Below, piece after piece: positions 1 through 64,000 of a stretch of 64,000 bases of DNA. The position numbers and the translations under genes are program-made. The first letter of the stretch is position 1, and the number at the start of each line of letters is the position of its first letter. The notes under the pieces are model-generated. The model saw nothing but the letters and a program-made list of their open reading frames with translations, was not told the DNA's origin and ran no database searches. The DNA is taken from positions 1,860,001 to 1,924,000 of the forward strand of contig NZ_CP041165.1 of the NCBI RefSeq assembly GCF_014905095.1, in the 5' to 3' direction. Source of the stretch: Sulfurimonas marina. GTDB taxonomy: Bacteria > Campylobacterota > Campylobacteria > Campylobacterales > Sulfurimonadaceae.

Positions 1-648
1 AAAGTTTACTTCATCAGTATAACTGTACTCTACAGGGATACTTAATTCAAATGTATTGGCACTTCCCAGTTTAAACTCATCACTGATACTATTCGCAATC
101 ATTGTTGGAGCAATTCCATATTTATATTTTGCAATTACTCCAATATTAAAATTATCTATAAGCTCTTTTGAAACACCTACAATCGGTGTTATATAGAACC
201 AACTATATAGTTCGTTTTGAATACTTGAGAGCTCTCTATACCATGCATGATACCCTGCCCCCGCTCCATATATTAAATCTATAGCTGAAAACTCTTTTTT
301 CATTGTATAATCAACGCTAAAATCATATAAAATATTAAAAGTTGTCCCTTGATATGGTTCTCCAGTCTTAATTTTAAAACCGTCATAATTACTATTACCA
401 GTAAGTCCAGAAAAATTAAACTCTAAATTTGAACATCCATAGTTACTGCATGATAGGTCAAGACCGTATCCAAGTTCAAAGCCTAAAATAGAGTTTGAAT
501 TTTCACTATCTGCAAAATTTCCATAAACATCAGTTTCAGTATAATCCAGCTCCATATTAACTAGCGAGATCGAAAAAGTTCCATTTCCTGCATATAAATT
601 TGCAGACAAAAGCGCTAACGTTGTCATTTTTAAAACTAAATTTTTCAT
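1..648 (-). CDS. Outer-membrane beta-barrel-like protein (3' end outside window)
   Basis: The frame is open from the window edge to an ATG at 646-648 and gives 216 residues of an unfinished protein. The N-terminus is a classic signal peptide: basic MKNLVLK, a hydrophobic stretch, then cleavage near NLYAG. The mature part has no hydrophobic helices. It alternates polar and aromatic residues and is rich in Gly, Asn, Tyr and Ser, as in small outer-membrane barrels. I do not recognise a named family. It starts 8 nt after the DUF89 gene ends, so it is probably the last gene of the purE transcript. Without the C-terminus the usual terminal aromatic residue of a barrel cannot be checked. An OmpW- or OprF-like barrel is possible but unproven. 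Confidence 0.6.
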   Translation of the reverse strand, partial: MKNLVLKMTTLALLSANLYAGNGTFSISLVNMELDYTETDVYGNFADSENSNSILGFELGYGLDLSCSNYGCSNLEFNFSGLTGNSNYDGFKIKTGEPYQGTTFNILYDFSVDYTMKKEFSAIDLIYGAGAGYHAWYRELSSIQNELYSWFYITPIVGVSKELIDNFNIGVIAKYKYGIAPTMIANSISDEFKLGSANTFELSIPVEYSYTDEVNF

Positions 649-656
649 AAGAATCC

Positions 657-1514
657 TTATGTCAACTTACAGATAATATCACCTATCTCTTTGCCTAAAG
701 AAGATGCTACGACATTACATTTTACTTTAAGTAAGAAACAGATATTTTCTCTTTTTGCTGGGCTCATACATTCGTAATTGCCCATCCCTTTGCTAATCAC
801 AAGATCGGCATTGTCAAAAAGTTTTTTTGCTTCTTCACTCGCTCTTTCATACATAAATCCAGGTGTGTTTACACCACTGTCTACTAAGTTACATAGTGTA
901 TCAAATCCAGCCTCTTTAGCTTCTTTAATTGTAACATCATTTATGATAGGATTACCACGTACCATATATGAAAACTCTTTTTTAGGATAAAGTTCTTGAA
1001 GGGTTTGGATAAAAAGATGATCAAAAATATGTTCACCCACATTGTCACCTATAACAACTATATTTTCTGCTTTTTCCACTTGCTCAGCAAATGATTCAAA
1101 ATCGTTATGGGCAAAATCTATGTGAAAAATGTTTTCCAGCTCTTCATGCAGATCAAATTCAACCTCGGCAGCAAGGTCAATAACATTACCCGCTACTGCT
1201 ATTTTTGTAGCTGTTAAAAGTTTATTGTCACTTTGGGAGAGTCTCTCTTTAAGTAAGGGGATGAAAGAGAGTGCTTTTTGTGTAGAGTGTTCTTTTACCT
1301 CATCATAAAGATCATACTTATTTGCAATTAGTGCCATTTCTTCATATACATCGGCTGCAATTTCTGGAGGGGTTTGTTCAAAAGAGAAGTTTTCACTCAT
1401 CTTTTCAACAGTTGAAGTAAGTTGGTTTGAAAGTATTTGATTAGCTCTAATTGCATTAGCTACTTTAAAACTTTGGTTGATTATACAACCGACACATGCC
1501 TCATCTATTTTCAT
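657..1514 (-). CDS. DUF89 / ARMT1-like metal-dependent damage-control phosphatase
   Basis: The protein has 285 residues. It opens with a CVGC pair typical of the prokaryotic branch of DUF89 and carries the family's metal-site signature around VVIGDNVGE, followed by the conserved RGNPIINDVT and ISKGMGNYE segments. DUF89 proteins are metal-dependent phosphatases thought to hydrolyse damaged or overflow sugar and nucleotide phosphates. The exact substrate here is unknown. The start codon overlaps the stop of the DUF3972 gene by one base, so the two are translationally coupled within a purE operon. That makes a purine-precursor phosphate a reasonable but untested substrate guess. The family assignment is firm and the substrate is inference. 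Confidence 0.85.
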   Translation of the reverse strand: MKIDEACVGCIINQSFKVANAIRANQILSNQLTSTVEKMSENFSFEQTPPEIAADVYEEMALIANKYDLYDEVKEHSTQKALSFIPLLKERLSQSDNKLLTATKIAVAGNVIDLAAEVEFDLHEELENIFHIDFAHNDFESFAEQVEKAENIVVIGDNVGEHIFDHLFIQTLQELYPKKEFSYMVRGNPIINDVTIKEAKEAGFDTLCNLVDSGVNTPGFMYERASEEAKKLFDNADLVISKGMGNYECMSPAKRENICFLLKVKCNVVASSLGKEIGDIICKLT

Positions 1515-1987
1515 TATGAAGTATGCTCATCTATCGCTTTGTTCCACATCAGTTTATATTTTCTTCTCATAAACTCAACCTCTTGTTGAGAGAGTTTGAG
1601 TTGTTCTTGAAGTGTATGGATAGTTTTTCTATCTTCATCATAAAGTTCTTGCAGTGAAGCTAACGCTTCTCTTAAAAATTCATTTTCCGTTTTGATGGAC
1701 TCAATCGTCTCATCTTTGGCATCAAGAACTTTCTCATGAAGATTTATAATTGTCCCTATAGTTTTTTCAACAAATTCCGGTTGAACTACCATTTCATGGG
1801 TATTTCTTTGTGATAATTCCTGTAGTTTTGCAGGAACGACAACATCAGTGGCACCTTTTGACGGGTCTATATAACGCACACCATCTTCAACTTTAACACT
1901 TAGTTTTCCACGCTCGATCAGATCCTCGATCGCACTAAGCTCAAGTCCTGTTAGTTTGCTATACTCTTCATCACGCATCCACTGCAT
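1514..1987 (-). CDS. DUF3972-type protein: winged-helix-like N-terminus plus coiled coil
   Basis: The protein has 157 residues. Residues 1-50 resemble a small helix-turn-helix of the MerR or excisionase kind (SKLTGLELSAIEDLIERGKL followed by a short beta wing). Residues about 75-150 form a long charged coiled coil ending in FMRRKYKLMWNKA. This architecture fits DUF3972, a family known mainly from Campylobacter and Helicobacter relatives, whose function is not established. The ATG at 1987 is preceded by GGGAG at a good distance. The gene lies between purE and the DUF89 gene in one operon. A DNA-binding or scaffold role is possible, but nothing in the sequence decides it. Confidence 0.65.
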   Translation of the reverse strand: MQWMRDEEYSKLTGLELSAIEDLIERGKLSVKVEDGVRYIDPSKGATDVVVPAKLQELSQRNTHEMVVQPEFVEKTIGTIINLHEKVLDAKDETIESIKTENEFLREALASLQELYDEDRKTIHTLQEQLKLSQQEVEFMRRKYKLMWNKAIDEHTS

Positions 1988-2009
1988 TGTCTACTCCCGC
2001 ATTTTATAA

Positions 2010-2507
2010 TTAGCTAATGATAGTTTCTATCTCTTGTGAATCCATCTCAACTTTTTTTGCTTTTGCGATTCTATCTTCTTGTAATTTGATAGCTAACTCT
2101 TCATTATCTAGCGCTAAAATTTGCATTGCTAAATATGCCGAGTTAATAGCTCCGGCTTTACCTATAGCTACAGTAGCAACTGGCATTCCAGCTGGCATCT
2201 GAACAGTAGATAAAAGTGCATCGATCCCACTTAAAGCAGATCCAGACATAGGTACACCGATAATAGGTTTTACTGTTTTAGAAGATAAAACACCCGCTAA
2301 ATGTGCTGCCATACCTGCTGCTGCAATAAAAACTTGTGCACCTTTTTTCTCAGCTTCAACTATATACTCTTTAGTTCTCTCAGGAGATCTGTGAGCAGAT
2401 GAAATAATCATCTCATAGTTTACACCGAAAGCCTCTAATGTGTCAGAACACGACTTCATTACTTCATAATCACTTTTTGAACCTATAACTATAGAAACAA
2501 ATTTCAT
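2010..2507 (-). CDS. purE: N5-carboxyaminoimidazole ribonucleotide mutase PurE
   Basis: The protein has 165 residues, the normal size for class I PurE. It converts N5-CAIR to CAIR in de novo purine synthesis in the cytoplasm. The substrate-binding loop GSKSDYEVM is at residues 9-17, the catalytic histidine lies in SAHRSPE, and the glycine-rich AAAGMAAHLAGV and GVPMSGSALSG loops are intact. It is the first gene of a minus-strand operon with the DUF3972 and DUF89 genes. Transcription probably starts from the TATAAT at 2538-2543. No PurK partner is present in the window. purF, another purine gene, lies at 43937. Confidence 0.96.
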   Translation of the reverse strand: MKFVSIVIGSKSDYEVMKSCSDTLEAFGVNYEMIISSAHRSPERTKEYIVEAEKKGAQVFIAAAGMAAHLAGVLSSKTVKPIIGVPMSGSALSGIDALLSTVQMPAGMPVATVAIGKAGAINSAYLAMQILALDNEELAIKLQEDRIAKAKKVEMDSQEIETIIS

Positions 2508-2537
2508 ACTTTTATCCTTACTTATTTTTACAGCGAA

Positions 2538-2575
2538 ATTATATCAAATTGTTTTTTAATAGAGTTTGATATAAT
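2538..2575. promoter_or_regulatory. Mirror-image divergent promoters of purE and the GGDEF-EAL gene
   Basis: The 11-mer TTTGATATAAT occurs at 2565-2575 on the plus strand and, perfectly inverted, at 2538-2548 on the minus strand, with 16 bp between them. Each copy ends in a consensus -10 (TATAAT). The plus copy is 32 nt upstream of the ATG at 2608 and the minus copy 31 nt upstream of the purE ATG at 2507. The two promoters face away from each other, and their upstream elements must overlap. Confidence 0.7.
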
Positions 2576-2607
2576 AGCGACGATTTAAATTAAGGTAAAG
2601 ATAAACA

Positions 2608-4836
2608 ATGGAAGAAAAAGAGCAGATTATCGAGCTATACAGTGCATTATCCCTATGTAATGACACTATCAATAATGTAAAAAATATATCTGAATTATTT
2701 TCCCAAATTTGTCAAGATATTCTTACAATCAATCATATCAGTATGGCATGGATCGGATTAGTTGATGAAAATTCTCAACTTAAACCAGTATCATACTGCG
2801 GTGTAGGCACTCAATATATTAAAGATATATCTATAAAAATAGAGGATGATATTTTAGGAAATGGACCAAGTGGAATTGCCTATAAACAAAAAGAACCTTA
2901 TTGGTGTCAAGATTTTCTAAACGATCCCCATACAACCCCTTGGCATGCAAGAGCACGTAAGTTTCACTGGAAATCATCTGCTGCACTCCCTATTGGTACA
3001 GCTCATAAGCTTATCGGAACTCTTAATCTTTATTCCGATACTCTTAATGCCTTTGATCAAAAGACACAAGAGCTTCTTTTAAAAATGACATCTAATATTA
3101 CACATGCTCTTAATGCTTTTGAAAGTGAAGCAGCAAGATCACAAGCAGAAAATGCACTCAAAGAATCCTATACACTTCTCTCTTCAATTATAAACTCTCT
3201 TCCGACAAGAATTTTTTGGAAAGACAAAAACTTAACTTACTTAGGGTGTAATACCGCTTTTGCAAAAGATGCAGGAAAGAGTTCTTCTGATGAAATAATT
3301 GGAAAAAACGATCACCAAATGCCATGGAAAGATCAAGCAAACCTCTATAATACTGATGATCTTAAAGTGATAAACTCAAAAAAATCAAAACTATTTTTTG
3401 AAGAACCCCAAACTACTCCAAACGGAGATACAATCTGGTTGCGAACTTCAAAACTTCCACTTTTCGATGCACAGGGTGAAGTGATGGGAATCATTGGTCT
3501 GTATGATGATATCACGGAACAAAAACACTCTGAAGAACGTGTCTTATATATGGCAAACTATGATGCCTTAACGGGACTTCCTAATAGAGCAAAACTTGAA
3601 TCTAAAATAGAATACAACATCGCTCTATCAAGAAAAAATCACTGGAACTTTGCTTTAATATTTTTAGATATTGACAACTTCAAAGATATCAATGATACAC
3701 TCGGACATAATGTTGGAGATAAACTCCTTATAGAGTTTTCTAAAAGAGTTCTTGGTTTCTTAAGAGATGAGGATACTATAGCAAGACTCGGTGGAGACGA
3801 GTTTATAATTCTTCTACCGATTACAGATGCAAAACAGGCACAAAAGATGGCAGAAAAATTACTCTTTACTGTTTATCAGCCTTTTACTATTGAACAAAAT
3901 GAACTAACAGTTACTGTTTCTATGGGTATCTCCATATATCCTAATGACGGTGTCGATAAAGAAACCCTTTATAAAAATGCAGATACTGCTATGTATCGTA
4001 CAAAATATAATGGGAAAAACAACTACTCTTTCTTTACACAAGAGATGCAGATGCAAACTAAAAGAAATTTACTTTTAACAAATGCACTACATAATGCAAT
4101 CGCACATAATGAACTCTATGTTGTTTATCAACCGCAGATCTCATTAACTACACATAAACTGGTTGGGATGGAAGCACTTTTAAGATGGGAACATCCGGTA
4201 TTTGGTAGTGTACCTCCTTCTGAGTTTATCCCTATAGCAGAGAGTAGCGGTCTTATCTTGTCAATAGGGGACTGGGTGATGAAAACTGCTGTGCAACAGC
4301 TAAAAAACTGGCAAACAAAAGGTCTTCATGATGTTAGTATATCAGTAAATTTATCAGCTGTACAGTTTAATCAAGCAAATTTACAACATAATATTATTCA
4401 ACTTTTAGATGAAAGCGCTCTTCCTGCAAACTATTTGGAGATAGAACTCACAGAGAGTGCTATTATGAGTAATCCTGAAACTGCGATCAATATTATAAAC
4501 CAGCTTCACAGCCTAGGTATTAAAATTTCTATAGATGACTTTGGAACAGGTTATTCAAGCCTGAGTTATCTTAAAAAATTCAAGGCCTATAAACTTAAAA
4601 TTGATCAGTCTTTTGTTCGTGATATTACTATAGACCCTGAAGATAAAGCGATAGTCAATGCTATTATCAATATGGCAAACAGTCTAGGTCTACAAACAAT
4701 TGCAGAGGGTGTTGAAACTCAGGAACAATTAAAATATTTAGAAGAAAACGGTTGTGATGAAGTTCAAGGATATTACTATTCAAAACCTCTTGTAGTTGAT
4801 GAGTTTGAAGAGAAATACCTTAAAGGTAAAAAGTAG
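2608..4836 (+). CDS. GAF-PAS-GGDEF-EAL cyclic di-GMP turnover protein
   Basis: The protein has 742 residues with no membrane segment, so it is probably cytoplasmic. An N-terminal GAF domain (about 10-175) is followed by a PAS domain (about 188-305), a GGDEF diguanylate cyclase domain (about 315-475) and an EAL phosphodiesterase domain (about 485-735). The cyclase signature is exact (RLGGDEF, GGDEF at 395-399), with an RDED inhibitory site five residues before it. The EAL half keeps EALLR (E522), the SVNLS asparagine, ELTES, DDFGTGYSS (from 643), KIDQSF, AEGVE and VQGYYYSKP. Both activities therefore look intact. The signals sensed by GAF and PAS are unknown. The gene is divergent from purE and ends in a hairpin shared with trhP. 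Confidence 0.95.
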   Translation: MEEKEQIIELYSALSLCNDTINNVKNISELFSQICQDILTINHISMAWIGLVDENSQLKPVSYCGVGTQYIKDISIKIEDDILGNGPSGIAYKQKEPYWCQDFLNDPHTTPWHARARKFHWKSSAALPIGTAHKLIGTLNLYSDTLNAFDQKTQELLLKMTSNITHALNAFESEAARSQAENALKESYTLLSSIINSLPTRIFWKDKNLTYLGCNTAFAKDAGKSSSDEIIGKNDHQMPWKDQANLYNTDDLKVINSKKSKLFFEEPQTTPNGDTIWLRTSKLPLFDAQGEVMGIIGLYDDITEQKHSEERVLYMANYDALTGLPNRAKLESKIEYNIALSRKNHWNFALIFLDIDNFKDINDTLGHNVGDKLLIEFSKRVLGFLRDEDTIARLGGDEFIILLPITDAKQAQKMAEKLLFTVYQPFTIEQNELTVTVSMGISIYPNDGVDKETLYKNADTAMYRTKYNGKNNYSFFTQEMQMQTKRNLLLTNALHNAIAHNELYVVYQPQISLTTHKLVGMEALLRWEHPVFGSVPPSEFIPIAESSGLILSIGDWVMKTAVQQLKNWQTKGLHDVSISVNLSAVQFNQANLQHNIIQLLDESALPANYLEIELTESAIMSNPETAINIINQLHSLGIKISIDDFGTGYSSLSYLKKFKAYKLKIDQSFVRDITIDPEDKAIVNAIINMANSLGLQTIAEGVETQEQLKYLEENGCDEVQGYYYSKPLVVDEFEEKYLKGKK

Positions 4837-4852
4837 AGATTCTCTACTTTTT
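4828..4852. terminator. Bidirectional terminator between the GGDEF-EAL gene and trhP
   Basis: A perfect 11-bp stem (AAAAAGTAGAG at 4828-4838, CTCTACTTTTT at 4842-4852) has a 3-nt loop and is flanked by A5 and T5, so it can work in both directions. It contains the TAG stop of the plus-strand gene and the end of trhP. Confidence 0.8.
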
Positions 4853-6136
4853 CGGATACGTTCCCATATCAGGATGTGAAGGTATTCTAAAGAATGTAAA
4901 CGGCGGGAACTTTGTAGGAAGTTTTATAGGGTTAATATTACCGCTATGAACACTCTCCCAAATTTTTCCGTTTTGTGCCTGAAGTTTTGCAAAACTCATA
5001 TAGACACGTCCATCTTTTTCATATGTTTTACCAAACTCGTTTTCAACAAACTCTATTGTTTCACCTAATGGCATAACAACTTCAAGTTCATCTCCCGGAA
5101 GTGTTTTATATTTACACATGTAATACTCGCCGTCTTCCGTAGATTCACCTGTTACCTGATGAGTACCAAGCTGCATAGTAAAATCTAAACTTTGCGTATC
5201 ATGCTTCTCAAACGGACGAGAGATAAGATAAGCATCTGTATAACCGCGGTTTTGTAAAGATTCTAGCTCATACTGATACTTAGCAATATCCTCTTTCCCT
5301 TCATAATAATCATCAATAGCCATTCTATATGCTTTAGCTGTAACTGCCGCATAATAAGATGTTTTTGTACGACCTTCGATCTTTACACTGTCAACTACAC
5401 CGCTGTCAAGAATCTCTTTAATGTGCGAACCGAGATTCAGGTCTTTTGAATTCATAATATATGTACCGATACCCTCATCCTCTTCAAGTTTAAAAAGAGT
5501 TCCTGTTTCAGGATTTGCTGCATACATTTCATAAGGGAAACGGCAGTCATTTGCACAACTTCCACGATTTGGAACACGCCCGCTTTGAAGTGTCGAGATC
5601 AGACATCTTCCACTGTATGCAAAACACATACTTCCGTGAACAAACACTTCAAGTTCAAGCTCAGGCAGCTCTTTTTTGATCTCTTTTAAATCTTTTAAAG
5701 AGATTTCACGAGCTGTAATAATACGAGTAGCACCCATATCCGCATACACTTTCGCATCTAGAACATTCATTACATTGGCTTGTGTTGAAAGGTGCAACGG
5801 CATATCCGGTGCAATCTCATGTGCTAATTTTAAAACACCTGGAGTTGCTACAATAATCGCATCAGGCCCCATCGCTGCTATTTTTTCAATATGTTTTTTT
5901 AAGAGATTTAATTGAGAGTTAAAAGGGAAACCGTTGATCGTAGCATATACTTTTTTTCCTCTCTCATGGGCATACTTGATCCCCTCTTCAAAATCTTCAT
6001 AACTAAATTCTTTACCGCTTCTAATACGTAAAGAGAAGTGACTTACTCCTCCATATACCGCATCTGCTCCAAAATCCAGAGCAATTTTTAACTTTTCCAG
6101 CGTACCTGCCGGAGATAATAATTCTACTTTATTCAT
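4844..6136 (-). CDS. trhP: U32-family tRNA uridine hydroxylase-type protein (TrhP/YegQ)
   Basis: The protein has 430 residues. It begins VELLSPAG and has a TIM-barrel pattern (DAVYGG, YATINGFPFN). The U32 signature HGSMCFAYSGRCLIS is followed by NRGSCANDCRFPY, which supplies the cysteines that bind the Fe-S cluster in this group. E. coli TrhP introduces a hydroxyl on uridine 34 of certain tRNAs with prephenate as co-substrate. A true peptidase role for this branch is no longer favoured. The ATG at 6136 overlaps the cheZ-like stop by 4 nt, which implies coupling. The C-terminal barrel-like domain (about 330-430) is present. Confidence in the family is high and in the exact tRNA modification moderate. 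Confidence 0.85.
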   Translation of the reverse strand: MNKVELLSPAGTLEKLKIALDFGADAVYGGVSHFSLRIRSGKEFSYEDFEEGIKYAHERGKKVYATINGFPFNSQLNLLKKHIEKIAAMGPDAIIVATPGVLKLAHEIAPDMPLHLSTQANVMNVLDAKVYADMGATRIITAREISLKDLKEIKKELPELELEVFVHGSMCFAYSGRCLISTLQSGRVPNRGSCANDCRFPYEMYAANPETGTLFKLEEDEGIGTYIMNSKDLNLGSHIKEILDSGVVDSVKIEGRTKTSYYAAVTAKAYRMAIDDYYEGKEDIAKYQYELESLQNRGYTDAYLISRPFEKHDTQSLDFTMQLGTHQVTGESTEDGEYYMCKYKTLPGDELEVVMPLGETIEFVENEFGKTYEKDGRVYMSFAKLQAQNGKIWESVHSGNINPIKLPTKFPPFTFFRIPSHPDMGTYPKK

Positions 6137-6813
6137 GCCTGTCCAAATTGTTCTAATAATGCTTCTATATCTTCTGTTGAAGCAAGTTCATCGTTTTCAT
6201 CACCCTCAATATGTTTTGCGGAAGAGACACGGGCAGTGTCTTCTACTTGTGATTCAAATAGTGAATTCATATAATGAGATAATGTTCTCATCACATTAAT
6301 AACACGTTCAATTTTTTGACGATGAATATCTTGATACTGCATAATATCCATTACGTTCATGATCGAATCACCTGAATTTTGTAACATCTCTACTACAGAT
6401 TCTGCTTCTGCTAAAGCATTCTCATTTTTTTCAAGTTGTGTTTGAAATGTACTTACATCCGGAAACTTTTCACTCAATGTCGTAAAAAGCGTGACATTTG
6501 ATTCTAATATCTCTACAATATTACCAAGCTCAGTTTCTTTATCCATAAGGTCATTGCTAATATTTTCTATAATATCAAAGATCTCTGATGCTTTCTCTTC
6601 AGACTCTTTTGTAACATCATCGAGTTGATGCACTACCTTATTTTCATTAGTTGCAGGAGGTCCCCATTTTGGTGGAACTTTACCTTCCATTTCTGGTTCA
6701 TTTGAAGTATCTTTTTCTAGTTCAACTTCATCATTTTGTGCCACTTCTTCATCTTCAACACTATCTAGGTCAAGATCGCCACCCATCAATGCATCTAGTT
6801 CTTCTTGAGTCAT
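6133..6813 (-). CDS. cheZ: CheZ-type chemotaxis phosphatase (remote epsilonproteobacterial form)
   Basis: I place the start at the ATG at 6811-6813, because GGAG lies 6 nt before it. The upstream TTG is less likely. This gives 226 residues. The centre is a long helical hairpin with QYQDIHRQKIERV, matching the catalytic Asp and Gln spacing (D-x3-Q) of CheZ. The C-terminal peptide TEDIEALLEQFG resembles the CheY-binding tail of CheZ. Unusually, the N-terminus TQEELDALMGG looks like the CheY-binding peptide of FliM. The protein should dephosphorylate CheY-P. Helicobacter HP0170 and Campylobacter Cj0700 are the described remote CheZ proteins of this phylum. It is coupled to trhP by an ATGA overlap. 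Confidence 0.8.
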   Translation of the reverse strand: MTQEELDALMGGDLDLDSVEDEEVAQNDEVELEKDTSNEPEMEGKVPPKWGPPATNENKVVHQLDDVTKESEEKASEIFDIIENISNDLMDKETELGNIVEILESNVTLFTTLSEKFPDVSTFQTQLEKNENALAEAESVVEMLQNSGDSIMNVMDIMQYQDIHRQKIERVINVMRTLSHYMNSLFESQVEDTARVSSAKHIEGDENDELASTEDIEALLEQFGQA

Positions 6814-6850
6814 CAAGATCTCCAAAATTGAATAATTTATTAATTAACAC

Positions 6851-6856
6851 TATAAT
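6851..6856 (+). promoter_or_regulatory. -10 element of the histidinol phosphatase gene
   Basis: TATAAT in the context CACTATAATAAC lies 29 nt upstream of the ATG at 6885 in an AT-rich 71-bp divergent gap. No clear -35 is visible, which is normal for this phylum. Confidence 0.55.
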
Positions 6857-6884
6857 AACATAAAATAAATAATAAAAGGCACAC

Positions 6885-7664
6885 ATGATCGTTGATTTAC
6901 ACAACCATACACCCCTATGTAATCATGCAGAGGGGAAGATTGATGAGTATATATTAGAAGCTGTTAAAGCAGGCACGAAAGTGTTTGGTTTTGCCGATCA
7001 TGCACCAATGGATTTTGATCCTAAATATCGTATGAGCTTTGAAGAGATGAGCTGTTATGAAGCAGATGTTTTAGATGCCAAAAAAAGATATAAAGATCAG
7101 ATAAAGATTCTGCTTGGATATGAGGTTGATTACCTTGAAGGGCATATGGATAAAAGAGTACTAAATGCAGATGTTGATTACCTGATCGGTTCTGTTCATT
7201 TTATTGATGAATGGGGATTTGACAACCCTGAGTTTATAGGTCAATACGAACATGAAGATATTGATGAAATTTGGAAAAAATATTTTTTAGCAATTGAAAA
7301 AATGGCTAAAACAAAACTGTTTGATATTGTAGGACATCTCGATCTTATAAAGGTGTTTAAATTTATGCCCAATAAAGATATTGTAGAGATTGCAAAAAAT
7401 GCACTGCTTGCTATTAAAGAAGCTGATATGACTTTGGAGATTAATGTTGCGGGATATAGAAAACCGATCGGTGAAGCGTACCCCTCCAAAGAGTTACTTC
7501 AAGCAGCATTTAAACTAGGGATCCCAATTACATTTTGTTCAGATGCCCATAAACCTGAGCAAGTGAACCTTTATAACGATCAAGTTATTAAACTTGCACG
7601 TGACGTTGGATATAACGAGTGTGCCTATTATGAAAACAGAGAGCGAAAATTTTTAAAATTTTAG
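6885..7664 (+). CDS. hisJ: Histidinol-phosphatase, PHP family (HisJ/HisK type)
   Basis: The protein has 259 residues. The four PHP motifs are in order: DLHNHTPLCNH (residues 4-14), FADHAP, GSVHFI with later VGHLDLI, and FCSDAHKPEQV near the C-terminus. These histidines and aspartates bind the trinuclear metal centre. The enzyme removes phosphate from L-histidinol phosphate in histidine synthesis, replacing the HisB-N phosphatase of enterobacteria. hisIE lies elsewhere in the window (52144), so the his genes are scattered. Its stop overlaps the haemoglobin gene stop on the other strand (TTAG at 7661-7664). Confidence 0.88.
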   Translation: MIVDLHNHTPLCNHAEGKIDEYILEAVKAGTKVFGFADHAPMDFDPKYRMSFEEMSCYEADVLDAKKRYKDQIKILLGYEVDYLEGHMDKRVLNADVDYLIGSVHFIDEWGFDNPEFIGQYEHEDIDEIWKKYFLAIEKMAKTKLFDIVGHLDLIKVFKFMPNKDIVEIAKNALLAIKEADMTLEINVAGYRKPIGEAYPSKELLQAAFKLGIPITFCSDAHKPEQVNLYNDQVIKLARDVGYNECAYYENRERKFLKF

Positions 7665-7667
7665 CTC
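7641..7667. terminator. Hairpin over the overlapping stops of hisJ and the haemoglobin gene
   Basis: GAGCGAAAATTT (7641-7652) pairs with AAATTTTAGCTC (7656-7667) with one mismatch and a 3-nt loop. The convergent stop codons, which overlap by 2 bp, lie inside the right arm. It probably terminates both transcripts. Confidence 0.6.
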
Positions 7668-8104
7668 TTCGTATTTACTAACCACATCGAAAATATATCG
7701 AGATAATTCCAAAAAGACTCTATATATTCAGGCGTAATTCCCTCATCCACCAATGCTTCTAAAAGTGGTTTATAGAGTGCTAACCATGACTTTCTGGCAT
7801 GTTCATCTATACGAAACGGAGCATGACGCCCAACCATTTGATGTTGACCTCTTGTTTGTGTGAAGTAATCAGGTCCACCGCTGATTTCGACTAGAAATGC
7901 GAAAGCGTGTTCTTTTGCCTCTTCAAAATCTTCATCATCAAAAACTGGAAATAAAAATGCGATATCACTTGTTTTAATAGCTTCATAGTGATCATATACA
8001 AGTTTCTTAAATCGCTCTTCACCTACTTCATGTAAAAAACCGGGATGGGGCTTTGCAACAGGTGGTCTAACACCTATCTCTCCATCAGTAATTTGTAAAT
8101 CCAC
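7661..8104 (-). CDS. Group II truncated haemoglobin
   Basis: The protein has 147 residues and starts at GTG (8102-8104), with AAGGG six nt upstream and no better ATG. The 2-on-2 globin pattern is clear: SGGPDYF in the EF region, GRHAPFRI with the proximal histidine, and KSWLALY giving the Trp at G8 that marks group II. Such haemoglobins bind O2 and NO and serve in NO detoxification or oxygen supply at low oxygen. The best-known relatives in the phylum are Campylobacter Ctb (group III) and Cgb. It is a single gene with its own promoter, which carries an FNR/CRP-type box (8162-8177), so induction under oxygen limitation or nitrosative stress is likely. Confidence 0.88.
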   Translation of the reverse strand: MDLQITDGEIGVRPPVAKPHPGFLHEVGEERFKKLVYDHYEAIKTSDIAFLFPVFDDEDFEEAKEHAFAFLVEISGGPDYFTQTRGQHQMVGRHAPFRIDEHARKSWLALYKPLLEALVDEGITPEYIESFWNYLDIFSMWLVNTKS

Positions 8105-8135
8105 AATTTACCCTTTTTTCGTTGATATTGCATAA

Positions 8136-8177
8136 ATTATACAAATTTATATTTATTATTACTTGATTTCAATCAAG
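8136..8177 (-). promoter_or_regulatory. Haemoglobin promoter with FNR-type box
   Basis: On the minus strand TATAAT at 8136-8141 gives a predicted transcript start near 8129. CTTGAT-TTCA-ATCAAG at 8162-8177 has perfect arms and matches the FNR consensus TTGAT-N4-ATCAA. Its centre (8169.5) lies about 40.5 bp upstream of that start, the class II activator position. The remaining gap (8178-8310) shows no gene. Confidence 0.7.
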
Positions 8178-8310
8178 AAACTTACAATATTTACTTATTG
8201 TATAACAAATCTTCTCACATAAAAGTACCTTTATTTGCCCATATTATTAACAAAATTCTAAAAAGAAATATGTTGTGGAGATATAAAGTTAGCTTTAATA
8301 TTTCCCTTTG

Positions 8311-8316
8311 TATAAT
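8311..8316 (+). promoter_or_regulatory. -10 element of trxA
   Basis: TATAAT in TTTGTATAATAC lies 35 nt upstream of the trxA ATG, and AAGGA (8340-8344) is a good ribosome binding site 7 nt before the start. Confidence 0.7.
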
Positions 8317-8351
8317 ACTTACATACAATAAATGTAAAAAAGGAAATCCGA

Positions 8352-8669
8352 ATGGGTAAATATATTGAATTAACAGGTGCAGATTTTGAATCAACAGTAG
8401 CAGAAGGTGTTACATTAGTAGACTTTTGGGCTCCATGGTGTGGTCCATGTCGTATGATTGCTCCAATCATCGAAGAATTAGCTGAAGAGTTTGACGGAAA
8501 AGCTAAAATTTGTAAAGTAAATACTGATGAAGAGCAAGACATTGCTGTTAAATTCGGTATTCGTTCTATTCCAACTATTCTTTTCTTCAAAGATGGTGAG
8601 ATGGTTGAGCAAATGGTTGGTGCTGCTTCTAAACAAGCGTTCGCTGATAAACTTAACTCTCTTTTATAA
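8352..8669 (+). CDS. trxA: Thioredoxin TrxA
   Basis: The protein has 105 residues, the standard length. The redox site FWAPWCGPCRM is intact at about residues 27-37, followed by the conserved KVNTDEE segment, IRSIPTILFF with the cis-proline, and GAASKQ. It is the cytoplasmic dithiol reductant for ribonucleotide reductase, peroxiredoxins and similar partners. It heads a run with a thioredoxin-like membrane protein and its reductase trxB, so substrate and reductase are encoded together. Confidence 0.97.
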   Translation: MGKYIELTGADFESTVAEGVTLVDFWAPWCGPCRMIAPIIEELAEEFDGKAKICKVNTDEEQDIAVKFGIRSIPTILFFKDGEMVEQMVGAASKQAFADKLNSLL

Positions 8670-8672
8670 TAG

Positions 8673-9173
8673 ATGCAAGAAAAAAGGGAAAGAAAAAAGG
8701 GTACATCTCTTTTTTCTCTCTCAACACTGCTGGCTTCTTTTTTCGGTGCTGCTATGATAGCCGGTGCCTTTGCTTATTTTAACTACAAATTTTCAGAATA
8801 TAAATTTATAAACTTCAAAGATTGGGTCTTTTACGAAAAGCAGGATCTCTTTATTCCTAAAGAGGATAAGTATCTTGTAATTTTTTACTCTTCAAAACAA
8901 AAAAATACTACAGAAAAGCTCTCAAACTTAAAAACTGAGCTCCCTGTAATAGCCATAGATTATTACAACGATATTGCTCCAAACACCAAAAATACAACAT
9001 TTTTACATTCAGGAACTGCAACAAGTTTAAAGTTTATTCAGCGCTTTAATATTTACGAAATACCATCTATTTTTTTTATAAAGAAACAAAAAGATTTTCT
9101 TTATAAACAAGATAGTATGATACACAAACTCGATAATTTAGATGAGATTTCAAACAAAATAAAAACATTATAG
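8673..9173 (+). CDS. Membrane-anchored thioredoxin-fold-like protein without a CXXC site
   Basis: The protein has 166 residues. A basic start (MQEKRERKKG) and one hydrophobic segment (about 16-38) predict an N-in anchor with the rest in the periplasm. The periplasmic part follows a thioredoxin order: a strand KYLVIFYSS where CXXC would normally follow, helix, strand LPVIAIDYY, and a cis-Pro-like YEIPSIFFIKK. There is no cysteine pair, so it cannot be an ordinary oxidoreductase. The gene begins 3 nt after trxA without an obvious Shine-Dalgarno and ends 11 nt before trxB, so it is probably co-translated. I know no named family. A chaperone-like or structural redox partner is a guess. Confidence 0.6.
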   Translation: MQEKRERKKGTSLFSLSTLLASFFGAAMIAGAFAYFNYKFSEYKFINFKDWVFYEKQDLFIPKEDKYLVIFYSSKQKNTTEKLSNLKTELPVIAIDYYNDIAPNTKNTTFLHSGTATSLKFIQRFNIYEIPSIFFIKKQKDFLYKQDSMIHKLDNLDEISNKIKTL

Positions 9174-9184
9174 AAGGATTTTAA

Positions 9185-10126
9185 ATGATACTTGATTGTG
9201 CTATTGTTGGTGGTGGACCGGCAGGTCTTACAGCAGGACTTTATACAACTCGCGGCGGATTAGAAAACGTAACTATGTATGAAAAAGGGATGCCTGGCGG
9301 GCAAATTACCCAAAGTTCTGAAATTGAAAACTATCCTGGTGTTACAGGTGAAATTACTGGTATGGATCTTATGATGCCGTGGCCTGAACAATGTCAAAAA
9401 TTTGGTCTAAAACATGACATGGTAGAGGTTACTCGTATTACTAAAGAGGGTGATGTTTTTACAATCCACAAAGGTGATGGCTCTAGCGATCAAGCACACT
9501 CTGTTATCGTAGGAACTGGTTCTTCTCCAAGACGTGCAGGTTTTAAAGGTGAAGATGAGTTTTTCGGTAAAGGTGTAAGTACATGTGCAACTTGTGATGG
9601 TTTTTTCTATAAAGGAAAAGAGGTAGCTGTTATCGGTGGTGGTGATACTGCTTTAGAAGAAGCACTTTATCTGGCAAAAATATGTGCAAAAGTATATCTT
9701 ATCCATAGACGTGATACTTTCCGTGCGGCACCCAACACTGTTAAACGTGTAGAAAATACTGAGAACATCGAACTTGTAGTAAACTCTACACCTGATGAAG
9801 TTTACGGTGATGCTATGGGTGTAACAGGAGTGCGTGTTATCAATACTAACGGAGAGACAAGAGAGATTGAAGTACCGGGTGTATTTACGTTTGTAGGTAA
9901 CGATGTAAATAACCAAGTACTTATCCAAGAGGATGGAAGTTTCCTTTGTGACGTAAATGAGCAGGGACAAGTAATGGTTAACTTAAGCATGAAGACTTCT
10001 GTTCCTGGACTTTTTGCAACAGGTGACATGCGTGTTGAAGCTCCAAAACAAGTTGTAAGTGCAGCAGGTGACGGTGCAGTTGCAGCACTAAGTGCAATTA
10101 GTTATGTTGATGAACTTTTAAACTAA
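9185..10126 (+). CDS. trxB: Thioredoxin reductase TrxB
   Basis: The protein has 313 residues. The FAD dinucleotide fold [10 protein letters not shown] is at 9-18, the redox-active CATCDG near residue 136, the NADPH fold [12 protein letters not shown] follows with the HRRD motif typical of NADPH preference, and the C-terminal GLFATGD contacts FAD. It reduces TrxA with NADPH. AAGGA precedes the ATG by 7 nt. It belongs to the trxA transcript and dapB follows 48 nt later. Confidence 0.96.
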
Positions 10127-10174
10127 GAGATGCTACTATTTCAAAAAGTTTTTTCATAAGATAAAGGATAATAG

Positions 10175-10945
10175 ATGATAAAAGTTGGCGTATTTGGGGC
10201 AAGCGGTCGTGTAGGAAAACTCTTAATCGAGGATTTAAAATCGACTCAGGGGATGAGTGTAAGCAGCGTATATGTACGTAACTCTTTAGACTTTACTATA
10301 GACCCTTCTGTTCTAGTTACATCTGATATGCACACGTTTTTAAACGGTTGTGACATAGTAATAGACTTTTCACTCCCGGAAGCTTGTGAGAGTTTACTAG
10401 AAGAAGCTGTAAAAACACCAAGACCTCTTGTTATTGGTACAACTGGTTTAAATACACACCAACTAAATCTTTTAAAACAGGCGAGCGAAGTTATGCCTGT
10501 TTTATACGCTACAAACATGAGTCTGGGTGTAGCACTCTTAAATAAACTTGTATATCAAGCTTCAAAAACTTTAGAGGGGTTTGATATCGAGATCGTAGAG
10601 ATGCACCACAGACATAAAAAAGATGCACCAAGTGGTACTGCACTAACACTTAGCGAATCAGCAGCTGCAGGTCGTAACCTTGATATAGATAAAGTACGTG
10701 TAAGCGGACGTGACGGTAATATCGGTGAAAGATCAAGTGATGAAATCGCTGTTATGGCACTTCGCGGCGGTGATATCGTAGGTCGTCATACTGTAGGTTT
10801 TTATAATGACGGTGAGTTTATAGAACTTAACCACACTGCAACAAGTAGAAACACTTTCTCTAAAGGTGCTATTCGTGCAGGAAAATGGCTTGCAGATAAA
10901 GAAGCGGGACTTTATTCTATTTCTGATTGTTTAGAGTTAAACTAA
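10175..10945 (+). CDS. dapB: 4-hydroxy-tetrahydrodipicolinate reductase DapB
   Basis: The protein has 256 residues. The N-terminal Rossmann motif [12 protein letters not shown] binds NAD(P)H. The catalytic segment [15 protein letters not shown] carries the active-site histidines and lysine. The enzyme makes tetrahydrodipicolinate for lysine and meso-diaminopimelate, needed for peptidoglycan. AAAGGA lies before the ATG. It probably belongs to the trxA-trxB transcript and ends in a bidirectional hairpin shared with pflA. Confidence 0.95.
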
Positions 10946-10960
10946 AAATCTAACTCTAAA
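10930..10960. terminator. Bidirectional terminator between dapB and pflA
   Basis: A perfect 10-bp stem (TTTAGAGTTA at 10930-10939, TAACTCTAAA at 10951-10960) has an 11-nt loop that holds the dapB stop codon. The pflA stop lies in the right arm. On the plus strand TATTTTT follows. Confidence 0.7.
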
Positions 10961-13310
10961 TATTTTTAGCACTTTGTGCTAACTTCGCCCAAGCAGAGTT
11001 CTTATCTGCGGCGATAGCCTCATCATACGCTTTTTGAGCTTCACTATCTTTCCATAACTTACTATAGACACTTCCCAGTAAATATTTTTGACGTGCTCTA
11101 TCGCTTGTTGAGAGTTTTACATCATCTAAAGATTTAATTACCTCTAAGGCATTTTCATAGTTATCTTTATTCATGTATGCCTGGTATAGAGAAAACTCTA
11201 TATAAGGCGTTTGTGCATGTGATGATGTACGTTTTTGCAAATCATATATTTTTTTACCGTATTTAATAACCATATTGTCATCTTTTTTTGCAACACCTAC
11301 GGCAACCATATTTGCATATCTGTCTATATCCTTATAACTATCTTTAAAAACTTCTTCAACTTTTACGATCGCATCAATCATCTGATCTTGTTTTTCTAAA
11401 CGATTATATGTGTCAAAAAGGATTCTATACACTTCTAAATATTTTTTATCATTATCAAGCTCTATAAGTGCCGTTAAATCTTTTGCAGCTTGGAGAACAT
11501 CGAGATAATTTCCTGTGGCAAAATCTACTTTAATATATCTAAAAAGCCATTTCTCTTTCTCTTTGGCATCTTTAGTATCAATATTTTTAACAGTCATCTT
11601 TTTTGCTAACTGATAATCGCCACCTATCATAGCACACTCATACACACTGTCATCCCATTTGCTTGAGAGTGTAACGTTATGTTCACTAGATATTATAAGA
11701 ACCTCTTCACAGTTTTTCTTCTCTAACGACTCCTGCATCGCCCCGATAGCTGCTGTTTCTATAACAGAAGGTACTTCAGTATATGTTGTTTGGTCTAATG
11801 CTAAGAGTTTTGATTTCAAGTTTAGAACCTGAGCATATTTGCCTAAAGTGTTTAATAGTTTTGCTTTTTCATACAATGCTTTTGAACCAATCGAATCGTT
11901 TTGGTATTCTTCAATCAGTTTATTAAACTCAGCTAGTTTTACACTGCTGTTCATATCGTCTACATCAAAGAAAAGTTGATCTTTTGCTAATTCAACTTCA
12001 CGCAGATAATCACCATCTGGGAACTTCTTCATATAACTGTTAAGAGCATCTAATGCTGCTCTTTTTTCAGTTGTGTGTGCTAGATATAGCCCTTTATGAG
12101 CCAGCACCTCTTCATACTCATCATAAGTAGGATTAATTGCATCAAATAAAGCAGAATCTATATCTGCAGCACTCTGATATTCCCCTGCTTCAAATAACTC
12201 TTTAACAAGCTCAAGAGAAGCTTTTAAATCCTCTTTAAAAAACTCTGGTTTTACTTTTAAGATCTTATCTAGATATTTACTTGATTCTTTAGGTGATTCT
12301 TGAAATACTAAGTTGGAAAGATGATATGCAGCATCTACTGCTACGTCTACATCTTTTGTTTCATATAAAGCTCTTTTGTAAAATTTTTCAGCTTGTGAAG
12401 CACCGCCTGACTCCTCTAGCGCTTCCCCTTTATAGATAAATCCGTATTGCGCATATTTATTTCCGGCATGTTCACTGAATAATCTATCAAAGAAATAATC
12501 GGAATCGGAACTTAACCCTATTTTCGAATACCCATGTGCAATTAATGAGAGCACTTCGGCAACATTTTCATCTGCCGAATACTCACGTAAAAAGATTTTT
12601 GCATTTGCTATAACATTGTCATAATCTTTTAATTTTGCATAGATTTTAATTTTGTAGTAAAGCAGTTCAGCTTTAAAAAGTGTATTTGGATATTTTTTGA
12701 GTATATCATTTGTAATATCTAAACATCTTTCATAGTCTTTTTGTTCAAAATATTCTTTTACTTTAATATATTCAGATACATCCTCTACTCTTTTGATCGA
12801 AACAGGATTTCCTTTAATATCCAAACTACCTACATAAGGCAATTTGTCCTGCTCCATATAAAAAGGGAAATTAATAGCTAAATCTGAGCGTTGATCTTTT
12901 TTTACCAATGGAAATTTTTCTTTATACCCTATCACTATCCAGCTGTTGCTTAACGAAACTTCTGCAGTAAAAAGTGTACTCTCTTCTGTCAGATCAAATA
13001 TATTTGCATAGAGCTTCATCTTATGTTTTGGTTTTATTGAGAGAAAAAAAGTACCGTTTTGTATAAAAGTATTCACTTTAAAAAACTCATCTTCTAGATG
13101 TTTGACATCTTTAGACGATCTTTTTGAAAATGCACACACAATCTCTTTTGTTTCCTCAAATTCATTTTGTAAAGCTTTACAAGTAAATTTGCTTTGGTCA
13201 TTAAGATGTAAAGTAGAGTATTTTATGAAGTTGTCTTTTGCACTGTCAATCGAGATCTCAAGTGCAAAAGAGAAGATAGGTATAAGGGTTAAGAGTATCC
13301 ATTTAAACAA
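10956..13310 (-). CDS. pflA: PflA-like flagellar disk protein (TPR-rich, periplasmic)
   Basis: The protein has 784 residues. It starts at TTG (13308-13310) with GGGGA six nt upstream, and the only nearby ATG is out of frame. A signal peptide (MFKWILLTLIPIFSFA) is followed by a beta-rich N-terminal domain to about residue 165, then repeated helix pairs of TPR/Sel1 type to the C-terminus. Length, architecture and position directly after nuoN match Campylobacter jejuni PflA (Cj1565c, next to nuoN Cj1566c), a periplasmic protein of the flagellar disks that, with PflB, scaffolds the wide stator ring. No other flagellar gene is nearby. The orthology call rests on synteny and architecture. A generic TPR protein is the alternative. 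Confidence 0.72.
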   Translation of the reverse strand: MFKWILLTLIPIFSFALEISIDSAKDNFIKYSTLHLNDQSKFTCKALQNEFEETKEIVCAFSKRSSKDVKHLEDEFFKVNTFIQNGTFFLSIKPKHKMKLYANIFDLTEESTLFTAEVSLSNSWIVIGYKEKFPLVKKDQRSDLAINFPFYMEQDKLPYVGSLDIKGNPVSIKRVEDVSEYIKVKEYFEQKDYERCLDITNDILKKYPNTLFKAELLYYKIKIYAKLKDYDNVIANAKIFLREYSADENVAEVLSLIAHGYSKIGLSSDSDYFFDRLFSEHAGNKYAQYGFIYKGEALEESGGASQAEKFYKRALYETKDVDVAVDAAYHLSNLVFQESPKESSKYLDKILKVKPEFFKEDLKASLELVKELFEAGEYQSAADIDSALFDAINPTYDEYEEVLAHKGLYLAHTTEKRAALDALNSYMKKFPDGDYLREVELAKDQLFFDVDDMNSSVKLAEFNKLIEEYQNDSIGSKALYEKAKLLNTLGKYAQVLNLKSKLLALDQTTYTEVPSVIETAAIGAMQESLEKKNCEEVLIISSEHNVTLSSKWDDSVYECAMIGGDYQLAKKMTVKNIDTKDAKEKEKWLFRYIKVDFATGNYLDVLQAAKDLTALIELDNDKKYLEVYRILFDTYNRLEKQDQMIDAIVKVEEVFKDSYKDIDRYANMVAVGVAKKDDNMVIKYGKKIYDLQKRTSSHAQTPYIEFSLYQAYMNKDNYENALEVIKSLDDVKLSTSDRARQKYLLGSVYSKLWKDSEAQKAYDEAIAADKNSAWAKLAQSAKNI

Positions 13311-13344
13311 ATCTCTTCCCCTTTTTTATTGAAATTATTATCTA

Positions 13345-14856
13345 TTAATAACCACTGTTGTATACAAAAGCCGAAATAAACTCTAACAACGGATTTACAG
13401 CTAAGAAAGCAAAAATTGTTCCTAGTACTGCTATACCAATGATAGTATTTAACGGTTTTGTAGCATTTGCTACATATAGCTGACCACCATCATTATCGAT
13501 AACTGGTTCTTTCATGAACATATATACAATTAGTTTTAAATAGTAGTAACCTGCGATCGCAGAGTTAAGAGCCATTATAAGTGCTAAGATCGTGTATCCG
13601 CTTGTTACTGCAGAAGAGATCATATATAGTTTACCCCAGAACAGTGCAAACGGTGGAATACCTGCTAAACTTAACATAAACAGTGCCATGATAAGTGCAC
13701 TAATAGGTGCAGTTTTGATCATACCCGCAAATTTATCAAATGAGTGATCAGACATCTGATGCTCACGTAGATGTTTTTGTCTTGAGATCCATAACATTGA
13801 GAATGAACCAAGGTTTACGAATGAGAACAGTACCCAGTATAAGAACAATGCAGTATTTGCTTGAGTTGTTCCGATTAGGATAGCTGCCATTACAAAACCA
13901 GCATGAGAGATTGAAGAGTATGCAAGCATACGTTTCACATCTGTTTGTACAAGTGCCCAAAGGTTAGAGATAGTCATTGTTACAACAACAAAGATGTAAA
14001 GAATAACTTCTAACCAAACGATATCACTGTGAACTAGGAATTCAAAAAGTCTCATTGTTACAACAAATGCTGCAATTTTTGGTACGATTGACATATATCC
14101 AGCCATTGCTGCAGAACTACCTTCATAAACGTCAGGTGCCCATGTATGAAACGGTACAAGTGAAAGTTTGAAACCAAAAGAAGCTAACATAAACACTACA
14201 GCTACAAGTACGTAACCGATATCTGCATAGTTGTTGTTTGCTAATACTAAAGCAATTTTATTGATCTCAACTGAACCAGTAAGTGCATAAAATACCATCG
14301 CACCGAAACTGTAAAAACCAGCTGCTAAGGCACCCATAGTAAAGTACTTAACTGCCGCTTCAAAAGATTTGTCACGGTTGTGCATAGCGATCATTGTATA
14401 AAGCGCTAAAGATGATGTTTCTAAACCTACAAAGATAAGGATTAAATTATCAGACGAAACCATAAACTGGAATCCACCGATCATAAACAGGAACAATGCG
14501 AAGAACTCGGGGTATGAGAACTCGTGGAAACGCTTGTGTGTTAATGCTAATGGAATAAACAGCATAGACGCTAAAACAATAATAAACTGAGAAAGTATCG
14601 CAAGTCCATCGATAAGCATTAAATCAAACACACCCATAGTGACACCACTTTGAGTAAAGATCTCACTTGAATCTACAAGTGCGATAAAATCCATTCCTAA
14701 GAATAATAAAGAAAGTACTACATATAAACTTTTATGAAGACCACCTTTAAATAGATCAACAACTAAAATTAATAGTGCTCCAATGATAGGTATTAACATT
14801 GGTGCTAGAGTCATTAAGTTTAACGACTCTACAGGGATATTTATTGGTGATAACAT
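13345..14856 (-). CDS. nuoN: NADH-quinone oxidoreductase subunit N
   Basis: The protein has 503 residues with about 14 transmembrane helices. It is a proton-channel subunit of the Mrp-antiporter type, with the glutamate-bearing LETSSLALY, the lysine-bearing LVPFHTWAPDVYEGS and the late PPFALFWGKLY motif. It forms part of the complex I membrane arm and translocates protons. The start overlaps the nuoM stop by one base, and pflA follows 34 nt downstream of its stop. Confidence 0.96.
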   Translation of the reverse strand: MLSPINIPVESLNLMTLAPMLIPIIGALLILVVDLFKGGLHKSLYVVLSLLFLGMDFIALVDSSEIFTQSGVTMGVFDLMLIDGLAILSQFIIVLASMLFIPLALTHKRFHEFSYPEFFALFLFMIGGFQFMVSSDNLILIFVGLETSSLALYTMIAMHNRDKSFEAAVKYFTMGALAAGFYSFGAMVFYALTGSVEINKIALVLANNNYADIGYVLVAVVFMLASFGFKLSLVPFHTWAPDVYEGSSAAMAGYMSIVPKIAAFVVTMRLFEFLVHSDIVWLEVILYIFVVVTMTISNLWALVQTDVKRMLAYSSISHAGFVMAAILIGTTQANTALFLYWVLFSFVNLGSFSMLWISRQKHLREHQMSDHSFDKFAGMIKTAPISALIMALFMLSLAGIPPFALFWGKLYMISSAVTSGYTILALIMALNSAIAGYYYLKLIVYMFMKEPVIDNDGGQLYVANATKPLNTIIGIAVLGTIFAFLAVNPLLEFISAFVYNSGY

Positions 14857-16418
14857 TAATGTACCTCCTTAATAGAAGATTTTGCAGCAATAACTATCTC
14901 TTTTGATTCAACAAGATTAGGGATTCTCTCTTTTGCTAAATCAGTTTGTGATTTGTTATGCATTAATTGAACAATTGCTTTTACAGAATTATCAATCGGC
15001 TCTAATACAGGTTTTGGATATACACCTAACCAGATTGTGATAACAGATAATGGGATTAATGCAATAAGTTCACGTTTATTTACATCTGGAAGATTTTTAT
15101 TCTCCTCTTTAATCTCATTACCAAAGAACATTTTTTTGTATGCTGATAACATATAGATAGCACCAACGATAATCGCAGTACCAGCAAGTAGTGTCAACAT
15201 ATGTGATTGTTGATAGAATCCAAGTAAACTTAAGAACTCACCAACGAAGTTGATAGTAAGTGGCATACCAACAGAAGCCATTAACATGATTCCAAAGATA
15301 GTTGCATATCTAGGCATAACATTCGCTAAACCACCAAACTCACTCATCATCTTAGTATGACGTCTGTCATAGATAACACCAACAAGTAAGAACAGTGCAC
15401 CTGAAACAACACCGTGTGCAATCATTAAGAAAATAGAACCAGAGATACCTTCAACGTTTAATGCAAAAGTACCAAGGATGATAACACCCATGTGTGAAAT
15501 TGAAGAGTAAGCAACAACTTGTTTAATATCTTCTTGAGCATATGCAACCATCGCTGTATAGATAATCATGATGATAGCAATAATTGCTATTGGCACCATA
15601 AAGAATGCTGATGCATCCGGGAACAGTGGTAATGAAAAACGGATAAACGCATATGTACCCATCTTAAGTAAAATAGCTGCAAGGATAACAGAACCGATAG
15701 TCGGTGCTTGACCGTGAGCATATGGTAACCATGTATGGAATGGGAACATTGGAACCTTGATTGCAAAACCGATAAAGAATGCTGCAAATAACCAAAGTTG
15801 GAATGTTTCCGGTAAGATAAGTCTATACCAGTCAAGTAGAGCAAAACTCCATACACCAGTAGCTTGGTAGTAGAAAAATGCCATGAAAAGCATACCTACA
15901 AGCATTACAAGTGAACCTGCAAATGTATACAGGAAGAATTTAATTGACGCGTAAACACGAAGTGGACCACCCCATGCACCAATGATATATACCATTGGTA
16001 CAAGTGAAAGTTCCCAGAACACGTAGAATACGATTGCATCAAGAGCTGCGAAAACACCAATCATAGTCATCTGTAAGAACAGTAATGTAATGATCATGTT
16101 CTTAACATTTGGAGTATCAGTAAGTGATGCTATACCAATCATTGTAAAGAATGAAGCTAAGATGATAATAAATAAAGAGATACCATCAACACCTAAAATA
16201 TAGTTAATACCATATGCAGGTACTAAAGGTAACTGCTCCATAAATTGCATACCAGAAACATTGCCGTCAAATGCAAACCATAGCCATAGTGAAAGTGCAA
16301 ACTCTACAATAGAAACACTCACACCAAAAGCACGGATACTCTCTTTTTGGATCATGAACCCTAAAATACCCGCTAATGCTGGAAAGAAAATTAAAATTGA
16401 TAAAATATGATCTATCAT
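14856..16418 (-). CDS. nuoM: NADH-quinone oxidoreductase subunit M
   Basis: The protein has 520 residues, a multi-spanning antiporter-like subunit. It has the conserved YVFWELSLVPMVYIIG (essential Glu), KVPMFPFHTWLPYAHGQAP (Lys and His of the channel) and YSSISHMG motifs. It is a proton-pumping subunit of the complex I arm between NuoN and NuoL. It lies one nt after nuoL within the nuo operon and overlaps nuoN by one base. Confidence 0.97.
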   Translation of the reverse strand: MIDHILSILIFFPALAGILGFMIQKESIRAFGVSVSIVEFALSLWLWFAFDGNVSGMQFMEQLPLVPAYGINYILGVDGISLFIIILASFFTMIGIASLTDTPNVKNMIITLLFLQMTMIGVFAALDAIVFYVFWELSLVPMVYIIGAWGGPLRVYASIKFFLYTFAGSLVMLVGMLFMAFFYYQATGVWSFALLDWYRLILPETFQLWLFAAFFIGFAIKVPMFPFHTWLPYAHGQAPTIGSVILAAILLKMGTYAFIRFSLPLFPDASAFFMVPIAIIAIIMIIYTAMVAYAQEDIKQVVAYSSISHMGVIILGTFALNVEGISGSIFLMIAHGVVSGALFLLVGVIYDRRHTKMMSEFGGLANVMPRYATIFGIMLMASVGMPLTINFVGEFLSLLGFYQQSHMLTLLAGTAIIVGAIYMLSAYKKMFFGNEIKEENKNLPDVNKRELIALIPLSVITIWLGVYPKPVLEPIDNSVKAIVQLMHNKSQTDLAKERIPNLVESKEIVIAAKSSIKEVH

Positions 16419-16419
16419 C

Positions 16420-18342
16420 TTACATTACTCCTAAACCTGATAAGATAGCTTTAATCTCATCAATATATCTAACTGCTAATCCAAAAACTACAGCTAAAGA
16501 TAGTAGTACTACAGTACCACCTACCATCCATTTTAACATCGTAGAAAGATTTCCACTTTGCATACCTCTAGTTTTCTCACCTGTACCATAAAGAATTCCA
16601 GCAATACCGTCAACTGTTGCATCAACAATTTTAAGATCAACTTTTTTCCAGAATAGTTCTGAGATCTCTCTATACGGCTCTACTATAAATTTTTCAAAAG
16701 CATGTGGAATATAGTATTGGTTGTATAACACTTTGTATACAAAACTTTGTTCCATTTTACTTGAACCATCTGGAACTGTTTTCCAAGATGCATATTTTTT
16801 ATAAGCAAAAAGTACCGCTAAAATAACAAATACTTGTGTACCTATTGTCATTACCCAATAAACTACAGGATGGTGAATATGGTATTCAATTGCCGGTAAT
16901 AAACCAGTTACCATCTCAAAATATGATAGTTTTAATGAACCTGCGATGATCGCTAATAAAAGTAATGGACTCATTGCAACAAGCATAAATTTATATGCTT
17001 CATGTGGGTGAATACCAAATAGTTTGTAGCGCTCTTCACCGTGGAAGATAAGAGCTACTAGTCTAAATGAATAGAACGCTGTTAAACCTGCAGTGATTAA
17101 TAACACTGAATAGATAATGTAATGGTGTTCAACAAATGCCGCTTCTAAGATTAAATCTTTTGAGAAGAATCCAGCAAGTGGGAAGATACCAGCTAACGCT
17201 ACTGAAGCAAGAGTCATCATAATGAATGTCCACTTCATAACCTTTTTAAGTCCACCCATTTTAAACGGATCAAGTTCGTCGTGCATTGCGTGCATAACAT
17301 TACCAGCACCTAAGAATAATAGTGCTTTAAAGAATGCGTGAGCCATAAGGTGGAAAAGTGCTACCCAGTATGCACCAAGACCAGCTGCTGCGAACATATA
17401 CCCTAACTGTGAAAGTGTAGAGTAAGCAATAATTCTTTTCATATCACGGTTAACAAGTGCCATAGATGCTGCAAAAATTGCAACAAATGCACCAAGCGAA
17501 GCGATGAATAATCCAACATTTGGAATTAAGTCATAAAGCTCGTTTGAACGGATAACTAAATATACACCAGCCGTTACCATTGTTGCCGCGTGGATAAGAG
17601 CCGAAACAGGAGTTGGACCTTCCATTGCATCTGCAAGCCATGTATGTAATGGGAACTGAGCTGATTTACCCATAGCACCGATAAATAAGAAGATACCAAT
17701 CCATACAAGTGTAGCTGTATCTAAGTTAGCCATTGCAGCGAACGCTTCGCTATATTGAAGTGTACCTGTGTTCCAGTATACTAAGAAGATACCGATTAAC
17801 ATACCAAGGTCAGCGATACGGTTCATAATGAACGCTTCGTTTGCTGCCCAAGTTGCGATCTCTTTGTGGTACCAGAATCCGATTAGTCCCCATGAACAAA
17901 GACCAACACCTTCCCAACCGATGAAAAGACCAGCGAAGTTGTCACTCATTACAAGAACCATCATAGAGAATACGAAAGCAGATAACCAAGCGAAGAATCT
18001 GTTAAAACCTGCATCGTGGTCCATATACCCGATAGAGTAGATATGTACAATTGTTGAAACAAGTGTTACAACCATCATCATAGTTACAGATACTTCATCT
18101 ACAACAAAACCAAACGGAATGTAAAGATCACCCGTAGCCATCCATGTCATCATCTCTACATGTACCGGCTCACCACCACCAAGTATGTGAGCTAAAAGAA
18201 TAGAACTACTTACAAATGATGTAAATATTAGTAAACTTCCTACAATACCAGTAAAAGTTTTCTTTGGTGTCGCTGTAAAAAGCGCTGAGAACAAAGAACT
18301 TACTAGTGGTGCAAAAAGTGCAATGTATAAATATTTTTCCAT
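16420..18342 (-). CDS. nuoL: NADH-quinone oxidoreductase subunit L
   Basis: The protein has 640 residues, the distal antiporter-like subunit. Diagnostic segments are GWEGVGLCSWGLIGFWY, AQFPLHTWLADAMEGPTPV and HAATMVTAGVYL, with the C-terminal extension that forms the long lateral helix and final anchor. It translocates protons at the tip of the membrane arm. It starts 3 nt after nuoK. Confidence 0.97.
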   Translation of the reverse strand: MEKYLYIALFAPLVSSLFSALFTATPKKTFTGIVGSLLIFTSFVSSSILLAHILGGGEPVHVEMMTWMATGDLYIPFGFVVDEVSVTMMMVVTLVSTIVHIYSIGYMDHDAGFNRFFAWLSAFVFSMMVLVMSDNFAGLFIGWEGVGLCSWGLIGFWYHKEIATWAANEAFIMNRIADLGMLIGIFLVYWNTGTLQYSEAFAAMANLDTATLVWIGIFLFIGAMGKSAQFPLHTWLADAMEGPTPVSALIHAATMVTAGVYLVIRSNELYDLIPNVGLFIASLGAFVAIFAASMALVNRDMKRIIAYSTLSQLGYMFAAAGLGAYWVALFHLMAHAFFKALLFLGAGNVMHAMHDELDPFKMGGLKKVMKWTFIMMTLASVALAGIFPLAGFFSKDLILEAAFVEHHYIIYSVLLITAGLTAFYSFRLVALIFHGEERYKLFGIHPHEAYKFMLVAMSPLLLLAIIAGSLKLSYFEMVTGLLPAIEYHIHHPVVYWVMTIGTQVFVILAVLFAYKKYASWKTVPDGSSKMEQSFVYKVLYNQYYIPHAFEKFIVEPYREISELFWKKVDLKIVDATVDGIAGILYGTGEKTRGMQSGNLSTMLKWMVGGTVVLLSLAVVFGLAVRYIDEIKAILSGLGVM

Positions 18343-18345
18343 ATT

Positions 18346-18654
18346 TTATCCCCTCATACTTGCCATAGTTTCTAAGTCAACATTGTTATGACGTTTGTGC
18401 CATACAATTAAAAGACCAAGACCAACTGCAACTTCTGAAGCAGCAATAGCAATAACAAAAAATGCAAACATCTGACCAGTTAAGTCAGCATAGTAATGTG
18501 AAATCGCAGCAAAAGCAATATTTACAGAGTTTAGTAAAATCTCAGTTGCGAAAAACAGTAGTAACAGGTTCTTTCTTTTCATTACACCCACTAAACCAAT
18601 AGCGAATAGAATTGTAGATAGAACAAGATAGTGATTTAAACCTATTTCCATCAT
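18346..18654 (-). CDS. nuoK: NADH-quinone oxidoreductase subunit K
   Basis: The protein has 102 residues and three transmembrane helices with the buried glutamates of NuoK (FFATEILLNSVNIAF, and SEVAVGLGLLI). Two adjacent ATGs begin the gene. The first overlaps the nuoJ stop by 4 nt, and either may be used. It is part of the proton path next to the quinone site. Confidence 0.96.
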   Translation of the reverse strand: MMEIGLNHYLVLSTILFAIGLVGVMKRKNLLLLFFATEILLNSVNIAFAAISHYYADLTGQMFAFFVIAIAASEVAVGLGLLIVWHKRHNNVDLETMASMRG

Positions 18655-19220
18655 GAAAGCACCTTTTTATTTTCTTCATATTCACGAATCTCATCAGCAT
18701 CCATTAATGTCAATGAAAGATCCATTTTCTTACCAGCTAAGATAATACCTGCAATCATAGCTACTAAAAGCATTACAGCAGCTACTTCAAACGGGATAAG
18801 ATATTTTGTAAATAATACAACACCGACTTGTTGTGTATTTCCAACATTATCAAGTACCGGAGCAAAAGCCATCATATTGTCAGACACAATTGGAGCTGCA
18901 AAAATTGCAACAACTAAAATAGCTGCCAATGTAGCCATACCAACGATGATATATTTATTCCCCTGCTTCTCTTTAACTTCACGTGTAGTATCAAAGAACA
19001 TCATACCAAACGCGTAAAGAGCCATTACAGCACCTGTATAAACGATAATTTGTATCGCACCTAAGAAATCAGCACCAAGGATAAAGAAAAATGCCGATAT
19101 AAAAATCATTCCCGCTGCTAATGCAGTTAATGCATATAACGCTTGAGATGTCGTTACCGTGATAAAGAACATCGCAATTGTTAAAAATGCAAACAAGTAA
19201 AACGCTACCGCTTCAAACAT
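18651..19220 (-). CDS. nuoJ: NADH-quinone oxidoreductase subunit J
   Basis: The protein has 189 residues with five predicted helices. It has the NuoJ signature IQIIVYTGAVMALYAFGMMFF in its third helix, the segment that deforms during coupling. It is a complex I membrane-arm subunit, 12 nt downstream of nuoI and overlapping nuoK by 4 nt. Confidence 0.95.
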   Translation of the reverse strand: MFEAVAFYLFAFLTIAMFFITVTTSQALYALTALAAGMIFISAFFFILGADFLGAIQIIVYTGAVMALYAFGMMFFDTTREVKEKQGNKYIIVGMATLAAILVVAIFAAPIVSDNMMAFAPVLDNVGNTQQVGVVLFTKYLIPFEVAAVMLLVAMIAGIILAGKKMDLSLTLMDADEIREYEENKKVLS

Positions 19221-19232
19221 AATCCAAACTCC

Positions 19233-19850
19233 TTAATATGCTAGAGGTGTTTTCTTAACACGCTCATCTTCATGTGGTGTAATAGCACCGAAACCTTCAA
19301 ACTCTTGTTGAGCTTTCGCTTTCATAGTGTCTATCGGTGTTAACATATCATCATAAAGGATGAAATGCTCTCTCTGGTCACTTGCATTCTCATACTCACC
19401 ACCGTGTGTAATAGCAAGCTCAGGACAAACCTCTGCACAATAACCACAGAAGATACAACGACCTAAGTTGATTGAATACTCTCCAACCTCTTTTCTTTGG
19501 TTCTCATCGTATCTTGTCTCCATACGGATACAGTTAGAGATACAGATCTTTTCACAAAGACCACAACCGATACATCTCTCAGCATCACTTTCCCAAAGAC
19601 GCTTCATTTCATGAACTGCACGGTATCTTGGACCGATTGGCATCTTTTCAGCCGGATATTGTACAGTGTGAATGTCAGCTTTGAACATCTCACGAAGTAC
19701 AACCCAAAGACCTACAAAAAGCTCCCCTTTAAAAGTTCTTTTTGCTACACGCTTGAACTTACCCCAAGGAGTTGTGGGATAATCTTCAATATCTACTAAA
19801 TAGTAGCCACCTTCTGCTACATTTCTATCATTAAATGGTTCCATATTCAT
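19233..19850 (-). CDS. nuoI: NADH-quinone oxidoreductase subunit I (two [4Fe-4S])
   Basis: The protein has 205 residues. Two ferredoxin motifs, [11 protein letters not shown] and [12 protein letters not shown], bind clusters N6a and N6b, which pass electrons towards NuoB. An amphipathic N-terminal stretch attaches it to the membrane arm. A C-terminal tail of about 45 residues beyond the ferredoxin core is charged. The gene lies 11 nt after nuoH. Confidence 0.96.
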
Positions 19851-19861
19851 CCCATATCCCC

Positions 19862-20851
19862 TTAAAACATCATCACAAAACCAGTGATTACAACATTAAT
19901 CACTGCGATTGGCATAAGCACTTTCCAACATAACCACATAAGTTGATCCGGTCTTACATCTGGCCATGCAGCTCTAGTCCACAGGAAGAAGAAGAAAAAG
20001 AATGCAACTTTAGCAAGTAAACCAAGAGCTCCTAGTAAACTACCGTCACCGTATCCACCTAAGAAGATAAGAGGGATAACAAATGAGATAAAGAACATAT
20101 TTGCATATTCACCGATGAAGAAAAGACCCCATCTCATACCAGAGTACTCAGTACCGAAACCATCAATAATTTCGTGATCATTTGCAATTAAGTGGAACGG
20201 TGTACGACCAGTTTCAGCAAAAGCTGCAATCCAGAAAAGTACAAATGCTACAGGCTGTGACCAAACGATCCACTCTGAAATTCCACCTGCTTGGTATTCA
20301 TTAAAATCAATTAATGAAAGTGAACCAACCATCATAATTGGAGCTAAAATAGATAAACCTGTTACAACCTCATAAGAGATAAACACAGCAGCCGTACGAG
20401 CAGCAGAGATAAGTGAAAACTTATTTGCTGAAGCCATACCACCAAGAAGCGGTCCGTATAGACCAACAGCCATAATACCTAAGATGTATAAGATACCGAT
20501 ATTGATATCTGAAACAATCGGATGAACTTCATATCCAGCAATTGTAAAAGACGGTAAAAATGGAATAGCAGCTGCAGCCATAAATGCAGTAGCCGCTGTA
20601 ATTACCGGAGCTATTTTAAAGATTTTTGCAACAACGCCAGTTGGGATAATATCCTCTTTTGTAAAAAGTTTAATACCATCCGCTGCAACTTGCAATAGAC
20701 CGTATGGACCAACATTCATAGGTCCAAGACGGCGTTGCATAAATGCTAATATCTTTCTTTCGAAGTATGTACCAATACCAGCTAATGCTGAAAACACTAG
20801 TAAAATTACAACAACTTTAATTATCGTTTCTATTAAATATGCGCTATCCAT
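19862..20851 (-). CDS. nuoH: NADH-quinone oxidoreductase subunit H
   Basis: The protein has 329 residues with eight helices. It carries [14 protein letters not shown] near the N-terminus, the quinone-cavity loop [27 protein letters not shown] (split here only for description: [10 protein letters not shown], then the EIIDGF and EYSGM parts) and a C-terminal DQLMWLCWK. It forms the quinone-binding heel of complex I. It starts 3 nt after the second nuoG, in place of the single nuoG-nuoH junction of other bacteria. Confidence 0.95.
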
Positions 20852-20854
20852 ACA

Positions 20855-23353
20855 CTACACCTTTTCTATCGAAGCTGAATTAAAACGATAACCGTCAAAT
20901 AAAGCCTCTGAATTTAATTTTGAATCAAAAGTAGGAAGAACTACTATTGAACCTGAGATTTTGTTATCACTAACTACAGCAGCTGTAAGCTCCCCTTTAT
21001 TAGTTTTAACTTTAACTGTATCACCCTCATTAAAGTCTGAATTAGATAAGAACTCTTCAGACATATATACACCGCTTACTTCATCAAGTTCAGTAGCTTT
21101 GTTAGTAAAATCATTAAATTGTCTTACCGGATTAGCAAGGTAAATTATACTACCTTCTAACTTGTCCTCGCTGAATTTAGCAACAGTTTCATCGCCAGTT
21201 GGAGTAACTGCTACATTTTCTAACACGTAACCTCTTACCTCTGTTCCGTCATTTTCATAATGGTTTGGAAGAGTATCAAATTCAACTGCTTTAAACCCTT
21301 TTTCAACAGGAAGTTTTACAGTGTAGTTAATTACATGCTCTACAGTTTTTTCAGAGTTAAGTTCAAGTGCATTAGCGATATCATTTAACTCATAACCGTT
21401 GTATGATACTGCTGCATTTGTAGGGTTAACACGTTTATTGATAGATGTTAATGTACCCTCTTGCTGATTCATAGCCGGCATATCTAGATCACCGTCACCT
21501 AAAGCTGAAAGTGTGTAGTCACCTTTTACGTTGTAACCGATAGTATAAGAACCGGCTGTATCATCAAGTTCACAAATTAAGCTTACACCTAAACTATTTG
21601 TAAGTGCAGGAATCATTGTTACTTCAAATTTAGAGTATTTCTCAATAAGTGCAACAAGTCTCGCTAGATTTCTAGAGTTTGGATGCGTATAAAGATCAGG
21701 TCCAACCATAAGTGCAAAAGTCTCTTTTTTCTTTAGGTTTTTCTCTAAATTTTCCATAAATTTATCATCAGCACCAAGAAGTTCTAATAGTTTGTTTTCA
21801 TCAACAGTAACCTCTTTAGAAACTTTCTTAGGTACCATCTTAGATTTTTCTACTTCTACTTCTTCCTCTTCACCTGTCTCTTCATTAACTTTCATCTCTT
21901 TTACGATCTCTACAACTTTTTCTTTAATTGTCTCTTCAACCGTAATAGTTTTTTCAGAATGGAAAGATGCTAAGTACTCAGTAATATCGCTTGGCATTGC
22001 TGCTTTATCACCAAATAGATCAAGTACTAAATAAAGTGCAATCTCTTCTTGAAGTGGAGCATGTTCAACCGTCATAATAGACTTACCAAGACCTTCAATA
22101 ATAGGATCTTTAACAGGGTGGAAATAAAGTCCCGCACCTTTATTTACAGTTAAAGAGTTATTGAGTGCATATCTTGCATTTGGATTATCTGCTTTTAGTG
22201 CTGAACCAACAGAAACGATAAAGTTTGAATCCATTGTTACTTTTAAATCAGCACCATATAATGATGTTCCACTTACTTCAGAGTAATCTTTTAAGAAAGC
22301 TTGGAACGCTTTTGCTTCATCATTAACAAGTTTGTAACCAAATTTTTCCTTCATAGATTGAAGCAGGTATGCCTCTTCATTTGTGATCGTAGATGTAAAC
22401 TTGATAGTATCTGCTTTTTTGAAAGCTTCTATCGTCTTTGCAAATGCTGCTTCATCTTTTGTTGCAGTTGCATTTTGATAATCAAAACCATAACGACCTG
22501 CACCACAGAGAGATACATAGTTCCACTCATTCATTACACGATAGATCTTTTCAGTATCATCATGTAAGCTTGTGTGTTTTACATCATAAGAGATCTGACA
22601 TCCCGCAGAACAGTGACCACAAGTTGCAGGAACTTGTTTTAATTCCCATGCATTTGATTTGTACATAAAGTGAGTATCAACGAGCGCTCCAACAGGACAT
22701 ACAGCTGCACACTCACCACAAGATGTACAATCAAGTTCATCAGTACCGTTAGTTAAACCGATAACCGATTTGTTTAACTTGTTCCACATTGCATAAGCAT
22801 CTTTCGGCATTGTCTCTTTAAACTCTGCATCGATACCTTCAGCACCGCGAGCAATAGTTTTTAAAGAGTTGTCACCGATCATATCTTTACATGCAGTTAC
22901 ACATCTTTCACAAACGATACATAAGCCCGGATCGTAGTGTAAGTGTCCCCAGTCATGAGCACTTCTATCTACATCTTTGATCGCATAGCTTTGAGAATCT
23001 ACTTCAATCTCTAAAGTATAGTTTTGCAGTTCACACTCACCCGACTGATCACAAACACCACACTGTAATGGATGGTTTACATCGTAAACTTCCATAATTG
23101 CACGGCGCTCTTTTTCAATGTTTTCAGTCGTAGTTGTGATATTCATCCCATCTTTTGCTTTAGCGTTACAAGCATATACTTGTTTCCCATCAGCTTCAAC
23201 AAGACAAATACGACAAGCTAGAGTTGGAGAACATCTCGTTAGATAACATATTGCCGGTATAAAAATATCGTTCGCACGAGCAGCGTTGAGTATATACTCA
23301 CCCTCTTGCGTCTCAATCTCACGACCATCAATATTTATACTGATTTTACTCAT
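20855..23353 (-). CDS. nuoG: NADH-quinone oxidoreductase subunit G, second copy (832 aa)
   Basis: A full NuoG with all cluster ligands: N1b (ICYLTRCSPTLACRICLVEA and a later Cys), N5 (HPLQCGVCDQSGEC), two ferredoxin motifs (CIVCERCVTAC, CTSCGECAAVCP) and the N7 site (CGHCSAGC with SLCGAGRYG). A molybdopterin-oxidoreductase-like body follows, without a cofactor ligand that I can see. Residues about 461-521 are a Glu/Lys/Val-rich insertion absent from the other copy. The length is near that of Campylobacter NuoG. It overlaps the first nuoG stop by 4 nt (ATGA). How two NuoG proteins are used by one complex is not known. Confidence 0.93.
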   Translation of the reverse strand: MSKISINIDGREIETQEGEYILNAARANDIFIPAICYLTRCSPTLACRICLVEADGKQVYACNAKAKDGMNITTTTENIEKERRAIMEVYDVNHPLQCGVCDQSGECELQNYTLEIEVDSQSYAIKDVDRSAHDWGHLHYDPGLCIVCERCVTACKDMIGDNSLKTIARGAEGIDAEFKETMPKDAYAMWNKLNKSVIGLTNGTDELDCTSCGECAAVCPVGALVDTHFMYKSNAWELKQVPATCGHCSAGCQISYDVKHTSLHDDTEKIYRVMNEWNYVSLCGAGRYGFDYQNATATKDEAAFAKTIEAFKKADTIKFTSTITNEEAYLLQSMKEKFGYKLVNDEAKAFQAFLKDYSEVSGTSLYGADLKVTMDSNFIVSVGSALKADNPNARYALNNSLTVNKGAGLYFHPVKDPIIEGLGKSIMTVEHAPLQEEIALYLVLDLFGDKAAMPSDITEYLASFHSEKTITVEETIKEKVVEIVKEMKVNEETGEEEEVEVEKSKMVPKKVSKEVTVDENKLLELLGADDKFMENLEKNLKKKETFALMVGPDLYTHPNSRNLARLVALIEKYSKFEVTMIPALTNSLGVSLICELDDTAGSYTIGYNVKGDYTLSALGDGDLDMPAMNQQEGTLTSINKRVNPTNAAVSYNGYELNDIANALELNSEKTVEHVINYTVKLPVEKGFKAVEFDTLPNHYENDGTEVRGYVLENVAVTPTGDETVAKFSEDKLEGSIIYLANPVRQFNDFTNKATELDEVSGVYMSEEFLSNSDFNEGDTVKVKTNKGELTAAVVSDNKISGSIVVLPTFDSKLNSEALFDGYRFNSASIEKV

Positions 23354-25593
23354 GATACCACTCTTTCTATCTTGGATTTTGCGAATCTATATGCACTCAT
23401 TGTTTCTGTATCAAATACAGGGTTAAGTGCAATAGTTCCTTTTAACTCACTATCAAGTTTAAAAGTTCTTGTTAATGTTTTTGAACCAAATGTGATCGTA
23501 ACTTTGTCACCATCAGAGATTCTTGCAGCTGTTGCGAACTGTTGTGAACCTCTTAATGCATCATCTTTTGGTAATTGTGTTGTTTTGTTTGTATAGTTGT
23601 TAAACTGTAAAACAGGATTAGCGTTATAGATAATAGTACCGTTATACTCCGGTAACTCCTCTACATCTTCCAGTTTTGCTGTTGCTTCAACTTCAACTTC
23701 ATCTAAAAGGTAACCTCTTATGTCGTCACCTAACGGGCTTAGGAAGTTTTCTAAGTCATCAAACTCTACAGCTTTAAAGCCTGTAATATTTGCTAACTCT
23801 TTCGTATAGTCGATCGTATTCTTCGCTTCTAAACCTAAAGCGTTTGCAATGTCATTAAGTGTATAACCTTCAAAACCTAATGCAACGTTTAAAGGTAATA
23901 CTCTATTGTCAATACTTACAACAGATCCTTCTTGTTGGTTAAGTGCAGGTACTGCTAAATCAGCAGAGCCTAAAGATGAGATAATAAAGTCACCTTGTTC
24001 GTTATAACCAACTACATTAGCAATGTTCTCATCAGCATCTAAATCACAGATCATGCTTACACCAGTAGTATTCACTTCAGATGGAACTACTACAAGTGAG
24101 AAATTTGTATATTTTTCAATAGTTGCTGCTAATTTTGCAATATTCTCTGCACGCTCATGTGCTAAAACATCACTACCGATTACAAGTACGTTATTTTTTG
24201 CACGAGCAAAAGATTTTTTCATAAATTTCAGCTCATCGTCACCTACATTGCTCTCTGCAGACAGGTTCCCAAGGTCTAAATTATCTAAAAATGCTTTTGT
24301 ATCTTCATCAACATCAACATTTTCTAAAAGCTCATTAGCGATAAGTGCAAGTACACCCTCTTCAGAACCCGCTTCATATTTCATAAACTGTGTAACTGTG
24401 TTTTGTAATAATGCATCTTCGATCGGGTGTGCATATACAATTTTTGCACCGTTGTGACGAGATGCAGTTGTTAGTGCATATCTTACACCCGGATTATCAG
24501 TTGCTATTCTTGAACCAAGTACAATTACAGCCTCAGCTTGTTTAATAGCATCTAATGAACCGCTGTGGTGTAATTTACCGCTTACAGAGCTGTATGCTTT
24601 CATAAAGTCAGCATATTGTTTTGCATCTTCATTGAAAAGTTTTAGACCAAGTGTCTCTTTTAACTTTTGTAAAATGTACGCCTCTTCATTTGTAATCATA
24701 GAACTAAAACGGATAGCACCTGCACTTTTTACAGCCTCTACAGCCTTGTTGAATGCAGCTTCATCACTTTTTTGTTCATTGTTAAAATCAAATCCGAAAC
24801 GCCCAGCTCCACATAATGAAGTAAATTCAAAATTGTTTTTTACTCTATGGATAGCATCGTCACCGTTTAGACCAGTGTGTTTTACTTCATACTCTAATGA
24901 ACACCCTGCTGAACAGTGTGCACAAGTTGATGGTACACGTGAAAGTTCCCATGCATTTGCTTTGTATTTAAAGTCAGTGCTTACAAGTGCCCCAACCGGA
25001 CAAACTGCAATACACTCACCACAATATGTACAGTCTAATGTTTCAGAGTTTTTAGGGATAATAGTTGAGCTGTATCCACCAAAATAAACGTCAATTGCAT
25101 CATCACCGATTGACTCATTACAAACGTGTGTACACTTTTCACACATGATACATAAAGCCGGATCATAAGAGATAAGTCCCCAGTTTTTCACAGTCTTATG
25201 TTGCTCACGTGCAGAGAAGCTTTGAGAATCAACTCCAAACTCTAAAGTCATGTTTTGCAGATCACACTCACCTGACTTATCACATACACCACACTCTAAC
25301 GGGTGGTTTACATCATAAAGTTTCATGATGTTTACACGCTCTTGCTCAAGCTCTTTAGAGTTTGTTTTTACCTCAATACCTTCAGTTGGAGGAGTATTAC
25401 ATGAAAGTACGAAACCCTCAACCCCTTCAACCTCTACAGAACAGATACGGCAAGATGCACAAGGTGATGTTTTAGAGATATAACACATAGTAGGGATATA
25501 GATCCCTGCTTTGCGAGCTGCCTGTAAAATAGTCTCACCTTTTTGCGCTTCTACAAGTTGACCGTCGATTTTAAAATTAATTGTTTTACTCAT
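23350..25593 (-). CDS. nuoG: NADH-quinone oxidoreductase subunit G, first copy (747 aa)
   Basis: The protein has 747 residues and is clearly paralogous to the next gene along its length. N1b ligands lie in MCYISKTSPCASCRIC plus VLSCNT, N5 in HPLECGVCDKSGEC, the two ferredoxin sites in CIMCEKCTHVC and CTYCGECIAVCP, and N7 in CAHCSAGC with SLCGAGRFG. Nothing is lost compared with the second copy, so it is not decaying. It lacks that copy's charged insertion. It directly follows the NuoF/GltD chimera (9-nt gap), which suggests that this copy contacts the electron-input module. That is inference. Confidence 0.93.
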   Translation of the reverse strand: MSKTINFKIDGQLVEAQKGETILQAARKAGIYIPTMCYISKTSPCASCRICSVEVEGVEGFVLSCNTPPTEGIEVKTNSKELEQERVNIMKLYDVNHPLECGVCDKSGECDLQNMTLEFGVDSQSFSAREQHKTVKNWGLISYDPALCIMCEKCTHVCNESIGDDAIDVYFGGYSSTIIPKNSETLDCTYCGECIAVCPVGALVSTDFKYKANAWELSRVPSTCAHCSAGCSLEYEVKHTGLNGDDAIHRVKNNFEFTSLCGAGRFGFDFNNEQKSDEAAFNKAVEAVKSAGAIRFSSMITNEEAYILQKLKETLGLKLFNEDAKQYADFMKAYSSVSGKLHHSGSLDAIKQAEAVIVLGSRIATDNPGVRYALTTASRHNGAKIVYAHPIEDALLQNTVTQFMKYEAGSEEGVLALIANELLENVDVDEDTKAFLDNLDLGNLSAESNVGDDELKFMKKSFARAKNNVLVIGSDVLAHERAENIAKLAATIEKYTNFSLVVVPSEVNTTGVSMICDLDADENIANVVGYNEQGDFIISSLGSADLAVPALNQQEGSVVSIDNRVLPLNVALGFEGYTLNDIANALGLEAKNTIDYTKELANITGFKAVEFDDLENFLSPLGDDIRGYLLDEVEVEATAKLEDVEELPEYNGTIIYNANPVLQFNNYTNKTTQLPKDDALRGSQQFATAARISDGDKVTITFGSKTLTRTFKLDSELKGTIALNPVFDTETMSAYRFAKSKIERVVS

Positions 25594-25602
25594 CCAGCCC
25601 CC

Positions 25603-27639
25603 TTATGCCTGTACCATAGCGATATAATAACAACGCATACAACGCTCAGCTTCAGTTAAAGCCTGGTCTTGAGTAAATCCAAGATTTACCTCTTTATTGT
25701 TATCTTTTCTTACATCAACATCAAGTACTTCTGCTTGTTCACGAGGAAGTCCCGGAAGCCAACCTGTGATTTTTTCATTTTTGTCATACACTTTTAACTT
25801 CATTAAGTGATCTTCCATGATCTCTTCATCTGTTAAAGTGATTTCGCCATCTTCTACATATCTAGACATTACAGAAGCTGCACGTTTAGCCTGCCCTACT
25901 GCATTAACGATAGTCATTGGACCATACTCACAGTCACCTGAAGCAAAAATACCTTTACGTGATGTCATATAGTCTTTACCGTTTGTTTTGATAGTTGCCC
26001 ATGATGTCATCTCGATATCCCACTCTTCAGGAAGAAGATCAAGATCAGCCGATTGAGAAACCGCAGGGATTAAATAATCTGCTTCAATAGTATATGATGC
26101 ACCCTCAATTTTTTCTAAGTTAGGACGACCACCGTCAGGATCCGGTACTAATTCAAATTTATCAACTAATAACTCTGTTAAAACATCATTTTCATCAGTT
26201 GTAATTTTGTTTACCGCAGAGTGGAATAGGAATTCTACACCCTCTTCAACAGCTTCATGATACTCTTCATACGTAGTATTACGGATAATAGTTTTCTCAT
26301 CACGACGATAAACCATGTACACTTTTTTCGCACCTGCACGGATTGAACAACGTACAACGTCCATAGATGTAAAACCACCACCTACACACACTACTGTTTT
26401 ACCAGTAAGGTCTACGTGATCAGTTGGAAGCATCTGCTTCTCTTGTACCTCTTTTGGTGTTTTAATGTCAAACTTCTCATAAAGGTTTACCCAGTCAAGG
26501 AAATCAATCGCTCCCCAGTAACCTTTAATCTCTTCACGCTCGTTATCACAACGAACTTTTTTAGAGATACGAGTACCCGTTGCTACCATAACTGCATCGT
26601 AATCTTTTTCGAATTGACGCATATCATCAGCTGTAATCTTACGGTTAGTGATAAAGTTTACACCCATATCACGAACACATTCGATATCTTCTTGGTACTT
26701 ATCCCAAGGCATACGATACTCAGGTACACCAACAGTTACCTCACCACCAAGAACCGGAAGCTCTTCATAACAATCAACTTCAATACCTTCAGCAGCTGTA
26801 TAGTAAGCAGTTGTAAGACCAGCCGGTCCTGCACCGATAACTGCAATTTTCTTCCCTGTAGGAGCTTTTTTCTCCATAGGGTGGAAGAAATCATAACCAT
26901 GATCAGTCTCATAATCAGCACCAAGACGTTTAAGTGCCATGATCGAGATAGGCTCATCAAGGTTTGTTCTACGACATGCATCCTCACAAGGGTGTGGACA
27001 TACACGACCACAAGTGTGAGCTAATGGCATAGTTTGACGAGTTGCTTCAAGTGAATCATCAAAACGTAAATCTCTTACACCTTCGATATATCCAGGGATA
27101 TCAACGTGTGCAGGACATGCGTCTGTACACGGTGCTGTGATTTTTGCGATATAACTAGCATCTGCATTGTAATGTTTTGATGGCTTCTTCTCGTTAATAC
27201 ACTCAAGGAAAGTATCTTCAAAGTGTGTCATCAGATCTAAAATTGGATTTGGAACTGTTTTACCAATCTCACATTTAGATGTGATCTGCATACTTTTTCC
27301 GATCTCTTTTAAGTGGTCTAAATCAGCTACTTCACCCTCACCGCGAGCAATTTTGTCAAGTTGATCGTATAAGATACGTCCACCCCAACGTCCCGGTGCA
27401 CAACGTCCACATGCTTCAGAGTACTCTTGGTACTGCGCAGCATACTCCATAGCAAGACGGATAACATCTACATCTTCGTCAAAAAGTGTAACACCGTCCC
27501 AACCGATGAATGCACGTGAAGATCTATGATCGTCATACTGTGCCGGCAGGTTATAAGCTGATTCTTCCCACTCTTCTTGAGGTTTACCGACATTATTTAC
27601 CAGTTCACCATTCCAAGTAGAAAAATATACTTTGCTCAA
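25603..27639 (-). CDS. NuoF C-terminal domain fused to a GltD-type FAD/NAD(P) oxidoreductase
   Basis: The protein has 678 residues and a TTG start with AGGA 8 nt upstream. Residues 60-145 match the NuoF C-terminal domain that holds cluster N3, but the ligand set is EACGRCAPGR: C77 and C80 are present, the third Cys is Gly83, and C123 is the distal ligand. The NADH/FMN domain of NuoF is missing. From residue 165 the protein is GltD-like: Fe-S cysteines C171, C175, C210, C214, C218 and C222, an FAD fold (VIGAGPAGL, 267-275), an NAD(P) fold (CVGGGFTSMD) with the YRRDE motif associated with NADPH, and a C-terminal FASGDCEYG. Its place at the nuoF position suggests it feeds electrons into NuoG. 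NADPH, ferredoxin or flavodoxin are candidate partners. Confidence 0.85.
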   Translation of the reverse strand: MSKVYFSTWNGELVNNVGKPQEEWEESAYNLPAQYDDHRSSRAFIGWDGVTLFDEDVDVIRLAMEYAAQYQEYSEACGRCAPGRWGGRILYDQLDKIARGEGEVADLDHLKEIGKSMQITSKCEIGKTVPNPILDLMTHFEDTFLECINEKKPSKHYNADASYIAKITAPCTDACPAHVDIPGYIEGVRDLRFDDSLEATRQTMPLAHTCGRVCPHPCEDACRRTNLDEPISIMALKRLGADYETDHGYDFFHPMEKKAPTGKKIAVIGAGPAGLTTAYYTAAEGIEVDCYEELPVLGGEVTVGVPEYRMPWDKYQEDIECVRDMGVNFITNRKITADDMRQFEKDYDAVMVATGTRISKKVRCDNEREEIKGYWGAIDFLDWVNLYEKFDIKTPKEVQEKQMLPTDHVDLTGKTVVCVGGGFTSMDVVRCSIRAGAKKVYMVYRRDEKTIIRNTTYEEYHEAVEEGVEFLFHSAVNKITTDENDVLTELLVDKFELVPDPDGGRPNLEKIEGASYTIEADYLIPAVSQSADLDLLPEEWDIEMTSWATIKTNGKDYMTSRKGIFASGDCEYGPMTIVNAVGQAKRAASVMSRYVEDGEITLTDEEIMEDHLMKLKVYDKNEKITGWLPGLPREQAEVLDVDVRKDNNKEVNLGFTQDQALTEAERCMRCYYIAMVQA

Positions 27640-27648
27640 AACAAATTC

Positions 27649-27876
27649 CTAATCTTTTTTAACAACGATAGTCCAGTCAACTTCGTTGAATTTTAGTGAG
27701 TTGTATAACTCCCAACCACACTCTTTTACTAAGTCTGCACTTCTTTGTACAGGTGTAAAGTCGCCAATTTCAAAAAGAAAAATAAGTGTCTCACTTGGCT
27801 TGTGAGTTTCACCTAAAATCTCTTTCATACGAGGTTCAAAATTATCTTTTAAATGTCTTAGATCATATCTTTTCAT
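27649..27876 (-). CDS. Small NuoE-position subunit without Fe-S ligands
   Basis: The protein has 75 residues. It replaces the 24-kDa NuoE between nuoD and the chimera, as the small Cj1575c-type protein does in Campylobacter. It has a single cysteine (KECGWEL), so it cannot bind the N1a [2Fe-2S] cluster. The fold looks alpha/beta with a core strand EVDWTIVVKK. The ATG overlaps the nuoD stop by one base and the next gene follows after 9 nt. It is probably an adaptor for the modified input module. Confidence 0.7.
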   Translation of the reverse strand: MKRYDLRHLKDNFEPRMKEILGETHKPSETLIFLFEIGDFTPVQRSADLVKECGWELYNSLKFNEVDWTIVVKKD

Positions 27877-29117
27877 TATCTATCTACCTCACCAAATACG
27901 ATATTTGTTGTACCAATAATTGAAACAACATCCGGAATATAGTGACCAGGTAAAAGGTCAGTTAAAATTCCTGTATGCCAGAATGAAGGCGCACGTAATT
28001 TAAGTCTGTACGGGTATGGTCCACCTTGAGAATTGATGTAGTATCCAAGTTCACCTTTTGGAGATTCAGTTGGAATGTATACTTCACCTACAGGTGGTCT
28101 CATACCTTGTGTTACAAGTACAAAGTGTTGCATTAAAGAGTAGTTTTGAGTCATGATATCCAGCTTAGGAGCTGAGATATATTTAGGCGCATGAGCCATT
28201 AACTCAGTTTGTCCCTCTTTCACACATCTCTCATACATCTCTATTGTTTGATAAAGGATCTTCGCAGATTCTCTCATCTCTTCCATATAGATTCTATAAC
28301 GCGCGAAGTTATCACCTTTGTCAGAGAACGGTACGTTAAACTCTACTTCATCGTAAAGCTCATACGGCTCCTCTTTACGGATATCCCATGCTACGCCAGA
28401 AGCTCTTAGCATTGGACCTGTACAACCCCAAGAAAGTGCCATCTCTGTTGAGATTACACCAACATCTTCCATTCTCATTCTCCAGATACGGTTAGAATCT
28501 AATAGATCTTCGTAATCTTTGATGTTTTGTGGAAGCTTGTCTAAGAAAGTTCTTAGTTGGCTTAAGAAATCATCTTGGATATCTAAAGGAACTCCACCGA
28601 TACGAATAGCAGCGTGTGTTAAACGAGCACCACAGTATCCTTCGATAATATCCATTAGGTATTCTCTTTCACGGAATGCAAATAAGAAGATAGTCATCGC
28701 ACCGATATCAAGAGCCGTTGTCGCTAACCAGAAAAGGTGAGACATAAGACGGTTGATCTCTAAAAGCATCATTCTAATTACTTTTGCACGACGTGGAACT
28801 TCAAGTCCAACCAGTTTTTCAACTGCAAGTGCAAAACCATAGTTGTTTGAAGATGAAGCGATATAATCCATACGGTCAGTAGTAGGCATAAACTCATTAT
28901 AGATCATATTTTCAGCCATCTTCTCCATACCACGGTGAAGGTATCCAACATCTGGATGTGCTTTTGTAATTTGCTCTTGTTGAAGGTGAAGCATAAGTCT
29001 TAACTGTCCGTGAGCAGACGGGTGCTGTGGACCGAAGTTTAAGATAAGCTCATTATCTTCTCTGTCAAATGTAATATTTTCAAAAAACGGTGTTAATCTG
29101 TTTTTTACTTGTGCCAT
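27876..29117 (-). CDS. nuoD: NADH-quinone oxidoreductase subunit D
   Basis: The protein has 413 residues, the 49-kDa subunit. It carries [14 protein letters not shown], which lines the quinone cavity, [10 protein letters not shown], and [14 protein letters not shown] near the C-terminus. It is homologous to the large subunit of NiFe hydrogenase without the metal site. Together with NuoB it forms the quinone reduction site. It is separate from NuoC (12-nt gap), not fused. Confidence 0.97.
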
Positions 29118-29129
29118 ATTTATACCACC

Positions 29130-29936
29130 CTATCTTTGCGGATCATCAATAACTTTTGATGACTCTTTTGTATATTTTTTGATCATGAAAACACCACCCT
29201 CTTCTTGGTAGTTTTGAACAGTTCTTTCCATATCGTCAGTGATTTCAGTACCTTTTGGAACTTCAAAACCAAGACGTGCGAAACGCTCAGAATCGTATCT
29301 GTCGATTCTTGCAGTGTCACGAATTTCAGGCCCGATAATATCGCGTGCTTCTTTTCCGTAAATTTTATCAACTTCATACCATGCAGCGAACTCATCACCT
29401 TCAAGCGGGTATGTTTTACGAAGTGGGAAACCTTGCCAGTCATAAGGCATAAGGATACGCTTCATAAATGGGTGTCCATTTGCTTCGATACCGAACATAT
29501 CGTACATTTCACGCTCAGACCAGTCAGCTGAACGGAAAAGTTTTTCAACAGAATCAACAGCTTGACCCTCTTTAATGAAATACTTGATACGGATACGTTT
29601 ACGTTTTGTCATAGAAAGCATTTGGTAGAAGATCTCAAAAGTACCGTCTTTTGCTAACCAATCGATCGCACTTAACTCTGAAAGTTGAGTATATTCTAAC
29701 TCGTCTTTCATAAGTTCAAGTACACCGTAAATATCTTGAGGCTGAATGTAAACAACCATTTGTTCAACTTGAATATATGCATCACTTACTTCAAACTTCG
29801 CTTTGATAGCTGCAAGATCAGCTGCAAATACTGCATCATCTTCAACAGGAGTTTTAGGAACCTGCGGTGCTACATAATATCTGTCTGTGTAATATGCTTT
29901 TGCTTGTACATCATCTTTTGGTGTATATGCTCTCAT
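29130..29936 (-). CDS. nuoC: NADH-quinone oxidoreductase subunit C
   Basis: The protein has 268 residues. The 30-kDa signature SADWSEREMYDMFGIEANGH is followed by RILMPYDWQGFPLRKTYP. Before it is an N-terminal extension of about 45 residues that is proline- and charge-rich. It is a peripheral-arm structural subunit without cofactors. The ATG shares one base with the nuoB stop (TAATG-type coupling). Confidence 0.95.
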   Translation of the reverse strand: MRAYTPKDDVQAKAYYTDRYYVAPQVPKTPVEDDAVFAADLAAIKAKFEVSDAYIQVEQMVVYIQPQDIYGVLELMKDELEYTQLSELSAIDWLAKDGTFEIFYQMLSMTKRKRIRIKYFIKEGQAVDSVEKLFRSADWSEREMYDMFGIEANGHPFMKRILMPYDWQGFPLRKTYPLEGDEFAAWYEVDKIYGKEARDIIGPEIRDTARIDRYDSERFARLGFEVPKGTEITDDMERTVQNYQEEGGVFMIKKYTKESSKVIDDPQR

Positions 29937-30445
29937 TACATTAACCTTTTAGCTTTTTGTGCTTTACCCGCTTTTTGCTCACGGATCTTTTGTTGTAATA
30001 ACATCACACCGTACTGAAGTGTTTCAGGACGAGGCGCACAACCTGGAAGATATAGATCAACAGGGATGATACGGTCACAACCTTGAACAGTTGCATAAGT
30101 GTTGAACATACCACCTGTATTTGCACATGAACCCATAGAGATAACCCATCTAGGCTCTGTCATTTGATCATAAAGACGTTTAATGAACTCAGCGTGTTTT
30201 TTTGTAAGTGTACCTGCTACGATCATAACATCAGCCTGACGTGGAGATGCACGGAAGATCGTACCGTAACGGTCAAAGTCAAAACGAGATGCACCAGAAG
30301 CCATCATCTCGATACCACAACAAGCAAGACCATAAGTCAATGCCCAAAGTGAGTTCGAGCGACCCCAGTTTACCACTTTGTCAATTGATGTAAGTGCTAC
30401 CGGTAATCCACCGTCTTGTGTATAGTTTACTTTATGTTGTGCCAT
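29936..30445 (-). CDS. nuoB: NADH-quinone oxidoreductase subunit B ([4Fe-4S] N2)
   Basis: I use the ATG at 30443-30445 because GGAG lies 9 nt upstream, which gives 169 residues. Cluster N2 ligands are visible as LACCGIEMM (tandem cysteines), the Cys in [10 protein letters not shown] and PGCAPRPE. N2 is the final cluster before quinone. The coding sequence overlaps the nuoA 3' end by 19 nt in another frame, so the two are tightly coupled. Confidence 0.96.
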
Positions 30446-30816
30446 TCTAGCGCTCCTTTTTTCCATGCATATACAAAACCGATTGCTAATAATAGGATGA
30501 ACATAATCATCTCAGCAAATCCAAACCATCCAAGTACTTTAAAATCTACTGCCCAAGGAAACATAAATACTATCTCTACATCAAATAGTAAAAATAAAAG
30601 TGCAAATAGATAAAACTGAGGTGAAACTCTATTTGGTTGTTTCGTTACCTCAGGTCCACATTCATAAACTGAAAGTTTGATTTTTTCAGTGTCTTTAGCA
30701 GCTAAAGCACGACTCGCAAGTCTTGCGATTGTAGTCGTTGCAATAAAAGCACCAAATGTTATAACAAAAAGTACAAATACCCCAAAATACGGATTTGCAG
30801 TACTAATATGCTCCAT
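30427..30816 (-). CDS. nuoA: NADH-quinone oxidoreductase subunit A
   Basis: I use the ATG at 30814-30816, preceded by AGGTAGG, which gives 129 residues, the usual NuoA size. Longer in-frame versions lack support. Three transmembrane helices are evident, with the conserved YECGPEV loop and [18 protein letters not shown]. It is the first gene of the 15-gene nuo operon. Confidence 0.95.
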
Positions 30817-30950
30817 ATAACCTACCTTTTTAAATAAGAAGTTACCCCTAAGAATGTAACTCTTGTTTATATATTTGTTTTCCAACTTCTAAAAACACTC
30901 TATGTTATAAAAACAAAATGCTCTTTAGAGTTAGAAAAAACAGTTACTGC

Positions 30951-30956
30951 ACTATA
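30951..30956 (-). promoter_or_regulatory. Possible -10 element of the nuo operon
   Basis: On the minus strand TTTTTGATATAGT places TATAGT at 30951-30956, 135 bp upstream of the nuoA ATG. A second candidate, TATAAC, lies at 30904-30909. The 264-bp gap 30817-31080 contains no gene or tRNA that I can see. The far end of it is the upstream half of this promoter and the 3' end of the DUF1302 gene. Confidence 0.3.
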
Positions 30957-31080
30957 TCAAAAAGAGTATTAAAAAAAGTTTTTATGAAAAAAAGAAATTT
31001 CCAATGTCACTATTTGCAACACTGGAAAAAATAAGGGGAAAGATAATGTGTAATTTTGTAATACTTTTGTGAAAAACCTG

Positions 31081-32370
31081 CTAAAAACTGTATGAAATAT
31101 CATAAAAAAGCATATCGTTATCACTTATGGCATCAAAAAAGCTATTTCCTTTAAGATAATCAACTACACCAAACGTAGTTTTGATACTATCTGAAGCATC
31201 ATAAACTATCCAGGCTCTTTGATAGCCACCGTCACTAAAAGTATCTCCAAAAGCACTTACTAAATAGTTAAGATGCACTGTCGCATTTTTAAAGTCACTT
31301 GTAACTCTAAACGCGCCCTGATAGTTATCTTTTTTAAACTCATTTGTATTAACGAAGCGTTTGTTGGCGATATCGAGACTGAGTGTAGTGTCTGCAATAC
31401 CGTTGTATTCAAACCCAAGCAGCATATCAAGCCTATCAAACTTTTCATCTCCGGTTTGCAAAAACTCATAATTTTGCATATATGCTGCTTCCCCTTTAAG
31501 GAGTAAACTTCCGTAAACATAGGCGATAGCAGCACCGTACATATCTATCTTATTTTCAATATTAACATCTGTTCTTGGATAAAATTCAAAGTTAGGATAT
31601 ACATGTGCGTAGTAAAAGTCAAGATCAAACCCTGTAAACTCTCCAGAGATATTTAAAGCATACGTTACGTCGTTTGGCTTTTTCTGTAGTGGCTGTTTGA
31701 TTGGTGAAGGATTAAAATCACCTCCGTACGGGGGATTTTTATCTTCACGCTGTTCAAGTATAACAATCGGTGCAATATCCCAGTTCTTATAATAGTAATC
31801 AAACTTTGCCATCGCAGAGCTGAGACGAAGGTCTTCAATATCTACCATACCGGGACGACGGTTGTCAAGAGGATTTAAAACATCAACTACACGGATAGTA
31901 TCACTTTTCCCCCATACTATCACTTGGCGTCCAAGTTTTATATCTAAGTCATCGGTGATTGAGCCTTGAATATAAGCATCAAAAAGTTCCACTTCACTTT
32001 GCAGAGCATTTAGCTCCTCTTTTGTAAACTCCTCTTCACCTTTCATTTTGTAAGAAAGATCGTAAAATCCATTTCCGTTGATTTTAAATTTAAAGCTCTT
32101 CCAAAGGTCTCGGTTATACTCGAGAAACAAAGAGGTTCGTAGAGATGAAAACCTGTCGTGAGGGGCATTATTCTGATAACTGTAGGCAAACTCCTGTTTG
32201 AACTTTCCTTCAATGCCGTAGTTTGATAAGGAGAATTTAGCCTCCTCTTTTTGAGGCTGTACTACCGTACTAAGAGGTTCTTCATCAAAACCATCCATAA
32301 AAGCATCAACATCATCTGCTACAGCCAATGTAGTTACGAGTAAAGATACAAAGAATAAACGGGTTAACAA
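31081..32370 (-). CDS. DUF1302-like outer-membrane protein of the RND module
   Basis: The protein has 429 residues. It starts at TTG, with AAGGG upstream, directly after the LolA-like stop, and has a signal peptide cleaved near LAVA-DD. The segment KLGRQVIVWGKSDTIRVVDV followed by LNPLDNRRPGMVDIEDLRLS is the DUF1302 hallmark. The rest is amphipathic beta strand ending in a C-terminal Phe (DISYSF), as expected for a barrel. DUF1302 proteins are usually encoded with MMPL/RND exporters and LolA-like proteins, exactly as here. The cargo is unknown, and lipids or hydrophobic compounds are suspected for this type. Confidence 0.82.
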   Translation of the reverse strand: MLTRLFFVSLLVTTLAVADDVDAFMDGFDEEPLSTVVQPQKEEAKFSLSNYGIEGKFKQEFAYSYQNNAPHDRFSSLRTSLFLEYNRDLWKSFKFKINGNGFYDLSYKMKGEEEFTKEELNALQSEVELFDAYIQGSITDDLDIKLGRQVIVWGKSDTIRVVDVLNPLDNRRPGMVDIEDLRLSSAMAKFDYYYKNWDIAPIVILEQREDKNPPYGGDFNPSPIKQPLQKKPNDVTYALNISGEFTGFDLDFYYAHVYPNFEFYPRTDVNIENKIDMYGAAIAYVYGSLLLKGEAAYMQNYEFLQTGDEKFDRLDMLLGFEYNGIADTTLSLDIANKRFVNTNEFKKDNYQGAFRVTSDFKNATVHLNYLVSAFGDTFSDGGYQRAWIVYDASDSIKTTFGVVDYLKGNSFFDAISDNDMLFYDISYSF

Positions 32371-33153
32371 CTAGAGCCCTTTTTCAAGTCTTCTTGTACT
32401 AAACACATCATCATTGATCGGTTTGTTTACTTGAATGTTTTCAAACTGTAAAATTGTTTTATGAACAGTGGCTTTTCCCTGCTTCGTTGTCATCACCATC
32501 TCATCAACTACCCAGACACCATTTTGTTTATGCATCTTTGTAATATCAAGATATTTTCTGTCCCCGTTTTTCATAAAACCGATCGAGCGAACTACCATAT
32601 CTATATCTTCTCTTACCAAGCCTATAGTTTTCACATAACCTGACTCTTCGATCACATCCTCATTTACAGGGAGTGATTCAAGCATCGTTGTATCATGTCC
32701 GCGAACCTTTGTATGTTTTAGAATCTTGTATGTATAATCATCTACGCTTCTTTTTGTCATGTCGTAGTATGAGAAATCACTTCCCATAAAACTTGAACTT
32801 TTATCACTCGTAGGGATTCTTTTTACCTTTTTAAGTGCCGGAAGATAGAGCCACTGATCGTCATCTTTACTTGCATCATCATAATCGTACGTTAAAAATG
32901 CAGTATCTTTTACATCTGCAGGAGATTTAAAAAACATAATTCTATAATCATCTTTGCCGAAATCTTTTCCAAATGTTTTGATCTCACGAATTCTTTGATT
33001 GGAATTTTTATCGATAAGTATCATCTTCATATCTTGAATGATAGTTTTTCCGTCATCTCTATCATAAACACCTTGTGCAATATCTCTTGCTTCATTTGCA
33101 ATGGCTAGAGAGCCAAATCCCAATAACGTAACTAAACATATCTTTTTAATCAT
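32371..33153 (-). CDS. LolA-like outer-membrane lipoprotein-sorting protein
   Basis: I place the start at the ATG at 33151-33153. It forms an ATGA overlap with the RND gene and has GAGG at 9 nt, giving 260 residues. A signal peptide (to about ANEA) precedes a beta-rich domain with DDQWLYLPALKKVKRIPTSD and GSDFSYYDM, the signature of the LolA-like family found beside RND exporters. It probably carries a hydrophobic cargo across the periplasm between the exporter and the DUF1302 barrel. It is distinct from the housekeeping LolA. Confidence 0.82.
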   Translation of the reverse strand: MIKKICLVTLLGFGSLAIANEARDIAQGVYDRDDGKTIIQDMKMILIDKNSNQRIREIKTFGKDFGKDDYRIMFFKSPADVKDTAFLTYDYDDASKDDDQWLYLPALKKVKRIPTSDKSSSFMGSDFSYYDMTKRSVDDYTYKILKHTKVRGHDTTMLESLPVNEDVIEESGYVKTIGLVREDIDMVVRSIGFMKNGDRKYLDITKMHKQNGVWVVDEMVMTTKQGKATVHKTILQFENIQVNKPINDDVFSTRRLEKGL

Positions 33154-35534
33154 TTTATCCATCCTCTTTTTGCGATTAGAACCATCAGTGCCGGAGCCAA
33201 CAGTAAGTCGGCAATAAGTGCTAAGATAATAACACTTCCCGTTAAAAATCCAAAGTTTTGTACACTCTCCATATTTCCAAACATATACGCATAGAACCCT
33301 AAAGAGAGTACTATTGTAGTGATCACTAACGCTTTACCCGTTGTAAAAAAAGTGTTCTCAACTGCAACTACAGCATCACCGCTTCTAAGATAGTAACGTT
33401 TGAAGTTGTGCATAAAGTGAATTGTATCATCCACTGCAAGACCAATTGCGATCGAACCGATTAAAAGCGTAAACATATCAAGCGGGATATGGTAGATGTA
33501 CATTAAACTAAGCCCTACAATTACAGGTGATAAATTTGGTATCATACTGATAATACCTAGACGAACATTACCCATAATAAACATCATAAGAATTGCAATC
33601 AAAGTAAAAGCGATAATATAACTCTCAACAGATGAGCGGATCGCCTGTGTAAAGGTATGTACCAAGATAGGGATAATTCCCGTCACCGTAACCTCTTCCT
33701 CTTTAAAAGTCTCTTCAAATCTTTTCTGAACATGAGCAAGCATATCTTCACTCTCTATAGAATCAACCCAAGGTACCTTCACGGTAACTCTAAGTTTAGA
33801 GAACTGGGAATCCACAACATCTTCAAGATCATCACTACCACTGTTTTCAAAGAGCAGCAGTTCTTGAGAGAGTAAAGCTTGATCTGATGGAATCGTATAA
33901 AATGACTCATTGTTTTCATGAAGTGCTTTATTGCTCTCTTTTACGATTGTATCTAATGAAACCACTTTCCCTATATATGTTTTGCCATCATCATACTCTG
34001 CAAGCTCTTTATTCAGGTTATCCAGTGTTTGCAGTCTCTTCGGATTCTGCCAGCCGTTTTGCTCTTTCGTATCAACTACTACTTCTACTGTCAGCGAACC
34101 GTTCAAGTTGTCATCAATATAGTGTGTACCAACATAATTTGGATCATCTTTTGGAAACCACTCTAAAGGGTAGTGTGAAAGTTTTATATTTGTAGCCAAA
34201 ACAATTGAGAGAATTACTAACGACAAACTGACAACTACAACAGATTTTGGATGGTGTGTCGGAAAGTATGCAAACCTTCTCATTACGTTGTCTAGCCAGT
34301 GATTCTCTTTAATCTCTTTTGGCTTCATTGGCGTAATCATTAAAAGTGCCGGTAAAAGCGTAAGAGTTAAAAAGAGCGATATAAGTACACCTAGTGAAGC
34401 AAATTTACCCATATCGGCAATAGGGGCAACTTCACTTCCTGCAAAAGATGCAATCCCTACAGCAGTTGTAAGACCCGTCATTGCAATAGCAAGACCCGAG
34501 TGCTCCAGCGTAAAAGCGATTGCACCCTTTTTATCTTTAGTCGCATTAAAGTTGTCAAAAAAGATTGAGAGTACATGAACCGTAGCTCCGACACTTACCG
34601 CAATTAAAAGCGAAGGGACTATCTGAGTAGGAAGTTTAAATGCTACACCGAAATATGCCATCGAACCAACCGTTGTTAAAAGTGATAAGATGATTACAAT
34701 AAGGGGATAAAATGTTGCACTTACACGTCTGAAAATTAAAAACAGAAATACTAAAATGATTAAAATCGTGACACGTGTAAACTTCTGCATATCCTCTTTC
34801 ATCATAGATTTCAGAGCATCCATTACACTAGCAGATCCAGCGTAGTAGATCTTAAAATCATCATCGGAATATTTCTCTACAATATCTCTAACTTTGCGTA
34901 CGATCTCGGCATTTTGTGTATCTGTTAAAGGTGTTTTTACCACATCTTGTGCAGGGGCTTCATCAAATTCACTGAACATATCATCTATATTCTCTTTCTC
35001 ATCAGAGACAAATGCTTTTGTTTCGATCATGATCGTTGTAATTTTTCCGTCATGCGACAAAAGCAGATCTTTATAGAATTCATTTGCCATAGCAATCGTT
35101 TTTATTTTATCGGCATCAGCTTGTGTTTTGGGAAAGTTTTCGAGTAAGTCTTCAACGATCAGCTGATCAGCCTCACCTCTTGTATTTCTAACATTTACAA
35201 GCGAAGTTACTTCATCGAGGTATGGGACATTATCTTCGAGATCTTTATGAAGTTTTTTAAGTTTTGTCAGAAACTCTACAGAAAACACTTTTTCGTTTTC
35301 TATAGCAATTAATATTCTCTCATCCCTGCCAAACTGCTCTTTAAAAGCTTCATATTTGATAAGCATCGGGTCTTCTTTATGTAAAAACCCCTCTGTTGAT
35401 GTATCCATCGTGATCTTTGGAATATTTGAGATTGGAAAAGCTATAACCAGTAATGAGAATAACAACACTATAAAAGGGTGTTTCCCTATAAACTCTCCAA
35501 ATTTTCCAAGCATCTTTTCTAGTTTATGATGCAC
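33150..35534 (-). CDS. MMPL/SSD-type RND superfamily exporter
   Basis: The protein has 794 residues and a GTG start with AAGGAG. The topology is two repeats of one helix, a large periplasmic domain (about 45-250 and 440-630) and five helices. The second repeat carries GSIAIGLAVDDTIHFMHNF, the RND/MMPL signature with the proton-relay aspartates. The first has the matching VSVGATVHVLSIFF. It belongs to the hydrophobe exporter branch, without the membrane-fusion partner of drug pumps. It is the first gene of a three-gene operon with the LolA-like and DUF1302 genes and is preceded by an activator-type box. Confidence 0.88.
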   Translation of the reverse strand: MHHKLEKMLGKFGEFIGKHPFIVLLFSLLVIAFPISNIPKITMDTSTEGFLHKEDPMLIKYEAFKEQFGRDERILIAIENEKVFSVEFLTKLKKLHKDLEDNVPYLDEVTSLVNVRNTRGEADQLIVEDLLENFPKTQADADKIKTIAMANEFYKDLLLSHDGKITTIMIETKAFVSDEKENIDDMFSEFDEAPAQDVVKTPLTDTQNAEIVRKVRDIVEKYSDDDFKIYYAGSASVMDALKSMMKEDMQKFTRVTILIILVFLFLIFRRVSATFYPLIVIILSLLTTVGSMAYFGVAFKLPTQIVPSLLIAVSVGATVHVLSIFFDNFNATKDKKGAIAFTLEHSGLAIAMTGLTTAVGIASFAGSEVAPIADMGKFASLGVLISLFLTLTLLPALLMITPMKPKEIKENHWLDNVMRRFAYFPTHHPKSVVVVSLSLVILSIVLATNIKLSHYPLEWFPKDDPNYVGTHYIDDNLNGSLTVEVVVDTKEQNGWQNPKRLQTLDNLNKELAEYDDGKTYIGKVVSLDTIVKESNKALHENNESFYTIPSDQALLSQELLLFENSGSDDLEDVVDSQFSKLRVTVKVPWVDSIESEDMLAHVQKRFEETFKEEEVTVTGIIPILVHTFTQAIRSSVESYIIAFTLIAILMMFIMGNVRLGIISMIPNLSPVIVGLSLMYIYHIPLDMFTLLIGSIAIGLAVDDTIHFMHNFKRYYLRSGDAVVAVENTFFTTGKALVITTIVLSLGFYAYMFGNMESVQNFGFLTGSVIILALIADLLLAPALMVLIAKRGWIK

Positions 35535-35577
35535 TTTTTCTCCTTATCTAATTTAATCTACTATTTTATTTTGTAAT

Positions 35578-35620
35578 ATTTTACTTAATTCCAAAACTTT
35601 TATCATTAACTTATGTTAAT
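35578..35620 (-). promoter_or_regulatory. RND operon promoter with TTAAC-N4-GTTAA box
   Basis: On the minus strand TAAAAT (35578-35583) predicts a start near 35571. The perfectly symmetric ATTAAC-TTAT-GTTAAT at 35605-35620 is centred at 35612.5, exactly 41.5 bp upstream. TTAAC-N4-GTTAA is the site described for the Campylobacter Crp/Fnr-family regulator NssR. The box overlaps the stop codon of the adjacent regulator gene. Confidence 0.65.
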
Positions 35621-36226
35621 TCTCTTTTTCAGTCGGCTTAGATGTTGCGGGGTAATTCCAAGAAGAGTAGCAATATGGTACTGTGGAACTTTTTCTAAAA
35701 GATGTGGTGACTCTTGTACAAACACTAAAAATCTCTCATCGGCACTTTTACACTGACGCTCAATAGTTTGTTTGTGCAGATAGCTGTATGCAGCTTCAGA
35801 CATCATACGTCCAAAGCGTTCCCACTTCTTAAAGTTTTTATACAAAAACTGCACATCTTTGAAAGAGACACAAACCAGTTCCGTATCTTCTAAAGCTTCT
35901 ATGTAAATAGTTGCAGGTTTTTGTTCAACAAAACTTTGATAATCAACAACAAACAGATTAGTCACATGGGAATTTTGGTCATTAAAATAGATAGTCCATG
36001 TAAAGTCTTTACCGCTTTCATCTAAGATGTAAGCCCTTACCAATCCGCTATTGATGAAATAAAGCTCTTTACAAACATCCCCTTGATAGAGGATAGTTTC
36101 ATTTTTTTTAAACTTTTTAATTGAAAGTTTTGAAGTAAATATCTTCCACTCTAAAATATTTACAGAGATATATCTTTGAATAAACTCTTTATATTTTGCA
36201 AATGAAGCTTCCGACTTTTTCTCCAA
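35606..36226 (-). CDS. Crp/Fnr-family transcriptional regulator
   Basis: The protein has 206 residues and a TTG start with GGGG 6 nt upstream. The N-terminal cyclic-nucleotide-binding-like barrel (about 25-140) contains YQGDVCKELYFINSGLVRAY. A dimer helix and a short helix-turn-helix (IATLLGITPQHLSRLKKRI) end the protein, so the wing after the recognition helix is minimal. There is no FNR-type N-terminal cysteine cluster. Candidate operators flank the gene (36274-36299 and 35605-35620), the second at the activator position of the RND operon that follows. The ligand is unknown. An NssR-like nitrosative-stress or lipid-related signal is possible. Confidence 0.82.
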   Translation of the reverse strand: MEKKSEASFAKYKEFIQRYISVNILEWKIFTSKLSIKKFKKNETILYQGDVCKELYFINSGLVRAYILDESGKDFTWTIYFNDQNSHVTNLFVVDYQSFVEQKPATIYIEALEDTELVCVSFKDVQFLYKNFKKWERFGRMMSEAAYSYLHKQTIERQCKSADERFLVFVQESPHLLEKVPQYHIATLLGITPQHLSRLKKRINIS

Positions 36227-36273
36227 ACAACACCCCGCATCCTAACGATATAAAAGTTTATCTAAAAAAAACA

Positions 36274-36299
36274 AATATATCAACATATGTTGATATATT
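36274..36299. promoter_or_regulatory. 26-bp perfect palindrome upstream of the Crp/Fnr-type gene
   Basis: Every base from 36274 to 36299 is symmetric around CATATG. The core TCAAC-ATAT-GTTGA has the same layout as the TTAAC-N4-GTTAA box before the RND gene, so it may be an autoregulatory operator. Read on the minus strand, it follows the AAA ATPase stop and is followed by TGTTTTTTTT, so it could equally be that gene's intrinsic terminator. Confidence 0.6.
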
Positions 36300-36300
36300 G

Positions 36301-38037
36301 TTACTTGTTTAAAAAGCCCATAGATTTTTCACTGTCAAAACTACCGCTTTTCTCACGATCTATCTCAGAGATAAAGTCTTGCATTAAAAAGATAGGTTCA
36401 TCTTTTACCGCCACTTTATAAGCCGTATTTTTGATAATAAGATTGATCTGTCCGCCCGTTAACGAATACTCTGCAAGTTTTGTTTTATCAAAATCCTCTT
36501 CATACGGTGCTTCTGCCGGTAGCATCTTCTCCCATAACTCAATACGTTGTTCAAAGTCAGGCTTTTTAAACTCGATCTTGTAGTTAAATCTTCTTGAGAA
36601 TGCCACATCTATATTTTCGAGTAAGTTTGTCGTTGCAATAAGCATCCCTCTAAAGTTCTCGATCTGCTCTAAAAAGATATTTTGCATCTGATTATGCATC
36701 TGATCGGAACCTGTAATATTTCCGCTGCTACGTGCTCCTAAAAACTGGTCTGCTTCATTTAAAAGCAATATAGGTTCTGTTTTTGTTTTTTCAGTAAGCT
36801 CATAAAAAGTATCGAAAATTTTACGCACATTTTTTTCACTCTCACCCACATACATAGAGAGGATCTTAGAACAATCAAACGCTAACACTTGACGTTTAAG
36901 CGATTTTGCCAAAGAGTATGCTGTCATAGTTTTTCCGGTTCCTGCCGCTCCGTAGAAAATTATACGTGCATCTATTCCCGACTTTTTATTTTTAATACCC
37001 CATTTTACTAAACGGGCTACAACCTCTTTATCGACCTGTTTCATCAAGTTCTCTAAAGTTTCTCTTGTTTTGAGATTTAATACAACATCTTCGAGTGATG
37101 TATCTGGTTCAACAAGCTCGAAAATATCCTGCTCTTCGATCAAAGCATTGAGCTTTAGACGAGTTACTTTTTTCGTTTTTTGCGGATGGATAATACTTTG
37201 AAGTACCTCATCAACAATGTAGAATGCACGTGAAATTCCACCGAAAGGATTGAGCATCTCTTCATAATCGATAATGTTGTTCTCAATCAGGTTTGACCCA
37301 TCCTCTAAAAGTGAACGGTTCTTAATACGCTCATACTCATCTAATGATATAAGATCAATAAGTGTATTCATCTCACGAAGTGAAATATCTGTAGAGCTGT
37401 ACTCTTCACGAAGCAGAGCAATGAAAATAACCTGTTCATGGTTATTCATCTTCTTTTGTTTAAAAAAGCGGTCAAGAACCAGCTCTTCATCTGTTTGAGC
37501 TACCCTCTCCTCTATCCTTTTTTCTAAAAGCTGCAGTTTATTTTGCAACCTGTCGATCCCTACAGAGTGTTCATGTACATTTTGACGGATCACACTCATC
37601 TTTTGATACAACTCGATTCTAAAAAACTGATCCTGTAGATATTCTAAGTGATCAGCATAAGGTTTTACTTCCGGAAGGTCAAGATCAAGCGAGCCGTCTT
37701 GTAGCAATTTAAAAAATGATGATGTAAGACCTACTGCACCGTTTAACAACTCTAGAGGTGTAACGTCTGCGATCTTTATCGGAGTAAAACTTTGTTGGTG
37801 CAGCCATCCTAGTTCCAGTAAGTTTTTGACAGACTGCAAGTTGTCCAAATATTCATAATTTGTATGTGTGTAGAGATCTTGTAAAAGTTGAAAAACCAAA
37901 ACATCGTCTTGCCCCTCAACATATTTTTTTACTATGTAACGAAGCATTTTTGCTTCCTCTACACTACATTTGAGATGTATATATATCCCACTCTTTTCTA
38001 CATCTTGTGTATTTAAAAAGTCTGCTAGTATTTTCAA
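36301..38037 (-). CDS. AAA+ ATPase with coiled-coil N-terminal region
   Basis: The protein has 578 residues and a TTG start with AAGGA. Residues 1-340 are helical with a coiled coil at about 150-190. The AAA+ module (about 345-560) has Walker A GAAGTGKT, a Walker B-like LLLNEAD, sensor 1 ATTN and the arginine-finger region FSRRFNYKI. The Walker B aspartate is Asn, a variant often seen in this stand-alone bacterial AAA group, while the catalytic Glu is kept. No protease or substrate domain is recognisable. Campylobacter has similar AAA proteins of unknown role. It follows fadL by 8 nt and is probably co-transcribed with it. Confidence 0.8.
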   Translation of the reverse strand: MKILADFLNTQDVEKSGIYIHLKCSVEEAKMLRYIVKKYVEGQDDVLVFQLLQDLYTHTNYEYLDNLQSVKNLLELGWLHQQSFTPIKIADVTPLELLNGAVGLTSSFFKLLQDGSLDLDLPEVKPYADHLEYLQDQFFRIELYQKMSVIRQNVHEHSVGIDRLQNKLQLLEKRIEERVAQTDEELVLDRFFKQKKMNNHEQVIFIALLREEYSSTDISLREMNTLIDLISLDEYERIKNRSLLEDGSNLIENNIIDYEEMLNPFGGISRAFYIVDEVLQSIIHPQKTKKVTRLKLNALIEEQDIFELVEPDTSLEDVVLNLKTRETLENLMKQVDKEVVARLVKWGIKNKKSGIDARIIFYGAAGTGKTMTAYSLAKSLKRQVLAFDCSKILSMYVGESEKNVRKIFDTFYELTEKTKTEPILLLNEADQFLGARSSGNITGSDQMHNQMQNIFLEQIENFRGMLIATTNLLENIDVAFSRRFNYKIEFKKPDFEQRIELWEKMLPAEAPYEEDFDKTKLAEYSLTGGQINLIIKNTAYKVAVKDEPIFLMQDFISEIDREKSGSFDSEKSMGFLNK

Positions 38038-38045
38038 AAATATCC

Positions 38046-39230
38046 TTAAAATTTATATCCCAGTCCTGCTGAAACAAGTAAAACATTCCCCTCGGTAAAT
38101 TCACCGTCAAGGGTGTCATTTTGTACGGTTCTGCTTTTATGCACAGAATAAAGTGCCGAAACTCCAAAATCAAAAGTTTCGTTTATTTTATATCTTCCCC
38201 CTAAGGCTACCGACCTTGTATCTGTACCTGGGAGTTCAAAACCTACTGTTCTTTCAGGAGCTGATGTTTGGTCTATTACTAAACCTGCCATTATAGTTAA
38301 ATCAGTTAACTCTTGTGTAACGCCTAAACGAAAAGCGTTTGTATCTTTCCAATCTTTTTCTATCGAATTTCCAAGGGCAATATTAGCAGTAGGATCTTCA
38401 AAACTAAAATCTAAAGAGTTATAAGCAGACCAGAAAGTTTTTTCATACACAACTTCAATTGTTGTATCACTTGGCAATGTATATGCAGCTGCAACACTCA
38501 AAGCTGCCGGCAAAGGCACACTCACATCTACACCACCATTATTACCCGCAAGCACTTTTGTTGTAGTTCCGTTAACATTTAGATTTATATTTGAACGATA
38601 TGTTAAACCTAACTCTAAATCTGATGTAGGCTGATAAGCTAATGCAAGATTATATCCATAATCTGTACTATCACCTTCCATATCATAATATGCATTGTTA
38701 ACTACACCTTTGGTATCTATAACTCTAAAACCAAAAGCAAATCCCAACTTATCAGTTACCTGAAATGCTACAGTAGGATTAATCTCAACGATCTCTAAAC
38801 TAAACTCCTCTGCAAAATTATTTGCAGGGACACTCTGCCATCTTTTAGAGAGTCCTCCGGGAACAACAACGCTCACACCGATCCTTGCCCCGTTATCACC
38901 AAGTTTTGGAGAAACATAATGCAAAGAAGGTACTAAAAAATCCTCTTTTTCAGATTCTAAATTCCAAGTCGATGGACCGGCTCCACTAACTGTACCTTCA
39001 TACTTTATTTTGTCCAATCCAATATACATAAGATTGACTTCAAGATGATTTGTGTCTTTCATAAACACCATCTTTGCAGGATTATAATATGACGCATCAG
39101 CGTTCTCATGGTTATGTGCAATAGTTGCAGCCCCTAATGCTACTGCATTTGAAGAAGTTTCAGGTATTTTATACCCACTTGCCATAAGCGCCGTTGCCGT
39201 AATAATTGATAATAATCCCGCTTTTCTCAT
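38046..39230 (-). CDS. FadL/TodX-type outer-membrane hydrophobe transporter
   Basis: The protein has 394 residues. A signal peptide (MRKAGLLSIITATALMASG) precedes the FadL N-terminal hatch region with SSNAVALGAATIAH and DASYYNPAKMVF. The rest is barrel strands ending in GLGYKF with a C-terminal Phe. The family passes long-chain fatty acids or other hydrophobic molecules through the outer membrane. The neighbouring AAA and RND/LolA genes make a common envelope-lipid theme conceivable, without direct evidence. Confidence 0.88.
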   Translation of the reverse strand: MRKAGLLSIITATALMASGYKIPETSSNAVALGAATIAHNHENADASYYNPAKMVFMKDTNHLEVNLMYIGLDKIKYEGTVSGAGPSTWNLESEKEDFLVPSLHYVSPKLGDNGARIGVSVVVPGGLSKRWQSVPANNFAEEFSLEIVEINPTVAFQVTDKLGFAFGFRVIDTKGVVNNAYYDMEGDSTDYGYNLALAYQPTSDLELGLTYRSNINLNVNGTTTKVLAGNNGGVDVSVPLPAALSVAAAYTLPSDTTIEVVYEKTFWSAYNSLDFSFEDPTANIALGNSIEKDWKDTNAFRLGVTQELTDLTIMAGLVIDQTSAPERTVGFELPGTDTRSVALGGRYKINETFDFGVSALYSVHKSRTVQNDTLDGEFTEGNVLLVSAGLGYKF

Positions 39231-39281
39231 CTAGCTATAGTCCTTTTTGTATTGTTTTGACTTATAGTACAGCAATTAACC

Positions 39282-40166
39282 TTAATCAACAAATGAGTAT
39301 AAAAGTGCGATCTCGTCTTTCCAAATAGATTCATCTATAGTTTCAAGAACAAGAGGAATGTCATCCATTCTCTCATCATTCATTATAAATTTGAAAGCAT
39401 CAAGTCCGATCTCTCCAAGACCTAAAGAGTGGTGTCTGTCAACGCGGCTTCCAAGCGGCGGCTTAGAATCGTTAATGTGCATACCGCTTAAATACTCTCT
39501 TCCTACTATCCTGTCAAAATCACCCCATGTTTTATCGTACGCTTCGCGAGTTCGAATGTCGTACCCGGCTGTAAACATATGACAAGTATCAATACACACA
39601 CCAACACGAGACTTGTCTTCAACTTTATCGATAATGCGCGCTAAGTGTTCAAACTTGTATCCTAAATTTGTCCCCTGTCCTGCCGTGTTTTCGATCACCG
39701 CTTTTACTCCACTTGTTTTGTCAAGTGCAATGTTGATAGATTCAGCGATCACATCTAAACACTCATTCTCTACTTCAGCTACACGCTGGGGGTCTTTTTT
39801 CTCTTTTGCAGAAAGTTTTACAAGGTGGCTTCCCGGGTGGAAGTTCAAACGATCTAGTCCAAGAATTTCACAACGCTGCAGTTCATCGATAAATGCCGTA
39901 CGGCTTTTTTGCAGTTTCTCCTCTTCAGGGTGTCCGAGGTTTATCAAATATGAATCGTGAGGAAGTATATGTTTTGGCTGTATTCCTGAAGCTTCTAAAG
40001 TTTCAAACCACTTGTCCAGTGTTTTAGCATCAAAAGGTTTTGCGTCCCATCTTTTTTGATTTTTCGTAAAAAGTGCAAACGCTTTTGCCCCTATCTCCTG
40101 TGCATTTGTGATCGCATTGTAAACTCCGCCGCTTGCACTTGTGTGTGCCCCTACAAATTTCGCCAT
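39282..40166 (-). CDS. nfo: Endonuclease IV (AP endonuclease)
   Basis: The protein has 294 residues, the standard length. It is a xylose-isomerase-like TIM barrel with the Zn-binding residues in [62 protein letters not shown] and VLETID. The enzyme nicks 5' to abasic sites in base-excision repair. Its ATG overlaps the stop of the upstream lipoprotein gene by one base. A Y-family polymerase gene lies divergently next door. Confidence 0.96.
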
Positions 40167-40633
40167 TACTTTACATCCTTTATTCTTATAAGTATTTTGT
40201 TTTTTCTGTCTTTGAAATAGATTTCATTTAGTTCTACTTTATATACAATATCTACACCGTTGCTCTGAATAATTTGTACAAAACCTATATCTGTTCTAAG
40301 CAAGTTCTTTTGCTCAAAAATCGGCTTCCCTAAAAAAACATTTTTTAGGAGATCGTCCGGGTATGATGATGAGAGATATTCCTCATTAAAAGAGGATTTT
40401 CTCATACACCCTTCCCCTTCAATACATATCATACCGTCTATAGAGATCTTTTTAAACGCTTTACCCACAACATAAAGATCAATCTCTACGCTCTCTTTTC
40501 CCTCACCTATATAGCCAAGATCTGAGAAGCGGATATTTTTCGTTTTAAAAACAACCATCTTAGAACTTTTCTCAAGCTGTTTCACACTACAGGCACTGAA
40601 AAAAAGAACTAAAAATATAAGTAGATATTTCAT
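40166..40633 (-). CDS. Small lipoprotein of unknown function
   Basis: I place the start at the ATG at 40631-40633, giving 155 residues. An in-frame TTG lies 18 nt further up. The signal peptide [15 protein letters not shown] ends in a lipobox (FSAC). The mature protein is mostly beta with two cysteines in [12 protein letters not shown] that may pair. I do not recognise a family. It is translationally coupled to nfo and uses the promoter at 40666-40671. It is probably membrane-anchored on the periplasmic side. Confidence 0.7.
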
Positions 40634-40665
40634 AAAATAGTGTACTTCCAAAGAAATTTTTCCAA

Positions 40666-40671
40666 ATTATA
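40666..40671 (-). promoter_or_regulatory. -10 element of the lipoprotein-nfo transcript
   Basis: The minus strand reads TTTTACTATAATTTGG, with TATAAT at 40666-40671, 33 nt upstream of the lipoprotein ATG. The plus-strand dinB promoter must lie in the same 102-bp gap, but no clear -10 is visible for it. Confidence 0.55.
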
Positions 40672-40735
40672 GTAAAATTTTTGCAAATTGACATAAAACA
40701 AAAAACTACCCTTTTTTTTTCATAAAATCCTATCT

Positions 40736-42007
40736 ATGAAAATACATATAGATATAGATTGCTTTTTTGTAAGTGCTCTGCGAACTATCGATCCCTCCCT
40801 TGAACATAAAGCTGTTGCAATCGGTGGACGCAGTGATACGAAAATCTTTGATCAAAGTGCTAAAAACCAAACCGTAAACTTTGACAACAGCGGAAGTTTT
40901 GTCCCGACATTTTTTAAAGCGTATGAGGAGAAAGATGACGATCTTGACAGCTTTCGTGACAGTGACGGAAAGATTCGCGGCATACTTACAACATCAAGTT
41001 ATGAAGCACGGGCATACGGTGTAAAAACTGCAATGCGCATAGAAGATGCTCTGCAACTCTGTCCGCATCTGATCATCAAAGCACCCAATATGAGTTTGTA
41101 TCAGGAGCTTTCAAATAAACTGCATGAGTATCTCAACCTCAAAATCCCGCTGATCGAGCAAGCAAGTATTGATGAGTTTTACGGAGATCTCGATGGATGG
41201 ATCGAAGATGAAGATATCCCCCAGTTTATAGACAACCTGCGTCATGAGATAAAAAAAGATATAAAACTTCCCGTCTCGATAGGTGCTGCAAAAACCAGAT
41301 ATATTGCAAAAACCGCAACTACCTATGCAAAACCTTTCGGTTCAAAAACGATCTACCCTTGGGATTTTGATCAGTTTGTAAACCCCATAAAGGTAGAGGA
41401 TTTTGCAGGGGTAGGAAGAAGCATGCGTGAAAAACTCCACGGAGTGCAGATCCACACGCTTGGGGAGTTACGTGCCAGAAGAGGTACCTTGGAATCCTGG
41501 GGACCTTATGCAAAAGAGCTTTACAGACGCGTCAACGGAGAGAGTGATGCCCCTATTCAAACTAAAAGGGAGAGAAAATCGATCGGGATTTCAAGGACGA
41601 TCGAGCCGTTGTTTGATAGAGAGGAGTTGCGAAGACGAATCCATATCTTGGCAAGACATCTCAGTTTTGCTATTATGAAACTAAATGTTATCCCTACCGT
41701 GTTTCACCTCTCGATCGCCTATGAACTTAACAAAAAAACTCGTGCGAGCCTTTCCATGGCAGAAGTGTTTACAGATAAAAAGTTTGATCGTATCTGTGTA
41801 GAGCTGTTTAATGAAGCAGATACCCAAAAAAGATTGCGAGTGATTCGCCTGAGCATTCAAGCAGGAAGTTTTACAAAACACTCAAAAAAAGAGCTCTCAC
41901 TGCTAAGCTTTTACGATGATCAGAAGATGGAACAACTCACTAAACATTCTCAAATACTCCGAGAAAAATATGGTCTCGATGCTATAAAATTGGGCAGTGA
42001 AATGTAA
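40736..42007 (+). CDS. dinB: Y-family DNA polymerase (DinB/Pol IV-like) with an internal insertion
   Basis: The protein has 423 residues. Catalytic residues are in HIDIDCFFVSA (D5 and D7) and QASIDEFYGD (Asp-Glu pair). SYEARAYGVKTAM binds the nucleotide, GVGRSMREKLHG is the helix-hairpin-helix, and the little finger follows. Between VAIGGRSD and RGILTTSSYEA there are about 47 extra residues, rich in Asp, Lys and Phe, where Pol IV has a short turn. The C-terminus shows no obvious beta-clamp peptide. It should carry out translesion synthesis. nfo lies divergently, and the nuclease-like gene follows after 5 nt. Confidence 0.88.
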   Translation: MKIHIDIDCFFVSALRTIDPSLEHKAVAIGGRSDTKIFDQSAKNQTVNFDNSGSFVPTFFKAYEEKDDDLDSFRDSDGKIRGILTTSSYEARAYGVKTAMRIEDALQLCPHLIIKAPNMSLYQELSNKLHEYLNLKIPLIEQASIDEFYGDLDGWIEDEDIPQFIDNLRHEIKKDIKLPVSIGAAKTRYIAKTATTYAKPFGSKTIYPWDFDQFVNPIKVEDFAGVGRSMREKLHGVQIHTLGELRARRGTLESWGPYAKELYRRVNGESDAPIQTKRERKSIGISRTIEPLFDREELRRRIHILARHLSFAIMKLNVIPTVFHLSIAYELNKKTRASLSMAEVFTDKKFDRICVELFNEADTQKRLRVIRLSIQAGSFTKHSKKELSLLSFYDDQKMEQLTKHSQILREKYGLDAIKLGSEM

Positions 42008-42012
42008 AACTT

Positions 42013-42969
42013 ATGCTACAATATCCCATGACAAATTTGAGGCTGTTAGAGCAATTTCGCTCATTTTATTTTAAAAATTATCCTGATGATATGGAGACAC
42101 AGATATCTTACTTTTCAGTTTTTGGAGGACTGGACTGGCAAATAGATACAACAAAAGATCTCAAAGAGCTTATCGTCACATTAGTTTTAGAAAACTTTGA
42201 ATCACTGCATGAAAGGATCGAAGAGTTTACGCTCGGAAACAAAGAGTATAAAAGACTTCTTCGCTCTCTAGCAGTTGGTGATCGTAGAATCTTTTCCGCT
42301 TTTAACAGAGCAGGACTTAACAACAGTAACGGCGGTGCTGCAATCAACTATCTCCAAGAGAAAGGGTTGATTGAGATGGAATATTCCCGTGAAAAACACC
42401 CAAGGGAAGACTCACCCAATGCCAAGCTCAAACGTGCAGATGCGAGGCACAGAATCTCTCACAAAGTCTTTTTTACCTATCCGTTTGTACGTTTTTGGTT
42501 CTATTTTATAAGCCCCAATATCAGAGCAATAAAAGAGGGAAACTTTGACAAAGTACTCGATGAATTTGAACAAAAACACAACTCCTATACAAGCTTAGTT
42601 TATGAAGAACTTTCAGAACTTCTACTTAACTATAATCTAAGAGATGCTCACATTATCAGTTCCGGGAGTTACTGGGATGCAAATGTTGAGATAGATATCT
42701 TAACTGTGACAAAAAATGGCAGAATTTATGTTGGTGAATGTAAATGGACAAACCATAAAGTAAATAAAAAAGAACTCCATAAAATTCGAGACAAGTGTGA
42801 AAAATTAAATCTCACACCTACCCAGATCGTTCTGTTTTCAAAACGGGGATTTTCTAAGGAGCTTGAGGCTATGCAGGGAGCTGAACTTGGGCTTTATACA
42901 AGTGATGATTTTAAAGCACTTGTAAAAAGTAACTCTAAAGAGTGTGCCCTACCTCACCTTTTTAGCTGA
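42013..42969 (+). CDS. DUF234-type protein with PD-(D/E)XK nuclease-like C-terminus
   Basis: The protein has 318 residues if the ATG at 42013 is used, or 313 from the ATG at 42028. Neither has a good Shine-Dalgarno. Residues about 70-140 look like a winged helix (FNRAGLNNSNGGAAINYLQE, KGLIEMEY). The C-terminal domain contains NVEIDIL and YVGECKW, the Asp and Glu-x-Lys of a PD-(D/E)XK fold, as in the DUF234 domain of archaeal-type ATPases. The ATPase part of those proteins is absent here. It lies 5 nt after dinB, probably as one transcript, which hints at DNA processing. It overlaps the J-domain gene 3' end by 8 bp on the other strand. Confidence 0.7.
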   Translation: MLQYPMTNLRLLEQFRSFYFKNYPDDMETQISYFSVFGGLDWQIDTTKDLKELIVTLVLENFESLHERIEEFTLGNKEYKRLLRSLAVGDRRIFSAFNRAGLNNSNGGAAINYLQEKGLIEMEYSREKHPREDSPNAKLKRADARHRISHKVFFTYPFVRFWFYFISPNIRAIKEGNFDKVLDEFEQKHNSYTSLVYEELSELLLNYNLRDAHIISSGSYWDANVEIDILTVTKNGRIYVGECKWTNHKVNKKELHKIRDKCEKLNLTPTQIVLFSKRGFSKELEAMQGAELGLYTSDDFKALVKSNSKECALPHLFS

Positions 42970-43765
42970 CGATTTTCAATGCTTCATACGCTTCTTGAAG
43001 CAATTGGAATTTGTTTGTATAGTGTTCAACCATATGGGGCTCTTCATGAAAGATCTTATCTGGATGGTATACTTTTGTAAGTTTTTTATAACTTTTCTTC
43101 AAGGCATCCTGACTTGCACCTACAGGACACTCTAAAATAGTATAGAACTGCTTTTTACTCTCTAGTTCATCCTCTTTAACAAGGTCACCGAAACTGTAAC
43201 TTGCAAAATCACTATAGAGTTTTGACATAAACTTGTTATCGAAGGTATATTGGATCTGATAATGTAAGATATGTCGTTTATTGAGTGCACGTTCAAGTCT
43301 CGATTTTGCCTTGTAATCACTGACATCGACAACGAGAGATACATCGGTTCCCCGTTCAACATACACTTCAAGTTGTGAGCGCATATAGTTAGTTACCCAT
43401 GAATTCGGCTTTTCTAAAGAGATTAAAACCGTGTTTTTATCGTATGCGTAAAGATTTACTTTAACATTCTCAGGCTCTTGCATTTTATCTAGTTCAATCT
43501 TAATCGGCTGCGAACCGAACTTTAACATAGAACGGAGAAAAAACTGATGATTAAAATCGTGTACCTGTGCATGATGGGCACTGAGTTTATGTAAGAACTC
43601 TTCCCGAATCTCTTTTAAAGATTCGTTTCTAAATACCAATACCGCTTTTGGCAAAAACAGCATACCACGTGTATGATGGTTCAAGAACTCCCTCATCCAG
43701 GATGTATTTAGGGTATCAAACCCTGTAGTAATAAGAATAAGGTTATTGCGTAATACTATATCCAT
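42962..43765 (-). CDS. J-domain (DnaJ-like) protein
   Basis: The protein has 267 residues. The J domain is at the C-terminus (about 205-265), with KKSYKKLTKVYHPDK carrying the HPD tripeptide that stimulates DnaK ATPase. The N-terminal 200 residues do not resemble the DnaJ substrate-binding regions. They are alpha/beta with no zinc motif. Campylobacter has a comparable C-terminal-J protein of unknown client. AGGTAGGAG precedes the ATG. The gene is divergent from purF and convergent with the DUF234-type gene. Confidence 0.8.
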   Translation of the reverse strand: MDIVLRNNLILITTGFDTLNTSWMREFLNHHTRGMLFLPKAVLVFRNESLKEIREEFLHKLSAHHAQVHDFNHQFFLRSMLKFGSQPIKIELDKMQEPENVKVNLYAYDKNTVLISLEKPNSWVTNYMRSQLEVYVERGTDVSLVVDVSDYKAKSRLERALNKRHILHYQIQYTFDNKFMSKLYSDFASYSFGDLVKEDELESKKQFYTILECPVGASQDALKKSYKKLTKVYHPDKIFHEEPHMVEHYTNKFQLLQEAYEALKIVS

Positions 43766-43831
43766 TCTCTCCTACCTCTTTTGTTTGATAGCTATTAAAA
43801 AGCAAGAACAGTTCCAATTTGTATCTTAAAC

Positions 43832-43862
43832 TTCTCTTCGATTAAGAAAGTATCGACGAGAA
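43832..43862. repeat. Inverted repeat upstream of purF
   Basis: TTCTCTTCGAT (43832-43842) and ATCGACGAGAA (43852-43862) pair over 11 bp with one mismatch and a 9-nt spacer. It lies upstream of the purF -10, around -55, so it could be an operator. Confidence 0.4.
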
Positions 43863-43890
43863 CTTTCATCTTCTTTATAGTTTTTTTGAG

Positions 43891-43896
43891 TATAAT
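43891..43896 (+). promoter_or_regulatory. -10 element of purF
   Basis: TATAAT in TTTTTTGAGTATAATTACG, 41 nt before the purF start. AAGGA at 43925-43929 is the ribosome binding site. Confidence 0.65.
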
Positions 43897-43936
43897 TACG
43901 ACATTAATTTAAGTAGATATATATAAGGACTCTATC

Positions 43937-45292
43937 TTGCTCGAAAATATGAATGAAAAATGTGCAGTAGTTGGGATCTTTGGTCATGAAGAAGCTTCAA
44001 AACTTGCTTACTTCTCGCTCCATTCTCTTCAACACCGTGGTCAAGAAGCCGCTGGAATAAGTTCAGCTGATGGTACTAAAGTTCATACCATCAAAGACCG
44101 TGGTTTAGTAATGAAAGTTTTTAACGAAAAGAACTTAGAAACTCTCAAAGGAACAAGTGCTATAGGTCACACAAGATATTCAACTGCCGGGGATGATTCT
44201 ATCCTTGATGCGCAACCTGTTTTTGCAAGATACGATCTTGGAGAGATGGCAATCGTACACAACGGTAACCTTACAAATGCAGAAGCTGTTAGAAACCAGC
44301 TTATTGAAAAAGGTGCAATTTTTCAAACATTTATGGATACTGAAAACCTTATCCACCTGATTGCAAAAAGTTCACAAGAAAAACTTCTTGATCGTATTAT
44401 TGATGCGGTACAAAGAATCGAAGGTGCATTTTCACTTGTATTTTTAAGTCGTACAAAAATGTTCGCAATGCGTGATCGCCACGGTTTTCGTCCTTTAAGC
44501 CTTGGTCGTCTTGCAAACGGAGGATATATCGTAGCAAGTGAAACTTGTGCGTTTGATCTTGTAGGTGCAACTTTTATCCGTGATGTAGAACCGGGTGAAC
44601 TTTTAGTATTTGAAGATGGGAAAGCTCCACAAAGTATTAAAGTTTTCGAACCAACTCCTAAACACTGTATCTTTGAGTATGTATATTTTGCTCGTCCAGA
44701 TTCAAGTGTATTTGGTCAGTCAGTTTACCAAACAAGAAAAGATATGGGGAAAGAGTTAGCAAGAATAGAGCCTGTAGAGGCTGATGTTGTTATACCTGTT
44801 CCAGACGGTGGTGTACCTGCAGCTATCGGATATGCTCAAGAGAGTGGAATCCCTTACGAAATGGGTATTATGAGAAACCACTACATCGGTCGTACATTTA
44901 TTGAACCTACTCAAGAGATGCGTGATCTTAAAGTAAAAATGAAACTTTCACCTATGCCTGAAGTTATAAAAGGTAAAAAAGTTATCGTTATCGATGACTC
45001 AATTGTGCGTGGAACAACTTCAAGAAGAATCGTAAGAATGTTAAAAGAAGCAGGTGCTGCCGAAGTTCATATGCGTATCTCTTCTCCACCGACAACTGAT
45101 CCTTGTTTCTACGGTGTTGATACACCGGATAAAGACAAACTGATTGCTGCAAATATGAGCGTAGAAGAGATCTGTAAATATATCGAAGCTGATTCTTTAG
45201 CATATCTTGACGAAGCAGCTTTACTTCGTAGTGTAAATGCAAAAGAAGATACATATTGTACAGCATGTTTTACGGGTAACTACATCGTTTAA
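43937..45292 (+). CDS. purF: Amidophosphoribosyltransferase PurF
   Basis: The protein has 451 residues from the TTG at 43937, which sits 7 nt after AAGGA. The ATG at 43949 (19 nt from the Shine-Dalgarno, beginning MNEKCAVVG) is the alternative. The N-terminal glutaminase nucleophile is the Cys of KCAVVGIFG, followed by LQHRGQEAAGIS and GHTRYST. The C-terminal PRPP-binding loop is VIVIDDSIVRGTTSRRIV. It catalyses the first committed step of purine synthesis. C-terminal cysteines (YCTACFTGNY) may reflect the Fe-S type. The radical SAM gene begins immediately at its stop. Confidence 0.95.
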   Translation: MLENMNEKCAVVGIFGHEEASKLAYFSLHSLQHRGQEAAGISSADGTKVHTIKDRGLVMKVFNEKNLETLKGTSAIGHTRYSTAGDDSILDAQPVFARYDLGEMAIVHNGNLTNAEAVRNQLIEKGAIFQTFMDTENLIHLIAKSSQEKLLDRIIDAVQRIEGAFSLVFLSRTKMFAMRDRHGFRPLSLGRLANGGYIVASETCAFDLVGATFIRDVEPGELLVFEDGKAPQSIKVFEPTPKHCIFEYVYFARPDSSVFGQSVYQTRKDMGKELARIEPVEADVVIPVPDGGVPAAIGYAQESGIPYEMGIMRNHYIGRTFIEPTQEMRDLKVKMKLSPMPEVIKGKKVIVIDDSIVRGTTSRRIVRMLKEAGAAEVHMRISSPPTTDPCFYGVDTPDKDKLIAANMSVEEICKYIEADSLAYLDEAALLRSVNAKEDTYCTACFTGNYIV

Positions 45293-46257
45293 TGTCTTTA
45301 AAACAAATCTATACATTTGGCAGCTATCTCAAAGATAAATTTGGCTGCAAAGTTTATAAAGTTGGTATAAACATCTCGGGTTTTACATGCCCAAATATAG
45401 ATGGAACAGTAGCAAAAGGTGGGTGTACCTTTTGTGAAAATGACTCTTTTAGTGCAAGTACCGATCAGGTACAAGAGCTCAAAGGGTTTCATCTAAATCT
45501 CGATTCTAAAGAGAACCCTTTCTTAGAGAAACAACTCCTGCAACTTGAACAACAATTTCAAGCGATCTCTGCAAGACAGGCAAAAGAGTACGGTGCTGAA
45601 AAATTCTTAGTATATTTTCAATCTTTTACAAATACTTATGCACCTTTTGAAACACTCAAAGCACTCTATGATAAAGCGCTTACATTCCCTAATGTAGTGG
45701 GGCTTAGCATCGGTACAAGAAGTGATTCTATTACTGATGAGACCTTAGAATATTTATCTGAACTTGCACGTGAAAAAGAGATATGGATAGAGTTCGGTAT
45801 TCAATCTATTTACGATAAAACACTCGATCGCATCAACCGCGGACATGACAGTGCAAATGTAAAAGAGTGGATATTAAAGTCTAAAAAAGCTGGATTAAAT
45901 GTATGCGGGCATTTAATCTTCGGTCTTCCTGATGAGACACAGGAGATGATGTTAGAGACTGCGAAACAAGCGTATGAGTGGGGAATTGACTCTGTAAAAT
46001 ATCATCCCCTTTATGTTGTAAAAAGAACCGCTTTGGCAAATGAATATGGACGTGGAGAGTTTACACCAATTACAGAGGAACTCTACCTCGATACACTTAT
46101 AAAAGCGATAGAGATGAAACCTGCAAACATTAATGTTCAAAGAATTACGGCAGGAATCGATGATAATTCGCTGATCGCACCTGAGTGGTGCCGTGATAAA
46201 AACGAACAAGTTCGACACATAAATGCAGCCCTTAAAAAGATAGGACTTAAGTATTAG
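45292..46257 (+). CDS. YhcC-type radical SAM protein (TIGR01212 family)
   Basis: The protein has 321 residues. It starts by sharing one base with the purF stop (TAATG). The N-terminus YTFGSYLKDKFGCKVYKVG and the cluster region CPNIDGTVAKGGCTFC, with spacing typical of this family, mark a radical SAM enzyme. VGLSIGTRSDS and GHLIFGLPDET are other family blocks. The reaction and substrate are not established for the family. Coupling to purF may be incidental. Confidence 0.85.
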   Translation: MSLKQIYTFGSYLKDKFGCKVYKVGINISGFTCPNIDGTVAKGGCTFCENDSFSASTDQVQELKGFHLNLDSKENPFLEKQLLQLEQQFQAISARQAKEYGAEKFLVYFQSFTNTYAPFETLKALYDKALTFPNVVGLSIGTRSDSITDETLEYLSELAREKEIWIEFGIQSIYDKTLDRINRGHDSANVKEWILKSKKAGLNVCGHLIFGLPDETQEMMLETAKQAYEWGIDSVKYHPLYVVKRTALANEYGRGEFTPITEELYLDTLIKAIEMKPANINVQRITAGIDDNSLIAPEWCRDKNEQVRHINAALKKIGLKY

Positions 46258-46280
46258 TAATATTTAAAATACTAATACTT
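46249..46280 (+). terminator. Hairpin at the end of the radical SAM gene
   Basis: AAGTATTAGTA (46249-46259) and TACTAATACTT (46270-46280) form a perfect 11-bp, AT-rich stem with a 10-nt loop. The TAG stop of the gene is inside the left arm, and TATCTTTCTTCTG follows. Confidence 0.6.
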
Positions 46281-46288
46281 TATCTTTC

Positions 46289-46440
46289 TTCTGTTACTTA
46301 CAGAAACATAACTTTTTTTAATTCTAAAAAACCTTTACTAATTTTCAATCTATTACAAAAAATAATACTTTTTCATAATTTTTTCATTTTGATTTTATAT
46401 ACTAATTCCTGTTAGATTCTATTCTATAAAATACAAAAGG
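46289..46440 (+). promoter_or_regulatory. Upstream region of the multihaem cytochrome gene
   Basis: An inverted repeat TTCTGT-N5-ACAGAA lies at 46289-46305. Possible -10 elements are TATACT (46398-46403) and TATAAA (46425-46430). I cannot decide between them. GGGG lies shortly before the ATG at 46448. Confidence 0.3.
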
Positions 46441-46447
46441 GGAATAT

Positions 46448-49201
46448 ATGAAGTATGCAACTTTAGGTTCTATAGCACTTGCAACACTTCTTGTAAGTGG
46501 ATTCAGTGGTTGTGGTTCAGACGGTGATACGACTAACACTACTAGTACTACACCGTCTTTAACTGGGTATTATTTAGACTCGGCAGTAGTCGGAGTGGAC
46601 TACAATACTTCCGGTGGTTACCAAGGCTATACGGGAAATGATGGTTCATTTAAGTTTAATACGGGTGAAAGTGTAACTTTACGATTAGGTGAACTTACAC
46701 TTAGAAACATCTCTTCAGCTAATCTTGCAAACGGTAAAAAGATTATTGAAAATGATGATGCTGTTATTACATTTCTTCAGTCAATTGATGAAGATGGAGA
46801 TCCGACAAACGGTATATCTGTTACCAGTCAAACACGTACAGCAGTTCAAGAGTGGGCAACTGAAAACAGCATCACTTCACTTGAAGTAAATGCGACACAC
46901 TTAATAGGTGCAAATGAACTGCAAACAAAACTTCAGGCAAACGATTTAAATCAGACACAGATCAAAACAATAGAAGAAGCTCGTACCCATTTGGCAGCTA
47001 CATTAGCAGCAGAACCAGATGCAAAAATTTTATATACTGATTATAAAGGTGAAACGAGAGAAGCTTTATCGAGTGCTGCAGCTGCAGAATACCATACAGG
47101 TACAGGTTACGGGCATACATTATTTGACAGTGCAGATAACAAATGTCAAAACTGTCATAATGAACTCTACGATACATGGAAAGGCTCAATGCACGGAAAA
47201 TCTTGGACAGACCCAATTTTCCAAAGTAAATTCCAAGACTTCTTACGTACACATATCGCTAAACTCAATACAAATCCAACAGGTACTAAAGAGTACACTG
47301 AAACTGTATTTAAAGGTGCTGCACAAACTTGTATTAAATGTCATGCTCCAGCAGCTTATTATGCAGGAGATGTAGAGGTAACACTAACTCAGATTGCAGA
47401 TGCAACAAATATTAGTTCTACTGAACTTGCAGCTTTAAAAGTAGAGCATGAAGCATCAGATCCTAGCGGTCAAATTTCGGTAATTGCAGCCAACAGTGTT
47501 GTAAATAAAGTTTATAAAGCAACATTCCAAATAGGTCATGCGGCAAACCGTGAAGGTATCAACTGTGCATTTTGTCATAGTATGGAAACTCCAAGAATGA
47601 TGGGACTAACTCAAGACCCAGACAGCTATACATTAAAAAATGATATACGTGTGGGACCTGTTGGAGGGATCAAGGCAGCTGCTGGAACAACTCTTAACTA
47701 CAATGTGGATGCAACAGATCCTGATATGAACAAATTCTTTAGACTTTGGGGACCTGAAAAGTATTCAAATACTGCAGCAACTCCAAAAAATGTTAATGAT
47801 TATGATGTAGGAAAATCTGCTGATGGACGCTACACAATGGCTAGTAAAGATCTAAATGGTACAGATGGTAAAGTACATTATACTGGTGGACCGTTCTACG
47901 GACCGTTTGGTGTAACTGGTCTTAGAAATGAAAACAGTACTGATGAGACAAATAGAACTGCTCAAGTTCATCCTGATTTTAATTATGCTACAAACAATCA
48001 CTTTGGAAATAATGGAAAAGCATTATGTCTTTCATGTCACCAAAGAAGTGCAGGTGCAGCAGTACCAAGCGGTGAAGATGGTGCCGGACAATTTATGGAA
48101 CTATGTTCTACATGGAATGCAGTAACAACGGGAACTGATAACAACGTAGATGATACGATGAGTTCACCTAAGTGTCAAAAATGTCATATGGAACGTATTG
48201 AAGGTACAGTACTACACCAATGGGCAAGTCCAGATAAACTCTTTACAGACAAAACATTACTTACTTCACACTTCTATGCTGATGACAGTGAAGGATTCGG
48301 TACCGACAATCCGGTTGCTAGCGGATGGTTAAACTCTCATGCATTCTTAGGTGCAAGTAAAACAGGCGGGGATAAAGCAGCAGCCGTAGCAAAAATTAAA
48401 AGCGGTTTTGATGCAACTTTAACTACATCAAATGATGGTACAACACTGACAGTTACTGCAACTATAACAAATAAAACTGCACATATGTTCCCTGGTGCGC
48501 ATCCAATGAGAAGAACATTAAGCCGTATCATTGTTACAGATGAAAATGGAACTATGCTGCCGGTTGTAAGCGCTACAGGTACATCAACATTTGGAGATAT
48601 TACAAACAGTGTTGCAACACTTACAGGTAAAACACTTCACAGCAGTGCTGCTAGTTCTGTATCTGTAAATCTAAACGGTAGTGATACTTTAGATTTCCCT
48701 GGAAAAGTAGCTGACCTTAACGGTAGTGCTGTTTCAAGTCAAAAATTCACTGCACAAACAGTTACAATTACAGGAACTGATGCAACACTTACAAACCAAA
48801 CTATCTCTAACGGAGTTACAAGCGGGGATGTATTTAATGCAGCAATCATTGACAGCAGTGATACTACAAACTTTACACGTATCTATGGACATGAAACTGG
48901 TAAGAAATATGACTTAGACAATAATACTTCTACAGATAGTGTGTTTGTTGTACGTCCTGGATTTGATTCAAATATGGTAGCAAACGATACTCGTTTAAGC
49001 CCGAATGAAACTGAGACATATACACTTACATATGATATCTCTGGAAAAGCAGGCATATCAACGACATACAAAGTTTACTATATGCAAAAAGGTGCGAACG
49101 GTAAATTCTTAACAGGTGCAGATGGTTGGTTAGACCAAGCATTAAGCGATAGCAAAAAACTTCTGGTTACAGAAGTATTTAGCGATACAGTTACGGAGTA
49201 A
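46448..49201 (+). CDS. Five-haem c-type cytochrome lipoprotein
   Basis: The protein has 917 residues. A signal peptide ends in FSGC (Cys22), so it is a lipoprotein. Residues about 35-110 form a small beta domain (SLTGYYLDSAVVGVDY) common on surface proteins of these bacteria. Five CXXCH haem sites begin at residues 233, 295, 373, 527 and 576. A C-terminal beta-sandwich contains TNKTAHMFPGAHPMRR, a motif recurring in large extracellular multihaem cytochromes. It probably shuttles electrons at the cell surface or in the periplasm, with the redox partner unknown. A two-component system is encoded convergently just downstream. Confidence 0.82.
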   Translation: MKYATLGSIALATLLVSGFSGCGSDGDTTNTTSTTPSLTGYYLDSAVVGVDYNTSGGYQGYTGNDGSFKFNTGESVTLRLGELTLRNISSANLANGKKIIENDDAVITFLQSIDEDGDPTNGISVTSQTRTAVQEWATENSITSLEVNATHLIGANELQTKLQANDLNQTQIKTIEEARTHLAATLAAEPDAKILYTDYKGETREALSSAAAAEYHTGTGYGHTLFDSADNKCQNCHNELYDTWKGSMHGKSWTDPIFQSKFQDFLRTHIAKLNTNPTGTKEYTETVFKGAAQTCIKCHAPAAYYAGDVEVTLTQIADATNISSTELAALKVEHEASDPSGQISVIAANSVVNKVYKATFQIGHAANREGINCAFCHSMETPRMMGLTQDPDSYTLKNDIRVGPVGGIKAAAGTTLNYNVDATDPDMNKFFRLWGPEKYSNTAATPKNVNDYDVGKSADGRYTMASKDLNGTDGKVHYTGGPFYGPFGVTGLRNENSTDETNRTAQVHPDFNYATNNHFGNNGKALCLSCHQRSAGAAVPSGEDGAGQFMELCSTWNAVTTGTDNNVDDTMSSPKCQKCHMERIEGTVLHQWASPDKLFTDKTLLTSHFYADDSEGFGTDNPVASGWLNSHAFLGASKTGGDKAAAVAKIKSGFDATLTTSNDGTTLTVTATITNKTAHMFPGAHPMRRTLSRIIVTDENGTMLPVVSATGTSTFGDITNSVATLTGKTLHSSAASSVSVNLNGSDTLDFPGKVADLNGSAVSSQKFTAQTVTITGTDATLTNQTISNGVTSGDVFNAAIIDSSDTTNFTRIYGHETGKKYDLDNNTSTDSVFVVRPGFDSNMVANDTRLSPNETETYTLTYDISGKAGISTTYKVYYMQKGANGKFLTGADGWLDQALSDSKKLLVTEVFSDTVTE

Positions 49202-49210
49202 TCTCCGTAA
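49191..49210. terminator. Hairpin between the cytochrome and histidine kinase genes
   Basis: TTACGGAG (49191-49198) and CTCCGTAA (49203-49210) form a perfect 8-bp stem. The 4-nt loop TAAT contains the cytochrome stop codon. There is no strong T tract on either side. Confidence 0.5.
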
Positions 49211-50428
49211 CTACCTCTCCTGCCCTTCAAAAGTGATTATCGTATAAAACAATCCATCTTTTTCATACGCATCGTATGTATACTCCAACTTATCTGCAAG
49301 TCTTTTAATAAGCTTTGTTCCAATGTGGGAACTAAAAAGTAATTCATCACTTTTATTATCTATCTCATTGACGATTTTTAGTTGATGTTTTTTAGCATCT
49401 ACATAGGTGTTGATTGTTGTTCCGTTTTTCGTATGCATAAAAATATTTTCAAATATAGCCTGCATTACTCTTCCAATAGCTTCTTTGTGAATATAGAGTG
49501 AAAAATCTTCTTGAAGGTTTGAGATCATATGAAGCTCTTTTTTTGCCAAGATGGGCTTAAAAAGTTCCTGCATCATACTACATTGATTTTGCATCGGGAC
49601 AAACTCTTTTTCTTGCTGTATATCCCACTCGATCGCTTTTAAAAAGATAAGTTCTCTTAGTTTATTACTGATAGTATTGATGTCATTATTACTCTCATCT
49701 AAAAACTCCTCTTTATCCATATCGCTTTTTGAAAACAGATCAAGCCTTGCTTTTAAAATAGATATAGGTGTTTTGATCTCATGAGCTGCCTCTTTAAAAA
49801 TATCCTGTTTCTCTTTACATAAGAGTTGATTTTTTTGCTGAAGATTTAAGATCGCATCTTTAAGTGCATTGAGTTCATAACTCCCCGAACATATCTCTAA
49901 ACTATCTCGTTTTTGAGCACCTGCATGACAATAAGATACCAAACACTTTAATGGATAGAGAAGTTTTTTTAACAATAAATGGAATATTGTAATTGCAAAC
50001 AGTAATAAAAACAACAAACCTATTCCAAACTGTAGTATCAATGTATGAACTTCTTTGTTTAGCCCATCTTCATTTGCAATAAGTACTACATATTTATTGT
50101 TAGGAAGTATCTCTACAAGACTTAATAAAGGCAAATTTTGAGGAACATTATCAACATAAGAGACTTCTAGATCTTCCAATGTATCAAAACTCTCAGGATG
50201 AAAATTTTTTTCCGTTGCAATATACTCTGTTTTAAAATTTTTAGAAGATTTTGTATAGAGTTTCGACTCCACTATGTAATGTGCGATTATATGCATTTTA
50301 TAGAGTAAATTTTGTTCCAATGAACGTCTGTGATCAGAAATGATAAATGAACCTAAAACCAGTGTTATTAAAATAACCGTTGCGCTCATATAAATTAAAA
50401 GTATCGTTTGTAAAGAGTATTTATTCAA
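49211..50428 (-). CDS. Sensor histidine kinase
   Basis: The protein has 405 residues. Two membrane helices (about 5-28 and 130-152) enclose a periplasmic sensor of about 100 residues. The H box EAAHEIKTPISILKARLD carries the phospho-accepting His. The ATP-binding domain has a recognisable N box (FENIFMHT) and a GTKLIKRLADKL remnant of the G2 box, but the DxGxG G1 motif is replaced by EIDNKSDE. Kinase activity may be weak or use a variant lid. Its start overlaps the response regulator stop by 8 nt. Placement beside the cytochrome suggests, but does not show, control of that gene. Confidence 0.85.
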   Translation of the reverse strand: MNKYSLQTILLIYMSATVILITLVLGSFIISDHRRSLEQNLLYKMHIIAHYIVESKLYTKSSKNFKTEYIATEKNFHPESFDTLEDLEVSYVDNVPQNLPLLSLVEILPNNKYVVLIANEDGLNKEVHTLILQFGIGLLFLLLFAITIFHLLLKKLLYPLKCLVSYCHAGAQKRDSLEICSGSYELNALKDAILNLQQKNQLLCKEKQDIFKEAAHEIKTPISILKARLDLFSKSDMDKEEFLDESNNDINTISNKLRELIFLKAIEWDIQQEKEFVPMQNQCSMMQELFKPILAKKELHMISNLQEDFSLYIHKEAIGRVMQAIFENIFMHTKNGTTINTYVDAKKHQLKIVNEIDNKSDELLFSSHIGTKLIKRLADKLEYTYDAYEKDGLFYTIITFEGQER

Positions 50429-51068
50429 TAGTATATCCCCTTGTCTTAATTGTTTTAATCAAAGCTATAGGTAATTTCTTTCGGATATTTCGGATAGTTA
50501 CGTCAAGAGTATTTGAAGATATTTCATGAGGGTTGATATAAAGGGCATCTAGAAGTTCATCTTTTGAGATTATAGAGCCTCTTTTTTGGAGTAAATAGAA
50601 AAAAAGATTGTTCTCTTTTTTTGAAAGCGAGATTGTCTCCCCTTCATAAAGTAATGTTTTTTCAACAGTATTACATGTTAAGCCATCTATGCAAACTTCA
50701 GGTAGTGGTTGATTTTTTCTCCCCTGTACATGAATACGTGCGAGAAGTTCATCATTGTCAAAAGGTTTGTCAAGGTAATCATCAGCCCCTAAATTCAACC
50801 CTTTAATTTTATCGCCTATACTATCATAAGCACTAATCACAATAATGCTCGTCATTACACTCTTTTTTTTAATAGTCTCTATAAGTTCAAGACCTATATC
50901 TACACCGTTAATATTACGATCAAGGAGTACAACATCATAATTAAACTGTGCTATGTATGCCTTAGCTTCCTCTATTGTATGGACAGTATCTACTCTAAAA
51001 TGGAGTAATAAAAACGAACTTACCAGTTTTGCTAGAACGAGATCATCTTCTAACATTAAAATTCGCAT
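50421..51068 (-). CDS. OmpR/PhoB-family response regulator
   Basis: The protein has 215 residues. The receiver has the acidic pair in LEDD, the phospho-Asp in VVLLDRN, the SAYDS switch and the LDKPF lysine. The C-terminal winged helix includes SSNTLDVTIRNIRKKL and a wing TIKTRGYTIE. It is cognate to the overlapping histidine kinase. OmpR/PhoB proteins bind tandem direct repeats of about 10-11 bp. One such run occurs at 58295-58327, but no link is shown. Confidence 0.92.
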   Translation of the reverse strand: MRILMLEDDLVLAKLVSSFLLLHFRVDTVHTIEEAKAYIAQFNYDVVLLDRNINGVDIGLELIETIKKKSVMTSIIVISAYDSIGDKIKGLNLGADDYLDKPFDNDELLARIHVQGRKNQPLPEVCIDGLTCNTVEKTLLYEGETISLSKKENNLFFYLLQKRGSIISKDELLDALYINPHEISSNTLDVTIRNIRKKLPIALIKTIKTRGYTIE

Positions 51069-51077
51069 GGTTAAATC

Positions 51078-51626
51078 CTAATGAGCTTCAATAGAGATAT
51101 AGTCTGCTGCGCTTCTAAAATATGGAGGATAGTCAAAATAGACTCTAAAAGATTCTGCCTTTCCGGCTTTCATATCTCTTGCAATTACAAATCTTTTTAT
51201 AATAGTTTGAGGTTTATCTTTCTCAATTCCAAGACCTTCATTAAAAAATTCGAAAAAACCTGTAGATTTGTAAAAGTTGCCCCCTTTTACATTCCCTGTA
51301 GCATGCCCTTGATTTACGAGCTTAATCTCTATTGTAACTTTTTTGATCGGGAAATTTCCGGTATTTTTTACAATACCGCTATAAACAATTTTTTCAACAC
51401 TCAGTAGACGTTTATTTTTTACTTTATAGAGTTTTGCCGACTTTGTATATTTATCAACAACAAAGACACTAAAAACAGCTAAGAATACACTCACAAGGAC
51501 TGTAGTAAATAGCATGGAAGTTTTTAAAGAAGCTTTTTTTTGTTGGAAAGATTTATACACTCCAACTACAAAAAGGATAAATATTACAAAAAAAGTTATA
51601 TAGTGTACGTAGTTAAATGCAGTCAT
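51078..51626 (-). CDS. DUF2393-type membrane protein (second of two)
   Basis: The protein has 182 residues. Two transmembrane helices at about 8-25 and 38-60 are followed by a periplasmic beta domain with YSGIVKNTGNFPIKKVTIEI, typical of the epsilonproteobacterial DUF2393 family. The function is unknown. The ATG overlaps the stop of the first copy by 4 nt. The two proteins probably form a pair. Confidence 0.7.
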   Translation of the reverse strand: MTAFNYVHYITFFVIFILFVVGVYKSFQQKKASLKTSMLFTTVLVSVFLAVFSVFVVDKYTKSAKLYKVKNKRLLSVEKIVYSGIVKNTGNFPIKKVTIEIKLVNQGHATGNVKGGNFYKSTGFFEFFNEGLGIEKDKPQTIIKRFVIARDMKAGKAESFRVYFDYPPYFRSAADYISIEAH

Positions 51627-52138
51627 TTACAATCAGCCTCTAAAGAAATATTATAATTTTTTTGGTATCTAAAAGGCTCTACAATCATTTTAAATTCTTG
51701 TGTCTCACCTTTTGAAATATTATCTTTAGTTATCGACATTTTTTTAAAAGGCTTTAATTCATAGATATAATTTCTATATTTATTCCCACTAACTTTATAT
51801 GCAGATGCAACGATCTTACACTGAGAGAAGTCTCTTTCGGACAAATTTGTAATTTTCCCTTTTACAACAACTGCTTCTACAAAACTAAGTTTTTTTTGAC
51901 TTATCAATTCGACTTTATTTTTAAAAAGATATTTATGGAGTTGTATATATCCGTAAGTAGGACCGATTATAAAAATACAAAATGCTAAAAAAACTAAAGT
52001 CACTGCAGTTTTTAATCGGTTTCGTAAAATAATTGCTAGGATAATTAGAAGTAAGAAGGTGAGTAAAACAGTTCCAAAGAGAATATAGTCCTGTGTAATC
52101 AGTCCATCAATGAAACTCTTAAACTTACTTCCTTGCAT
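51623..52138 (-). CDS. DUF2393-type membrane protein (first of two)
   Basis: The protein has 171 residues with the same plan as its neighbour: two N-terminal helices (about 18-38 and 44-62), then a beta domain with VVKGKITNLSERDFSQCKI. The sequences have diverged well, so the duplication is old. It starts 5 nt after hisIE and is probably on the same transcript. No function is known. Confidence 0.7.
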   Translation of the reverse strand: MQGSKFKSFIDGLITQDYILFGTVLLTFLLLIILAIILRNRLKTAVTLVFLAFCIFIIGPTYGYIQLHKYLFKNKVELISQKKLSFVEAVVVKGKITNLSERDFSQCKIVASAYKVSGNKYRNYIYELKPFKKMSITKDNISKGETQEFKMIVEPFRYQKNYNISLEADCK

Positions 52139-52143
52139 TATAC

Positions 52144-52827
52144 CTACTTATCGTCCCTTGAATTTTTCTCGGCAATTCCGCTCATCCCAAATCTACGGGC
52201 AAGCTCTTGCTTGATACGGTCAGGTGAGATGTTTTTACTGGCAAGTGCAACTAACATATGATATGTCAGATCAGCCGCCTCATATACCATCTCCTCTTCA
52301 TCATTGTCTTTATGTGCAAAACAATACTCTCCGGCTTCCTCTACAACTTTTTTAAGAATTGTATTTTCACCTTTGTGTAAAAGTTTTGCCGTCCAAGATT
52401 CACTTGGATCTGCATTTTTACGCTCTTGAATCGTATGATATAGAGTATCAATTACACCGTATGCTGCAGTTGTATCAACTTCAACTTCACTTGTAGTCTC
52501 ACCAGTTTTTAGCTCTGTGAAAAAGCAAGATTTTCTTCCAGTATGACACGCTACACCCTCTTGTGTAACTTTTATTAAAAGAGTATCGTTGTCACAATCA
52601 AGATTAAAAGAGTGGATAGTTTGGATATGCCCGCTACTCTCACCCTTTTTCCAAATACGTTGCTTACTTCTAGAATAGTAATGTGCAATGTTTGTCTCCA
52701 GAGAGAGACCAAGTGCTTCTTTATCCATATATGCCATCATAAGCACTTCGTTTGTTGAAACTTCTTGCACAATAACAGGAAGAAGATCTTGCTTCTCCCA
52801 ATCTACTCTGTTTAAAATCTCTTCCAT
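52144..52827 (-). CDS. hisIE: Bifunctional HisIE (phosphoribosyl-AMP cyclohydrolase / -ATP pyrophosphatase)
   Basis: The protein has 227 residues. The N-terminal HisI domain has the metal site in FNLDCDNDTLLIKV and ACHTGRKSCFF. The C-terminal HisE domain carries the helical MazG-like site KKVVEEAGEYCFA and EAADLTYHMLVAL. It catalyses steps 2 and 3 of histidine synthesis. The tail after RRFGMSGIAEK is short and polar. The gene begins 2 nt after the band-7 stop. Confidence 0.95.
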   Translation of the reverse strand: MEEILNRVDWEKQDLLPVIVQEVSTNEVLMMAYMDKEALGLSLETNIAHYYSRSKQRIWKKGESSGHIQTIHSFNLDCDNDTLLIKVTQEGVACHTGRKSCFFTELKTGETTSEVEVDTTAAYGVIDTLYHTIQERKNADPSESWTAKLLHKGENTILKKVVEEAGEYCFAHKDNDEEEMVYEAADLTYHMLVALASKNISPDRIKQELARRFGMSGIAEKNSRDDK

Positions 52828-52829
52828 CT

Positions 52830-53945
52830 TTACTGAGCCGCAGATGTTCGTTTTTGAGGGTTTTTCATATCAACCCAGATATTTGGAGTTGAGCCACCAG
52901 GTGTTAAGAATATTTTTGCATCTTTATTTGTTTGAAGAGCTTCATTAAATTTTGCCTGTACTTTCATCTGTTCAAGCTGTAAAAGCTTTGTTGTTAATGA
53001 TTTTGAAATTAAATCATTCGCTTTTGCTTTTGCTTTTGCTTCGATTGTTACAGCATCTGCTTTACCTTGTGCTTCAATACGAGCTTTTTCAGCCACACCT
53101 TGTGCTTCTGCAGCACGTTTTAATGCATCTTGTTTTGCACGTTCTACTTCTTGTTGCGCACGTTCCACTTCTTGTTTAGCAACTTGTACACGCTCGATTT
53201 GATCTTTTACTTTTTGAGGTAAAACAATTTCACGAAGTTGTACTGACTGTAAAATTGCAGGTGAGTTCTCTAAACCTTCAATGTTTTCTCTGATTCCTGC
53301 GTCAATTGCACGAGCGATTGTATTTCTCTCTCTAGGTAAAAGTTCCGCTTCATATTTACCAACTACATTACGAACAACATCACGAACAACGGGATTAATA
53401 ATCTTGTCTTCCCAGCTAAATCCCCAGTTAGAGATTGTTTGTGCTGCTAGTTGAGAGTTTAGACGATACTGAACAGTTAACTCAATGCTTACAGGCAGAC
53501 CACGTTTATCAAGAACTGTAATCGCAGGTTTTGTTAAAATTCCTGAATTATTAGCACTCATCTCAACTTTAGTAGCGTAGTTAATCACACGTACTTTAGT
53601 ATCTACAAGATATACTTTTTGAATAACAGGGATGATGAAATGAAGTCCTGGTAAAAGTGCTTGATCTTCATACTTACCGTTTGTACTTAAGATCCCTCTT
53701 TGCCCCTCTTCAATAATTGTAAAAGGTTTTGCAAGAACAAGAACAATAACGATAGCAATAATAAAGTATAATAGTCCAGCTTTTCCTCCGCCAAAATTAA
53801 AATCTATATTTGGCATTTGAGGACCTTTTGGTCCATTGTTTCCACCACCTGTATTTGATGATTTTTTTTGAAAACTGCTTTCACTTTTTTTCTTGTTAAA
53901 ATAATCGTTCATATCCGAGGCCATTTTAATACTCTCTTCTTTCAT
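52830..53945 (-). CDS. SPFH/band-7 prohibitin-like membrane protein
   Basis: The protein has 371 residues from the ATG at 53945 (AAGGA nine nt upstream). In-frame ATGs at residues 8 and 12 are alternatives. A Gly/Asn/Pro-rich cytoplasmic stretch precedes one membrane helix (about 52-72), the SPFH domain (VRVINYATKVEMSANN) and a long Ala/Glu/Lys coiled coil (about 255-320). Its relatives are prohibitin-like proteins of Campylobacter and Helicobacter, with HflK/C more distant. They form large oligomeric membrane rings that organise membrane domains or modulate FtsH. No partner gene is nearby. Confidence 0.85.
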   Translation of the reverse strand: MKEESIKMASDMNDYFNKKKSESSFQKKSSNTGGGNNGPKGPQMPNIDFNFGGGKAGLLYFIIAIVIVLVLAKPFTIIEEGQRGILSTNGKYEDQALLPGLHFIIPVIQKVYLVDTKVRVINYATKVEMSANNSGILTKPAITVLDKRGLPVSIELTVQYRLNSQLAAQTISNWGFSWEDKIINPVVRDVVRNVVGKYEAELLPRERNTIARAIDAGIRENIEGLENSPAILQSVQLREIVLPQKVKDQIERVQVAKQEVERAQQEVERAKQDALKRAAEAQGVAEKARIEAQGKADAVTIEAKAKAKANDLISKSLTTKLLQLEQMKVQAKFNEALQTNKDAKIFLTPGGSTPNIWVDMKNPQKRTSAAQ

Positions 53946-54077
53946 AAAATTTATTCCTTAATTTTATTCCATAAAATGAAGGAAACCCTCCATCTATTAT
54001 TGCGATGTCGAAAATAATTCCGCCATCTACGCTAAGACCGCTTGGGTCACTAAAGTTAGCTCTTGAGCTATAACTTT

Positions 54078-54998
54078 TTAATCGATATAAGTCAAATAAT
54101 GCTCATATTTTGCATTACGTCCGAAAACAATGTCAAAATATGTACTTTGAAGTTTCTCCGTAATCTCTCCACGAGAACCACAACCTATAATTCTAGCATC
54201 TACTTGTGCAACAGGTGTAATCTCTGCAGCAGTTCCAGTTAAGAATGCTTCATCTGCAATATATACCTCTTCACGAGTGATACGGCGACGACTTACTTTA
54301 TATCCCATATCTTGTGCAACTTCAATTACAGTTTTTTGTGTAATAGATGCTAAAGCATTGTCACTTGGCGGTGTAACAATCTCGCCGTCTTTAATCATAA
54401 AAAATGATGCGCCGCTTGCTTCTGCAACATATCCTTGATCATCTAGTAAAAGTGCTTCATCATATCCACAATCGATAGCTTCATATTTTGCCATTTGTGA
54501 ATTAAGATAGTTTGCAGTAGCTTTTGCTTTACCCATATTTGAAGTGTTTCCAGGTCTTGTCATTGAAGCGATTTTAAGTTTAATACCTTTTCTTAAACCC
54601 TCTTCACCAAGATATGCACCCCATTCCCAAGCTGCCATTACAGTCTCAACAGGAGCATTTTTATGGTACACACCCATTACACCGTAACCTAAGAAAGCAA
54701 ATGGTCTGATGTAAACATTATCGCCTGTAAACTCATTTTTTCTAAGTAGTTCAATCTGCGCTTGATTCATCTCTTCAACAGAATATGGAATATCCATTAA
54801 AGTCATTTTTGCAGATTCTTTTAATCTTTTTGTATGATCATTTAAACGAAAAATAGCATACCCTTTGTCTGTTTTGTATGCCTTAGTCCCCTCAATAACA
54901 CCATTTCCATAGTGAAGTGTGTGTGAAAGTACGTGTGTTTTTGCATTATCCCATGCTACAAATTCGCCATTCATCCAGATATATTTGGCTGCGTCCAT
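54078..54998 (-). CDS. ilvE: Branched-chain amino acid aminotransferase IlvE
   Basis: The protein has 306 residues, a fold-type IV PLP enzyme. WMNGEFVAWDNAKTHVLSH opens the protein, NYLNSQMAKYEAIDCGYDEA contains the PLP lysine region, and EASGASFFMI and FLTGTAAEITPV are signature blocks. It carries out the last step of Leu, Ile and Val synthesis. GGAG precedes the ATG. It is the first gene of the minus-strand run to hisIE, although the 132-bp gap after it may hold a new promoter. Confidence 0.95.
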   Translation of the reverse strand: MDAAKYIWMNGEFVAWDNAKTHVLSHTLHYGNGVIEGTKAYKTDKGYAIFRLNDHTKRLKESAKMTLMDIPYSVEEMNQAQIELLRKNEFTGDNVYIRPFAFLGYGVMGVYHKNAPVETVMAAWEWGAYLGEEGLRKGIKLKIASMTRPGNTSNMGKAKATANYLNSQMAKYEAIDCGYDEALLLDDQGYVAEASGASFFMIKDGEIVTPPSDNALASITQKTVIEVAQDMGYKVSRRRITREEVYIADEAFLTGTAAEITPVAQVDARIIGCGSRGEITEKLQSTYFDIVFGRNAKYEHYLTYID

Positions 54999-55016
54999 TT
55001 AATTATCTCCAAGTAA

Positions 55017-55022
55017 ATTATA
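55017..55022 (-). promoter_or_regulatory. -10 element of ilvE
   Basis: The minus strand reads CAATTATAATTTACTTGGAG, with TATAAT at 55017-55022, 18 nt upstream of the ilvE ATG, so the leader would be very short. Confidence 0.5.
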
Positions 55023-55127
55023 ATTGTTATGATTTTACCGAAAAAGGTGTTTATATTTTATTAATCTGCTTATTTAATTGTTGCCATATTGTAATCGGTG
55101 CGAAACTCTCAGGTAATATTCAAATTT

Positions 55128-55133
55128 TATAAT
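55128..55133 (+). promoter_or_regulatory. -10 element of the beta-helix lipoprotein gene
   Basis: TATAAT in CAAATTTTATAATTATG. The predicted start near 55140 lies downstream of an in-frame ATG at 55135, which supports the next ATG (55165) as the real start. Confidence 0.6.
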
Positions 55134-55164
55134 TATGCAAATTTTTTACTGGAGAAACAAAATT

Positions 55165-58100
55165 ATGAGCCTTATGAAAAAAATCATCCCTAGTGTACTT
55201 ACTGCTACACTACTTGTATCTTTTACAGCTTGTGGTGGTGGAGGAAGTTCTACTACACCTACAACAACACCAACTGTTACAGATCCAATCGTTACAGATC
55301 CTACTCCTACTACTTCTATTAAAGTAGATGTATCAGGAGAAATTTCAGTAGATACACATTGGACTGCTGATAATGTTTATAGACTAAACGGTAGAGTTGT
55401 AGTTAACAATGGTGCTACACTTACAATTGATCCTGGTACTACTATTATCGGTGTAGCTGGAACTGGTGCTGCATCTTCTTGGTTAATAATTGATAAAGGT
55501 TCTAAAATTGAAGCTGCAGGTACAGTTGATAATCACATTGTATTCACTTCTGAGACTGCTTATGATGGTGGTGCTGATGCTGTTGGTCAATGGGGTTCTT
55601 TAGTGATCATCGGTAATGCTGCTATGGATGCTCAAGTACAACCTTACGAAGTTGATACATCTTTCGTGCCTGGTACTGGTGTAGCTGACGATAACTCTGG
55701 TACTTTAACTTATGTTGATATCTTAAACTCTGGTATCACTATTGAAGAAAACAAAGAACTTAACGGTCTCTCTTTAGTTGGTGTTGGTTCTGGTACTACA
55801 ATTGACCATATCAATGTTAACAAATCAGATGATGACTGTATCGAAATCTGGGGTGGTACTGTTAATGTTTCAAATGCAACTGTTTCTGAATGTACAGATG
55901 ATCAATTCGATATCGATGACGGTTATAGCGGTACAGTTACTAACTTAACGATCAACCAATCTACTGGTAATGCAGGTATTGAAATGTCTGGTAACACTGC
56001 TGCTACTTTCGATGGTCTTAACATCAATGTAACTAACTCTGCTAAAGAGGGTGCTATCTACTTTAAAAATGACGGTATCGGTGGTCACTTTAACAACACT
56101 ACTATCAGATACGATGTAGATAACGGTTACGGTGTTATCCACTCTGCTGGTGCATTTGATGCTGCAAATACTTCAGTTGACAACACAACTATCTATACTT
56201 CATTAGCTACTGTAGTTACAGGTGATAACAATACTACTATCACTGGTCTTGAAGATGCATTCGCTAACGGTACAAATAATACAATTACGGCAATAACAAA
56301 CACAATCGCTGTAAAACCGAAAATTGCAGTATCTGGAGAGATTACAACTGATACAACTTGGACAGCTAATAATGTTTACAAACTAGCTGGTAAAGTTGTA
56401 GTTAACAACGGTGCTACACTTACAATCGAGCCAGGCACTACTGTAATCGGTCAAGCTGGAACTGGTGCTGCATCTTCTTGGTTAGTAATTGATAAAGGTT
56501 CTAAAATTGAAGCCGCAGGTACTGCAGACAAGCACATTGTATTCACTTCTGAGACTGCTTATGACGGAGCACCTGCTGCTGTTGGTCAATGGGGTTCTTT
56601 AGTGATCATCGGTAATGCTGCTATGGATGCTCAAGTACAACCTTACGAAGTTGATCCTACATTTGTACCTGGTACTGGTATAGCTGCTGATAACTCTGGT
56701 ACTTTAACTTATGTTGATATCTTAAACTCTGGTATCACTATTGAAGAAAACAAAGAACTTAACGGTCTCTCTTTAGTTGGTGTTGGTTCTGGTACTACAA
56801 TTGACCATATCAATGTTAACAAATCAGATGATGACTGTATCGAAATCTGGGGTGGTACTGTTAATGTTTCTAACTCAACTGTTTCTGAATGTACAGATGA
56901 TCAATTCGATATCGATGACGGTTATAGCGGTACAGTTACTAACTTAACTATTAACCAATCTACTGGTAATGCAGGTATTGAAATGTCTGGTAACACTGCT
57001 GCTACTTTCGATGGTCTTAACATCAATGTAACTAACTCTGCTAAAGAGGGTGCTATCTACTTTAAAAATGACGGTATCGGTGGTCACTTTAACAACACTA
57101 CTATCAGATACGATGTAGATAACGGTTACGGTGTTATCCACTCTGCTGGTGCATTTGATGCTGCAAATACTTCAGTTGACAACACAACTATCTATACTTC
57201 ATTAGCTACTGTAGTTACAGGTGATAACAATACTACTATCACTGGTCTTGAAGATGCATTCGCTAACGGTACAAACAACAGTACTGCTGTAAAACCGAAA
57301 ATTGCAGTATCTGGAGAGATTACAACTGATACAACTTGGACAGCTAATAATGTTTACAAACTAGCTGGTAAAGTTGTAGTTAACAACGGTGCTACACTTA
57401 CAATCGAGCCAGGCACTACTGTAATCGGTCAAGCTGGAACTGGTGCTGCATCTTCTTGGTTAGTAATTGATAAAGGTTCTAAAATTGAAGCCGCAGGTAC
57501 TGCAGACAAGCACATTGTATTCACTTCTGAGACTGCTTATGATGGAGCACCTGCTGCTGTTGGTCAATGGGGTTCTTTAGTAATTATCGGTAATGCTGCT
57601 ATGGATGCTCAAGTACAACCTTACGAAGTTGATCCTACATTTGTACCTGGTACTGGTATAGCTGCTGATAACTCTGGTACTTTAACTTATGTTGATATCT
57701 TAAACTCTGGTATCACTATTGAAGAAAACAAAGAACTTAACGGTCTCTCTTTAGTTGGTGTTGGTTCTGGTACTACAATTGACCATATCAATGTTAACAA
57801 ATCAGATGATGACTGTATCGAAATCTGGGGTGGTACTGTTAATGTTTCTAACTCAACTGTTTCTGAATGTACAGATGATCAATTCGATATCGATGACGGT
57901 TATAGCGGTACAGTTACTAACTTAACTATTAACCAATCTACTGGTAATGCAGGTATTGAAATGTCTGGTAACACTGCTGCTACTTTCGATGGTCTTAACA
58001 TCAATGTAACTAACTCTGCTAAAGAGGGTGCTATCTACTTTAAAAATGACGGTATCGGTGGTCACTTCAATAATGTTACTATCACTACTGACGTAGCTAA

Positions 58101-58242
58101 TGGTTACGGAGTTATCTACTCTGCAGGTGTATTTGATGCAAACAACACATCATTCCAAAACACTACAATCTATACAACACTTGACCCAGTGTTTGTTGGA
58201 GATTCTGCTGCTGAGATTAAAACTAAGTTTGAATCTCAATAA
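55165..58242 (+). CDS. Lipoprotein of three near-identical right-handed beta-helix units
   Basis: The protein has 1025 residues from the ATG at 55165, which follows GGAG and the predicted transcript start. A signal peptide with lipobox FTAC and a glycine/serine/threonine linker precede three tandem units of 333, 326 and 313 residues. Each unit has the pattern VVVNNGATLTIEPGTTVIG, GQWGSLVIIGNA, LNGLSLVGVGSGTTID and DDDCIEIWGG, known from parallel beta-helix surface proteins, including many Bacteroidetes ones. The Asp-rich stretches could bind calcium. No catalytic site is apparent. It is probably a surface binding or adhesion protein, and the TonB operon starts 140 bp downstream. Confidence 0.8.
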   Translation: MSLMKKIIPSVLTATLLVSFTACGGGGSSTTPTTTPTVTDPIVTDPTPTTSIKVDVSGEISVDTHWTADNVYRLNGRVVVNNGATLTIDPGTTIIGVAGTGAASSWLIIDKGSKIEAAGTVDNHIVFTSETAYDGGADAVGQWGSLVIIGNAAMDAQVQPYEVDTSFVPGTGVADDNSGTLTYVDILNSGITIEENKELNGLSLVGVGSGTTIDHINVNKSDDDCIEIWGGTVNVSNATVSECTDDQFDIDDGYSGTVTNLTINQSTGNAGIEMSGNTAATFDGLNINVTNSAKEGAIYFKNDGIGGHFNNTTIRYDVDNGYGVIHSAGAFDAANTSVDNTTIYTSLATVVTGDNNTTITGLEDAFANGTNNTITAITNTIAVKPKIAVSGEITTDTTWTANNVYKLAGKVVVNNGATLTIEPGTTVIGQAGTGAASSWLVIDKGSKIEAAGTADKHIVFTSETAYDGAPAAVGQWGSLVIIGNAAMDAQVQPYEVDPTFVPGTGIAADNSGTLTYVDILNSGITIEENKELNGLSLVGVGSGTTIDHINVNKSDDDCIEIWGGTVNVSNSTVSECTDDQFDIDDGYSGTVTNLTINQSTGNAGIEMSGNTAATFDGLNINVTNSAKEGAIYFKNDGIGGHFNNTTIRYDVDNGYGVIHSAGAFDAANTSVDNTTIYTSLATVVTGDNNTTITGLEDAFANGTNNSTAVKPKIAVSGEITTDTTWTANNVYKLAGKVVVNNGATLTIEPGTTVIGQAGTGAASSWLVIDKGSKIEAAGTADKHIVFTSETAYDGAPAAVGQWGSLVIIGNAAMDAQVQPYEVDPTFVPGTGIAADNSGTLTYVDILNSGITIEENKELNGLSLVGVGSGTTIDHINVNKSDDDCIEIWGGTVNVSNSTVSECTDDQFDIDDGYSGTVTNLTINQSTGNAGIEMSGNTAATFDGLNINVTNSAKEGAIYFKNDGIGGHFNNVTITTDVANGYGVIYSAGVFDANNTSFQNTTIYTTLDPVFVGDSAAEIKTKFESQ
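55324..56322 (+). repeat. Beta-helix unit A (999 bp)
   Basis: First tandem unit. Its first third differs from B and C (for example VDVSGEISVDTHW versus IAVSGEITTDTTW). Its last third is shared almost exactly with B. The offset from A to B is 999 bp. Confidence 0.85.
56323..57300 (+). repeat. Beta-helix unit B (978 bp)
   Basis: Middle unit: its 5' part is essentially identical to C and its 3' part (RYDVDNGYGVIHSAG region) to A. The B to C offset is 978 bp. The 21-bp difference from A comes from seven fewer codons in the linker before VKPK. Confidence 0.85.
57301..58239 (+). repeat. Beta-helix unit C (last unit)
   Basis: Third unit: it equals B through GIGGHF and then has a unique end (NNVTITTDVANGYGVIYSAG) and a terminal segment that closes the protein. 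Confidence 0.85.
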
Positions 58243-58248
58243 TTTAAA

Positions 58249-58276
58249 TTAGGTGAGATATCTTTATCTCCCCTAA
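58249..58276 (+). terminator. Terminator of the beta-helix lipoprotein gene
   Basis: TTAGGTGAGATA (58249-58260) pairs with TATCTCCCCTAA (58265-58276) over 12 bp with one mismatch and a TCTT loop, followed by a T-rich tract. Confidence 0.75.
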
Positions 58277-58294
58277 TATCTTTCTTTCTTTTTT

Positions 58295-58351
58295 CTTGTA
58301 ACCAAACTGTCACCAAACTGTATCCAAATTAAAATCTTCTACTGTTACACT
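58295..58351 (+). promoter_or_regulatory. Three 11-bp direct repeats and -10 before the TonB operon
   Basis: CTTGTAACCAA, ACTGTCACCAA and ACTGTATCCAA follow each other without gaps at 58295-58327. CTGTCAC-N4-CTGTATC resembles the E. coli Pho box (CTGTCAT repeats with 11-bp period). TACACT at 58346-58351, with an upstream TG, is a possible -10, giving a start near 58358. Confidence 0.5.
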
Positions 58352-58382
58352 TTCGCAAAATTACATAACATATGGAGAAGAA

Positions 58383-59159
58383 ATGTTCCTAAATCAAACA
58401 AAGGTTTTGCCTTCATTGCTACTATCGCTAAGTATAGTTTCATCTTCACTCTCTGCGGCATCCGATCATGATGAGTTAGTAAACTCGATCGTAAAACTAA
58501 GAGGTGATGTTGAAGGTTTATACACTCAAATCAAAGAGAATAAACAAAGATATAGTGATGAGATGAAATCTCTATCGATGCAAATCACAGATACAGAAGC
58601 ACAAATCAATAGAAAAGAAACATCTATTAAACTGGCTAAAGGAAAGTTACAAGAGATCAGAACTAAGATCAAAGAAACTTCATCTACAAATACTGAGATT
58701 AAGCCTTTAATTACAGAAGCTATAACATTGTTAGAAGGTTCTATTAAAGAGGGTATCCCTTTTATGGTTGACCACAGAATAGCGGAACTCCATAAAATCA
58801 AATCTGATTTAGATGAAAATCTAATCACTGCTGAAAAAGCATTAGCTCTTGTTTGGGCAAGTTACGATGATGCTATCAGAGTTACAAAAGAGATAGGGTT
58901 ATTCAAACAAGAGATTACTCTTAAAGGAAAAAATACTCTAGCAAAAATTGCAAAAATCGGTTCTGTAGCACTCTTTTTCTCAACACCTACAGATGAACTT
59001 GGATATGCGATCAAAACAGATAACGGATATGAATACAAGCTTGTTACAGATCCAAAAGATAAAGAAAAAATTGTTGCACTATTTGATGCTCTACAAAAAC
59101 AGATAAGAACTGGGTTCTTTGAATTACCAAACGCTTTTATTTTACAAGGGAGTAACTAA
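58383..59159 (+). CDS. DUF3450 periplasmic protein of the TonB2-type system
   Basis: The protein has 258 residues. A signal peptide (cleaved near SLSAA) precedes a long coiled coil (about 30-105) and a mixed C-terminal domain with WASYDDAIRVTKEIG. The DUF3450 family is found as the first gene of Vibrio-type TonB2 clusters, and that is the position here. Its C-terminal half has the periplasmic features found in the N-terminal part of the next protein, so the two may interact. GGAG precedes the ATG. It shares one base with the next gene's start. Confidence 0.82.
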   Translation: MFLNQTKVLPSLLLSLSIVSSSLSAASDHDELVNSIVKLRGDVEGLYTQIKENKQRYSDEMKSLSMQITDTEAQINRKETSIKLAKGKLQEIRTKIKETSSTNTEIKPLITEAITLLEGSIKEGIPFMVDHRIAELHKIKSDLDENLITAEKALALVWASYDDAIRVTKEIGLFKQEITLKGKNTLAKIAKIGSVALFFSTPTDELGYAIKTDNGYEYKLVTDPKDKEKIVALFDALQKQIRTGFFELPNAFILQGSN

Positions 59160-60472
59160 TGAAATTTTTACCGTTACTATTTTTACTATTATTAAACACG
59201 CTACATGCTGATGAGTTACTTGATGCTTACAAAAAAGAGTATGCATTCTTAAAAGCAGAAAAAAATGAGTTACAAAAAAGACTTAAGAGTGAACAAACAT
59301 CTCAGCAAAAAGAGCTTTCAAAGACAAAAGCAAAAGTGAATCAACTTCAAAACTCTCTTGTATCACTTTCAAACAATTCTGATGAGCTTAATAAACAGAT
59401 AGAAAAATCTTCTCAAATGCTTGAAGATAAAAAATCAAACAAAGAGATCTCTTCAAGTGTAGTTTTACAAGCGAAATCTTTACTGAACGAATACAACATA
59501 GCTGTTGATGATTCTAAAGATGCAAATGTATTAGCTGTTATGACAAAAGCATTTAACGATACTGCTAAACTTTATAACAAACTCTCTTCTGTAGAAAAAA
59601 CAGAGGGAAAATTTTACCTGACTGACGGGACAACTACACAAGGAACAATTATTAAAGTTGGTAATGTTGCAGCTTACGGTATTACAAACAGTGTAGCTGG
59701 TGCATTAGCTCCGGCAGGAAACGGTGAATACAAAATCTGGAATGAAAATGCAAGTGAAGATGCTGCAGCTTTCAACAACAACAACAAAATCAGAAAAAAT
59801 ACAAAAGTTTTTATCTATGAAAACCTTGACAAAGATGTAGAGTATAAAAAAGAGAAAACTTTAGAAGAGACTATCGAAGGTGGTGGAACAATCGGATACA
59901 TCATTTTAGCTCTTGGTGTTTTAGGTCTATTACTTATCGTTGTAAGAGTTATCCTTCTTTTCAATGCAGGTTCAAACGTGAAAAAAATCACATCAATTGT
60001 AGTGGAAAAAGTTGAAACATCTGATGCTCAAAGTGCTTTAGAAGCTATTAAGAGCTTTAAAGGTGCAACTGCTCGTGTTATTAAAGCGACACTTAGAAAC
60101 ATCAATAAAGAGAGAGACCATATTGAAGATATCGTTACAGAGAATATTCTAAACGAAAGCAGCAATATAGACAAATTTGGTAGTTTTGTTTTAGTTCTTG
60201 CAGCTGTAGCTCCGTTACTTGGTTTACTTGGAACTGTTACAGGTATGATTGCGACTTTCGACATCATTACTGAACACGGTACTGGTGATCCTAAACTACT
60301 TTCAGGCGGTATCTCAGAAGCACTTGTTACAACAATGCTTGGTCTAGTAGTAGCAATCCCTTTACTTCTACTTGGAAACTTAGTAAGCGGTTGGGCACAA
60401 AGTATCAAAGATTCTATGGAACACAGTGCACTTCATATCGTAAACATTTTTGAGAATAAAAAAGCAAGATAA
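59159..60472 (+). CDS. TtpC-like long MotA/TolQ/ExbB-family protein
   Basis: The protein has 437 residues. A signal peptide (to about LHADE), a periplasmic coiled coil (about 20-95) and a beta domain to 235 precede three membrane helices and a MotA/TolQ/ExbB core with LAAVAPLLGLLGTVTGMIATF and SEALVTTMLGLVVAIPLLLL. Vibrio TtpC, an extra subunit of TonB2 systems, has the same build. It probably links the ExbB/ExbD motor to periplasmic partners. It is coupled to the flanking genes by one-base overlaps. Confidence 0.85.
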   Translation: MKFLPLLFLLLLNTLHADELLDAYKKEYAFLKAEKNELQKRLKSEQTSQQKELSKTKAKVNQLQNSLVSLSNNSDELNKQIEKSSQMLEDKKSNKEISSSVVLQAKSLLNEYNIAVDDSKDANVLAVMTKAFNDTAKLYNKLSSVEKTEGKFYLTDGTTTQGTIIKVGNVAAYGITNSVAGALAPAGNGEYKIWNENASEDAAAFNNNNKIRKNTKVFIYENLDKDVEYKKEKTLEETIEGGGTIGYIILALGVLGLLLIVVRVILLFNAGSNVKKITSIVVEKVETSDAQSALEAIKSFKGATARVIKATLRNINKERDHIEDIVTENILNESSNIDKFGSFVLVLAAVAPLLGLLGTVTGMIATFDIITEHGTGDPKLLSGGISEALVTTMLGLVVAIPLLLLGNLVSGWAQSIKDSMEHSALHIVNIFENKKAR

Positions 60473-61092
60473 TGTTACAGGAACTTATACTCTATTGGAA
60501 TCAGTTTATCCACTTTATGAATGCCGGTGGAGTGATCATGTGGGTTTTGTTTTTTCTAAACTTAGCCCTATGGTATGGATTAGGATTTAGATATTTAACA
60601 CTTAAACGTGGTACTAAAGGGAATATCAGAAGACTTATCCAAAAACACCTTGATAGAGGTGATAAAAAAGTATATGTCGGTATCTTGGACTATGCCGTTG
60701 CAGATGCATTAAACGCTGCAGAACAAGCAAAACAAATAGGAACAACAAAGCCAAGAGAATTCATATACGATGCACTTTTTCCATATAGTGTAATGATATC
60801 ACAGTACTCAACTTTAGTGAAAACTATCGTTGTTTTAGCACCGCTTGTCGGACTGCTTGGAACTGTTGTAGGGATGATAGAGACTTTTGATGCCCTACAA
60901 TCAAGTTCAATGTTTTCTCAAGGGGACAGTATCGCTGGCGGTATTTCAAAAGCTCTTTTTACAACTGAGCTTGGACTTGTTGTCGCTGTACCTGGATTAT
61001 TACTAGGGAAAGTTCTTGATAAAAAAGAGGAAAAATATATCTTGGAGTTTGAACAAATAGCAGACATTATAAGTACAAAGGATAAAGAATGA
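60472..61092 (+). CDS. exbB: ExbB-like proton-channel subunit
   Basis: The protein has 206 residues with three helices. The MotA/TolQ/ExbB core has VVLAPLVGLLGTVVGMIETFD and SKALFTTELGLVVAVPGLLL. With ExbD it forms the proton-driven motor that energises TonB. This is the short form that pairs with the long TtpC-like protein. It overlaps exbD by 4 nt. Confidence 0.92.
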   Translation: MLQELILYWNQFIHFMNAGGVIMWVLFFLNLALWYGLGFRYLTLKRGTKGNIRRLIQKHLDRGDKKVYVGILDYAVADALNAAEQAKQIGTTKPREFIYDALFPYSVMISQYSTLVKTIVVLAPLVGLLGTVVGMIETFDALQSSSMFSQGDSIAGGISKALFTTELGLVVAVPGLLLGKVLDKKEEKYILEFEQIADIISTKDKE

Positions 61093-61496
61093 GATTTAGA
61101 CAAAAACAACAAAATGTAGATACTGTTGACGTTTCTCCATTGATCGATATGGTTTTTATATTGTTAATATTTTTTATGGTTACAACAACATTCGTAAAAG
61201 ATATGAAACTTGATTTAAACCGTCCTTCAGCGGCTTCTGCAAGTTTAGCTTCAACAAAAGTTATTCGTGTATATATCGATAACTCAGGAGAAGTATTTAT
61301 TGACAATCAGCCAATCAAAGTATGGGCTATCCAAAGCAAACTAAGAGATCTTCTGAGAACTTCAACAGAAAAATCTGTACTTGTAATTACTGATTCAGAT
61401 ATCCCTGTAAAAAGCTTAATAGATGTGGTTGATGAGTGTCGTATGAGTGGCGCTAAAGATGTAGCTGTATCTACGACTAAAGAGATGGGACAATAA
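61089..61496 (+). CDS. exbD: ExbD-like subunit
   Basis: The protein has 135 residues. A basic N-terminus, then VDVSPLIDMVFILLIFFMV with the proton-carrying Asp in the single helix, then a periplasmic domain with VLVITDSDIPVKSLIDVVDE. It is the motor subunit between ExbB and TonB. It lies in ATGA overlap with exbB and 5 nt from tonB. Confidence 0.94.
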   Translation: MRFRQKQQNVDTVDVSPLIDMVFILLIFFMVTTTFVKDMKLDLNRPSAASASLASTKVIRVYIDNSGEVFIDNQPIKVWAIQSKLRDLLRTSTEKSVLVITDSDIPVKSLIDVVDECRMSGAKDVAVSTTKEMGQ

Positions 61497-61501
61497 AGAT
61501 T

Positions 61502-62137
61502 ATGTCAAAAAAGTTCTATTCAACGAAAGGTAACTCTGCATCTGCATTCTTTTTTATGCTCCTTGGGGGAGCACTAATGATCGTATTAGTTGTTTCATTC
61601 AACAAGAGTGTAAAAGAGAAAGAACCGGTAGTAAAAAAAGAGTTTAGACAGATCCATGCTGCAAAAACACAAAAGCAGGTGACAAAACCTAAGCCAAAAC
61701 CGAAACCGAAACCGAAAAAGGCTCAGCCTAAAGCTCCACTACCAAATATGAACTCGCTGCTTGGCGGAGTTTCTATGGATATACCGGAGTTCGTAAACCA
61801 AGAGAGTTTTGCAGATGCAACAGAGTTACTCAAAGATATCAATGATGATGCAATCATGAATGAAAACACTGTTGATGTAAAACCGAAAGTTGTTTCACGT
61901 CCGCCGCTGGAGTATCCTCGTGAGGCTTTACAAAACGGTATCAAAGGGTATGTTATTGTCAATATCCTTGTAGGAAAAGACGGTTCTGTAGAGATTGCCA
62001 AGATTCTTGATTCTAAACCTTCAGGTGTCTTTGATTCTGCTGCTTTAAATGCGGTAAACGGATGGCGCTTTAGTCCGGCAAAATACAAACTCAAACCTGT
62101 AAAAATATGGGTTAAACAAAAAATTAGTTTTAAATAG
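61502..62137 (+). CDS. tonB: TonB energy transducer
   Basis: The protein has 211 residues. One N-terminal helix (about 13-33) is followed by a Lys-Pro repeat (KPKPKPKPKPKK, about 62-75) that spans the periplasm, and a C-terminal TonB domain (about 125-211) with PLEYPREALQNGIKGYV and VNGWRFSPAKY. It carries motor energy to outer-membrane receptors. The proline region is short, as in TonB2 proteins, so other partners may help it to reach the outer membrane. Confidence 0.94.
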   Translation: MSKKFYSTKGNSASAFFFMLLGGALMIVLVVSFNKSVKEKEPVVKKEFRQIHAAKTQKQVTKPKPKPKPKPKKAQPKAPLPNMNSLLGGVSMDIPEFVNQESFADATELLKDINDDAIMNENTVDVKPKVVSRPPLEYPREALQNGIKGYVIVNILVGKDGSVEIAKILDSKPSGVFDSAALNAVNGWRFSPAKYKLKPVKIWVKQKISFK

Positions 62138-62144
62138 GATCTTT

Positions 62145-63410
62145 ATGATGAGAAAAAAAGTTTATAACATAGCATTGGTTTTATTGTTGTCTGCATCATC
62201 TTTAGCTGCAAACACTGAAGACAATGTTGATCATATCTCTTTAGCATCACTAATGATCTATGACGATAAATTTAAAAAAGCACAAGAAGAGCTTGATGCC
62301 GTTAACAAAAAAGCACCGACATTTGATGCTGCAAAGTTCTACACTGTAAGCGGAGTACTTGCATCAAAACAGAATCTGCATAAACAGGCGGTAACAATGT
62401 TTACTCAAGCTATTGAAGCTACAAAAGTAAAAACATTTAAAGAGCCTAAAAGCTATACACAAAAAAAGTATCTTTTTGAGATCTCAAGCGATACTGGTGA
62501 GCAAAAGAAAAAAAGTTTTGATCCACAAAAGATTAGAAAAGAAAACATTTCTGATCTTTATATGCATCTTGCAAAAGAGTATTACCAGTTAAAAGATTAT
62601 AAAAATACTATCAAATCACTTGATAATGCAGGTGAAAAGGGAAGTAATAAACCATCACTATACACTTTAAGAGCAGACTGTCATTGGAAACTGAGTGAGC
62701 ATGACAAAGCTGTAGAAAGTTTAAATAAAGGGTTTAAAAAATTTCCAAAAGAGTACAAACTTTTAAAACAAAAATTCTACTATTTTGCCGAGCTTAAACT
62801 CTACCAAGCGGCTATAGATACTGCAAAAGAGTATATGGACAAGATCGGTGTATCAGCTAAAGAGTATGTAGCTACTGCACAGATGTTGATTGGAGCAAAT
62901 GAGATAGATCAAGCTATACGTTTTCTAGAAGAAGCAAAAATGAAGTTTCCAAAGAACTCGGAGATCACTATATTACTTGGTCATATGTATCTGAAAAAAG
63001 ATTACAAACATGCAAGTGCTCACCTTTTTGATCAAAGTGCATACAATGATAAAAAATATCTCAACGATGCCGTAGAGATCAATAAACGTGCGGGAAATAC
63101 TACGCATGCTTTATATCTTAATGCACAAAATCCAAATAAACAAGCAAAACTAAAACAAAAAATAGCGATCTATCTGAACTCTGAAGAGTATAGAAAAATA
63201 ATCGGTCTCAAACGTGCGTTAGAGAGATATAACATGCTCAAAGATGAGAACATAAGATATACGCTTGCTTATGCTTACTACATGGTAGGGGATTATTTTA
63301 GTTCTGAAGAGCAACTTAAATATATCTCTGATAATGAACTGTTTTTAAAAGCAACGGTTATCAGAAAAAACATAGAAAAATGTACAAACAATACGCTGGA
63401 GTGTCTCTAA
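62145..63410 (+). CDS. TPR protein of the TonB2-type cluster
   Basis: The protein has 421 residues. A signal peptide (cleaved near LAANTE) precedes at least six TPR-like helix pairs, for example YMHLAKEYYQLKDYKNTIKS and ADCHWKLSEHDKAVESLNKG. A periplasmic TPR protein regularly closes TonB2 clusters and is thought to act with TtpC and TonB. It lies 7 nt after tonB and directly before the next gene. Confidence 0.82.
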   Translation: MMRKKVYNIALVLLLSASSLAANTEDNVDHISLASLMIYDDKFKKAQEELDAVNKKAPTFDAAKFYTVSGVLASKQNLHKQAVTMFTQAIEATKVKTFKEPKSYTQKKYLFEISSDTGEQKKKSFDPQKIRKENISDLYMHLAKEYYQLKDYKNTIKSLDNAGEKGSNKPSLYTLRADCHWKLSEHDKAVESLNKGFKKFPKEYKLLKQKFYYFAELKLYQAAIDTAKEYMDKIGVSAKEYVATAQMLIGANEIDQAIRFLEEAKMKFPKNSEITILLGHMYLKKDYKHASAHLFDQSAYNDKKYLNDAVEINKRAGNTTHALYLNAQNPNKQAKLKQKIAIYLNSEEYRKIIGLKRALERYNMLKDENIRYTLAYAYYMVGDYFSSEEQLKYISDNELFLKATVIRKNIEKCTNNTLECL

Positions 63411-63411
63411 T

Positions 63412-64000
63412 ATGAAAAAAATAATTTTATTCTTTACCCTATTTGTATCAACAATATTTGCAGACTCAACAGGGAGTGCTTCAATATTTGTGTTTTTTAA
63501 CGATACACCACTGCAAAATAACGAAGTTCTAGTGGATGGTGTGGATCACCACTTGACAGACGAAGACGGTGTTGCCGAGATCATTTTAGATACGGGCAAA
63601 CACAAGATAGAGATCTTTGCTAAAGATGGACAAGGTAAGAGCCTTGGTTATGTTAGACGTTCAATCACTATTAAAGAATCAAGAGACACTCAAGTTATTG
63701 CAACTTTTACAGGGGAAGCATCTCTGGCACAAATCGATATCGATTCACCTATCGGAGACAGCGTAGAACTTGAAAAAGCTACAATATTCGGTACCCTTGA
63801 AGGTGTTATTACCTCTTCAGAGACATCAAAACCGATTCCAAACGTAAGAGTATTTCTTAAAGGAAGCAGTGCAGAAGCCAAAACTGATAAAGATGGAAAA
63901 TTCAGCTTACAGATCCCGGCTGATCGCAATGTTAGTGTTTCAATGATCCACTCTGAATACTCATCTCTAACACTTACTGATCTTGTAGTAAAAAAAGATC
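63412..64000 (+). CDS. Surface or receptor protein with carboxypeptidase-regulatory-like domain (3' end outside window)
   Basis: The ATG lies one base after the TPR stop and the frame is open to the window edge, giving 196 residues. A signal peptide (MKKIILFFTLFVSTIFA) is followed by two Ig-like beta domains: one with VLVDGVDHHLTDEDGVAEI and a second with GVITSSETSKPIPNVRVFLKG... read in parts as TSKPIPNVRVF and KTDKDGKFSLQIP, the CarboxypepD_reg pattern. Such domains often precede the plug of TonB-dependent receptors, and the position after the TonB genes makes that likely. The plug and barrel are not in view. Confidence 0.65.
   Translation, partial: MKKIILFFTLFVSTIFADSTGSASIFVFFNDTPLQNNEVLVDGVDHHLTDEDGVAEIILDTGKHKIEIFAKDGQGKSLGYVRRSITIKESRDTQVIATFTGEASLAQIDIDSPIGDSVELEKATIFGTLEGVITSSETSKPIPNVRVFLKGSSAEAKTDKDGKFSLQIPADRNVSVSMIHSEYSSLTLTDLVVKKD

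Follow-up and report, generated by a model that had tools for sequence, protein, structure and literature searches.

In Campylobacter jejuni and Helicobacter pylori, complex I is driven by flavodoxin, and nuoE and nuoF are replaced by cj1575c/cj1574c and HP1264/HP1265. To our knowledge, all complexes I of known structure have one NuoG, and SfrAB, an NADPH oxidoreductase of Geobacter sulfurreducens, is not encoded in a nuo operon. The genome paper on Sulfurimonas denitrificans (Sievert 2008) may already mention an unusual nuo cluster, and the open-access literature searched contained nothing relevant on a complex I with two NuoG, or on NuoG in Sulfurimonas. Cj1574c reportedly mediates the transfer of flavodoxin electrons to complex I and is needed for flavodoxin oxidation (PMC4178425), and HP1264 is reported to bind FMN and to contain no conserved Cys (PMC6269979). 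SfrB is related to GltD/NfnB and SfrA to NuoG (PMC7483475), and the nuo genes of Nautilia profundicola include no NuoG (PMC2628731).

The window, a 64,000-nucleotide stretch of the Sulfurimonas marina genome, contains one 15-gene operon in the order A-B-C-D-E'-F'-G1-G2-H-I-J-K-L-M-N, with all genes on the minus strand. It runs from NuoA (30427..30885; a 129-aa core, with the listed ORF starting at an upstream TTG), NuoB (29936..30466; overlapping NuoA, and its true start may be internal), NuoC (29130..29936) and NuoD (27876..29117) through E' (27649..27876; 75 aa), F' (25603..27639; 678 aa), G1 (23350..25593; 747 aa) and G2 (20855..23353; 832 aa) to NuoH (19862..20851), NuoI (19233..19850; the carrier of N6a/N6b), NuoJ (18651..19220), NuoK (18346..18654), NuoL (16420..18342), NuoM (14856..16418) and NuoN (13345..14856), the last assigned by position and sequence. 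A-D and H-M all score above their NCBIfam cut-offs, indicating that the complex I core is intact. The input module of NuoE (thioredoxin-fold 2Fe-2S) and NuoF (FMN, NADH) is not present in the operon; E', a member of the PF16514 family, and F', with its NADPH-type GltD module, are found instead. The genome comprises 2.26 Mb on one contig and is 99.9% complete; single-family searches found one NuoH, one F' and at least one short flavodoxin gene in it, and the NuoF FMN domain (Complex1_51K) could be found nowhere in the 2.26 Mb.

The original prediction of two adjacent full-length NuoG genes, paralogous end to end and each with every cluster ligand, held for the copies of the window. Both ORFs are intact, neither being broken, and they overlap by 4 nt (23350-23353). 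Aligned globally, the two proteins share 332 identical residues out of 740 (45%), with 53% identity in the Fe-S half, and the score of 1537 compares with -128 +/- 25 for shuffled sequences. The NuoG equivalog model NF006305, which is of the epsilonproteobacterial type and the best family for G1, matched G1 with 924 bits and G2 with 1175 bits (cut-off 591). The AF2 model of G1 (pLDDT 89) has a fold matching NuoG and NAD-formate dehydrogenase, and its TM-scores of 0.71-0.76 by query length against E. coli, Thermus and mycobacterial NuoG point to a molybdopterin-type C-terminal fold. An acidic/lysine-rich low-complexity insert at residues ~475-535 of G2 (window 21750-21930) is missing from G1.

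All 20 ligands of five predicted Fe-S clusters are present in each copy, namely N1b (CCCC), N5 (HCCC), N7 (CCCC) and two ferredoxin motifs, on the evidence of alignments covering 39 G1 and 74 G2 sequences. The G1 ligands are C37/C48/C51/C65 for N1b and H97/C101/C104/C110 for N5, followed by the ferredoxin-like motifs (C148/C151/C154 plus C158; the second being CxxCxxCxxxCP) and the N7 motif C-x2-C-x3-C...C, after which comes the molybdopterin-type C-terminal half without the cofactor; the ligand alignment gives the same five predicted clusters for G2. The ferredoxin motif pair is predicted to hold two [4Fe-4S] sites, N4/FS4A and FS4B, in a pairing like that of [FeFe]-hydrogenase. NuoG of the mitochondrial type has one cluster fewer than the five predicted for G1 or G2. 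The ligands of N1b, N5 (with its His ligand) and N4 are complete in all aligned sequences (39/39 G1 and 74/74 G2).

F', defined by Pfam, NCBIfam and an alignment of 39 sequences, is a NuoF C-terminal (N3) domain fused to a GltD-type Fe-S/FAD/NAD(P) module, with the NuoF C-terminal part at residues ~30-150, Fer4_20 at ~168-250, the GltD-type FAD/NAD(P) part at ~260-595 and a CxxC at the C-terminus. In the N3 domain, C77, C80 and C123 are conserved in 39/39 sequences and there is no conserved third Cys; F' has CGRCAPG in place of the CGxCxPC of NuoF, with Gly at the third N3 Cys in 13/13 sequences displayed. Fer4_20 conserves six of its eight cluster Cys, the first two being missing, so that with the third N3 Cys also absent the internal Fe-S wiring of F' is uncertain. 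StnC shows a similar partial loss of Fer4_20 cysteines (PMC7483475). The FAD/NAD(P) Rossmann domains of F' are of GltD type (Pyr_redox_2, 1.6e-27), with GltD/Nfn-type chains matching at E values down to 1e-95. The second Rossmann motif contains 'YRRDE', whose RR presumably resembles that of NADPH-binding GltD/NfnB, and the nucleotide partner of F' would probably be NAD(P)H, with NADPH favoured. E' belongs to the HP1264 family of H. pylori (2LXR), as indicated by its PF16514 match and HP1264 fold.

The composition of F' raises the question of whether F' and G1 make up an independent soluble enzyme, an NADPH oxidoreductase like SfrAB, Stn or Nfn, whose genes are merely sited in the nuo operon. 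Among solved structures, those nearest to F' are Stn- and Nfn-type chains (PDB 9bov, E 2e-102, and the similar 8oh5, E 1e-91), and SfrAB and Stn are built of F'-like and NuoG-like parts (PMC7483475). Nevertheless, G1 is the sister of the G2 of complex I in the tree and fits the NuoG family NF006305 best, which makes a separate enzyme quite doubtful. The same tree gives no support to another possibility raised at the outset, that one copy is part of a separate formate or hydrogen enzyme, since G1 and G2 are nearest each other.

About 79 nuo loci from Campylobacterota genomes were sorted into three operon types: a long type with E' F' G1 G2, a short type with E', a protein of ~215-350 aa and G2, and a canonical type with a fused CD, E, F and a single G of ~460-500 aa. 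F' is present in 81 of 298 species genomes and E' in 242. All 39 extracted F' operons contained a full-length G1, and no extracted operon had a full-length G1 without F'. A further 80 loci from named genomes agreed, G1 directly following F' in 74 of the 75 with room, once overlapping start codons, which affected six loci, are allowed for. These loci belong to Sulfurimonas, Sulfuricurvum, Sulfurovum, Nitratiruptor, Nitratifractor, Hydrogenimonas and MAGs labelled Arcobacter or Helicobacteraceae, and the best 80 matches of the F' search of named genomes were all Campylobacterota. G2 is the copy retained in every E'-type operon, long or short.

Several individual loci deserve mention. L155 could be dismissed as an exception to the pairing of F' and G1, with both NuoG lying elsewhere in its genome, and so could L143, whose genome has both NuoG; here the nuo operon is split after G1 (L143:10001-14292; G298:C8:46993-49368), with A-D, E', F' and G1 on one contig and G2 beside NuoH on another. 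One MAG locus (L116:1-10506) contains F' and a lone NuoG followed directly by NuoH, reflecting real loss, recombination between G1 and G2 or assembly collapse. An apparent natural G1-G2 fusion in L063 (G167:C1:476431-481038, a 1544-aa open frame) was rejected as a frameshift, natural or from assembly, the first ~310 residues of G2 lying in another frame. Genome G174 has two complex I operons, one of the short E' type and one of the canonical type with a ~500-aa NuoG (L049, L068). Some long operons of family-level group f2 (g42) have enlarged subunits, such as L060 (F' 962, G1 1046 and G2 1012 aa), and F' open frames of ~900-940 aa occur in G283, G286 and G294. In L038, genes for a NuoD-like (361 aa) and a NuoI-like (181 aa) protein lie directly upstream of nuoA and probably represent a group 4 hydrogenase.

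The protein of 215-350 aa encoded between E' and G2 in short operons matches G1 and not NuoF. It corresponds to G1 residues ~340-505 plus ~640-747, so that the Fe-S half and the middle segment are both gone; the aligned relics contain no conserved Cys, no Pfam model matches them, and NCBIfam gives merely a hint of NuoG. In one locus (L045:4211-5263), E' and the relic form a single 351-aa ORF. In the predicted model of this fusion (pLDDT 83), 266 residues of the relic part align with formate dehydrogenases (Z 22.8, 2.8 A), and the wide target span of ~550 residues is as would be expected from an excised middle domain. By gene order compared with the published C. jejuni operon (PMC4178425), the relic appears to sit where Cj1574c/HP1265 (annotated 'NuoF') is found, and the 14 genes cj1566c-cj1579c seem to correspond one for one to A B C D E' S G H-N. 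The 'NuoF' of the Campylobacter/Helicobacter type would then be a remnant of G1 and not a NuoF; no account of an origin of the relic from NuoG was found in the open-access literature searched. The relic persists among the complex I genes without F' and can be fused to E', which also argues against a soluble F'-G1 enzyme.

G2 forms one clade (support 100), with every G1 on the other side of the tree. The phylogeny proposed earlier for dating the duplication places the G1/G2 split once, before at least nine family-level groups diverged. Tandem paralogues are common in general, so that a redundant or recent duplication without special role might be considered, but no result of this analysis favours it, the split is older than the divergence of those groups and both copies keep their ligands across them, leaving this explanation hardly credible. 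A concatenated operon tree of B, D, H and I requires six changes between long and short types, five of them forced by well-supported branches, and when G1 and relics are placed in one tree, relic sequences from f7, f4 and f2 (family-level groups are numbered and carry no taxonomic names here) group with the G1 of their respective families. A topology uniting every relic in one clade was rejected (p-AU 0.014), and a single origin of the f3, f10 and f7 relics was not (p-AU 0.37); since the relics of f3 and f10 are not separable from those of f7, few origins can be counted as firmly established. Sequence comparison thus firmly supports that the relic arose two or more times, and four to six origins are likely. 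The long type is probably ancestral, given that the relic is a double deletion of G1, the root of the tree not being fixed. Judged from these sequences, G1 shrinks after the loss of F' to a cluster-free relic instead of vanishing.

Cluster losses also occur within the full-length copies. FS4B is lost from G1 in two genera of f4 and in f9 (39 G1 aligned), and N7 of G2 is lost in several families (74 G2 aligned); since each is missing in some lineages, neither cluster could be an obligatory link. N7 of G2 was ruled out as a link between G1 and G2, as it is absent from the long types of f7, f9 and L075 and present in short types of f2. The N7 ligands of G2 are replaced (NSxN/NSSH and similar) in L075, f3, f7, f9 and f10 and kept elsewhere.

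Taken together, these data suggest one complex I in which a second NuoG lengthens the input arm, with F', G1 and G2 in series, a reading to which we assign a probability of roughly 0.6. The original prediction had offered an enlarged arm on one complex, with two NuoG in series or in parallel, or two complexes with different arms. The single NuoH, the lack of NuoF, G2 kept everywhere with clusters and the relic kept beside it favour the first option over the second, and a series arrangement fits better than a parallel one, with a single NuoI in the operon and only G2 always present. The split operon of L143's genome, with both NuoG retained, was counted in favour of one complex, and the MAG locus with F' and a single NuoG (L116) was counted against it.

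A possible but unlikely alternative is that the arms are interchangeable, one A-D/H-N core taking either G2 (with E' and flavodoxin) or G1-F' (with NAD(P)H) to give two forms of complex I. It would be consistent with the full ligand sets in both NuoG, the one core encoded and the presence of a flavodoxin gene. However, G1 as a mere competitor gives no reason for keeping its cluster-free half beside G2 in several families, the 4-nt overlap of G1 and G2 suggests coupled translation at a fixed ratio, and Cj1574c, the positional counterpart of the relic, works with the complex and not against it (PMC4178425).

In the favoured arrangement of a single complex with two NuoG in series, G2 would be the ordinary core NuoG that passes electrons to NuoI, as suggested by its being the sole cluster-bearing NuoG in short operons. 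The Fe-S half of G1, which is kept only together with F', most likely carries F', and F' could exchange electrons with NAD(P)H, NADPH being the probable form. Docking on G1 would be through the N3-type domain of F', in the way that NuoF docks on NuoG. The C-terminal half of G1 most likely docks on the same G2-containing complex, adjoining E' and G2, since it is kept without F' beside both, and its contact with E' is supported by the E'-relic fusion in L045. With one NuoI per complex, the electrons of G1 would pass via G2. The likeliest wiring, reversible, could thus be written as NAD(P)H <-> F' (FAD, Fe-S) <-> G1 <-> G2 <-> NuoI N6a/N6b <-> NuoB N2 <-> menaquinone, with E' (FMN) as a putative second port of flavodoxin type. 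Flavodoxin-dependent lineages may have dropped F' and the Fe-S half of G1 while keeping E' and the docking half. As the relic is cluster-free, flavodoxin electrons there would have to enter via the FMN of E' or straight through G2.

Where chemolithotrophs deliver electrons at the level of the quinone, the flow may be mostly reverse, with the proton motive force driving NADPH formation. For NAD(P) reduction, sulfide oxidisers depend on electron transport in reverse (PMC11406935), and long operons occur in groups named for such metabolism, which together suggest this direction. A bifurcation or confurcation, in which the FAD of F' or the FMN of E' splits electron pairs among NAD(P)H, flavodoxin/ferredoxin and menaquinone, might be expected from the two predicted flavin sites and from GltD/NfnB-type FAD sites, which bifurcate in Nfn and are proposed to do so in Stn (PMC7483475), but with two Fer4_20 cluster Cys missing from F' it seems very unlikely. 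A rather improbable extension of the serial arrangement is a three-way hub, in which two NuoG in series and ports at the FAD of F' (NADPH) and the FMN of E' (flavodoxin) would let the complex trade electrons with NADPH, flavodoxin/ferredoxin and menaquinone at the same time, either driving this exchange with the proton motive force or being driven by it, and possibly with flavin-based bifurcation within complex I.

If the serial arrangement is true, the input wire of complex I can be lengthened by duplication, providing a further class of electron input and a possible answer to how Campylobacterota of vents and sulfidic zones, pushing electrons uphill from quinol, make NADPH. The 'NuoF' at the Cj1574c/HP1265 position would gain both an origin and a role, as a cluster-free docking remnant of G1.

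Among known systems, the 11-subunit complex I without NuoEFG of Nautilia profundicola is likewise from Campylobacterota and has no NuoE/NuoF. SfrAB, compared by description only, offers a similar pair of a GltD-like SfrB and a NuoG-like SfrA. The Sporomusa-type Nfn (StnABC) also joins a GltD-type FAD/NADPH domain to NuoG-like Fe-S domains, but there the GltD-like and NuoG-like parts are in one chain, NuoE/NuoF are present, and the enzyme is soluble and without a membrane arm, whereas in the window G1 is a protein of its own, F' bears a NuoF C-terminal domain and both are encoded in a nuo operon. Canonical complex I of E. coli, Thermus and mitochondria shares the NuoG fold, the N1b/N5/N4 ligands and all core subunits, but has one NuoG and a NuoE/NuoF module with FMN and NADH; the window operon lacks NuoE/NuoF and has a second NuoG, and each of its NuoG is predicted to hold an additional [4Fe-4S] site. 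Complex I of C. jejuni and H. pylori has the same order of A-D, E' (PF16514), G2 and H-N, with the relic where cj1574c sits; the ~250-aa protein encoded there stands in place of the F' and full-length G1 of the window operon.
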